NCBI GenBank assembly: GCA_026195905.1
Contig: JAPHRE010000024.1
Location: forward strand, 1 to 36,209
DNA: 36,209 nt
From: Pseudopelagicola sp.
GTDB taxonomy: Bacteria; Pseudomonadota; Alphaproteobacteria; Rhodobacterales; Rhodobacteraceae
Direction: 5' to 3'
Both the position numbers and the translations under genes were made by a program. Below, piece by piece: positions 1-36,209 of the stretch (position 1 is its first letter; each line of letters begins with the position of its first letter). A model generated the notes under the pieces. The model did no database searches. It saw nothing but the letters and a program-made list of their open reading frames with translations, and was not told the DNA's origin.

Positions 1-26
1 ATCGATGCTAAATGAACATTCATGAC

Positions 27-49
27 AAGCGTCCCTCTGGGACGCTTTT
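27..49 (+). terminator. Rho-independent terminator of an upstream gene
   Basis: A perfect 9-bp stem (AAGCGTCCC / GGGACGCTT) with a TCT loop is followed by TTTTC. It lies about 265 bp before the first gene of the window, so it most likely ends transcription from a plus-strand gene lying to the left of the window. A possible last reading frame of that gene ends with TGA at 13-15, but too little of it is present to identify. Confidence 0.75.
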
Positions 50-314
50 CGTGTTTTATGGGAGTGTTATTGTCCCGTTTCCCTCTGATTGGAATGCGCG
101 TAGTCGGATGCACAGCACCACCACTGTATCCTGACCCCATGCTCTCGAGCGTGATTTCAATAGGTTGCGGATGCTTTCCAGAGGTCTAGAGCGGCTGACA
201 CATAGACTTACAAAAGGCATATATAAAAGGTGTCTTTCTGACGTAGATCAAAGCAGGATGCAGAAGTATCGCGTTAAATCAGACTCATAATCGTCCCAGC
301 AAGAGGCCCGGACC
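50..314. other. Intergenic region, no gene recognised
   Basis: No convincing ORF or RNA gene is visible. An AT-rich patch around 208-232 (containing CATATATAAAAGG) could hold the promoter of the downstream small membrane protein. At 238-251 a CTGAC-N4-ATCAA sequence resembles an FNR-type site, but only its right half matches the consensus. Confidence 0.3.
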
Positions 315-503
315 ATGTTTCGTCTATCCCTTATTTTGCATCTTTTCATTGGCTCCACGATCGCCGGTAGCGCAATGGTTGTCGCACTGACGATGGGGTA
401 TGACACCCTGATGCCAGTGATGTGGTCGGCGATTGTCGGCTTTATCGCATCTTTCCCGGTGTCCTATCTCGTTGCCAAAAAGCTTTATGAGTCAGGCGCT
501 TGA
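315..503 (+). CDS. Small two-helix membrane protein (62 aa)
   Basis: The protein is short and almost wholly hydrophobic. Residues 4-27 and 33-54 form two transmembrane segments joined by a short GYDTLMP loop, with a positively charged end (KKLYE). I recall very similar 60-aa proteins in Rhodobacteraceae being labelled 'CTP synthetase' in databases. That label cannot be right, since nothing of the amidotransferase or synthetase domains is present. The function is unknown. The start is the only ATG before the first helix; the ribosome binding site is weak (AGAGG, 11 nt away). Its stop overlaps the 3' end of the convergent hydrolase gene by 19 nt. It is likely real because of the clean helix-turn-helix hydrophobicity and the conserved lineage pattern. 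Confidence 0.7.
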   Translation: MFRLSLILHLFIGSTIAGSAMVVALTMGYDTLMPVMWSAIVGFIASFPVSYLVAKKLYESGA

Positions 504-1267
504 TCTCTATTCTCGCCTAGCCAGACTTGTAAGGTCTTGATGACCTCACGAGGCTTATCGGCGTGCAACCAATGCCCTGCGCCATTTATTTTGGCAAAGC
601 GAGCATTTGGGAACAACTCGCGAATGGCGGGGCGGTGCTTGGACGTGACGTAGTCCGAATTGGCACCGCTCAGGAAGAGTGTTGGGCCGCTAAAAGTCCC
701 GGTGATGTTAGGCCATCCGATGATCTTGGGCATATCATGCTCAAGGACGTCGAGGTTCAGCATCCAGCGCTTATTCTCGATATCAAGAGATTGCGTAAAA
801 AAGCTACGTAGGGCGGGATCGTCGATGGTGGCTTCGAGTTGCGTCATCGCGTCAGAGCGTTTTTCGACCTTTGTGAGGTCTACCGCCTTCATGGCCTTGA
901 TATGTTGGCTCTGGTCATGCGTATAGGCGATCGGGGCGATATCGGCGACGACCAGACGGTTGACGAGCTCAGGCCGCGTGAGGGCGAGGAGCATGGTCGC
1001 CTTACCGCCCATAGAATGACCAAGAACGTCCATTGGTGCGTCTTGGGCTGCGATCACCTCGGCGAGGTCTGCGGCCATATTTTCGTAAGAATGGCTTTCA
1101 AACCAAGGGCTTGCGCCGTGATTGCGTTGGTCGACAGAGAGCACGCGTCGGGTTTGGGCCATGCGCTTTGCAATGGCGCCCCAGTTGCGGCCTGAGCCGT
1201 ATAAGCCGTGGACGATCAGCAAATCGGGCAGGTCGGTGCGGGTTCCGTATTCGAGCGTATTCAACAT
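485..1267 (-). CDS. Alpha/beta hydrolase, ABHD11/YbfF-like esterase
   Basis: A 260-aa alpha/beta-hydrolase-fold protein. The start at 1267 is chosen over an in-frame upstream ATG because GGAGGGG lies just before it. The sequence has HG (residues 20-21) for the oxyanion hole and DQRNHGAS (46-53), a hallmark of the ABHD11/YbfF esterase group. The nucleophile elbow is GHSMGG with Ser85; probable Asp205 and His232 (GAGHWLH) complete the triad. Family members hydrolyse short acyl or thioester substrates in the cytoplasm; the substrate here cannot be read from sequence. The gene is divergent from the small tail-anchored gene at 1357, with 89 bp between them, and converges on the 62-aa membrane protein. 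The fold and catalytic triad are clear; the specificity is open. Confidence 0.88.
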   Translation of the reverse strand: MLNTLEYGTRTDLPDLLIVHGLYGSGRNWGAIAKRMAQTRRVLSVDQRNHGASPWFESHSYENMAADLAEVIAAQDAPMDVLGHSMGGKATMLLALTRPELVNRLVVADIAPIAYTHDQSQHIKAMKAVDLTKVEKRSDAMTQLEATIDDPALRSFFTQSLDIENKRWMLNLDVLEHDMPKIIGWPNITGTFSGPTLFLSGANSDYVTSKHRPAIRELFPNARFAKINGAGHWLHADKPREVIKTLQVWLGENRDQAPDS

Positions 1268-1356
1268 ACCCCTCCGATAGCAATTCGCTGGCCAGCGCAC
1301 CAGCCCTGTTGAGGGGGGCATTGGGGTGGGGTAGTCTTACGGCAGGGGGATTTGGC

Positions 1357-1731
1357 GTGATTGATCCGGCGGATATTCAACACAAGAATGCGGCACTTGC
1401 GGCGCTCGCGGCGAAGACGTTTTCGTTTGAGGCCAAAGGCTTGCGTCACGCTATGCGCAAGGTGGGGCGGCGGTTGCCGGTGAAAATGCACGCCCATGCA
1501 AAGACGTTGCTTGATGCCGAGAGTAAGGCGGGGCACCCGAAAATTCGTATGCAAATCAAGGCGGAGACGGTGGAGAAAGCCTACACAGAGCTTCGTTCAG
1601 CCCTTGAGGCGCTGGATCCGGGCGACATGCGAAAGGGGGTAATCCTGTCGACGTTGGGGATGGTTTCGTTCCACCTGATCGCGGTGTTCACGGTCTTGAT
1701 CGTGGTTCTTGTGTGGCGTGGATTTCTCTAA
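1357..1731 (+). CDS. Small C-terminally anchored membrane protein (124 aa)
   Basis: I do not recognise this gene. It reads from a GTG at 1357, preceded at six bases by AGGGGGA; the reading frame is open far upstream but that part overlaps the hydrolase gene on the other strand. Residues 1-90 are charged and mostly helical, rich in Ala, Lys and Glu. Residues about 95-120 form one hydrophobic segment (start VILSTLGMV), followed by RGFL, so it should be a cytoplasmic domain anchored by a C-terminal helix. An ATG further in is possible. It ends close to an 11-bp repeat array and a bidirectional terminator shared with glyA. Confidence 0.6.
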   Translation: MIDPADIQHKNAALAALAAKTFSFEAKGLRHAMRKVGRRLPVKMHAHAKTLLDAESKAGHPKIRMQIKAETVEKAYTELRSALEALDPGDMRKGVILSTLGMVSFHLIAVFTVLIVVLVWRGFL

Positions 1732-1738
1732 AAACGGG

Positions 1739-1771
1739 TGTCTGTATCGCGTCGGTATTGCGTCTGTATTG
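1739..1771 (+). repeat. Array of 11-bp direct repeats, copy 1
   Basis: Three tandem 11-mers, TGTCTGTATCG, CGTCGGTATTG and CGTCTGTATTG, followed by a degenerate fourth unit. The array lies between the small membrane gene and the terminator it shares with glyA. The same unit recurs in two other intergenic stretches of this window (4239-4282 and 34846-34878). This copy lacks the flanking inverted arms seen at the other two. Confidence 0.8.
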
Positions 1772-1797
1772 CGGTGGTGCGGGGTTTGCACAAAGAA

Positions 1798-1829
1798 AAA
1801 CCGCCGCTGATCGGGATCGGCGGCGGTTT
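1798..1829. terminator. Bidirectional terminator between convergent genes
   Basis: A 14-bp stem with one G-T pair (left arm AAACCGCCGCTGAT) and a CGGG loop. On the minus strand it is followed by a T run and suits glyA; on the plus strand it is followed by CTCATTTT and can also end the small membrane-protein gene. Confidence 0.85.
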
Positions 1830-1862
1830 CTCATTTTCGCACGGTCGTAAACCGACCTTTTA

Positions 1863-3155
1863 TCAGAGGTTCGGGTAGAGCGGGAAGTTCGCGCAAAGAG
1901 CGGCAACCTTGACCTTGACGGCCTCTTCCACGGCGCTGTTGCCTTCCTCACCGTTTTCGGCAAGCCCATCCACAACTTCGACAATCATGTCGGCGATCTG
2001 ACGGAACTCGTCCTCGCCAAAGCCACGGGTCGTGCCGGCGGGGGTGCCAAGACGGATACCGGATGTGACCATCGGCTTTTCCGGGTCAAACGGGATGCCG
2101 TTCTTGTTGCAGGTGATATGGGCACGACCGAGCGCCTTTTCGGTGGCGTTGCCTTTGACGCCCTTGGGGCGCAGGTCGACGAGCATGACGTGAGTGTCTG
2201 TCCCGCCGGTTACCATGTCGAGGCCACCCTTCATCAGTTGATCCGCCAGAGCCACGGCGTTGGCGCGGACCTGTTTCTGATAGGCTTTGAATTCCGGGCG
2301 CAGGGCTTCGCCAAATGCCACGGCCTTGGCAGCGATGACATGCATCAGCGGGCCGCCCTGAATGCCGGGGAAGATCGCCGAGTTGACCTTTTTGGCGATC
2401 GCCTCGTCATTGGTCACGATCATGCCGCCGCGCGGGCCGCGCAGGGTCTTGTGGGTCGTTGTTGTGGCGACGTCGGCATAGGGGAAGGGCGAGGGATGTT
2501 CGCCTGCCGCGACAAGACCGGCAAAATGCGCCATGTCGACCATCAAGAACGCGCCGACCGAGTCCGCGATTTCACGGAACTTGGCAAAGTCGATCTGGCG
2601 CGGGATGGCGGAGCCACCGGCGATGATGAGCTTGGGCTTATGCTCGGTCGCAAGCTCTTGCACCTGATCGTAGTCAAGCAGGCTATCTTGTTTGCGCACG
2701 CCGTATTGCACGGCGTTGAACCATTTGCCCGATTGGTTCGGCTTGGCGCCATGAGTCAGGTGACCGCCGGCGTCGAGCGACATGCCGAGGATGGTATCGC
2801 CGGGTTGCAGAAGCGCGGTAAAGACGCCCTGGTTGGCCTGCGAGCCGGAGTTGGGCTGTACATTGGCAAAGTCGCAGCCGAACAGCTCTTTGGCGCGGTC
2901 GATGGCGAGGTTTTCGGCCACGTCGACATATTGGCACCCGCCATAGTAGCGACGGCCCGGATAGCCTTCGGCGTATTTGTTGGTCATGACCGACCCTTGC
3001 GCCTCCATCACGGCGGCAGAGACGATATTTTCCGAGGCAATCAGCTCGATCTCGTCGCGTTGACGTCCCAATTCATCGGTGATCGACCCGAAGAGTTCAG
3101 GGTCGCGGGTGGCGAGAGATTCAGTAAAGAAGCCGGGGTCGCGAGTCGCGGTCAT
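1863..3155 (-). CDS. glyA: Serine hydroxymethyltransferase
   Basis: GlyA interconverts serine and glycine with tetrahydrofolate and 5,10-methylene-THF, and is the main source of one-carbon units; it is a cytosolic PLP enzyme. The 430-aa protein has the full family pattern: IASENIVS near 39-46, the [15 protein letters not shown] substrate and PLP stretch at 59-73, [11 protein letters not shown] with Asp207 and His210 stacking on PLP, and [14 protein letters not shown] with Lys236 as the Schiff-base lysine. Length matches bacterial enzymes. A GGAG lies nine bases before the start. The gene is divergent from NAD kinase; the short space between them holds two small inverted repeats (TTCC-TAAA-GGAA at 3194-3205 and TTACCC-CTT-GGGTAA at 3206-3220) that may be regulatory. 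No riboswitch was recognised. Confidence 0.97.
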
Positions 3156-3332
3156 TTGGCAGTGCTCCAGATCAGAGAATATCAGATGCCGAGTTCCTAA
3201 AGGAATTACCCCTTGGGTAAAAGGCCATTAAGCGACTTGTGGGCTTGTCTGTGCGACGGGGCTGGTGCAGGGGGGGGAGATGTGATTGCATCGGGCACAC
3301 GAAGCACAAGATCGGAAACAGGGATCAAAACC

Positions 3333-4094
3333 ATGTCCAAGGCAATTGCCTTTGTGGCGAGCGAAGCGGCGGTGGCGCAGGTGGCGCGGGCTGCGTTGGT
3401 GGCGCGCTATGGGGATTGCGTCCCGGAAGCGGCCGATGTGATCGTGGCCTTGGGCGGCGATGGGTTCATGCTGCAGACGCTGCATGGGTCCATCGGGATT
3501 GATACGCCGGTCTACGGAATGAACCGCGGCACGGTCGGGTTCTTGATGAACGAATACAGCGAGACGGATCTTCTTGTGCGCCTTGAGGCGGCACAAGAGG
3601 AGGTCATCAACCCGTTGCGCATGAAGGCGACCAGCGCCAATGGCACAGTGCATGAGGCCTTGGCGATCAACGAGGTTTCGCTTTTGCGGGCCGGGCCACA
3701 GGCGGCGAAACTGCGCATCACGGTCGATGGGCGGCTTCGGATGGAGGCGCTTGTGTGCGATGGTGCATTGCTGGCAACCCCTGCGGGATCAACGGCTTAC
3801 AACTATTCGGCGCATGGGCCGATCCTGCCGATTGGGTCGGATGTCTTGGCGTTGACGGCGATTGCGCCGTTCCGGCCAAGGCGGTGGCGCGGGGCGTTGC
3901 TGCCCAAGACCGCCAAGGTCCGGTTTGATGTATTGGACGCCGCCAAGCGCCCGGTGATGGCGGATGCCGATAGCCGGTCGGTTGAGGATGTGGTGTCGGT
4001 TGAAATCCATTCCGAGCCAAGCGTGCGGCATCGGTTGTTGTTTGATCCGGGGCATGGGTTGGAAGAACGTCTGATCCGCGAGCAGTTCGTTTGA
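3333..4094 (+). CDS. nadK: NAD kinase
   Basis: Phosphorylates NAD to NADP, using ATP or polyphosphate, in the cytoplasm. The 253-aa reading starting [10 protein letters not shown] is preferred over the longer open frame from 3213 because it matches the length and N-terminus usual in the family. Diagnostic motifs are GGDGFML (41-47), [11 protein letters not shown] (61-71), the NE pair at 113-114, [15 protein letters not shown] (149-163), which shapes the NAD site, and a late D-x-D (211-213). The upstream AGG ribosome binding site is weak. The gene is divergent from glyA. The downstream 280 bp before prpE contain two repeat elements and the prpE terminator. Identification is firm; only the exact start is uncertain. 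Confidence 0.94.
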
Positions 4095-4183
4095 TGGAGC
4101 GCCGCCCGTGGGGAGGCGTGCAGGATGTCTCGTCATCGGCCCCTTTTCAGGGACCGCTGCCTGCGGGGGGGTGCCTCCGGCGG

Positions 4184-4206
4184 GAGTATTTTCACAAAGG
4201 TGAAAA
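4184..4206 (+). repeat. GAGTATTTT-type intergenic element, divergent copy
   Basis: GAGTATTTTCACAAAGGTGA matches the left half of the 22-bp elements at 24414-24435 and 24586-24607 exactly over GAGTATTTT, then resembles the CAAGATGAA half loosely. It follows a G-rich stretch (4164-4184), as does the copy at 24414. It lies downstream of nadK. Confidence 0.45.
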
Positions 4207-4208
4207 AG

Positions 4209-4323
4209 GTTAACGCGCTGTGAGGCCGGAGAATGCCACGTCGGTATTGCGTCGGTATTGCGTCTGTATCGCGTCGGTGGAGGGGGTGCGATCAGCGGGG
4301 GTAACGCAGCGTGCGCCGTTAAC
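4209..4323 (+). repeat. 11-bp repeat array with inverted flanking arms, copy 2
   Basis: The core consists of CGTCGGTATTG twice (4239-4260), CGTCTGTATCG (4261-4271) and CGTCGGTGGAG (4272-4282). It is bracketed by GTTAACGCGCTG (4209-4220) and an inverted partner CAGCG..CGTTAAC (4307-4323) that carries an insertion of about five bases. The element fills most of the space between nadK and the prpE terminator. Confidence 0.7.
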
Positions 4324-4330
4324 AAAAAGA

Positions 4331-4357
4331 AAAGGCCCCGCGCGGGGCGGAGCCTTT
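4331..4357 (-). terminator. Terminator of prpE
   Basis: An outer stem AAAGGC/GCCTTT encloses an inner CCCC-GCGC-GGGG hairpin with a short asymmetric bulge. On the minus strand it is followed by T-rich sequence (TTTTCTTTTTGTT), and it starts about 20 bp after the prpE stop. Confidence 0.75.
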
Positions 4358-4376
4358 CTTAAGTGTTGGTGATGGC

Positions 4377-6269
4377 TCAGTCCTTGGCGTAGCCAATGGT
4401 TTGAAGTGCTTCTTTGATCTCGTCGAGGACCGCCGGATCGTCGATTGTCGCGGGCATCTTGTAGGCGGTGCCATCGGCAATATTGACCATAGTCGCGCGC
4501 AGGATTTTGCCTGAGCGGGTTTTGGGCAGGCGGTCGACCACGACGGCGAGTTTGAAGGCGGCGACCGGGCCGATTTGATCGCGGACCATCTTGACCACGT
4601 CCTTGACCACGGCGTCATGGGCCTTGTCGGCGCCGGCGTTGAGGCACAGGAAGCCGACCGGTATTTGGCCCTTGAGTTGGTCCGTCACACCGATCACGGC
4701 GCATTCGGCGACATCGGGGTGGGCGGCGAGGACTTCCTCCATCGCGCCGGTCGAGAGGCGGTGTCCGGCGACGTTGATGACGTCATCGGTGCGGGCCATG
4801 ATGTAGACATAGCCGTCCTCGTCGATCATGCCCGCATCGCCGGTCTCGTAGTAGCCGGGGAAATGCGACAGGTAGGATTTCTTGAACCGCTCTTCGGCGT
4901 TCCACAGGTTCGGCAGGGTGCCCGGCGGCAGCGGCAGTTTGATCGCGATGGCGCCCAACTCGCCCGGTTTCATCGGGTGACCGCCCTCGTCGAGGATTTC
5001 GATCTCATAGCCGGGCATCGGCACGGTGGGCGAGCCGAGTTTGACCGGCATCGCCTCGATTCCCACGGGATTTCCGGCGATTGTCCAGCCGGTTTCAGTC
5101 TGCCACCAGTGGTCATAGACCGGCTTGCCGGTCATCTCTTGCGTCCACACGATCGTGTCGGGGTCGGCCCGCTCCCCTGCCAGGTAGATGGCGTTGAGGC
5201 AGGAGAGATCGTATTTCCTGACGAACTCGCCTTTGGGGTCTTCGCGTTTGACAGCCCGGAAGGCGGTCGGCGCGGTGAAGAAGCTCTTGACCTTATGTTC
5301 GGAGATCACGCGCCAGAAGGTGCCGGCATCCGGCGTTCCGACGGGTTTGCCCTCGAACACGATGGTGGTGTTGCCGTGAATGAGCGGGCCGTAGCAGATA
5401 TAGGAGTGGCCCACGACCCAGCCGACATCGGAGGCGGCCCAGAACACATCGCCGGGATCGACGTTGTAGATGTTTTTCATGGACCAGTTGAGCGCCACAA
5501 GATGACCGGCGGTATGGCGGATGACGCCCTTGGGTTGGCCGGTGGTGCCGGAGGTGTAAAGGATATAGGCGGGGTGATTGCCTTCGACGGGCACACATTC
5601 GGCGGGTTCGACCCCGTATTGAAAGCCGTGCCAGTTGTAGTCGCGGCCCGGGATCAGTTCGGCGACTTCCTGTTCGCGTTGGAAGATGACGCAGAAGTCA
5701 GGCTTGTGCGTGGCTTGGTCAATGGCGTCATCAAGGAGCGGTTTGTAATGCACGACGCGCCCCGGCTCGACGCCGCAGGAGGCGGCGATAATGGCCTTGG
5801 GTTGGGCATCGTCGATACGCACAGCAAGTTCATGCGCGGCAAAGCCACCAAAAACCACCGAATGCACCGCGCCAAGGCGGGCGCAGGCGAGCATAGCCTC
5901 GAGGGCTTCGGGGACCATCGGCATATAGATGATGACGCGGTCGCCTTTCTCAATCCCCTTGGCGCGCAGGGCACCGGCGAGCATGGCCACGCGGTTGCGC
6001 AGCTCGACATAGGAGATTTCGCGCTTGGTATGGGTGATGGGGCTATCGTAGATGATTGCGGTCTGCTCGCCGCGCCCGTTTTCCACATGACGGTCAACGG
6101 CGTTCCAGCAGGTATTCACCTTGGCATCGGCAAACCATTCATAAAGGTGGTCGCCCTTGTCAAAGAGCGCCTTCGACGGAGCCTCATCCCAGTCGATCGC
6201 TTTGGCCGCGTCAATCCAGAACCCTTCGGGATTGGCCTGCCAAGCGGCGTATACGTCTTTGTATGCCAT
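4377..6269 (-). CDS. prpE: Propionyl-CoA synthetase (propionate-CoA ligase)
   Basis: Activates propionate with ATP and CoA to propionyl-CoA through an acyl-adenylate in the cytoplasm. The 630-aa protein has the class I adenylate-forming signature TSGTTGQPKG (239-248), GERADPDT, YETGDAGMIDEDGYVYIMARTDD with the hinge region, and C-terminal KTRSGKILR with the catalytic lysine near 588. The DVYAAW...GFW N-terminus and overall length fit PrpE rather than acetyl-CoA synthetase. The start at 6269 is set by GGAGGAG six bases upstream; the frame stays open another 23 codons. Two TTTGCAAA-type inverted repeats 120-193 bp upstream suggest control by a short-chain fatty acyl-CoA regulator (ScfR/PccR family). 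Substrate assignment is by family resemblance, so some acetate or butyrate activity is possible. Confidence 0.92.
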   Translation of the reverse strand: MAYKDVYAAWQANPEGFWIDAAKAIDWDEAPSKALFDKGDHLYEWFADAKVNTCWNAVDRHVENGRGEQTAIIYDSPITHTKREISYVELRNRVAMLAGALRAKGIEKGDRVIIYMPMVPEALEAMLACARLGAVHSVVFGGFAAHELAVRIDDAQPKAIIAASCGVEPGRVVHYKPLLDDAIDQATHKPDFCVIFQREQEVAELIPGRDYNWHGFQYGVEPAECVPVEGNHPAYILYTSGTTGQPKGVIRHTAGHLVALNWSMKNIYNVDPGDVFWAASDVGWVVGHSYICYGPLIHGNTTIVFEGKPVGTPDAGTFWRVISEHKVKSFFTAPTAFRAVKREDPKGEFVRKYDLSCLNAIYLAGERADPDTIVWTQEMTGKPVYDHWWQTETGWTIAGNPVGIEAMPVKLGSPTVPMPGYEIEILDEGGHPMKPGELGAIAIKLPLPPGTLPNLWNAEERFKKSYLSHFPGYYETGDAGMIDEDGYVYIMARTDDVINVAGHRLSTGAMEEVLAAHPDVAECAVIGVTDQLKGQIPVGFLCLNAGADKAHDAVVKDVVKMVRDQIGPVAAFKLAVVVDRLPKTRSGKILRATMVNIADGTAYKMPATIDDPAVLDEIKEALQTIGYAKD

Positions 6270-6388
6270 GATATTCTCCTCCAAATGCGTTGTAATGGTG
6301 TTACGAGAGAGGAGCGGTTTGCGGCAAGGCTCTTTCACGACGTAGCGTCAGATTATCGCGCATATTTTGCAGTTTGGCGGAAAACCGC

Positions 6389-6406
6389 TTTGCAAATTTT
6401 TGCAAA
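6389..6406. promoter_or_regulatory. Candidate ScfR/PccR operator A upstream of prpE
   Basis: Two TTTGCAAA palindromes separated by TT. PccR of Rhodobacter sphaeroides, which controls propionyl-CoA assimilation, is reported to bind TTTGCAAA-N4-TTTGCAAA. The half-sites here are identical but the spacing is two rather than four. It lies 120 bp upstream of the prpE start. Confidence 0.6.
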
Positions 6407-6446
6407 CCCTGCCCAAATTTGAGTTTTTCCTGAAAATATTTAGGGG

Positions 6447-6462
6447 TTTGCAAAATTGCAAA
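6447..6462. promoter_or_regulatory. Candidate ScfR/PccR operator B upstream of prpE
   Basis: TTTGCAAA directly followed by ATTGCAAA, so two abutting half-sites with one mismatch. It sits 41 bp beyond site A and 178 bp upstream of the prpE start. A further lone TGCAAA lies at 6472-6477. The regulator gene is not in this window. Confidence 0.5.
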
Positions 6463-6553
6463 TATTTAGCCTGCAAAGAGGCTTGGCGTTGGGGCGGGGG
6501 GATCCCGGATTTGACCCGCCGCCGCCCAGTTGCGACCCGGTTACCGTCCTGTC

Positions 6554-8833
6554 TTAGCCGTAATGCGCAACCGGGGTGCCAGCGATGGCGGCCATGTTCA
6601 GCAGTCCGCGGGCAGAGATGCCGGGCGTGACCACGTGGGCACGGTTGCCCATGCCCATCAACACCGGGCCGACCTCAAGCCCGTCGGCGCGCATCTTGAG
6701 GATGTTGCGCACGCCAGAGGCCGCGTCGGCATGGGCGAAGATGAGCACGTTGGCCTCGTCAAGCAAGCGCGATGCGGGAAAGACGCGGCTGCGCAATTCG
6801 GGATCAAGGGCGACATCGACGGGCATTTCGCCTTCATAGGTAAAGTCGCGGGGGCTGGAATCAAGGATTTTCAGCGCCTCGCGCAGACGTTTGCCAGAGC
6901 CTTCGGATTGATTGCCGAATTGCGATTGTGAGCAGAGTGCGATCTTGGGTTCGATCCCGAAGCGGCGCACATGCCGGGCCGCGCCGAGGATAATCTCGGC
7001 GAGTTGTTCGGGCGAGGGGAGTTGGTGCACATGGGTGTCGGCGATGAAAAGCGGGCCATTCTCAAGGATCATCAACGACAGTGCGCCATGCGGGCGCAAA
7101 TCGCCATCACCGAGGATCTGGTTCACGTAGTTGAGATGCCAGCGGTATTCACCGAACGTGCCACAGATCAGGCTATCGGCCTCACCGCGGTGCACGGCGA
7201 CGGCGCCGATGGCGGTTGTGTTGGTGCGCATGATGGCCTTGGCGAGATCGGGGGTCACGCCGCGGCGTTGCATGATCTCGTGATAGGAGGTCCAGTAGTC
7301 GCGGTAGCGCGGGTCGTTCTCGGGGTTCACGAGTTGCACATCCTTGCCGGGGCGGATGTCGAGGCCGATACGTTCGCAGCGCGCCTCGATGACCTCGGGG
7401 CGGCCAATGAGGATCGGGGTTTCGGTGGTTTCCTCAAGCACGGCCTGGGCCGCGCGCAGGACGCGTTCATCTTCGCCCTCGGCAAAGACGATGCGGCGCG
7501 ATGCGGTGCGGGCCGAATGAAAGACCGGGCGCATCAGGAGCGCGGATTTGAACACCGATTGATCGAGGCGGGCCTTGTAGGCGTCGATATCTTCGATGGG
7601 GCGGGTCGCGACGCCGCTTTCCATAGCGGCCTTGGCGACGGCGGCGGACACTACGCCCACAAGGCGCGGATCAAACGGCTTGGGGATCAGGTAGTCGGCC
7701 CCGAAGGTCAGCGCCTCGCCCTTGTAGGCGGCGGCGGCTTCGGCGCTTGTTGTAGCGCGGGCAAGCTCGGCAATCCCGGCCACGCAGGCGAGGGACATGT
7801 CGTCATTGATCTCGGTCGCGCCGACATCCAGCGCACCGCGGAAGATAAAGGGAAAGCACAGGACGTTGTTGACCTGATTGGGGAAATCGCTTCGGCCGGT
7901 GGCGATAATGGCGTTGGGGGCCACGGCACGGGCCTCTTCGGGCATGATCTCGGGGGTTGGGTTGGCGAGGGCGAAAATGATCGGGCGGTCGCTCATCTTT
8001 GCGACGTGATCGGGTTTGAGAACGCCGGGACCGGAGAGGCCGAGAAACAGGTCGGCCCCGTCCACCACATCGTCGAGGCTGCGCAGGTTGGTCTTTTGCG
8101 CGAAGGCGGCTTTTTGCGGGTTCATGTCTTCGGTGCGGCCCTCATAGACGAGGCCGTGAATGTCGCAGAGCCAGACGTTTTCGCGTTTGACCCCAAGTTT
8201 CAAAAGCATGTTGAGGCAGGCAATGCCCGCTGCGCCACCGCCGGTCGAGACGATCTTGATATCCTCAAAAGATTTACCCGCCACGCGCAGCGCATTGGTC
8301 GCGGCGGCCCCGACAACGATGGCGGTGCCGTGTTGGTCGTCATGAAAGACGGGGATATTCATCCGCTCGCGGCAGATTTGTTCAACGATGAAACAATCGG
8401 GGGCTTTGATGTCTTCGAGGTTGATCGCGCCAAAGGTCGGGCCGAGGGCACAGACGATATCGGCGAGCTTCTCGGGGTCGTTTTCGTCAACTTCGATATC
8501 GAAACAGTCGATGTTGGCGAATTTCTTGAACAGGACAGCTTTGCCTTCCATCACCGGCTTTGAGGCGAGCGCGCCGATATTGCCAAGGCCGAGCACGGCA
8601 GTGCCGTTGGACACCACGGCCACAAGGTTGCCGCGTGCGGTATAGCGCGAGGCGTTGGCGGGGTCGTCCTTGATTTCGAGACAGGCTTCGGCGACGCCGG
8701 GAGAATAGGCGCGCGACAGGTCGCGGCCATTGGCCAAGGGCTTGGTCGCGCGAATCTCAAGTTTCCCCGGCTTGGGGTGCTCGTGATAAAAAAGGGCCGC
8801 CTGACGCAGGGATTCTCTGGTTGTGTCGGACAT
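6554..8833 (-). CDS. maeB: NADP-dependent malic enzyme, MaeB type with PTA-like domain
   Basis: Oxidatively decarboxylates malate to pyruvate with reduction of NADP, feeding pyruvate and NADPH during growth on acids. The 759-aa length is that of the two-domain MaeB class. An N-terminal malic domain ([15 protein letters not shown] near 40-54, [15 protein letters not shown] near 160-175) and a nucleotide-binding domain (STGGGAAG) occupy about residues 1-420. A phosphotransacetylase-like C-terminal domain (about 430-759, with [15 protein letters not shown] and [11 protein letters not shown]) follows; in this class it is regarded as regulatory, binding acetyl-CoA, rather than catalytic. The start at 8833 is fixed by AGGAGA seven bases upstream. 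The gene is divergent from cdd with 150 bp between, containing an AGTTTA-N4-TAAACT inverted repeat close to the start. Confidence 0.95.
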
Positions 8834-8856
8834 GCTTATATCTCCTGTCTCTCTAT

Positions 8857-8872
8857 AGTTTAGCCTTAAACT
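8857..8872. promoter_or_regulatory. Operator-like inverted repeat upstream of maeB
   Basis: Perfect 6-bp arms AGTTTA and TAAACT with a GCCT spacer, 24-39 bp upstream of the maeB start. On the minus strand it overlaps a plausible sigma-70 promoter: TTGAAA followed after 17 bases by AACTAT. The position suits a repressor site. I cannot name the regulator. Confidence 0.5.
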
Positions 8873-8983
8873 GTTTTTTTCAACGTGAAAATGGCCAGTT
8901 TTCAGAAGTGCGATGGCTTGCAAATTTGGGCCTGCCGCCGCACTCTTGGGGGCAAGTTTATACTACAGCGAAGAGGTGGGGCG

Positions 8984-9382
8984 ATGAGCCTTGAAAAAGT
9001 GGCGCGCGATGTGCGGGACAACGCCTATGCGCCCTATTCGAATTTCCGGGTTGGCGCGGCGATCCGAGGCGCAAGCGGCGCGGTTTATGCGGGATGCAAT
9101 GTTGAAAATGTCGCCTACCCGGAAGGCACCTGTGCCGAGGCGGGGGCGATTGCGGCGATGATCGCGGCGGGAGAGACGCGGCTTACGGAGGTTTATGTCG
9201 TTGCCGATAGCCCGCACCCGGTCACGCCCTGCGGGGGGTGTCGGCAGAAATTGGCCGAGTTCGGCACGGGCGATGTCGTGGTGACGCTGGCGACGCTGGA
9301 GGGGATGACCGAGGCGATGACGCTGGCGGAGTTGCTTCCGGGCGCGTTCGGGCAGCATCATCTTGGCACGGGGCACGGGTAA
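8984..9382 (+). CDS. cdd: Cytidine deaminase
   Basis: Deaminates cytidine and deoxycytidine to uridine and deoxyuridine; a cytosolic zinc enzyme and the first gene of the salvage operon. The 132-aa protein has the complete site: CNVENVAYPEGTCAE with zinc ligand Cys50 and proton shuttle Glu52, and PCGGCRQ with Cys83 and Cys86. The N-terminal YAPYSNFRVGAA is also typical. The start at 8984 is preferred to earlier in-frame starts because AGAGGTGGGG lies just before it and the family begins there. It is followed after six bases by deoA. A lone TTGCAAAT half-site at 8918-8925 upstream resembles the prpE sites but is too weak to call. Confidence 0.95.
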   Translation: MSLEKVARDVRDNAYAPYSNFRVGAAIRGASGAVYAGCNVENVAYPEGTCAEAGAIAAMIAAGETRLTEVYVVADSPHPVTPCGGCRQKLAEFGTGDVVVTLATLEGMTEAMTLAELLPGAFGQHHLGTGHG

Positions 9383-9388
9383 GCGGCG

Positions 9389-10693
9389 ATGGATGCGCGC
9401 GAGGTTATTGCCCGGCTGCGCCGGGAAGAGCCGCCGGGCGAGGCGGCGCTGCGTTGGTTTGCGCAAGGTCTGGCCGATGGCACTGTGAGCGATGCGCAGG
9501 CCGGGGCGTTTGCGATGGGGGTTTGTCTGCGCGGGCTTGGCGAGGCGGAACGTGTGGCGCTTACGCAAGCGATGCGCGATAGCGGCACGCGTCTGGCATG
9601 GGATATGCCGGGGCCGGTTCTTGATAAACATTCCACGGGCGGCATTGGCGATTGTGTGAGCCTTGTGCTTGCGCCCGCGTTGGCGGCGTGTGGTGCTTAT
9701 GTGCCGATGATCTCGGGGCGGGGGCTTGGGCATACGGGCGGCACGCTCGACAAGATGGAGGCCATTCCGGGGCTTGTGACCGGGGTCAGCGAAGCGCGAT
9801 TTCGCGCCATTGTCGACGAGGTGGGCTGTGCGATTGTCAGCGCGAGCGCCGATTTTGCCCCGGCGGACAAGCGGCTTTATGCGATCCGCGATGTCACGGC
9901 GACGGTTGAGAGCGTCGACCTGATTACGGCGTCGATCCTGTCGAAAAAACTTGCGGCGGGGCTTGAGGGATTGGTGTTGGATGTCAAATGCGGCTCGGGC
10001 GCGTTTATGAAAACGCCCGAGGCGGCGCGGGCCTTGGCCGAGGCGTTGGTCACAACCGCCAATGGCGCGGGATGCTCAACGAAGGCGGTTATTTCTGATA
10101 TGAATCAACCGCTTGCGGCAAGTCTTGGCAATGCGCTTGAGGTTGCGGCGAGCATGGACGTTCTTTGCGACGGGGCTAGGGGCGCGCTGCGCGATTTGAC
10201 GGTGGTGCTTGGCGGGATGCTGCTTGAGGGCGGCGGATTGGCCAGAGATGCCGAGGCGGGCGCGGCACAGATAGGGGCCGCGCTGGACAGTGGGGCGGCG
10301 GCAGAGCGATTTGGCCGGATGGTGGCGATGATGGGCGGGCCGCTTCGGTTTGCCGAGGATTGGCGGCGGTTCTTGCCGGAGGCGCCGGTGATCCGCGAGG
10401 TTGCTGCGCCACAGGCGGGCTATGTCACGGCGATGGAGGGCGAGGCGTTGGGCCTTGCGGTTGTGCGCCTTGGCGGCGGGCGGCAGGTCGAGAGCGACGC
10501 GGTTGATCCGGCGGTTGGGCTTTCGGATATGGTGCGGCTTGGGGCCTGGGTCGAGAAAGGCGCGCCCCTGTGCCGGATCCATGCGGCGCGGGAAAGCGCG
10601 GCGGATGCGGCGCAGGCGGCGGTTCTTGCGGCGGTGCGCATTGGGCCAGAGGCGCCGGTGGTGCCGGATTTGGTCCATGAGAGGATTGGCTGA
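9389..10693 (+). CDS. deoA: Thymidine phosphorylase
   Basis: Phosphorolyses thymidine and deoxyuridine to the base and 2-deoxyribose-1-phosphate. The 434-aa length matches the family. The glycosyltransferase family 3 signature is present: DKHSTGGIGD (79-88) for phosphate binding, then MISGRGLGHTGGTLDKMEAIPG (107-128) for the nucleoside site. A C-terminal pyrimidine phosphorylase domain (about 345-434, with QAGYVTAMEGEALG) closes the protein. It takes the deoxyuridine made by Cdd and hands the sugar phosphate to DeoB. No good Shine-Dalgarno sequence lies in the 6-bp gap after cdd, and the stop overlaps the deoB start by one base (TGATG), so translational coupling on both sides is likely. Confidence 0.95.
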   Translation: MDAREVIARLRREEPPGEAALRWFAQGLADGTVSDAQAGAFAMGVCLRGLGEAERVALTQAMRDSGTRLAWDMPGPVLDKHSTGGIGDCVSLVLAPALAACGAYVPMISGRGLGHTGGTLDKMEAIPGLVTGVSEARFRAIVDEVGCAIVSASADFAPADKRLYAIRDVTATVESVDLITASILSKKLAAGLEGLVLDVKCGSGAFMKTPEAARALAEALVTTANGAGCSTKAVISDMNQPLAASLGNALEVAASMDVLCDGARGALRDLTVVLGGMLLEGGGLARDAEAGAAQIGAALDSGAAAERFGRMVAMMGGPLRFAEDWRRFLPEAPVIREVAAPQAGYVTAMEGEALGLAVVRLGGGRQVESDAVDPAVGLSDMVRLGAWVEKGAPLCRIHAARESAADAAQAAVLAAVRIGPEAPVVPDLVHERIG

Positions 10694-11904
10694 TGGCGCG
10701 GGCGTTTCTTGTGGTGATGGATAGCGTCGGGATCGGCGGTGCGCCGGATGCGGCGCGGTTCTTTAGCGGCGGCGTGGCGGATACGGGCGCGAATACGGTT
10801 GGCCATATTGCCGACTGGTGCGCGCGGGCGCGGCCCGAGGGGGTGTTGCGGCTGCAGCATCTGGACCGGCTGGGCCTTGGGGCGGCGGTGCGGCTTGCCA
10901 GCGGTCGGGAGGTGCCGGGGTTGGGCGCGGTGCCGGACGGGGCATGGGGCGCGGCGACCGAGCAGGGACCGGGCAAGGACACGCCCTCGGGGCATTGGGA
11001 ATTGGCGGGGCATAAGGTTCCGTTTGAGTGGACCGTTTTTCCTCAAACCGTGCCGTGTTTTCCCGACGACCTGATCGACGCGATTTGCGCGGCGGCGGGG
11101 GTGTCGGGGGTGCTTGGCAATTGTCATGCCTCGGGCACAGAGATCATTGCGCGGCTTGGCGCAGAGCATATGCGCACCGGGCGGCCGATTTGCTACACAA
11201 GTGCCGATAGCGTGTTGCAGATTGCGGCACATGAAGAGGGTTTTGGGCTGGAGCGGTTGTTGCACCTCTGTGAGACGATCGCGCCGATGTTGCATGCGCG
11301 CCGGGTTGGGCGGGTCATAGCGCGGCCTTTTGTCGGCAACGCGCAGGACGGGTTTGTGCGGACGGGGCACCGCCGGGATTATGCGATGGAGCCGCCCGCG
11401 CCGGTCTTGCCCGATTGGGTCACTGCGGCAGGCGGGATGGTTTATGCGATTGGTAAAATCGGGGATATTTTCTCGATGCGCGGGATCGCGGCTTGCGTCA
11501 AGGGCGACGATGCCGCGTTGATGCGGGCCTTGCAGGACAAGGTTGATGGGGCCGAGGAGGGCAGTCTCACCTTTGCGAATTTTGTCGAGTTTGACAGTCT
11601 TTATGGCCATCGGCGCGATCCGGCGGGCTATGCGGCGGCGTTGGAATGGTTTGATGGCGAGATCGGCAAGGTTTTGGACCGGTTGCGGGAGGGCGATCTT
11701 TTGACCCTCACAGCCGATCACGGCAATGATCCGACATGGGCCGGGACCGAGCACACGCGCGAACGGGTGCCGGTGCTTTGTGCTGGTGTAAGTGGTGGTG
11801 TGAGCGGCAGGGCGCTCGGCCATATCAAATTTGCCGATGTCGCGGCGAGCGTGGCGGATCATCTTGGACTTGAGGCGCGTGGCGAGGGGACATCGTTTCT
11901 ATGA
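10693..11904 (+). CDS. deoB: Phosphopentomutase
   Basis: Interconverts (deoxy)ribose-1-phosphate and the 5-phosphate, the step after nucleoside phosphorolysis. The 403-aa protein belongs to the alkaline phosphatase superfamily. It has MDSVGIGGAPDA with metal-binding Asp10 and the DTGANT motif starting at residue 30, a cap domain in the middle, and the C-terminal metal cluster TADHGNDPTWAGTEHTRE. Length is usual for bacterial DeoB. The start overlaps the deoA stop by one base and its own stop overlaps the add start by four bases (ATGA). A deoC aldolase, the next step of the pathway, is not within the window. Confidence 0.95.
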   Translation: MARAFLVVMDSVGIGGAPDAARFFSGGVADTGANTVGHIADWCARARPEGVLRLQHLDRLGLGAAVRLASGREVPGLGAVPDGAWGAATEQGPGKDTPSGHWELAGHKVPFEWTVFPQTVPCFPDDLIDAICAAAGVSGVLGNCHASGTEIIARLGAEHMRTGRPICYTSADSVLQIAAHEEGFGLERLLHLCETIAPMLHARRVGRVIARPFVGNAQDGFVRTGHRRDYAMEPPAPVLPDWVTAAGGMVYAIGKIGDIFSMRGIAACVKGDDAALMRALQDKVDGAEEGSLTFANFVEFDSLYGHRRDPAGYAAALEWFDGEIGKVLDRLREGDLLTLTADHGNDPTWAGTEHTRERVPVLCAGVSGGVSGRALGHIKFADVAASVADHLGLEARGEGTSFL

Positions 11905-12881
11905 AGGCATTGCCCAAGGTCGAATTGCACCTGCACCATGAGGGCGCGGCGCCGCCTGCGTTTATCCGGCGATTGGCGGGGGAGCGGCATGTGGACCTGT
12001 CGCAGGTGTTTGATGCGGACGGCGGCTATGCGTTCAATGGATTCCCGCATTTCCTTCAGGTCTATGAGGCGGCGACCAGTGTCCTACAGACCCCGCAGGA
12101 TTACGCGCGGCTGACGCGGGCGGTTTTGGATGATCGCGCCGAGGAGGGCGTGATTTATTGCGAGACGTTTCTTAGCCCGGATTTCTGTGGCGGGGGCGAT
12201 GTGGGGGCGTGGCGCGAGTATCTTGCCGCGATCACCGAAGCGGCAGCAGAGGCCGAGGCCGTGCATGGAATCATGTGGCGCGGGATTGTCACGGCGGTGC
12301 GCCATTTTGGCCCCGACCAAGCCAAACGTAGCAGCCTTTGCGCGGCGGAAACGGCGGGCGATTGGATCACCGGCTTTGGCATGGGCGGCGACGAGACGAA
12401 GGGCCATCAGGGCGATTTTGCCTATGCCTTTGATCAGGCGCGTGAGGCGGGATTGCAGTTAACGACCCATGCGGGGGAATTTGGCGGCCCACAGAGCGTT
12501 TGGGAGGCGATCATGGATTTGCGCGTTGAGCGGATCGGCCACGGGGTGCGCGCGATCGAGGATGCGCGGCTTGTCGACGCGTTAGTGGCGCGCCAGATCA
12601 CGCTCGAAGTCTGTCCGGGGTCGAATGTCGCGCTGGGCCTTTATAAGGATTTCGCGGCCCATCCGATTGCGCAGTTGCGCGAGGCGGGGGTAAAAATCAC
12701 GGTTTCAACCGATGATCCGCCGTTTTTCCATACCAATCTGGTGCGGGAATATGACATGTTGGCCGAAAGCTTTGGCTGGGACGATTCCGATTTTCGCGCC
12801 CTCAATCACACGGCTGCCGAAGCTGCCTTTTGCAATGCTGAGACGCGCGCGCGGATCATGAAGAAACTGGAGACAAATTGA
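11901..12881 (+). CDS. add: Adenosine deaminase
   Basis: Converts adenosine and deoxyadenosine to inosine forms; an amidohydrolase-fold zinc enzyme. The 326-aa protein shows the HxH pair (His10, His12 in [10 protein letters not shown]), a third ligand His190 in THAGE with catalytic Glu193, His214 in RIGHGV, and Asp271 in VSTDDPP. The usual HLD after the HxH is HHE here, a modest variation, so a related substrate such as another 6-aminopurine cannot be excluded. It overlaps deoB by four bases and upp by one. Its place inside a pyrimidine and purine nucleoside salvage operon favours the adenosine reading. Confidence 0.9.
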
Positions 12882-13510
12882 TGGATCACCTGACCGTCGT
12901 CGAACACCCGCTCGTGCAGCACAAGCTGACCATTATGCGCCAGACCGATACCTCGACCGGGGAGTTTCGGCGGCTGCTGCGCGAGATCAGCCAGCTTTTG
13001 GCCTATGAGGTCACGCGCGAATTGCCGATGACGACCAAGCGCATCCAAACCCCGATGCAAGAGATGGACGCGCCCGCGTTGGCGGGGCGTAAACTTGCCC
13101 TGGTGTCGATCTTGCGGGCGGGCAACGGTCTTTTGGATGGGATGCTTGAATTGATCCCCTCGGCGCGGGTTGGGTTTGTCGGGCTTTACCGCGACGAAGA
13201 AACGCTCAAGCCGGTGCAGTATTATTTCAAAGCCCCGAGCGAATTGGACGAACGCCTTGTGATCACGGTCGATCCGATGCTGGCGACGGGCAATTCCTCG
13301 GTTGCGGCGATTGATCTATTGAAGGAGCAGGGCGCAAAGGACATTCGGTTCCTGTGCCTGCTGGCCGCGCCGGAAGGGGTTGCGCGGATGAAGGAGGCGC
13401 ACCCGGATGTGCCGATCGTCACCGCGTCGCTTGATGAGCGGCTCAACGAGATGGGCTATATCCTGCCGGGGCTGGGCGATGCCGGGGATCGGATGTACGG
13501 GACGAAATAA
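12881..13510 (+). CDS. upp: Uracil phosphoribosyltransferase
   Basis: Joins uracil with PRPP to give UMP, closing the salvage route by recapturing the base released by phosphorolysis. The 209-aa length is typical. The PRPP loop is [11 protein letters not shown] (130-140), ILRAGNG lies near 77-83, and the C-terminal uracil-binding stretch [13 protein letters not shown] is complete. The ATG at 12881 shares its first base with the add stop codon (TGATG), so it should be translated by coupling. It is the last gene of the operon; I see no obvious terminator in the 80 bp before the next gene. Confidence 0.96.
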
Positions 13511-13589
13511 CCCGCCCCGCTACCTTTATGGGTGGTTTACTCATATTGAGTTTTGCGGTTATGCTTCCCCCAGATATTGTGGGGGCACA

Positions 13590-14861
13590 ATGAAAATTAC
13601 ACGAGCAATTGCGATTGCTGTTATTGCGGGTTCTATGGGCGTCGGCGCTGCCGTCGAGGCCCAATCCCTCAAGAACGTCGATCAACCGAACGAGTTTCCG
13701 CCCGCGTCCTATAAGGCGCGTCAATATGTGGACAGCAAAGGATGCGTCTACATTCGGGCCGGGATTGATGGAACTGTGTCTTGGATTCCGCGCATGAACC
13801 GGGACCGCAAGGTTCTTTGTGGGTTCAAGCCGACACAGGTTGCCGGAGCGACCAAGCAACAGGCGGCTCCGAGGATGGACAAGAATGTTGTCATGCTCAA
13901 GGCGGCCAAGCCCGAGCAGGGCGCGCCGAAGGCCACAAGCACGGCAGTTCGCACGACTCCTAAGGCAAACCCTGCGCGCCAAGTGCGCCCGGTGACGGCG
14001 AAGGCCAAGCCGCAGCGTGTCGCGGCCGTTCCTGCGGCGCCGGTTGTGAAACCGGCACGGAAACCCGTTGCCAAGCCGAAATCGACCACGATGTCGCCCG
14101 CAAAGCGGCCCCGTCGCAGCCTTGAGCAAGTGCCGCGTCGCGCCGGTGTAGCCGCGCCCTGTTGGGGCGGTGCCAAGACCCATAAGGGGCTTGCGGTGCG
14201 GTGTGGACCACAGGCGGAGTTGCCGTATACGCCGGGCACGGGCAATCCAACCGCGCCCGCGCCGGTGATCCGTATCGAGCGCAAGGGCGCGTCTTATATG
14301 GGCGTTTCGGAGGGGCAGGTCGTGCGCGAGGGGCAGGTTGGCCCGAATGTGCGCGTCGTGCCGCGCCATGTTTATGAAGCGCGGAAATTTGCTATGGTCC
14401 GGGTTGAGCCGCCTGAAGGCTATGTGCGGGTTTTCGAGGATGGTCGTCTAAACCCGCGTCGCGGCGAACAGACCTTTGGCGGCAAGGCCGGGATGGATCG
14501 GATTTGGCACGATGGTGTGCCGCATAAGCTGCGCCGGGGCAATGTTGAGGGGGCTGCGGTCGTCTCGACCAAGGGTCGCGCGTCGGTTGTTGCAAGCAAG
14601 AGCGCGCCCGCCAAAAAGGCGTTGCGGATTGGCGGGCAGGGGTATGTCAAAGTGGCGACCTATACCAGCTATGACGCGGCGCAAAGCGCGGCGCGCAAGG
14701 TGCGCGGGCTTGGGATGTCGGTGCGCATCGGCACTTATGAGCGTCAGGGCGAGACCCGGCGCATGGTGCTGGCCGGACCGTTTGGCGACCCACAGGCCGC
14801 ACAAGGCGCGTTGACCAAGGCACGGCAGGCCGGGTTTGCCGGTGCGGTGCTGCGCAAGTAA
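13590..14861 (+). CDS. Secreted SPOR-domain protein
   Basis: A 423-aa exported protein. Residues 1-25 form a signal peptide with a probable cut after AEA. A Cys-containing N-terminal region (40-85) follows, then a long Lys/Ala/Pro-rich linker (about 95-190), a middle region with two Cys, and a C-terminal SPOR domain (about 350-423) beginning GYVKVATYTSYDAAQ and ending GFAGAVLRK. SPOR domains bind denuded glycan strands of peptidoglycan, especially at the division site, so a periplasmic septal or envelope role is inferred. The start is the ATG at 13590, which has GGGGG six bases upstream and begins a good signal peptide; the frame is open further upstream but overlaps upp. It converges on the next gene with 39 bp between. 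Confidence 0.85.
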   Translation: MKITRAIAIAVIAGSMGVGAAVEAQSLKNVDQPNEFPPASYKARQYVDSKGCVYIRAGIDGTVSWIPRMNRDRKVLCGFKPTQVAGATKQQAAPRMDKNVVMLKAAKPEQGAPKATSTAVRTTPKANPARQVRPVTAKAKPQRVAAVPAAPVVKPARKPVAKPKSTTMSPAKRPRRSLEQVPRRAGVAAPCWGGAKTHKGLAVRCGPQAELPYTPGTGNPTAPAPVIRIERKGASYMGVSEGQVVREGQVGPNVRVVPRHVYEARKFAMVRVEPPEGYVRVFEDGRLNPRRGEQTFGGKAGMDRIWHDGVPHKLRRGNVEGAAVVSTKGRASVVASKSAPAKKALRIGGQGYVKVATYTSYDAAQSAARKVRGLGMSVRIGTYERQGETRRMVLAGPFGDPQAAQGALTKARQAGFAGAVLRK

Positions 14862-14900
14862 GATATGCGATGGGTCCGGGGTCTTTGACTGCCGGGCCAA

Positions 14901-15929
14901 TCAGCCGCCGCAAATCCCCTGAAGCGCGACCCAATCGCCATCCGAGAGCACAGGCCGGGGCGAGGTCTCATACGGATCGGCCTCAATCAGCGGCAGGGTG
15001 CTTTCGCCCGAAGGGTCGAGCGCATAGGCGTAGGGCGTTGATTTCACATCATAGTCACGAAACAACCCGAGCAGGCGTTCGGGATCTGGCGAGGTCGGCG
15101 CGCGCAGGACCATTTCCTCAGCATGGGCGCGCAGCGTTGCTTCGGGCAGGGTTCCCGTGGTGAGAAGGCGCAGCGTTGTCAGGGGGCCGTGGCTTTCAAG
15201 CAGGGCACGCAGCGGGTCATATTGGGCCGCGTCGGCCTTGGCGGCGAGGATATATCCGGCGGCGATGTCGGGTTCCTCAAAATCCTCGACAATGGCGCGG
15301 TTGAGCAGGATCGTCCCACCGGGAAGGTGGAGGGATTGCTGAACACCGCCGCGCAACACGACGAGGCGCGGCACATCAAGCCGCGTTGCAAGGCGCGCGA
15401 GGGCGGGTGAGGCCAGCACGCCGCGACAGGGTCTTCCGGTCAGGCGGGTCAGTTCGGTTTCCAGGGTCCGACCGATTTCGACGCGTTTGACCTTGGGCAC
15501 GACGCCAAGCGTATGGTCGAGAAGCGCACCGGGCAGCCAGAACAGCGCCAGAGCGGCGACAGAGGCAAAAGAAACGCTCAGCGTCACAAGGCGCAGGCGA
15601 CCGGGGCGCGGGCGGCCACGGTCGATGGCGGCGCGCAGGCTCTCGATGGCGTCAATCATATGCGCCTCGCTTTCGTCAAGCTCCAGCGTCTCGCCGGGAT
15701 CGCCACTGGGATCACCATCGGGGGCGTAGATCGCCGGGCGCTTGCCCTTGTTGAGCCGCGCCACGGCGGGCAGGGACCAATGCGCCAGCGGGCGGTCCTG
15801 AAGATCGGAAATGGTCAGGGTCGCCTCGCCAATAGAAACGATGACGTCCCGGCGCTGGGCCTCCGGGTCGGGTCGCCAGAGGCCGGAAGCCTCGAGCCGT
15901 TCGAATTTTGTCAGGGCCGTTTTTGTCAT
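14901..15929 (-). CDS. Membrane protein with degenerate M48-like peptidase domain
   Basis: A 342-aa protein beginning with a charged cytoplasmic part, then one transmembrane helix at about 112-134 and a C-terminal domain. That domain reads like an M48 metallopeptidase core: LPGG-TILLN (202-210), a helix ILAAKADAA (227-235) where M48 enzymes have VLAHEIGHV, then DPLRALLESHG, LLTTG, and a helix HAEEMVLRA-(x)5-PERLLGLFRDY where M48 proteins carry the third ligand and a DPxxLxxFF stretch. All residues of HExxH are replaced (Ala230, Lys231, Ala234), so it should not bind zinc or cut peptides. A binding or scaffold role is inferred. The start at 15929 avoids an upstream in-frame ATG whose extension is low in quality. 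Confidence 0.65.
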   Translation of the reverse strand: MTKTALTKFERLEASGLWRPDPEAQRRDVIVSIGEATLTISDLQDRPLAHWSLPAVARLNKGKRPAIYAPDGDPSGDPGETLELDESEAHMIDAIESLRAAIDRGRPRPGRLRLVTLSVSFASVAALALFWLPGALLDHTLGVVPKVKRVEIGRTLETELTRLTGRPCRGVLASPALARLATRLDVPRLVVLRGGVQQSLHLPGGTILLNRAIVEDFEEPDIAAGYILAAKADAAQYDPLRALLESHGPLTTLRLLTTGTLPEATLRAHAEEMVLRAPTSPDPERLLGLFRDYDVKSTPYAYALDPSGESTLPLIEADPYETSPRPVLSDGDWVALQGICGG

Positions 15930-16175
15930 GGGTGTTGCGCGGGCTGCTCTGCCTCTTTGAGACGGAGAGGATAGCACGAGGCGGGGGGCGGCGGCAACGC
16001 AACGTGATGCAGGATTGGCAAGGGCGTGTGGGATTGATACTTTAGGGTCATGAAGACCCTTGTTTTGATATTGCGCGCGCGCCTTGGGGCGCGAATTACG
16101 GTCCCGGTCTGAACCGCCGGGCCGGGGTATTCGGGCGCAATTTCAATCGCTTAGGCGCAAAGCAAAGGTTTTTCA
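15930..16175. other. Divergent intergenic region
   Basis: Separates the M48-like gene from the P-loop kinase. A short hairpin GGGTC-ATGAA-GACCC lies at 16045-16059, with TTGTTTTG after it. A 20-codon frame (ATG 16050 to TGA 16110-16112; peptide begins MKTLVLILRA) lies inside it but has almost no ribosome binding site. Inverted GC-rich stretches lie around 16073-16130. No gene is called. Confidence 0.3.
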
Positions 16176-16667
16176 ATGTTTGAAAATGAACCCACATTGC
16201 ATATGGTGTGCGGCAAGATTGCCGCCGGGAAATCCACCTTGTGCACCGCGTTGGCGCAGGCACCGGCGCATGTGTATCTGTCAGAGGATGCGTGGCTCTC
16301 GGGGCTTTATGGCGAGGAGATGACCAGCCTTCAGGACTATGTGCGTTGTGCGGCGCGGCTGCGGGCGATGATGGGCCCGCATGTCGTGGCGCTTCTCCGA
16401 GATGGGCTGTCCGTGGTGCTTGATTTTCAGGCCAACACCAAGGAGTCGCGGGCTTGGCTGCGCGGCATCCTTGACGAGAGCGGGGCGGCGCATGTGCTGC
16501 ATGTATTGGATGTGGAGGATGCGGTCTGTCTGGCGCGCTTGCGGGCGCGTAATGCTTCGGGGGCGCATGATTTTGCCGCCACCGAAGCGCAGTTTCGCAT
16601 GATCTCAAACCACTTTGTCCCGCCCGCGCCGGAAGAAGGGTTCACCATCCAGCGGCATGGTGCGTAA
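16176..16667 (+). CDS. Small P-loop kinase, AAA_33/zeta-toxin-like fold
   Basis: A 163-aa single-domain ATP-binding protein. A Walker A motif GKIAAGKST (13-21) directly follows the first strand; SEDAWLSGLYG (about 36-46) carries an acidic residue in the place where kinases of this group bind substrate; VVLDFQANT is the next core strand; and RLRARN forms an arginine-rich lid. This layout fits the AAA_33 family of predicted kinases, related to zeta toxin and polynucleotide kinase. The substrate is unknown. No antitoxin-like partner lies next to it, so a toxin role is not supported. It converges on the acyl-CoA synthetase gene, separated by a strong hairpin. Confidence 0.78.
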   Translation: MFENEPTLHMVCGKIAAGKSTLCTALAQAPAHVYLSEDAWLSGLYGEEMTSLQDYVRCAARLRAMMGPHVVALLRDGLSVVLDFQANTKESRAWLRGILDESGAAHVLHVLDVEDAVCLARLRARNASGAHDFAATEAQFRMISNHFVPPAPEEGFTIQRHGA

Positions 16668-16673
16668 GGATCA

Positions 16674-16705
16674 GGACGCAGGCGGTAGAAGGACCGTCTG
16701 CGTCC
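16674..16705. terminator. Terminator between convergent genes
   Basis: A 12-bp stem with one G-T pair (GGACGCAGGCGG / CCGTCTGCGTCC) and an 8-base loop. It is followed on the plus strand by GTCTTCTTTG. It serves the kinase gene and may also stop the opposing synthetase transcript. Confidence 0.75.
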
Positions 16706-16716
16706 GTCTTCTTTGA

Positions 16717-18342
16717 TTAAAGGGTTTTGGCCAGTTCGCGCAGTTCGAATTTCTGAATCTTGCCGGTCGAGGTTTTGGGAAGCTCTTGAAATACAACCTT
16801 TTTCGGGGTTTTGAACCCGGCCAGCGTTGCGCGGGCAAAGGCGATGACCTCGGCCTCGCTTATGTCCTTGTTGGGCAGAAGCTCGACAAAGGCGCAGGGC
16901 ACTTCGCCCCATTTGTCGTCTGGTTTGGCGACCACGGCGGCGAGCGAAATCGCCTCATGCGCCATCAAGACGCCTTCGACCTCGACCGAAGAGATGTTTT
17001 CGCCACCCGAGATAATCACGTCCTTGGCGCGGTCGGCGATCTGGACATAGGTGTCGGGGTGATGCACGGCGATATCGCCGGAATGGAACACGCCGCCTTC
17101 AAAGGCTTCGGCGGTGGCCTCGGGGTTTTTGTAATAGCCTTTCATCACGCCATTGCCACGGAACATGATCTCGCCCTGGGCCACGCCATCGCGGGGGATG
17201 TCGTTGAGATTGGAATCTGTCACGCGCAACTCTTCCATACAGGGCATGGGCACGCCTTGGCGCGCCTTGACGGCGGCGCGGTCGTCGCCTTGGAGGGGAT
17301 CCCATTTGGCCTGCCATGTGCATTCGGTGGCGGGGCCGTAGACTTCGGTCAGGCCATAGACATGGGTGATATTGAAGCCGAGCGCCTCAATCGCCTTGAG
17401 GGTTGCCGGGGCGGGGGGGGCGCCGGCGGTAAAGACTTCGACGGTATGGTCGAAGGTGCGGCGTTCCTCGTCGAGGGCGTTGACGAGCATGTTCAAAACG
17501 ATGGGCGCGCCGCCAAAATGGGTCGCGCCTTCGTAGTGGATTGCGTTGTAGATCGCTTGGGCGGTGATATCACGACAGCACACGATGGTGCCCCCAAGGA
17601 GCGGCATCATCCAGCTATGGCACCAGCCGTTGCAATGAAACAGCGGCACAATGGTGAGGTAGGTCGGATGCAGCACCATGCGCCAGCTCACGACCTGGGC
17701 CATTGTGTTGAGATAGGCGCCGCGGTGGTGATAGACGACGCCCTTGGGGCGGCCCGTGGTGCCGGAGGTATAGTTGAGGGCGAGGCTCTCCCATTCGTCC
17801 TCGGGCATGATCCAGTCAAAGTCGGGATCGCCGGAGGCGAGCAGGTCTTCGTAGGTCATATGTTTGCCCGAGGCGTGCCAGCCGTCAAAATCATCGGCCA
17901 CCTCGATGATGCGCGGGCCGGTATCGCCAAGTTTGGCAATCGCCGCCTCGGCCACATCAAGGAATTGCGGGTCGACCAGAACGGCCTTGGCCCCGCCATG
18001 TTCAAAGATATAGGCGACGGTATCGACATCGAGGCGGATATTGATCGCGTTGAGCACGGCGCCACAGGCAGGCACGCCGAAGTGGGCTTCGACATGGGCG
18101 GGCAGGTTGGGCAGGATTGTGGCCACCACATCGCCGGGGGCAATCCCGAGTTTGACAAGGCCCGAGGCGAGGCGCGTACAGCGCTCGTAATGTTGGGCAT
18201 AGGTCGTGCGGTGTTTGCCATAGACCACGGCGAGGTGGTCGGGCCACACGTCTCGGGCGCGTTTGAGATGTGTCAGCGGTGTCAGCGGTGCATAGTTTGC
18301 AGCGCATTTCTCAAGCCCGGTTTCATCAGCCATCCAGCCCAT
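16717..18342 (-). CDS. Acyl-CoA synthetase (AMP-dependent ligase)
   Basis: A 541-aa class I adenylate-forming ligase. It has TSGTTGRPKG (192-201) for ATP binding, FHCNGWCHSW and GGAPIVLNML lining the acyl pocket, VYGLTEVYGP (motif A5), HSGDIAV with DRAKDVIISGGENISS at the hinge, and STGKIQKF with catalytic Lys near 528. It activates a carboxylate to an acyl-CoA in the cytosol. The sequence is of the medium-chain group that includes DmdB-type methylmercaptopropionate ligases, but I cannot assign substrate from motifs. GGGAGGAGG lies just before the start. It sits close to the beta-oxidation genes and would supply them with acyl-CoA. It is divergent from the EamA transporter gene. Confidence 0.9.
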   Translation of the reverse strand: MGWMADETGLEKCAANYAPLTPLTHLKRARDVWPDHLAVVYGKHRTTYAQHYERCTRLASGLVKLGIAPGDVVATILPNLPAHVEAHFGVPACGAVLNAINIRLDVDTVAYIFEHGGAKAVLVDPQFLDVAEAAIAKLGDTGPRIIEVADDFDGWHASGKHMTYEDLLASGDPDFDWIMPEDEWESLALNYTSGTTGRPKGVVYHHRGAYLNTMAQVVSWRMVLHPTYLTIVPLFHCNGWCHSWMMPLLGGTIVCCRDITAQAIYNAIHYEGATHFGGAPIVLNMLVNALDEERRTFDHTVEVFTAGAPPAPATLKAIEALGFNITHVYGLTEVYGPATECTWQAKWDPLQGDDRAAVKARQGVPMPCMEELRVTDSNLNDIPRDGVAQGEIMFRGNGVMKGYYKNPEATAEAFEGGVFHSGDIAVHHPDTYVQIADRAKDVIISGGENISSVEVEGVLMAHEAISLAAVVAKPDDKWGEVPCAFVELLPNKDISEAEVIAFARATLAGFKTPKKVVFQELPKTSTGKIQKFELRELAKTL

Positions 18343-18373
18343 CGGAGCCTCCTCCCTTGATTCTTGGGTATTT

Positions 18374-18389
18374 TGTCGGTTTTACGACA
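18374..18389. promoter_or_regulatory. Inverted repeat in the divergent synthetase/transporter promoter region
   Basis: TGTCG-GTTTTA-CGACA, perfect 5-bp arms, 32-47 bp upstream of the acyl-CoA synthetase start and 64 bp upstream of the transporter start. The position would allow control of both genes. Short arms make chance occurrence possible. Confidence 0.3.
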
Positions 18390-18452
18390 GAAGCGCGCAG
18401 GGGGGATAGTGCGTAGTGCGCCCCAGGCGCGTCTTTTGGGGAGAATGCACAG

Positions 18453-19358
18453 GTGAACGAGGCAGGCAACAGGCCGATTGCGGCGGCTCTGGCGATGGTG
18501 GTCGCGATGGCGGTCATCGGCTTTGTCGATACGTTCATTGGCAAGATCGCAGAGACGGTTGGGCTTTGGCAGTTTCATGCCATGCGCAGCGCGATGATGG
18601 CGCCGCTTTTGATCTTGATGCCGCTGCTTGGTCTTGGGGCATTGAGGCCCCGGCGGTGGGGGCGGGTTCTGGCGCGCTCGGCGGTCTTGTCGACCTCGAT
18701 GATGCTCTATTTCGGGGCGCTGGGCCTGATGCCGGTGGCGCAGGCCTTGGCGGGGATGTTCACCTCGCCGATTTTTGTCCTGCTGATCAACGTGGCGGTG
18801 ATGGGGCAGCGGATTGGGATTTGGCGCGTGGGGGCGGTTTTCCTTGGCTTTCTGGGGATTCTTTTTGTGTTGCAGCCGGGCACGGACGGGTTCGGACCCG
18901 TCATGTTGATGCCGGTTGCGGCGGGGTTCTTTTATGCGGTGTCGGCACTTGCGACGCGCAGTTGGTGCGCGGGAGAAAGTGCGGTGTCCCTTTTGGCGGT
19001 GAACATGGCGATGCTGGGCGGGATTGGCCTTGGGGTCTCGGTCGTGTTGTCGGGGATTGGGGGCGAGAGCGCGGGGTTTCTCTTGCGTGGCTGGACGTGG
19101 GCGTTTGACGCGGCGCTTGGTTGGATTGCATTACAGGCAGTCTGTTCGCTGGCGGCGGTCTTCTTGATCATTCGGGCCTACCAGATGGATATTCCCACCA
19201 ACGTGGCCGTGTTTGAATATGCCGTCATGGGGTTTGGCCCGGTTTTCGCGTGGCTGCTTTGGGGGCAGGCGCTTGGCGGCTGGCAAGTGGCGGGAAACGT
19301 GCTGATCGTGGTGGCGGGGCTTGTGATCGCGCTTCGGTCGGGCGAGGGGCGCGCGTAA
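18453..19358 (+). CDS. EamA-family (DMT) transporter
   Basis: A 301-aa inner-membrane protein with about ten hydrophobic segments in two halves, each an EamA domain, as in drug/metabolite transporters. The first half (about 10-145) ends with GILFVLQPG, a typical EamA repeat ending; the second (about 150-295) closes with a similar VAGLVIALRSG. Such proteins usually export amino acids or other small metabolites; the substrate is not predictable. The start is a GTG with GGGGAGA about eight bases upstream, and there is no better ATG before the first helix. It is divergent from the acyl-CoA synthetase gene. The 168 bp after it hold no gene. Confidence 0.85.
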   Translation: MNEAGNRPIAAALAMVVAMAVIGFVDTFIGKIAETVGLWQFHAMRSAMMAPLLILMPLLGLGALRPRRWGRVLARSAVLSTSMMLYFGALGLMPVAQALAGMFTSPIFVLLINVAVMGQRIGIWRVGAVFLGFLGILFVLQPGTDGFGPVMLMPVAAGFFYAVSALATRSWCAGESAVSLLAVNMAMLGGIGLGVSVVLSGIGGESAGFLLRGWTWAFDAALGWIALQAVCSLAAVFLIIRAYQMDIPTNVAVFEYAVMGFGPVFAWLLWGQALGGWQVAGNVLIVVAGLVIALRSGEGRA

Positions 19359-19477
19359 ACCTGCACGATTTGCGCCTGCCAGAGCGGAGATGGCGCGATT
19401 TGACCTGCATTTTGCGGGCTTGGGAAACAATGCCCTGAAAGGACCGTTTTTTCGGCATGAGAGTTCCTTACACTTTT

Positions 19478-19490
19478 AGACAAATTGTCT
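19478..19490. promoter_or_regulatory. Operator-like palindrome upstream of the Hint gene
   Basis: AGACAA-A-TTGTCT, perfect 6-bp arms around one central base, 37 bp before the Hint-domain gene. It lies where a promoter would be expected. No regulator is assigned. Confidence 0.4.
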
Positions 19491-19526
19491 TGCTGCAACC
19501 TCCAATGACCAGACTGAGGGGAAAAC

Positions 19527-20180
19527 ATGTTTGGATGGGTGACTTCGGGGCCGGATCCGGTTCGGCCTGGACGTAGCGCGACACGCTACCAAGACCCGGT
19601 TCTCAATGGGGCCGGGTGCGGGTTGGTCGTGGGGACGACCGTGGCGACGCAGGACGGTTGGCGCGCGGTGGAAACCTTGCGCAAGGGCGAGAGCGTGCTG
19701 ACGTTTGATGGCGGTGCGCAGCGGGTGATTGGGGTGATCCGGGATCAGATTTGGGGCGGGATTGGCGCGTGTCCCGCGCATCTTTGGCCGCTGCATGTGC
19801 CGCGGGGCACGGTCGGCAACGCCTTGGACATGCTTGTGATGCCGAACCAAGGCGTATTGATCGAAAGCGACGAGATCACGGATCAATGGGGCGACCCTTT
19901 TGCCGTTGTGCCCGGCGCGGCGCTGGCGGTGCTTGACGGGGTGGAACGGCAGGAGCCTTTTGGGACGGTCGAGGTCGTATTGCCGATTTTCGAAGAAGAT
20001 CAGATGATTTTTACCGACCACGGCGCGTTGGCCTTTTGTCAGGCCCATTGGGGCGTTGCCGTGGGCTATGTGCCCAAGAATGGCGCGGCGCAGAATTACA
20101 ATATGCTGCCGTTGACCGTTGCGGCGCGGCTTCTTGAAGAGAGCTACATGCCGGATAATATTGACAACTGCATGGCGTGA
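19527..20180 (+). CDS. Hint-domain protein without the usual nucleophile position
   Basis: A 217-aa protein with a Hedgehog/intein (Hint_2-type) domain at about 31-175. It shows CGLVVGTTVAT then GWRAVETLRKGESVLTFDGGAQ, the classical start of the fold, followed by LWPLHVPRG, LVMPNQGVLIES and DPFAVVP. Active Hint proteins have Cys four residues before the GT; here that slot is Gly32, with Cys31 one residue too early, so self-cleavage is doubtful. Proteins of this kind are common in Rhodobacteraceae, often as domains of secreted calcium-binding proteins, but this one stands alone with no signal peptide or repeats. GAGGGG lies five bases before the start. A strong bidirectional terminator follows. 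Confidence 0.78.
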   Translation: MFGWVTSGPDPVRPGRSATRYQDPVLNGAGCGLVVGTTVATQDGWRAVETLRKGESVLTFDGGAQRVIGVIRDQIWGGIGACPAHLWPLHVPRGTVGNALDMLVMPNQGVLIESDEITDQWGDPFAVVPGAALAVLDGVERQEPFGTVEVVLPIFEEDQMIFTDHGALAFCQAHWGVAVGYVPKNGAAQNYNMLPLTVAARLLEESYMPDNIDNCMA

Positions 20181-20207
20181 TGTCCTGACGGGGCGCGCCT
20201 GAACCGA

Positions 20208-20238
20208 AAAACGCCCGGCCGCAAGGACCGGGCGTTTT
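20208..20238. terminator. Strong bidirectional terminator
   Basis: An 11-bp perfect stem (AAAACGCCCGG / CCGGGCGTTTT) with a loop that itself contains CC-GCAA-GG. It is followed by GTTTTTTT on the plus strand and preceded by AAAAA, so it serves both the Hint gene and, on the minus strand, fadJ. Confidence 0.92.
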
Positions 20239-20262
20239 GTTTTTTTGGCGTCGCTCTCGCGC

Positions 20263-22455
20263 TTAGGCGGCGGAGGCTTCGGGGCCGAAGCGGCCATAGA
20301 AGCTCTGGTTCTTGTCGGCCATTTCGCGCAGGAGCGGCGGACAAGCGAAGCGGTCGCCGAATTTGGCCTGAAGCGCATCGCATTGCTCGGCGGCCCAAGG
20401 CGCGCCAACGATGTCGAGCCAAGAGAACGGCCCCCCCGACCACGGCATGAAGCCCCAGCCTAGGATCGCGCCCACGTCGCCTTCGCGGATGTCTTCGAGA
20501 ACACCGGCCTCAAGCGCGCGCACGGCTTCGAGCACCTGCGAGAAGATCAGGCGGTGCTGCACTTCGGTCAGTTCGGGTTGTTCCTCGGCCAGCGGGAATT
20601 TGGCGTTGAAGCCTTCCCAGTAGCCAAGGCGCTTGCCCTTCTCGTCATAGTCAAAGAACCCGGCCTTGGATTTGCGACCCAAGCGACCTTCGTCGACCAT
20701 CCAGAAGGTCACGTCGTCAGCGATGGATTTCGGATAGGCATCACCCATCGCGGCCATCGTCGCCTTGGCGATCTTGGCCCCGAGATCAAGCGAGGTTTCA
20801 TCGACAAGCTGAATCGGGCCAACGGGGAAGCCCAGAAGCTGGGCCGCGTGGTCGATCAGCGGACGCGCCACACCTTCGCCTGCCATCATCACGCCCTCGT
20901 TGATATAGGGAATGATGCAGCGGTTGGCATAGAAGAAGCGATCATCGTTGACGACAATCGGCGTCTTGCGGATCTGGCGCACATAGTCGAGCGCCTTGGC
21001 CACCGCGCGATCTCCGGTTTCCTTGCCCTTGATGATCTCGACCAGCGCCATCTTCTCGACCGGCGAGAAGAAATGGATGCCGATGAACTGATCCGGGCGC
21101 ACGGACGCCTTGGCCAGATCGGTGATCGGCAGGGTTGAGGTATTGGAGGCAAAAATCGCATCTTCGGGGATGATCGCCTCGACCTTTTTGGTCATCTCGG
21201 CCTTGACGCCGGTGTCTTCGAACACGGCCTCAATGATGAGATCCACATCCTTGAGCGCGTCAAGGTCGGTGGTGGCGTTGATCTTGGCCAGAAGCGCCTC
21301 TTTCTTCTCGGGCGTCGCTTTCTTGCGGGCGATGCCCTTGTCCATGAAACTTTCGGAGTAGGCCTTGCCACGGTCTGCGGCATCTTGGGTTTGGTCGATG
21401 AGGACCACATCCATACCCGCCTTGGCCGAGACCAGCGCGATGCCCGCACCCATCATGCCCGCACCAAGCACGCCGACCTTTTTGACGCGCTGATCGGGCA
21501 CGTCGGGGCGGTTGGCGCCTTTTTCCAAGGCTTCCTTGTTGAGGAAGAGCGATCGGATCATGGCCGAGGACGAGGGGTTCATCAACACGTTGGTGAACCA
21601 GCGCGCCTCGATCTTGAGGGCGGTGTCAAAGGGCACCTGTGCGCCTTCATAGATCGCCGAGAGCATGGCCTTGGCCGCCGGATAGACGCCCCATGTGTTG
21701 CCATTGACCATCGCGGAGGCGCCCACAAAGGTCATGAAGCCAGCCGGGTGATAGGGATCGCCGCCGGGCATTTTATAGCCCTTCTCATCCCAGGGTTTGA
21801 CGATCTTCGGCTCGGACAGAACCCAGGCGCGCGCAGCGGCCATCGGGTCGTCGCTGACTTCGTCGAGGATGCCTGCGGCTTTGGCCTTCTTGGGGTCGAC
21901 CATCTTGCCTTGAAGCAGGAAGGGCGAGGCGGCCATCGCGCCCATTTTGCGCACGAACCGCGTGGTGCCGCCCGCGCCGGGGAAAATCCCGACAAGGATT
22001 TCCGGCAGGCCAATGCGGGCCTTGGGATTGTCGGCCACAAAGGTGCGGTGACAGGCGAGGGGCAGTTCAAGGCCGATGCCTGCGGCGGTGCCGGGCAGCA
22101 CACAAGCGACGGGTTTGCCGCCTTTGTTGGTCTTGGGGTCCATGCCCGCGCGTTCGATTTTGCGCAAGAGCGCGTGCATCTTCATGATGCCCTCGAAAAG
22201 GCCTTTGGCCGGATCGTCGCCCGCCTGTTCCTTCATCACGGCAAGGAGGTTGAGGTCCATGCCGCCGGCAAAGGAGCCGTCCTTGCCCGAGGTGATGACG
22301 ATGCCTTTGACAGCGTCGTCGGCCAGAGCCTTGTCAAAGCAGGCCTCAAGCTCTTCGAGGCCCACGAAGGACATCACGTTCATGGATTTGCCGGGCACGT
22401 CCCAAGTAATGGTGGCGATGCCGTCGGCGTCGGTCGCGTAGTGGAATTCGGTCAT
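20263..22455 (-). CDS. fadJ: Bifunctional enoyl-CoA hydratase / 3-hydroxyacyl-CoA dehydrogenase
   Basis: Carries out two steps of beta-oxidation, hydrating the enoyl-CoA and oxidising the L-3-hydroxyacyl-CoA with NAD. The 730-aa protein has a crotonase domain (about 1-200) with GSFAGGMDL as oxyanion-hole strand, Glu130 in GIGLELPLACH and Glu152 in GLPEILVG as the two catalytic acids. A Rossmann domain follows from about 325 (GVLGAGMMGAGIA, 328-340), then GIHFFSPVEKMALVEII with the catalytic His, and tandem C-terminal dehydrogenase domains. AAGGAGAG lies five bases before the start. It follows the thiolase gene after only 11 bp, an arrangement expected for a functional multienzyme pair. Confidence 0.94.
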   Translation of the reverse strand: MTEFHYATDADGIATITWDVPGKSMNVMSFVGLEELEACFDKALADDAVKGIVITSGKDGSFAGGMDLNLLAVMKEQAGDDPAKGLFEGIMKMHALLRKIERAGMDPKTNKGGKPVACVLPGTAAGIGLELPLACHRTFVADNPKARIGLPEILVGIFPGAGGTTRFVRKMGAMAASPFLLQGKMVDPKKAKAAGILDEVSDDPMAAARAWVLSEPKIVKPWDEKGYKMPGGDPYHPAGFMTFVGASAMVNGNTWGVYPAAKAMLSAIYEGAQVPFDTALKIEARWFTNVLMNPSSSAMIRSLFLNKEALEKGANRPDVPDQRVKKVGVLGAGMMGAGIALVSAKAGMDVVLIDQTQDAADRGKAYSESFMDKGIARKKATPEKKEALLAKINATTDLDALKDVDLIIEAVFEDTGVKAEMTKKVEAIIPEDAIFASNTSTLPITDLAKASVRPDQFIGIHFFSPVEKMALVEIIKGKETGDRAVAKALDYVRQIRKTPIVVNDDRFFYANRCIIPYINEGVMMAGEGVARPLIDHAAQLLGFPVGPIQLVDETSLDLGAKIAKATMAAMGDAYPKSIADDVTFWMVDEGRLGRKSKAGFFDYDEKGKRLGYWEGFNAKFPLAEEQPELTEVQHRLIFSQVLEAVRALEAGVLEDIREGDVGAILGWGFMPWSGGPFSWLDIVGAPWAAEQCDALQAKFGDRFACPPLLREMADKNQSFYGRFGPEASAA

Positions 22456-22466
22456 CTTGTCTCTCC

Positions 22467-23678
22467 TTACACGCGTTCGATGATGGTGGCTGCGCCCATG
22501 CCGGACGCAATGCAGAGGGTGGCGAGGCCGGTTTCTTTGTCCTGACGCTCAAGTTCGTCCAGAAGCGTGCCGATGATGATCGCACCGGTCGCGCCGAGCG
22601 GGTGACCCATAGCGATGGAGCCGCCATTGACGTTGACGATCGAGGGATCGACGTCGAACGCCTGCTGGAAGCGCAGCACCACGGAGGCAAAGGCCTCGTT
22701 GACCTCAAACAGGTCGATGTCGGAGATCGCCATGCCGCTATCGGCCAGGATCTTCTGGGTCGCGGGCACGGGGCCGGTCAGCATGATGGTCGGATCAAGG
22801 CCGATCTTGGCGGTCGCCTTGATGCGGGCGCGCGGCTTGATGCCATATGCCTCACCGAATTCCTTGTTGCCGATCAGCACACCCGCGGCGCCATCGACGA
22901 TCCCCGAGGAATTCCCGGCATGGTGGATGTGGTTGATTGCATCGAGATGCGGATATTTCATCAGCGCAAGTTTGTCGAAACCGGGCATGACTTCGCCCTG
23001 TTCCTTGAAGGCGGGCTTGAGACCGGAGAGCGAGTCCATGTCGGTGCCGGGGCGCAGATATTCGTCACGGTCGAGAATGGTCAGGCCGTTGACGTCCTTG
23101 ACGGCGATGATCGACTTCTCAAAGCGGTTCTCTTCCCATGCCTTGGCGGCGCGGCGCTGAGATTCCACGGCAAGCGCATCGGCTTGTTCGCGGCTAAAGC
23201 CGTATTCCGTGGCGATGATGTCAGCCGAGATGCCTTGGGGGACGAAATACACCTCCATAGCAACCGAAGGGTCTACGGCAATGGCCGCTCCGTCTGACCC
23301 CATAGGCACGCGGCCCATCATTTCCACGCCACCGGCGATATAGGCGTTGCCCGCACCGCCCTTGATCTGGTTGGCGGCGATGTTCACGGCTTCCATACCG
23401 GAGGCGCAGAAGCGGTTGATGGCAAGGCCGGGGATACGCTCGTCAAGGTCGGAGGCCAGCACGGCGGTCCGTGCAAGGCAGCCGCCCTGTTCCTTGACCT
23501 GGGTGACATTGCCCCAGATCACGTCTTCGACGGCATGGCCTTCGAGATTGTTGCGCTCTTTGAGGGCGTTCATCACCCCGGCGGAGAGACGCACGGAGGT
23601 CACCTCGTGCAGGCTACCGTCTTTGCGGCCCTTGCCTCGCGGGGTGCGCACGGCGTCATAAATATAGGCTTCGGTCAT
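22467..23678 (-). CDS. fadA: Acetyl-CoA C-acyltransferase (thiolase)
   Basis: Cleaves 3-ketoacyl-CoA with CoA to release acetyl-CoA, the last step of beta-oxidation. The 403-aa thiolase has nucleophile Cys91 in NRFCASGMEAVN, the NEAFA motif, catalytic His359 in GGSIAMGHPLGATG and second Cys389 in CIASGMGAA. Two ATGs abut; the second (23678) has AAGGAG at the better six-base spacing, while the much longer open frame to 23804 overlaps the GST gene and is not used. It lies 26 bp after gst and 11 bp before fadJ. Biosynthetic acetyl-CoA acetyltransferases share all these motifs, so the degradative role rests on the neighbours. The symbol is by function in the fadA-fadJ pair. Confidence 0.92.
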   Translation of the reverse strand: MTEAYIYDAVRTPRGKGRKDGSLHEVTSVRLSAGVMNALKERNNLEGHAVEDVIWGNVTQVKEQGGCLARTAVLASDLDERIPGLAINRFCASGMEAVNIAANQIKGGAGNAYIAGGVEMMGRVPMGSDGAAIAVDPSVAMEVYFVPQGISADIIATEYGFSREQADALAVESQRRAAKAWEENRFEKSIIAVKDVNGLTILDRDEYLRPGTDMDSLSGLKPAFKEQGEVMPGFDKLALMKYPHLDAINHIHHAGNSSGIVDGAAGVLIGNKEFGEAYGIKPRARIKATAKIGLDPTIMLTGPVPATQKILADSGMAISDIDLFEVNEAFASVVLRFQQAFDVDPSIVNVNGGSIAMGHPLGATGAIIIGTLLDELERQDKETGLATLCIASGMGAATIIERV

Positions 23679-23704
23679 CATGATCTCCTTTCTCAGGGAC
23701 TCTA

Positions 23705-24340
23705 TCAGGCGCGGTCCGCAGGGGAGCCGGGCATCAGGTCGTAGGGATGTTTCCATCCCGGTGTTTGTTCGATATTGCGCAGCCAGCGGTCGATATTGGG
23801 CCACTGGGCGCGGTCAAACCCAAAGGGTTCGGGGTAAAACAGGTAGCCACAGCACGACAGGTCGGCGTTGGTCATCGCGTCGCCGACGATCCAGTCGCGG
23901 CCCTCAAGATGCTCGTCGAGGGTTTTGTATGCGGCCTTGAGGCGGCCCTGCATGAAGCCGATGACCTCGGCGGGGCGCTTGTCTTCGGGCAGGAAGTTCA
24001 TCAGGAAACGGGTCATGCCGGCCTGTGACGAGAGCTTGTGGTTGTCCCACAGAACCCAGCGCAGCACTTCACGGCGCTCTTCGGGGGTGGTGCCGCCGAA
24101 CTTGCCGGATTTCTCGCTCACGTAATCCTGGATCACGCCGGATTGCGTCAGGCGCAGATCCCCATCTTCCATCACGGGCGCTTCGCCCATGACATTCATG
24201 GCGCGATATTCGGGGCTGCGATTGACCCCGGCGAAGAAATCCAAATAGACCGGCTCCCAGTCGAGGCCGGAAAGCTCCAGCGCCAGTGCCGCCTTATACG
24301 CGTTGCCGCTTTCGCCGAAGCAGTGAAGTTTGATGGTCAT
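23705..24340 (-). CDS. Glutathione S-transferase family protein
   Basis: A 211-aa cytosolic GST. The N-terminal thioredoxin-like domain (1-80) holds a probable catalytic Ser11 in GESGNAYKA and the glutathione-binding stretch GEAPVMEDGDLRLTQSGVI with cis-Pro and the QS pair. The helical C-terminal domain follows, with the capping motif around IVGDAMTNADLSCCGYL. The start at 24340 is supported by GGGAGGA four bases upstream. It is placed between the acyl-CoA dehydrogenase and thiolase genes, in the same direction and 26 bp before thiolase. A role in handling an electrophilic acyl-CoA by-product or thioether substrate is possible but unproven. Confidence 0.88.
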   Translation of the reverse strand: MTIKLHCFGESGNAYKAALALELSGLDWEPVYLDFFAGVNRSPEYRAMNVMGEAPVMEDGDLRLTQSGVIQDYVSEKSGKFGGTTPEERREVLRWVLWDNHKLSSQAGMTRFLMNFLPEDKRPAEVIGFMQGRLKAAYKTLDEHLEGRDWIVGDAMTNADLSCCGYLFYPEPFGFDRAQWPNIDRWLRNIEQTPGWKHPYDLMPGSPADRA

Positions 24341-24413
24341 GGCGTCCTCCCAGTCGTCAGTGCCGTGTGTGGTCCGCGACAGAGCGAGGGTTTCACACCC
24401 CCGCACCCCCGTG

Positions 24414-24435
24414 GAGTATTTTAGCCAAGATGAAG
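24414..24435 (+). repeat. 22-bp intergenic element, plus orientation
   Basis: GAGTATTTT-A-GCCAAGATGAAG. It matches the inverted copy at 24586-24607 at 21 of 22 positions and shares its first half with the copy at 4184. It follows a C-rich run (24395-24412). Confidence 0.8.
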
Positions 24436-24585
24436 GGGCGCGGTTTACCGGGCGTTAAGGGTAATGCGGTGTCTTCAGGGGGCGGTACAGGCTGGAGAGC
24501 CGATGACCGCCCAAGGTGAAGCTCCGCTGCCCCGCCCGGGTGCGTCCAAGACAGACCGGGCCTGGGTGGCGGAGTGGACCTGTCT

Positions 24586-24607
24586 CTTCATCTTGGCAAA
24601 AATACTC
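24586..24607 (-). repeat. 22-bp intergenic element, minus orientation
   Basis: Reads GAGTATTTT-T-GCCAAGATGAAG on the minus strand. Together with the copy at 24414 it makes a long-range inverted repeat with 150 bp between the arms, so a transcript through the gap could fold into a large stem-loop. Confidence 0.8.
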
Positions 24608-24681
24608 AAATCCGCCCATGCCAGCAGCAGTCAACCTGTCGGGTGGGGCGCGTTCTCTCCTTCTTCACTTTCCAAAGGCGA

Positions 24682-24702
24682 GGGCGGGGAAGTCCCCCGC
24701 CC
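24682..24702 (-). terminator. GC hairpin after the acyl-CoA dehydrogenase gene
   Basis: Perfect 8-bp stem GGGCGGGG / CCCCGCCC with a five-base loop, 20 bp beyond the dehydrogenase stop. No T run follows on the minus strand, so it may only attenuate or stabilise the transcript rather than end it. Confidence 0.45.
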
Positions 24703-24721
24703 GTGCCAATCAGTGTTGCAC

Positions 24722-26497
24722 TCAGAACGCTTCTGCGTCGAGCGCCATGACGGTATCTGCGCCGGACTGGATGCGCGCGAGATGCAGCGCGGTCGCGGGC
24801 AGACGCCGCACCATGTAATACCGGCCGGTCGCGAGCTTCGTCTCGTAGAACGCTGCGTCGCCGGTGCCAGACGCCAGAGCCGCGTTGGCGGCTTTGGCCA
24901 TACGGGCCCACATCAGGCCGAGGCAGACATGGCCGAAGAGGTGCATGAAGTCATACGATCCCGACAGGGCGTTGTTGGGGTTTTTCATCCCGTTCTGCAT
25001 GAAATACATGCCTGCGGCCTGAAGGTCTTTGGACGCGGCCTTGAGCGGCTCGATGAAGTCCTTGAGGCCTTCGTCGTCGCTGTTTTCCTTGCAAAAATCC
25101 TTGACCAGATCGAAGAAGGCCATGACGTGTTTGCCACCGTCCTGCGCCAGTTTTCGGCCCACGAGGTCAAGCGCCTGAACGCCGTTTGCACCCTCATAGA
25201 TCATCGCGATCCGGGCGTCGCGGGTGAACTGCGACATGCCGTGTTCTTCGATATAGCCGTGGCCGCCATAGACCTGCTGGGCCAGCACGGTCATGTCATA
25301 GCCCTCATCGGTGAGGAAACCCTTGATGACCGGGGTCATCAGAGAGATCAGGCCATCGGCGTCTTTGTCGCCCTTGCGGTGCGCGGCGTCGATCAGCGTT
25401 GCGCCCCAGAGGATAAAGGCGCGCGCGCCTTCGGCAAAGCTTTTCTGATCCATCAGCGAGCGACGGATATCGGGGTGCACGATCAGCGGGTCGGCGGGGC
25501 CGTCGGGGTTCTTGGTGCCGGTGACGTCACGGCCCTGAAGGCGGTCCTTGGCGTAGTCCACGGCGTTTTGGTAGGCGACTTCGGCTTGGGCAAGCCCTTG
25601 CATGCCGACGCCGATGCGGGCTTCGTTCATCATGGTGAACATGGCGCGCATGCCTTTGTGCTCTTCGCCCAAAAGGTAGCCTTCGGCCTCGTCATAGTTT
25701 AGCACACAGGTCGAGTTGCCGTGGATGCCCATCTTTTTCTCGATGTTGCCGACAGAGACGCCATTGCGGGCGCCAATGGTGCCGTCATCGTCGACCTTGA
25801 ACTTGGGCACGATAAAGAGCGAGACGCCCTTGATGCCTTCGGGGCCGCCGGGAATTTTGGCGAGGACAAGGTGCACGACGTTGTCGGCCATGTCGTGATC
25901 GCCGGCGGAGATAAAGATTTTCTGGCCGGAGATTTTGTAGCTGCCGTCGTCTTGCGGTTCGGCTTTGGTGCGCATCAGGCCGAGATCGGTGCCGCAATGG
26001 GGTTCGGTCAGGTTCATGGTGCCGGTCCATTCACAGGAGACCATCTTGGGCAGCCATTTGTCCTTTTGTGCATCGGTGCCGTGGGCGAGGATTGCAGAGG
26101 CGGCCCCGTGGGTCAGGCCTTGATACATGGTGAAGGCCTGGTTGGCGGCAGAGAACATTTCTCCCACAGCCGTGCCAAGCACGTAAGGCATGTTTTGGCC
26201 GCCATATTCCTCGGGCATGTCGAGACCGGGCCAGCCGCCTTCCTTGACCTGCTCAAAGGCGTCTTTGAAGCCGGTCGGGGTATAGACGACGCCATTCTCA
26301 AGGCGGCACCCTTCGGTATCACCGACCACATTGAGCGGGGTGAGAACTTCGGAGGTCAGCTTGCCCGCTTCTTCGAGCACGGCGTTGGTAAAGTCGGTTT
26401 CCAGTTCGTCATAGCCGGGGATGTCGGAACCGGAGACGTTCAGAACATCGTGAAGGACGAACTGCATGTCTTTTACGGGGGGGGTATAGGTCGGCAT
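24722..26497 (-). CDS. Acyl-CoA dehydrogenase, large DmdC-like type
   Basis: Introduces the alpha-beta double bond into an acyl-CoA with FAD, passing electrons to ETF. At 591 aa it belongs to the long acyl-CoA dehydrogenase group that includes DmdC, the methylmercaptopropionyl-CoA dehydrogenase of roseobacters. It starts with the group-typical [17 protein letters not shown], has the FAD/substrate region [13 protein letters not shown] (161-173), [20 protein letters not shown] (408-427), and the catalytic base Glu435 in [19 protein letters not shown]-terminal extension domain follows from about 460. The substrate may be a fatty acyl-CoA or a sulfur-containing acyl-CoA; sequence alone does not decide. 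It follows the merR gene by only 16 bp and is probably cotranscribed with it. Confidence 0.92.
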
Positions 26498-26513
26498 CAG
26501 ATCTCTTCCCTTA

Positions 26514-26915
26514 TTACTCTGCTGCTTTTTCAGTTTTGGTCATGGAGACGATGACTTTCTCGCCCCATTTGAGCTGTTCCTTGAGGTCGTCGATGGCCTC
26601 GTTCAGCTCGTCGCGTTGCTCAACCATGTCCTGAAGTCGCGCTTGGGCGATTTCATAGGTGCGCTGAAGCTGGGTCGCTTGCTGGTCGCCCATGTCGTAG
26701 AGGTCGAGCAATTGACGAATTTCTTCGAGCGAAAAGCCAAAGCGTTTGCCGCGCAGGATCAGTTTGAGGCGCGCACGATCCCGCTTGGTAAACAGGCGTT
26801 TTTGTCCCTCGCGGATCGGGAACAGAAGTTCCTTGGCTTCGTAAAATCGCAAGGTGCGCGGCGTGACGTCATAGGCGTCACACATCTCGCGAATGGTCAT
26901 CGTTGTATCGTGCAT
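26514..26915 (-). CDS. MerR-family transcriptional regulator (LiuR-like)
   Basis: A 133-aa DNA-binding protein. A MerR winged helix-turn-helix occupies 6-75 ([27 protein letters not shown], then [24 protein letters not shown]), followed by a coiled-coil dimerisation helix (80-118). It lacks the cysteines of metal sensors, fitting the acyl-CoA or catabolite-sensing branch such as LiuR. The start at 26915 is chosen because AGGG precedes it; ATGs at 26945 and 26900 are alternatives. It is the first gene of a run with the acyl-CoA dehydrogenase. A palindrome ACGTTAACGT about 70 bp upstream resembles LiuR sites, so autoregulation of the operon is inferred. Confidence 0.88.
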
Positions 26916-26980
26916 GGCGGCTACCCTGAGCTTGGCGTTCGTCATGAAATTGGTGTCTGATCGCCGGATTACAATAATGC

Positions 26981-26996
26981 TTGACGTTAACGTAAT
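26981..26996. promoter_or_regulatory. Predicted MerR operator upstream of the merR-acyl-CoA dehydrogenase operon
   Basis: TTGACGTTAACGTAAT, with a perfect 10-bp palindromic core ACGTTAACGT. LiuR-type MerR regulators of fatty-acid and branched-chain catabolism recognise motifs of this type (ACGT half-sites around a short AT centre). On the minus strand the site overlaps the likely -35 region, with TATTGT about 15 bases downstream as a possible -10. Confidence 0.6.
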
Positions 26997-27000
26997 CATA

Positions 27001-27032
27001 ACGCCACGTCACTTAAAAAGTTTACGTGGCGT
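27001..27032. repeat. Long inverted repeat next to the MerR operator
   Basis: Arms ACGCCACGT (27001-27009) and ACGTGGCGT (27024-27032), with a smaller ACTT-AAA-AAGT palindrome between them. It lies just upstream of the predicted MerR operator relative to transcription and also carries ACGT cores. It has no T run, so a regulatory site is more likely than a terminator. Confidence 0.6.
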
Positions 27033-27178
27033 CTATGAAGGTAAGGTGTCGGGCCGCCCTCGAAAACAGATTGCGAGGTCACGTTCGTGTGAAGAAATGC
27101 CCTAAACGCAGGCAGGCACGGCCCGCGCGCAGGCGCACCGGTGCCGAACGGGGGCGGGTCGAACGGGCGGGGCCGATC

Positions 27179-27553
27179 TCAGAGAGATTTCAGTGCGGAT
27201 TCGGTTTCGTCGCGCAGGGATTTCAATTCGTGCATGGCTTGTTCGAGTTGGACTTTTTGCTCTTCGAGTTCGCCATATTGGCGGTCGGCCATCTCGATAA
27301 AGGCGCGCATCTGGGCCTCGGTGCCATCCTGTTCATAGATCAGGAGCCATTGGCGGATATCTTCGAGTTTGATGCCGAACCGGCGACCGCGCATGATGAG
27401 GGTCATGCGGGCAATTTCGCTTGGGCCAAAAAAGCGCGACCGGCCTTCGCGTTCGGGTTGAAGGAGTTCGATATACTCGTAATAGCGCAAGGTGCGCGGT
27501 GTCACGTCGAAGCGTGCGCACATTTCCTTGAAACTGAGACGGGTGTCTGACAT
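27179..27553 (-). CDS. MerR-family transcriptional regulator, second copy
   Basis: A 124-aa regulator, similar to the one at 26514 in its start ([27 protein letters not shown]) and in MRGRRFGIKLEDIRQWLL. The helix-turn-helix spans about 6-75, followed by a coiled coil (85-118) containing ELEEQKVQLEQAMHEL. It has no metal-site cysteines. The start at 27553 has GGGAG upstream; the longer open frame crosses the promoter region of the divergent thioesterase gene and is not used. It is divergent from two thioesterase genes, which it may control. No ACGTTAACGT palindrome was found in the 116 bp between, so its target differs from the first regulator or lies elsewhere. Confidence 0.86.
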   Translation of the reverse strand: MSDTRLSFKEMCARFDVTPRTLRYYEYIELLQPEREGRSRFFGPSEIARMTLIMRGRRFGIKLEDIRQWLLIYEQDGTEAQMRAFIEMADRQYGELEEQKVQLEQAMHELKSLRDETESALKSL

Positions 27554-27669
27554 TTGGCATTTCTCCCTCTGGCGGGAACTTAGGACGCTGCGTGAGAAGG
27601 TGCAACCGCCCCCTTGCCGCGCCTGCGAAATAGGGATCATAGTCACGGCTAAGCGACAAGGAGCAAAAA

Positions 27670-28092
27670 ATGGACACGGCAAAGATCAAGATGGCGGAAC
27701 AGTTCATCTCTATGGTGCCTCATTGCAAGGCGCTGGGCATGAAGTTGACCTCGATCGAAGATGGTGTGGCGGAGATGGAGCTTGCCTATGATAAGGCGCT
27801 TGTGGGCGACCCGGAGACGGGCGTGATTCATGGCGGGGCGATTTCAGCTTTGATGGATACCTGTTGCGGCACGGCGGCGATGAGCCACCCGTCATCGCCT
27901 GCGGGCACCGCAACCATCGACCTTCGGATCGACTATATGCGCGCTGCAACGCCGGGTCAGGCGGTGAGAACACGTGCAGAATGCTACCATATCACGCGGT
28001 CGGTGGCCTTTGTGCGCGCCACGGCGTTTGACGAGGACAAAGATCGCCCGGTTGCGACCGCATCAGGCGCCTTTACCGTGGAGGGGAAGTGA
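27670..28092 (+). CDS. PaaI-type hotdog thioesterase, first of a pair
   Basis: A 140-aa hotdog-fold protein with the PaaI/YbdB signature: TGVIHGGAISALMDTCCGTAA (HGG at 54-56 and Asp63 as the likely catalytic acid on the central helix), then TIDLRIDYMRAATPGQ. Members hydrolyse acyl-CoA or phenylacetyl-CoA-type thioesters in the cytosol. AAGGAG lies six bases before the ATG. Its stop overlaps the next gene's start by one base (TGATG), so the two are coupled and may form a mixed hotdog oligomer. Its place beside beta-oxidation regulators suggests release of CoA from unwanted acyl-CoA intermediates. Confidence 0.88.
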   Translation: MDTAKIKMAEQFISMVPHCKALGMKLTSIEDGVAEMELAYDKALVGDPETGVIHGGAISALMDTCCGTAAMSHPSSPAGTATIDLRIDYMRAATPGQAVRTRAECYHITRSVAFVRATAFDEDKDRPVATASGAFTVEGK

Positions 28093-28604
28093 TGGCGCTG
28101 AAACGTCCAGAACCAGTTCAGATTGTCAAACAGCGGCGCGATGCGGCGTTGAATGCGATTGTGCATGGCGTGCCGTATGTTCAGTTTCTCGGGATCGAGT
28201 TTGATCGGCGCGGAGATGAGTTAACGGCGGTGATGCCGTTTGAGGACAAGTTGATTGGCAATCCGATGATCCCGGCGCTTCATGGCGGCGCGATTGCAGG
28301 GTTTCTTGAAGTCACGGCGGTTATCGGCCTTGCATGGTCGGTCCTATGGGAAGAGCTTGAGAGCGGGGTCATCGCCATTGACGACCTGGCGTCGGGGACA
28401 CTGCCACGCCAGCCCAAGACCATTGATTTCAATGTGGATTACCTGCGGTCGGGGCTGCCGCGCGATTCTTATGCGCGGGCGCGGGTCAACCGCTCGGGGC
28501 GGCGGTATGCGAGCGTTCATGTTGAAGCCTGGCAGGATCAGCGGTCGCGTCTGTTCGCGCAGGCGACGGGGCATTTCCTGATGCCACCGCGCAGTAATGG
28601 CTAG
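28092..28604 (+). CDS. PaaI-type hotdog thioesterase, second of a pair
   Basis: A 170-aa hotdog protein, longer at the N-terminus than its neighbour. The signature is PALHGGAIAGFLEVTAVIGLAW (HGG at 64-66), with Glu73 on the central helix where the first copy has Asp63, followed by TIDFNVDYLRSGLPRD. The active-site acid differs between the two, so they probably have different substrates or cooperate. The ATG shares a base with the stop of the first gene; a GTG one codon earlier is possible. Its stop overlaps the MATE gene start by eight bases, making a three-gene coupled run. Confidence 0.86.
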   Translation: MALKRPEPVQIVKQRRDAALNAIVHGVPYVQFLGIEFDRRGDELTAVMPFEDKLIGNPMIPALHGGAIAGFLEVTAVIGLAWSVLWEELESGVIAIDDLASGTLPRQPKTIDFNVDYLRSGLPRDSYARARVNRSGRRYASVHVEAWQDQRSRLFAQATGHFLMPPRSNG

Positions 28605-29913
28605 GGTCGGAGAGGTCACACATCGCAGGGTTCTTGCGACTGCGATCCCAATCGTGATTTCCAATGCCACCGTGCCGATCCTTGGCGCGGTGGATACCGG
28701 CGTTGTCGGACAGTTGGGCGAGGCAGCCCCAATCGGTGCGGTTGGGATCGGTGCGGTGATCTTGACGGGCCTGTATTGGGTTTTCGGATTTTTGCGGATG
28801 GGGACAACCGGCCTCACCTCGCAGGCCTATGGTGCGGGGCAGGCGGGCGAGGTTTCGGCCATGCTGACCCGTGCGCTCATGATCGGGCTGGCGGCGGGGG
28901 CGGGCATCGTTCTGTTGCAGCTGCCGCTATTTTGGCTTGGCTTTGCCCTTTCGCCCGCGAGCGTGGAGGTTGAGGGGCTTGCGCGCAGCTATCTTTCGAT
29001 CCGGGTCTGGAGTGCGCCGGCGGCGATTGCGATTTATGGCGTGACGGGATGGCTTATTGCGCTGGAGCGCACGCGGGCGGTTCTGTTGCTTCAGGTCTGG
29101 ATGAATGGCCTCAATATCGTGCTCGACCTTTGGTTTGTGCTTGGGCTTGGGTGGGGCGTTGAGGGCGTGGCCTTTGCGACCTTCCTTGCCGAGTGGAGCG
29201 GGTTGGGCGTTGGGCTATGGCTTTGCCGGGCGGCGTTTCGACAGCCCGCGTGGCACGATTGGGGGCGCATTTTCGATCTGGTCCGACTGCGTCAGGTGAT
29301 GGCGGTCAATGGCGATATCATGCTGCGCTCGTTGATGCTTCAGGCGATTTTCATGTCGTTCTTGTTTCTTGGGGCACAGTTTGGCGATGTGACGCTGGCG
29401 GCAAACCAGGTTTTGATGCAGTTCCTTGCGATCTCGGCCTATGCGCTTGACGGGTTCGCCTTTGCCGCCGAAGCCATCGTCGGACAGGCCTTGGGCGCGC
29501 GGGATCGGGCGACGCTGCGCCGGGGCGCGGCCTTGGCGAGCCTCTGGAGCACGGTGATCGTGATCGGAGTTTCGGCGGTCTACCTCGTGGCGGGGGGATG
29601 GCTTATTGATGTGATGACCACGGCGCCGCAGGTGCGGATCGAGGCGCGGCGCTACCTGCCACTGGTGGCTTTGGCGCCGGTGTTGGGCGTTGGGGCGTTT
29701 ATGCTTGATGGGATCTTCATCGGGGCGACCCGCACGCGGGACATGCGCAACATGATGGCGTTGTCGTTGGTCATCTACGCGGTGGCGGTCGTTGTGTTCA
29801 GCCCGGTGTTCGGCAATTTCGGACTTTGGGGCGCGCTTTTGGTGTCGTTCGTGGCGCGCGGCGTCACGCTTGGACTGCGCTATCCGGCATTGGAACGCGC
29901 GGCAGAACGCTAG
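28597..29913 (+). CDS. MATE-family efflux transporter (DinF-like)
   Basis: A 438-aa inner-membrane protein with about twelve hydrophobic segments in two homologous halves, as in MATE cation-coupled exporters. Family marks include PIVISNATVPILGAVDTGVVG at the start of the first half and the conserved GTTGLTSQAYGAGQ after it; the second half contains ANQVLMQF and FAFAAEAIVGQALGARD, typical of the DinF branch. The substrate is unknown. It begins eight bases inside the second thioesterase gene, so it is translated from the same transcript, though a functional link to acyl-CoA metabolism is not evident. Confidence 0.88.
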   Translation: MARVGEVTHRRVLATAIPIVISNATVPILGAVDTGVVGQLGEAAPIGAVGIGAVILTGLYWVFGFLRMGTTGLTSQAYGAGQAGEVSAMLTRALMIGLAAGAGIVLLQLPLFWLGFALSPASVEVEGLARSYLSIRVWSAPAAIAIYGVTGWLIALERTRAVLLLQVWMNGLNIVLDLWFVLGLGWGVEGVAFATFLAEWSGLGVGLWLCRAAFRQPAWHDWGRIFDLVRLRQVMAVNGDIMLRSLMLQAIFMSFLFLGAQFGDVTLAANQVLMQFLAISAYALDGFAFAAEAIVGQALGARDRATLRRGAALASLWSTVIVIGVSAVYLVAGGWLIDVMTTAPQVRIEARRYLPLVALAPVLGVGAFMLDGIFIGATRTRDMRNMMALSLVIYAVAVVVFSPVFGNFGLWGALLVSFVARGVTLGLRYPALERAAER

Positions 29914-29916
29914 CGC

Positions 29917-29934
29917 GATCTCTATTCAGAGATC
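29917..29934. terminator. Hairpin between convergent genes
   Basis: GATCTCT-ATTC-AGAGATC, a perfect 7-bp stem with a four-base loop directly after the MATE stop. It overlaps the last codons of the opposing DUF6324-like gene. It has a short T-containing tail (TTGCTT). Confidence 0.5.
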
Positions 29935-30110
29935 TTGCTTGCGGTTGCGGCGGCGGCGCGGATTTCCTCGGCGATTTCCTCGGCTTCTTCGGGGGAGAAA
30001 TCCATCGGGATTTCAAAGTCGCCAGCTTCGATGAATATCCGCACAAAGCCTTGGTCGGTCGGTCCGATCTGAAGGTTGGCTTCGATGTCGCGTTCGGTAT
30101 TGATGCCCAT
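29922..30110 (-). CDS. Small acidic protein, DUF6324-like
   Basis: A 62-aa soluble protein starting MGINTERDIEANLQIGPTD, then a beta-rich part (GFVRIFIEAGDFEIPMDF) and a strongly acidic helix (SPEEAEEIAEEIRAAAAT). I recall this pattern as the DUF6324 family of Rhodobacteraceae; the function is unknown. AAGGAG seven bases before the start supports it. It is transcribed away from the tRNA-His gene region and converges on the MATE gene. Its small size and conserved start make a binding or adaptor role possible, but nothing here proves one. Confidence 0.75.
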   Translation of the reverse strand: MGINTERDIEANLQIGPTDQGFVRIFIEAGDFEIPMDFSPEEAEEIAEEIRAAAATASKISE

Positions 30111-30272
30111 GCCGAGTCTCCTTGTGGCTCGGGTTTCGCCTATCGTGATGTGGCCCGCTTGGCAAGATGGCAGGACAGGCCAGATCGCAGGGCGTCCCGC
30201 GCAAAAGCGGCGGTAAAAAATCGTGATTCCAGACTTGCAATCACGCGGCGCTGACGATAAATCGCCCTCAGT

Positions 30273-30349
30273 GCCGCCTTAGCTCAGTAGGTTAGAGCGC
30301 CTGATTGTGGATCAGGAGGTCCCCCGTTCGAGCCGGGGAGGTGGTACCA
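30273..30349 (+). tRNA. tRNA-His (anticodon GTG)
   Basis: A full cloverleaf. The acceptor is GCCGCCT with AGGTGGT, the D stem GCTC/GAGC, the anticodon stem CCTGA/TCAGG around loop TTGTGGA (anticodon GTG), and the T stem CCCCG/CGGGG with loop TTCGAGC. CCA is encoded at 30347-30349. The base before position 1 is T and the discriminator is A73, so the usual histidine identity pair G-1:C73 is absent. This is known for a group of alphaproteobacteria that have a divergent histidyl-tRNA synthetase. Confidence 0.95.
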
Positions 30350-30359
30350 CTCTTTCCTT

Positions 30360-30659
30360 TCAAGGTTGATTTATTGCGATGCTCTGGCGCAGAGCGCCGC
30401 TCATCTGATCGTAGATCAGGATGCGGTTGTCGTCGGTGACTACGGCCCACCAGCCTTCGCCTATGGTCAGTGCCGTGGCCGAAACCCCGTCAGGCAGCGT
30501 AATCTCGTCAGGCATGGTTGGACCGCTCTCATTGAGGCGGATGACAATCAGAGCGACAACCACTACAAGCCCGACAATCATGATCCCTGTCAGCCCGGTC
30601 ACAAGCAGGCGCAGGAAACGCAAGTTTGCCGGTTCGGCCGGTTCGGGAGTTTCATCCAT
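30360..30659 (-). CDS. Small single-span membrane protein, DUF6476-like
   Basis: A 99-aa protein. The N-terminus is acidic and proline-rich (DETPEPAEPAN), one transmembrane helix covers about 18-42, and a periplasmic domain follows with WWAVVTDDNRILIYDQMSGALRQSI, resembling one blade of a beta-propeller. I recall it as DUF6476, a Rhodobacteraceae family of unknown role. The start at 30659 lies in the same CATG as the start of the divergent pseudouridine synthase gene. A ribosome binding site (AAGG) is weak and lies inside that gene. The longer open frame to 30827 would run deep into the synthase gene and is rejected. Confidence 0.8.
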   Translation of the reverse strand: MDETPEPAEPANLRFLRLLVTGLTGIMIVGLVVVVALIVIRLNESGPTMPDEITLPDGVSATALTIGEGWWAVVTDDNRILIYDQMSGALRQSIAINQP

Positions 30660-31683
30660 GACCTTGTCCCTTATCTCGTTTCGGATCCTTGAGGATCCGC
30701 CCAAGCGTCTTGATAAGGCGCTTTCACGCGATGTTCCAGAACAAGCGGTGCTGTCGCGCACCCGGTTGGCGCGGTTGCTTGGCGACGGGGCGGTGCGTAT
30801 TAACGGCGCGGTTGTCACGGAGGCCAAGGCGAAGGTTTCCGAAGGCGACCTTGTGGAGATCGCGGTTCCGGTCGCGGATGAGAGCCATATTGGGCCGGAG
30901 GATATTCACCTCGTGGTCGTGTATGAAGATGACGACCTTATTGTCATCAACAAGCCTGCGGGGATGGTTGTGCACCCTGCGCCGGGCACGCCGAACGGGA
31001 CGTTGGTCAATGCGCTCTTGCATCATTGCGGCGAGAGTCTTTCGGGCGTCGGGGGCGTGCAACGGCCCGGAATCGTGCATCGGATCGACAAGGAGACGTC
31101 GGGGCTTTTGGTGGTGGCGAAATCGGATCGCGCGCATCAGGGGTTGGCGGCGCAGTTCGAGAAGCACACGGTCGAACGCTATTACAAGGCGGTGGTGTAT
31201 GGTGTGCCGGATGCCAATGATCCGCGCTTGCGTGGTGTGAAGGGTGTCAGTTTCGAGAGCGGCAATATCATGCGCATCACCACGCAGCTTGCCCGGCACA
31301 AGACGGACCGCCAGAAACAGGCCGTGTTGTTCCACGGGGGGCGGCATGCGGTCACGCGGGCGCGGATTGTCGAGGCGTTTGGCGCGCCGGGCGTCGCGGC
31401 GCTTGTAGAATGTTGGCTTGAGACCGGGCGCACGCATCAGATCCGGGTGCATATGGCGCATGCGGGGCATGGGTTGATCGGCGATCCGGTTTACGGCGGG
31501 CGGCGCAAACTGTCGGAAAAGGCGCTATCGGCGGCGGGGCTTGCGGCGGCGAGGGGCTTTGCGCGTCAGGCGCTGCATGCGGCGGTGTTGGGGTTTGAGC
31601 ATCCTGTGTCGGGCGAGATAATGCGGTTTGAGGCCGATCTTCCCGAGGATATGGCGGCGTTGATCGCGGCGCTGCGCGGTTAA
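30658..31683 (+). CDS. rluD: RluA/RluD-family 23S rRNA pseudouridine synthase
   Basis: Converts specific uridines of large-subunit rRNA to pseudouridine. The 341-aa protein has an N-terminal S4 RNA-binding domain (about 16-75, RLDKALSRDV...LSRTRLARLLGDGAVRING) and the RluA-type catalytic domain (about 85-320). VYEDDDLIVINKPAGMVVHP leads into it, the catalytic Asp144 lies in GIVHRIDKETSGLLVV, and LETGRTHQIRVHMAHAGHGLIGDPVYGG follows. Layout and length fit RluD; RluC is the alternative. The start at 30658 has GGGAG eight bases upstream, located within the divergent DUF6476-like gene; the longer open frame from 30421 is that gene's antisense. No promoter space exists between the two start codons. 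Confidence 0.9.
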   Translation: MTLSLISFRILEDPPKRLDKALSRDVPEQAVLSRTRLARLLGDGAVRINGAVVTEAKAKVSEGDLVEIAVPVADESHIGPEDIHLVVVYEDDDLIVINKPAGMVVHPAPGTPNGTLVNALLHHCGESLSGVGGVQRPGIVHRIDKETSGLLVVAKSDRAHQGLAAQFEKHTVERYYKAVVYGVPDANDPRLRGVKGVSFESGNIMRITTQLARHKTDRQKQAVLFHGGRHAVTRARIVEAFGAPGVAALVECWLETGRTHQIRVHMAHAGHGLIGDPVYGGRRKLSEKALSAAGLAAARGFARQALHAAVLGFEHPVSGEIMRFEADLPEDMAALIAALRG

Positions 31684-32142
31684 CGCCCCCGACGCCTGAC
31701 CAATAGCCCGAGCGCCAGGCTGGTCTCCGCGATCACCGGGATCAGGGAGACGGGGTGTATCCATGTAATGCGGCCTCGCCCGTGATGCCAAAGACAACAA
31801 TCCCGAGGGAGCGCCCGGCAAGTTGGGCGTGGCGGGCAAAGGGGGCGGATGACAGGACAAGCCTCTGGGTCTGAATGCGCACATGCCGGTTCGGTGCGGA
31901 TTTTACTATGCGCGAACCTACTGGAATTATCTGGCCGCTGTGTGCCCATGCATGAAAACGCATGGTATAATCGGTATTCACGTTACAAAGCACACATCCG
32001 CGTGAGGCGATGGTAATCATCATGGCAAAGCGACGGAATCGCTTTCATATCTCGTTTAGAAAACATGAGGCAGGCGCTTGAAACCCTGTTAGCGCCAACC
32101 TATCTCAATGTTAAGCTCTGTTACATTAGAGGGGGACACGTT
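31684..32142. other. Intergenic region with a possible decayed small gene and the rpoH leader
   Basis: No intact gene is called. On the minus strand two overlapping frames each carry a hydrophobic stretch: LAGRSLGIVVFGITG around 31777-31821, and in the neighbouring frame ITWIHPVSLIPVIAETSLALGLL around 31697-31770, ending at 31680. Read together with one frame change they would form a small two-helix membrane protein, possibly a frameshifted relic. The right half holds the rpoH promoter. Confidence 0.35.
32077..32105 (+). promoter_or_regulatory. Predicted RpoH-type promoter of rpoH
   Basis: CTTG (32077-32080), an 18-base spacer and CCTATCT (32099-32105). This matches the alphaproteobacterial heat-shock sigma consensus CTTG-N17/18-CYTATNT. 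It lies 38 bp upstream of the rpoH start, implying positive autoregulation. Confidence 0.65.
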
Positions 32143-33039
32143 ATGAGTAACTATGCAAATCTGCCGGCCCCGACGCCGGAAGGCGGTTTGAACCGCTATA
32201 TGCAGGAAATCCGAAAGTTTCCGCTTTTGGAGCCGGAAGAGGAATATATGCTTGCCAAGGCATGGGTCGAGCAGGAAGACACCGAGGCAGCCCATAAGAT
32301 GGTGACATCGCACCTGCGCCTCGCGGCGAAAATCGCTATGGGCTATCGCGGGTATGGTCTGCCGCAGGCCGAAGTTATTTCCGAGGCCAATGTGGGCCTG
32401 ATGCAGGCGGTAAAACGGTTTGACCCGGAAAAAGGCTTTCGCCTTGCGACCTATGCGATGTGGTGGATTCGGGCCAGTATTCAGGAATACATCCTGCGCT
32501 CGTGGAGCCTTGTGAAGCTGGGCACGACCTCGGCGCAAAAGAAACTTTTCTTCAACCTGCGCAAGGCAAAGGCGCGGATTGGGGCGCTGGAAGAAGGCGA
32601 TCTTCGGCCCGAGAATGTCAAACGCATCGCCCATGACCTTGGCGTGACGGAAAAAGAAGTGATCTCGATGAACCGCCGTATGAGCGGCGGGGATGCATCG
32701 CTGAACGCCCAGATCGGCTCTGAGGGCGAGGGCACGATGGAATGGCAGGATTGGCTAGAGGATGAGGACGCTGACCAGGCCGCAGACTATGAGGCCCGCG
32801 ATGAGCTTCAGGCACGTCGGGCGCTTCTGGCGGAGGCGATGGAGGTGCTCAACGATCGGGAAAAAGATATCCTGACCCAACGACGCCTCGCGGAGAAAGC
32901 GGTGACGCTGGAAGAGCTGAGCGGTCAGTATGGCGTCAGCCGCGAGCGTATTCGCCAGATCGAAGTGCGTGCGTTCGAAAAGCTACAGAAGCGGATGCAG
33001 ACGCTGGCGGCCGAGCAGGGGCTTTTGGCCTCGGCCTAA
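32143..33039 (+). CDS. rpoH: Heat-shock sigma factor RpoH
   Basis: Directs RNA polymerase to heat-shock promoters. The 298-aa protein has sigma region 1.2 at its start (LNRYMQEIRKFPLLEPEEE), region 2 (HLRLAAKIAMGYRGYGLPQAEVISEANVGLMQAVKRFDPEKGFRLATYAMWWIRASIQEYI, about 57-117), the RpoH box AQKKLFFNLRK (131-141) that marks this class, and region 4 with VSRERIRQIEVRAFEKL near the end. It resembles RpoHI more than RpoHII of rhodobacters. The start at 32143 has AGGGGG upstream; the open frame from 32065 includes the promoter and is not coding. A strong terminator follows. Confidence 0.96.
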   Translation: MSNYANLPAPTPEGGLNRYMQEIRKFPLLEPEEEYMLAKAWVEQEDTEAAHKMVTSHLRLAAKIAMGYRGYGLPQAEVISEANVGLMQAVKRFDPEKGFRLATYAMWWIRASIQEYILRSWSLVKLGTTSAQKKLFFNLRKAKARIGALEEGDLRPENVKRIAHDLGVTEKEVISMNRRMSGGDASLNAQIGSEGEGTMEWQDWLEDEDADQAADYEARDELQARRALLAEAMEVLNDREKDILTQRRLAEKAVTLEELSGQYGVSRERIRQIEVRAFEKLQKRMQTLAAEQGLLASA

Positions 33040-33069
33040 TCCGGCCTTTTGACATGTATTCCCCATCCC

Positions 33070-33099
33070 AAAGGGCGGTGCTAAAGCGCCGCCCTTTTT
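33070..33099 (+). terminator. Terminator of rpoH
   Basis: A 12-bp stem, AAAGGGCGG with CCGCCCTTT plus three inner pairs, and a TAAA loop, ending in TTTTTC. It starts 30 bp after the rpoH stop. Confidence 0.93.
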
Positions 33100-33200
33100 C
33101 TATGGGCCTCTCTCAGGTGCTTGATGGCATTTGTCGGCGTGTTGCGCCGCTCAGAGCCGTGGCGGCGACACCGGAAGGTTATCGGGGGTATCGTCGCAGG

Positions 33201-33488
33201 TCACATCGACCAGTAGCCGATCCCGATGACCCCGCCCGGCGCGGCAATGCGGATGCCGGTATGGCTTGCAACACCGGGATGTCGGTCATGGCAAGGACGT
33301 TTTGGGCTTGAATGGGCGATGTCAAGGATCAGGCCGCGATCAACCACGGCCTGCACCACCGCGCGGCCAGAGTCGGTCAGCCCGTGATTGCCATCGCCAT
33401 GCAGTGCGCCGCCTCCCACGGTTTTGCCTACGGCGCGGGCGTGGGAGGCGGCGGCATAGCTGCCAAGTTTGGCGTAGGGGCAGCGCAA
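33201..33488 (-). pseudogene. Membrane dipeptidase (M19) relic
   Basis: On the minus strand, fragments of a renal-type dipeptidase remain in order: GGGALHGDGNHGLTDSGRAVVQ, then VVDRGLILDIAHSSP, ASHTGIR, and AAPGGVIGIGYW. Between HSSP and ASHTG the expected stretch is found only in another frame (QNVLAMTDIPV), so at least two compensating indels exist. The segment that normally follows SHTGxR, containing the CDxxRN motif, is missing, and both the N-terminal metal site (HxD) and the C-terminus are absent. The gene is certainly dead. No ribosome binding site or start is evident. It fills much of the 750 bp between rpoH and the Crp/Fnr gene; the rest (33490-33720) shows no gene. Confidence 0.8.
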
Positions 33489-33724
33489 GGGCAGAGCCGG
33501 AGAGAGCGGTGGGGAAAACAGGTGCGAAAATCAGAATGTCAGCGCAAGTTTAGGGAGAAAAACTATTGCCCCCACACGATTCGCGGGAGGTGGGCGGCTA
33601 TTACGTAAATAAAAGATGCGGGAAATCGCACGATTTCAGGGGGATAGGGTCCGACCTCAAGTCGGCCATTGATAAAGCTATGCTTTTTCAATTGGGTAGG
33701 GGCATATTTGGTCGGCAAATGTCT

Positions 33725-33738
33725 TTGATCTGGGTCAA
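33725..33738. promoter_or_regulatory. FNR/DNR-type box
   Basis: TTGAT-CTGG-GTCAA, nine of ten consensus positions of TTGAT-N4-ATCAA. It is 58 bp upstream of the Crp/Fnr-type regulator start, a position suited to activation or autoregulation under low oxygen or nitric oxide. Confidence 0.75.
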
Positions 33739-33795
33739 AGGATAGAGGAACCGGGCCTTCTATGCAGGAGGTGTTGACGCGAACAGGAGAGCCAG

Positions 33796-34485
33796 ATGCC
33801 AGCGTGTGAAGCAAGCCTATGGGCGGGCTCTGCGTTTCTTGCGCAGATGTCAGCCAAAACCAGAGAATGTCTTTTGTCCCAATCCCGTATGCGGTCTTTT
33901 GATCGCGGGGAAACCGTTTGTTTACAAGGGGAAGCGCCAAGCAGCCTCAAGGTCGTGTTGGCGGGATGGGCCAAGTGTTACCGGGTGTCTCCGCAGGGCG
34001 AAGAGGCCGTTTTGGCGACCCTGACCAACGGCGATAGTTTTGATGAAATTGCGGCTCTGAACAAGAGAACCTGTTTTGCGTCGGTTGAGGCGGTGACGGA
34101 TTGTGCGCTGCTTTTTGTGAACCTTGATAACATCCGGCCAACCCATTGGGCCTATGGGGAAATCAACCGGGCGGTGCTTGGGATTGCGGCGGATCACATG
34201 CAAAAGATGATGAGTGAACTTGAGCGGATGAAGGTCAATACCACGACCGAGCGGCTTGCAGATTACCTTGTTGATATGGTTGAGGTCCGTGGCAAGGAGG
34301 GGAGAATTATCCTTCCTTTTGAAAAGGTTATCCTTGCTTCGGTTCTTGGGATGAAACCCGAGAGCCTATCGAGGGCGTTCAGGGCGCTTAAGAAAGTTGG
34401 GGTGCACAGCCACCTCAAGGAGGTGTTTGTCGAGGATATTGAGCGTTTGCGGGCCTGTAAGAGGTGCAATCCGATGTTTGCGTAA
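33796..34485 (+). CDS. Crp/Fnr-family transcriptional regulator (DNR-like)
   Basis: A 229-aa regulator. A cyclic-nucleotide-binding-type beta-roll covers about 15-125, a dimerisation helix about 125-155, and a winged helix-turn-helix 155-215. The recognition helix KPESLSRAFRAL has Glu189, Ser192 and Arg193, the ExxSR pattern by which FNR reads TTGAT half-sites. The four N-terminal cysteines of FNR are lacking, so it should not carry an iron-sulfur cluster; this suits DNR/NnrR-type proteins, which sense NO, or an unknown ligand. The C-terminal CKRC pair (221-224) is unusual. GGAG lies six bases before the start. An FNR box 58 bp upstream suggests autoregulation. Confidence 0.88.
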   Translation: MPACEASLWAGSAFLAQMSAKTRECLLSQSRMRSFDRGETVCLQGEAPSSLKVVLAGWAKCYRVSPQGEEAVLATLTNGDSFDEIAALNKRTCFASVEAVTDCALLFVNLDNIRPTHWAYGEINRAVLGIAADHMQKMMSELERMKVNTTTERLADYLVDMVEVRGKEGRIILPFEKVILASVLGMKPESLSRAFRALKKVGVHSHLKEVFVEDIERLRACKRCNPMFA

Positions 34486-34526
34486 GGGGCCGGGGCGGGT
34501 TTACCCTATGCACAAAGGAGAGACGC

Positions 34527-34796
34527 ATGGCCGGTGGATGGGCGCGCGATGGCGCGGTGAGTGAACAGATTGAAGCCTCGATCAGCGATGAATTGGAGCG
34601 CATGAAGGCGCGAAAAACCCTTGTGGGAGAAAGCCTTAGCCATTGCGCCGAATGCGAGGAGGAAATTCCCGAGGCGCGCCGCAAGGCGATCCCCGGCGTC
34701 AAACTCTGTATCGACTGTCAACAGGAGCGCGACGGTGCGGCGACGGCGCGCGGCGGGATTAACCGGCGCGGATCGAAGGATAGCCAGCTAAAATAA
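34527..34796 (+). CDS. DksA/TraR-type zinc-finger protein
   Basis: An 89-aa protein of the short TraR/YbiI kind. A helical N-terminus (1-36, VSEQIEASISDELERMKARK) leads into a four-cysteine zinc finger, CAEC (Cys40, Cys43) and CIDC (Cys61, Cys64), with the typical IPEARRKAIPGVKLCIDCQ between. The long coiled coil of DksA, with its DxxDxA tip, is missing, so direct control of RNA polymerase in the manner of DksA is doubtful, but TraR-like short proteins do bind in the same channel. AAGGAG six bases before the ATG fixes the start. It follows the Crp/Fnr gene by 41 bp and may be cotranscribed. Confidence 0.87.
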   Translation: MAGGWARDGAVSEQIEASISDELERMKARKTLVGESLSHCAECEEEIPEARRKAIPGVKLCIDCQQERDGAATARGGINRRGSKDSQLK

Positions 34797-35101
34797 GCCC
34801 GGGTGCGACTCGAAAGGTTAAGGCCGCAAAGGGGCGGTTGTATCACGTCGGTATTACGTCAGTATTGCGTCGGTATGGACCGGCCAAACGCGGCCCTTAA
34901 CGCGGCGCACGGGTTACGATTTGGTGAATGGCAATCGGGCCGGAGTTTTAGACGAATTCCGGGGTGCGCAGGAGGGGAGTGGGGGCATTCGGCCCGGCCC
35001 AAAGGAGTCACGGGTGTTGGACATCCTTTGATGAGTTTTGAGATTTTCCCCAAGTCTGCCAGTATCCCGGTATTCAGTTTGAGACAGGGAAAGGAATTTC
35101 A
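34797..35101. other. Intergenic region with repeat element copy 3
   Basis: These 305 bp hold the 11-bp repeat element (34817-34901) and, near the right end, the presumed promoter and leader of the secreted-protein gene. No gene was recognised; the open frame from 34803 runs through the repeats and lacks a ribosome binding site. Confidence 0.5.
34817..34901 (+). repeat. 11-bp repeat array with inverted flanking arms, copy 3
   Basis: Core units CGTCGGTATTA, CGTCAGTATTG and CGTCGGTATGG (34846-34878). Arms GTTAAGGCCGC (34817-34827) and GCGGCCCTTAAC (34890-34901) are inverted copies differing by one inserted C. Same layout as copy 2 at 4209-4323 but shorter. Confidence 0.75.
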
Positions 35102-35446
35102 ATGCGTTTTACTTTGGGTGCTCTACTTTGTGTTCTCCTGACGACGGCCAGTGTCGTCACGGCACAGGAGATCACGGCTGGCTCGCGCGTCACCATCACG
35201 TCAGACTGGCACAAGAAAAATGGCGGCCCCTACAGCCCGAAAATCGTTTCATGCAAATCGAATAGTGGGCTGTGTCTCCGGGATACGACTACATCCCCTG
35301 CGAACAAACCCATGACCAAAACCAAGTCAGGTTTGCAGGTCGCGTTCAAGAGCTATGGCGTGATCTACCTGTTCCGCGCCGGGGGCAAAGGGACGTTTCA
35401 CGATATGAAAGGCAAACAGACCGGCAAGTTCTCTTGGAAGCAATAA
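35102..35446 (+). CDS. Small secreted protein of unknown function
   Basis: I do not recognise this 114-aa protein. Residues 1-21 are a signal peptide (MRFTLGALLCVLLTTASVVTA) with a probable cut after VTA. The mature part is basic, rich in Lys, Ser and Thr, with two cysteines close together (CKSNSGLCLRD) that could form a disulfide loop, and beta-like segments (SRVTITSDW, VIYLFRAGGKGTFHDMKGK). It should be periplasmic or external. AAGGAA lies five bases before the ATG. It stands alone between the repeat-bearing gap and pepF, and a hairpin follows its stop. Confidence 0.7.
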   Translation: MRFTLGALLCVLLTTASVVTAQEITAGSRVTITSDWHKKNGGPYSPKIVSCKSNSGLCLRDTTTSPANKPMTKTKSGLQVAFKSYGVIYLFRAGGKGTFHDMKGKQTGKFSWKQ

Positions 35447-35455
35447 ACGTGGCAT

Positions 35456-35477
35456 GAGCGGGGAAGGCTCCCCGCTC
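35456..35477. terminator. Terminator between the secreted-protein gene and pepF
   Basis: Perfect 9-bp stem GAGCGGGGA / TCCCCGCTC with an AGGC loop, ten bases after the plus-strand stop and nine before the pepF stop. The tail on either side is only weakly T-rich, but the position suits both convergent genes. Confidence 0.75.
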
Positions 35478-35485
35478 TCGTTGCC

Positions 35486-36209
35486 TTATTCTTCCATCGC
35501 TTCCAATTCGTCAATCATGTCGGAGATCATCGACAGACCCTTGTCCCAGAATGTGGGGTCGGAGGCGTCGAGGCCGAAGGGGGCGAGGAGCTCTTTATGG
35601 TGTTTGGAGCCACCCGCCTTGAGCATGTCGAAATATTTGTCCTCAAAGCCATCTCCGCCCTCGGCGTAAACCGCGTAGAGGGCGTTCACGAGGCCGTCGC
35701 CAAAGGCGTAGGCATAGACGTAGAAGGGCGAGTGGACGAAGTGCGGGATATAGGCCCAGAAGGTTTCATAGCCCTCCATAAAGTCGAACGCCGGGCCAAG
35801 GGATTCGGCCTGCACCGACATCCAGAGGGCGTTGATGTCCTCGGGGGTGAGTTCGCTTTCGCGGCGCGCGGCGTGGAGTTTGCATTCGAAATCGTAAAAG
35901 GCGATCTGGCGCACCACGGTGTTGATCATGTCCTCGACCTTGCCCGCGAGGAGGACTTTACGCTGTTCTTTGGTTTCGGCGCTGTCGAGCATTTTGCGGA
36001 AGGTGAGCATCTCGCCAAAGACGGAGGCGGTTTCGGCGAGGGTCAGCGGCGTCGAGGAGAGCATTTCGCCCTGATCGGCGGCGAGGACCTGATGCACGCC
36101 GTGGCCAAGCTCATGGGCCAGCGTCATCACATCGCGCGGTTTGCCAAGGTAGTTCAGCATCACATAGGGGTGCACGTTGGTCACGGTCGGATGGGCAAAG
36201 GCGCCGGGG
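35486..36209 (-). CDS. pepF: Oligoendopeptidase F, C-terminal part
   Basis: The 3' part (241 codons) of an M3-family zinc oligopeptidase that degrades short peptides in the cytosol. The active site is visible: LAHELGHGVHQ (HExxH), preceded by GAFAHPTVTNVHPYVMLNY, and followed by ETASVFGEMLTF with the third zinc ligand Glu. Near the C-terminus come YIPHFVHSPFYVYAYAFG and a GSKHHKELLAPFGLD segment, both typical of PepF. The start codon and N-terminal two thirds lie beyond the right end of the window; an in-frame GTG at 36184 is internal, not a start. Confidence 0.93.
   Translation of the reverse strand, partial: PGAFAHPTVTNVHPYVMLNYLGKPRDVMTLAHELGHGVHQVLAADQGEMLSSTPLTLAETASVFGEMLTFRKMLDSAETKEQRKVLLAGKVEDMINTVVRQIAFYDFECKLHAARRESELTPEDINALWMSVQAESLGPAFDFMEGYETFWAYIPHFVHSPFYVYAYAFGDGLVNALYAVYAEGGDGFEDKYFDMLKAGGSKHHKELLAPFGLDASDPTFWDKGLSMISDMIDELEAMEE

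Follow-up and report, generated by a model that had tools for sequence, protein, structure and literature searches.

The arrays and their surroundings

The window, i.e. the whole stretch of 36,209 nucleotides that was analysed, contains three short arrays of tandem direct repeats with a period of 11 bp. All three lie between called genes. The genes were called with a simple codon-usage caller trained on the source genome of the window (G000), and gene context across genera is accordingly approximate. The features are as follows.

1739..1779, + strand: array copy 1, units TGTCTGTATCG CGTCGGTATTG CGTCTGTATTG CGGTGGTG
4209..4214, no strand: left GTTAAC box of copy 2, seen in the sequence
4239..4279, + strand: array copy 2, four units, the final unit being CGTCGGTG
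4318..4323, no strand: right GTTAAC box of copy 2, seen in the sequence
34817..34821, no strand: left GTTAA box of copy 3, seen in the sequence
34835..34878, + strand: array copy 3, units CGGTTGTATCA CGTCGGTATTA CGTCAGTATTG CGTCGGTATGG, a variant without the GTG end
34897..34901, no strand: right TTAAC box of copy 3, seen in the sequence

Copy 1 stands directly past the stop codon of a + strand gene that ends at 1731 and faces the 3' end of the serine hydroxymethyltransferase gene (1863-3155, - strand); there is no GTTAA-type box close to it in the window sequence. Copy 2 occupies the convergent gap between a NAD-kinase-like gene (+) and an acetyl-CoA synthetase gene (-), and copy 3 is found downstream of a dksA/traR-type zinc-finger gene (34527-34796, + strand). 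Terminator-like hairpins, identified as pattern matches only, are present beside copies 1 and 2 (1798-1829, + strand, and 4330-4358, - strand, respectively).

The presence of the three arrays, as proposed in the original prediction, was confirmed: the window contains 8 overlapping matches to a two-unit pattern (at most 3 mismatches), as compared to 0.00 in 100 shuffles. TRF detected all three with a period of 11. The same three, and no other match at E<=1, were found with a 41-position sequence model (R1) that was built from 49 cores, copies of the source genome included. A search of Rfam at the gathering thresholds gave tRNA alone in the window, and no curated RNA family on the arrays.

We note that a second dispersed repeat, of the GGCGGGAGTATTT...GTGAAAAAG type, occupies positions 4090-4207, just ahead of copy 2. 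Stretches similar to it are found elsewhere in the source genome, in G297 and G307, and also in the array-poor genome G316.

The array family in the source genome

The source genome (3,056,911 bases in 80 contigs) gave 179 overlapping matches to a three-unit pattern with at most 2 mismatches, versus 1 for the reversed control, and 245 matches to the array-end pattern, versus 6 for the control. In other words, the expectation that such arrays would be present in many copies per genome holds. At least 82 copies were found; one weak in-gene match (L071) was left out and the remaining 81 were analysed.

The unit has the consensus GTCKGTATYRC and an 11-bp period, and the array can be described as NGTCKGTATYR repeated, with an end that is mostly GTCGGTGCGG. 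In most of the 74 copies that were profiled (7 of the 81 lack the GTG end and were left out) the array is preceded by AAAAAC on the left and followed by a T-rich stretch on the right. A unit was counted if at least 5 of its 7 constant letters were present. By this measure 46 copies have four units, 34 have three and 1 has two, i.e. the number is 3-4 in 80/81 copies. This range is narrow, unlike that of slippage arrays.

The statement that the arrays are always outside genes is nearly right in the source genome, where 2/82 copies fall inside called ORFs, namely the weak match L071 and L020, whose ORF is a weak 64-codon call. In other genomes it does not hold, as some copies there lie within genes (see below).

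Five contig ends of the assembly (C5, C8, C15, C20 and C34) lie within or near an array, as if the repeats had broken the assembly.

Distribution

The exact three-unit pattern is present in 16 of 295 genomes of the family. Model R1 has matches in 28/295, and at least 8 matches in 16 of these. About 22 candidates per genome are scored in the family-wide survey and about 17 in the class-wide one, hence the per-genome counts are lower bounds. Searched genome by genome, G297 has 96 matches and G269 has 77. Among the congeners 23 of 25 genomes have matches; the arrays are abundant in 22 of the 25 sampled and almost absent from three, G298 and G317 having none and G316 one. Among 385 genomes sampled across the class, only two from outside the family matched, with one weak match each. 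Public contigs with arrays were assigned, among the matches listed (80 of 111), to Shimia, Roseovarius, Boseongicola, Pseudooceanicola, Silicimonas and Salinihabitans. One unrelated contig from a Paludibacteraceae MAG (L381:745-774) has a single exact triple repeat; its surroundings are unrelated to those of the arrays, and it may have arisen by an independent tandem duplication.

In other genera the array core is the same and the flanks are different. The flanks recur within one genome and differ between genomes. In G269, for example, a CGAACG...GTTAA segment recurs behind several arrays (L135, L136, L140, L257, L259 and L262), as does an inverted repeat of the GATTTCG..CGAAATC type; the two form a genome-specific tail.

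A 58-nt composite array query had no blastn match in the plasmid and phage collections. A phage or plasmid origin of the arrays was rejected on this ground. The one IMG/VR contig with an array (L422) has genes that are, by eye, those of an ordinary Rhodobacteraceae chromosome, and it may be mis-classified host DNA. In the literature searched, which held little of the subscription literature, no description of these repeats was found.

Arrays of period 11 with units of other sequence were also scanned for in array-less genomes. G317 has one in 200 kb, and the 200 kb scanned of G003 gave none. The scan misses about half of the arrays (it recovered 2/4 in 56 kb of the source genome); in G297 it gave 6 arrays in 151 kb, from stretches that had mostly been chosen for holding arrays. 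The array in the otherwise array-less G317 (L468:15592-15640) is made of the unit AAATGTGGCNN, of which three are clear and a fourth is weaker, and it lies in a divergent gap.

Stability between relatives and sequence constraint

The genome G297 is about 85% identical to the source genome over a 2.2-kb query. All 33 of the 33 source-genome copies (out of 81) that have both flanks in the G297 stretches keep array units in place there; most of these stretches were selected for holding arrays, so that the place and conservation counts are partly ascertained. Two of the copies (L063 and L080) have one unit in G297 by the strict pattern and more by eye. The three places that were free of this selection all carry an array (3/3; L423 and L425 in G297, weak at 31.8 and 28.4 bits, and L426 in the source genome). 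The number of units can shift at a constant place (L011).

As to the copies in the window, the place of copy 1 is rearranged in G297 and no array is seen there. The gap of copy 2 has arrays in G297 and G307 as well, and no array was found at the 15 loci that represent this place in more distant congeners. For copy 3, G297 carries an array at the orthologous position. The gaps of array-less congeners are too diverged from the array gaps for a clean empty-site comparison, and the G297 place of copy 1 is, as mentioned, rearranged.

The constraint on the units was estimated from 21 alignable pairs of source-genome and G297 copies; another 3 of the 24 were excluded for their large inserts. The constant letters changed at 11/464 positions (2.4%) versus 435/2585 (16.8%) in the flanks (p 5e-21); the degenerate letters changed at 36/240.

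Places shared across genera are few. Among 166 array-bearing targets, both flanks were matched in order for 7 pairs, a number that is near chance by an uncomputed estimate. Four of the 7 are from Shimia or near it by protein identity. The remaining pairs are at the gltD-gltB gap (L012 with L033 and with L344) and L119 with L349, the gene names being assigned by eye.

Orientation with respect to replication

Polarity was calculated as the GC skew and as the third-codon-position skew on the array strand; the leading strand is inferred from skew, and in draft genomes it is a local property only. By third-position skew, 77/81 copies of the source genome have CGTCGGTAT on the strand that is richer in G and presumably the leading one, a polarity that was out of reach of the original prediction. 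The plain GC skew is positive on the array strand in 74/81 (p 3e-15). The polarity is 39/39 for copies with boxes and 38/42 for those without; it is 45/46 for copies with four units and 31/34 for those with three. Single GTCGGTAT words away from arrays are distributed 4:4 between the strands, which is a small number.

The same tendency is seen in the other sets. The third-position skew is positive for 11/12 copies of G269 and for 36/39 copies from 17 genomes (plain skew 32/39), where three G269 copies overlap the set of 12. For the public contigs the value is 97/109, or 88/100 when 9 copies that are also in other stretches are subtracted; L381 and one copy with too little gene sequence were left out of this count.

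Two genomes have a chromosome in one contig. In G269 the sampled skew points to an origin at about 2.6 Mb and a terminus at about 1.0 Mb. With these skew-sampled replichores 42/61 copies (the best 61 of 77 matches) are on the leading strand (p 0.004). At E<=1e-10, a threshold chosen after viewing the list, the value is 26/32, and 25/32 with shifted borders. The weaker listed copies are leading in 16/29 cases against the crude replichore borders. The local skew of the short copies agrees in 11/13, therefore the crude borders may miss inverted segments. In G055 13/17 listed copies are leading (p 0.049; 21 copies were counted in the family survey). A gradient from origin to terminus was not significant in G269, the one genome where it was calculated: 20/32 strong copies are in the terminus half (KS p 0.42).

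Gene context

The gaps that hold the arrays were classified in array orientation. Only copies with both neighbours called were used, i.e. those with a missing neighbour or inside an ORF were left out. Background gaps were taken from the same stretches of the source genome with a slightly stricter gene threshold and a length of 60-600 bp. The array gaps (n=71) are tandem-left in 28 cases, convergent in 26, tandem-right in 12 and divergent in 5, as compared to 27, 6, 18 and 25, respectively, in the background (n=76). Thus, in the source genome convergent gaps are favoured (26/71 vs 6/76, p 4e-5) and divergent gaps are avoided (5/71 vs 25/76, p 9e-5). The same trend is seen in other genera (convergent p 0.004, divergent p 0.0002). 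The two tandem classes are at the background ratio (28:12 vs 27:18, p 0.37; 31:27 vs 94:75, p 0.88). A gene-strand bias as the cause of the polarity was rejected, since the tandem gaps match the background. The right-hand gene points at the array in 54:17 cases, vs 33:43 in the background of the source genome.

GTTAA boxes, inverted arms and folding

GTTAA or TTAAC words occur 111 times within 75 bp of the 81 arrays, i.e. 9.33 per kb (GTTAAC is counted twice); the remaining gaps of these stretches contain 9 such words, or 0.81 per kb. The density in gaps of the array-less genomes G317 and G003 is 1.37 and 1.71 per kb, respectively. The boxes are a real feature associated with the arrays. Within 85 bp they are present on both sides in 25/81 copies, on one side in 14/81 and on neither side in 42/81, and the distances are often fixed.

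The inverted arms that the boxes were thought to head are a different matter. The enrichment of boxes near the arrays stands, but inverted arms are not general across the copies. In the 14 copies with GTTAA on the left and TTAAC on the right, the inner 10 nt of the outer arms pair no better than shuffled partners (1390/2000 shuffles reach the observed value). The closer AAAAC..GTTTT pairing was calculated for 70 copies, 4 of 74 being left out. Its mean run (5.36 vs 4.89) is above all 500 shuffles, and its long-run counts are matched by some shuffles.

DNA folds of the window copies were no better than shuffles. As RNA, the + strand of copy 3 folds with z -3.40 (0/200 shuffles as good), and the other five window RNA folds gave no good folding (z -0.27 to -1.34). 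Over the 81 copies the mean z is -0.60 for the array strand, with 16 copies at <=-2, vs -0.29 for the other strand, with 9 at <=-2. The suggestion of an RNA-end structure is weakly supported by these folds.

Arrays inside genes

In-gene copies were found in 3/39 cases in the set of 17 genomes, in 5/110 in the public contigs and in 1/12 in G269. Some of these are doubtful: L338 and L385 are near called starts and L322 is in a stretch with unread bases. Four others were compared with solved homologues, and these score 41-53 bits with model R1. In recQ and pncB of G176 and in a caiB-like gene of G287 the array region aligns to the homologue without a gap. In purL of G269 the protein is two residues shorter than the homologue at the array, not longer. 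For a further in-gene array, L335, the search for a solved homologue gave no match.

As none of the four arrays lengthens its protein, they arose by substitution or replacement, not by the addition of 33-44 bp. The third-position skew agrees with the array strand for the recQ, pncB and caiB-like copies, and the purL copy (1,012,487, + strand) is on the + arm of G269. The idea that the array is a small non-autonomous element is left unsupported, given that the places are stable between related species and that three in-gene copies are without an insertion compared to their homologues. An ancient insertional origin of the intergenic copies is possible, and so is slow mobility.

Comparison with known systems

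Tandem 11-bp direct repeats, one helical turn apart, form the centromeres of the ParR-parC type, which are single plasmid sites. The arrays have the same tandem one-turn spacing, but they are dispersed, have 3-4 units and gave no match in the plasmid collection. REP/BIME elements with RAYT, as well as small interspersed repeats such as BOX and RUP, are dispersed, extragenic and present in many copies per genome. The arrays are likewise dispersed, numerous and mostly extragenic; in contrast to REP/RAYT they have a strong replication polarity, in-gene copies without insertion and no RAYT association. The RAYT family PF01797 was detected in 8/25 congeners (7 over the cut-off), i.e. in 7 of the 22 array-rich genomes and in the array-less G298, and it was not found in the source genome. 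REP/RAYT was rejected because PF01797 does not track the arrays.

Ter sites are orientated on each chromosome arm. The Tus-Ter system is described as consisting of asymmetric protein-bound sites that act in one direction (PMC8347550). The arrays differ from these in being far more numerous and spread along the chromosome. Tus (PF05472) was matched in 0/25 congeners, and a Tus-Ter fork trap was rejected for this reason.

KOPS are described as oriented from origin to terminus and biased to the leading strand (PMC2680272), and AIMS (Architecture IMparting Sequences) as leading-strand-biased repeats that by definition rise toward the terminus (PMC5993296). The arrays share the leading-strand bias, the strand being inferred from skew. 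KOPS and AIMS are octamers, whereas the arrays are 41 bp of 11-bp units, mostly intergenic, in few genera. Moreover, AIMS rise toward the terminus and the arrays have no significant gradient (KS p 0.42, one genome). FtsK-gamma is present in 25/25 congeners, and small changes in it fail to separate the 3 array-poor genomes from the 22 others. For these 25 congeners, the idea that FtsK-gamma reads the arrays and varies along with them was rejected on this ground.

Interpretation

We consider it fairly probable that the chromosome maintains the array as a polar cis-signal, which would work by a logic comparable to that of KOPS, AIMS and Ter and be recognised by a putative reader, because the constant letters are kept, the place is kept between relatives, the direction follows replication and the array can be built inside a gene. 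The interpretation in the original prediction is partly supported. Its idea of a protein-read array with the units on one helical face fits the fixed 3-4 units, the one-turn spacing and the constrained constant letters. That the number of units varies so little suggests that the complex has a fixed size. A protein would occupy adjacent units along a single face of the DNA, by which the complex would gain direction; the direct-repeat design would supply the direction and the 11-bp spacing would keep the units on one face. A fork component, a helicase or a segregation translocase moving with or after the fork would then meet the array in one orientation. In the form that we prefer, the directional protein-DNA complex would be permissive to traffic from origin to terminus and would act on traffic going the wrong way; alternatively, it might load a translocase in the right direction. 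The siting away from promoters and in convergent gaps may give shelter from transcription.

The putative reader is likely to be accessory: arrays are lacking in most genera of the family and in three congeners (no match in G298 and G317, one in G316). The patchy distribution (28/295 genomes; 16 with at least 8 matches) is unlike that of core segregation signals and counts against the polar-signal reading. The few places shared across genera, the lack of a significant gradient and the slightly better RNA folds of the array strand count against it as well. So do the weaker G269 copies (16/29 leading against the crude borders), the G297 place of copy 1 and the 15 array-less loci of more distant congeners at the place of copy 2. 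More tentatively, the arrays may be directional signals of a new class that act over the whole chromosome. In this view, a protein-binding array with an 11-bp period would mark which way replication runs; scattered Rhodobacteraceae would have gained and lost it together with its own dedicated reader, and selection would have written it into the chromosome, protein genes included, by way of substitutions.

The mobile-element and RNA readings are less likely. We find it unlikely that the array is a dispersed, REP- or IS200-like non-autonomous element that inserts into the single-stranded lagging-strand template, with an orientation that follows replication, with the GTTAAC boxes and the weak inner arms as its ends, and with most copies old and partly domesticated. 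Such an element would suit the patchy distribution among the 295 genomes, the favoured spacing of the boxes (which flank the array on either side in 25/81), flanks that are shared among copies of one genome but not across genomes, and the avoidance of genes and promoter-bearing gaps. It fits poorly with the three in-gene arrays that lack an insertion compared to homologues and the fourth that lacks an array-sized one, with a core conserved above its flanks and with the places shared in 33/33 cases (partly ascertained). PF01797, which occurs in 7/22 array-rich congeners and in the array-less G298 and is absent from the source genome, and the lack of a blastn match among plasmids or phages also argue against it.

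Rho prefers spaced YC dinucleotides, and the complement of the array, i.e. CAATACCGACG repeats with YC dinucleotides every 11 nt, would suit this preference. An RNA-level signal at gene ends, either a Rho-utilisation signal of this kind or a 3'-end structure of the array-strand RNA, is in our opinion quite improbable. Gene 3' ends are preferred on both sides (right-hand gene 54:17 vs 33:43 in the source genome), copy 3 folds well as RNA (z -3.40) and 16/81 array-strand RNAs have z <=-2. A terminator should, however, track the gene strand and not the replication strand, where the polarity is 77/81; the tandem gaps of both directions are at the background ratio (p 0.37 and 0.88), terminator-like hairpins are present beside copies 1 and 2 (as pattern matches only) and the mean folding z is small. 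A site for a nucleoid-associated or regulatory protein that is indifferent to direction, with the polarity as a by-product of where such gaps lie, would agree with the 11-bp phasing and the fixed unit number, but it gives no reason for the replication orientation of 77/81 and 36/39 copies or for the avoidance of divergent gaps, and we regard it as very improbable.

Replication-polar signals whose reader is known are few. The reading of the array as a polar signal is of interest in this respect, as a compact array that is abundant in 22/25 congeners and near-absent in three offers a natural presence/absence test for the reader and for the function, and the well-conserved set of arrays is a usable set of sites for pull-down or ChIP. 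An array of fixed size and many copies, nearly always orientated the same way with respect to replication and mostly kept in place between related species, suggests an unrecognised directional chromosome signal in some marine bacteria of the Roseobacter group.
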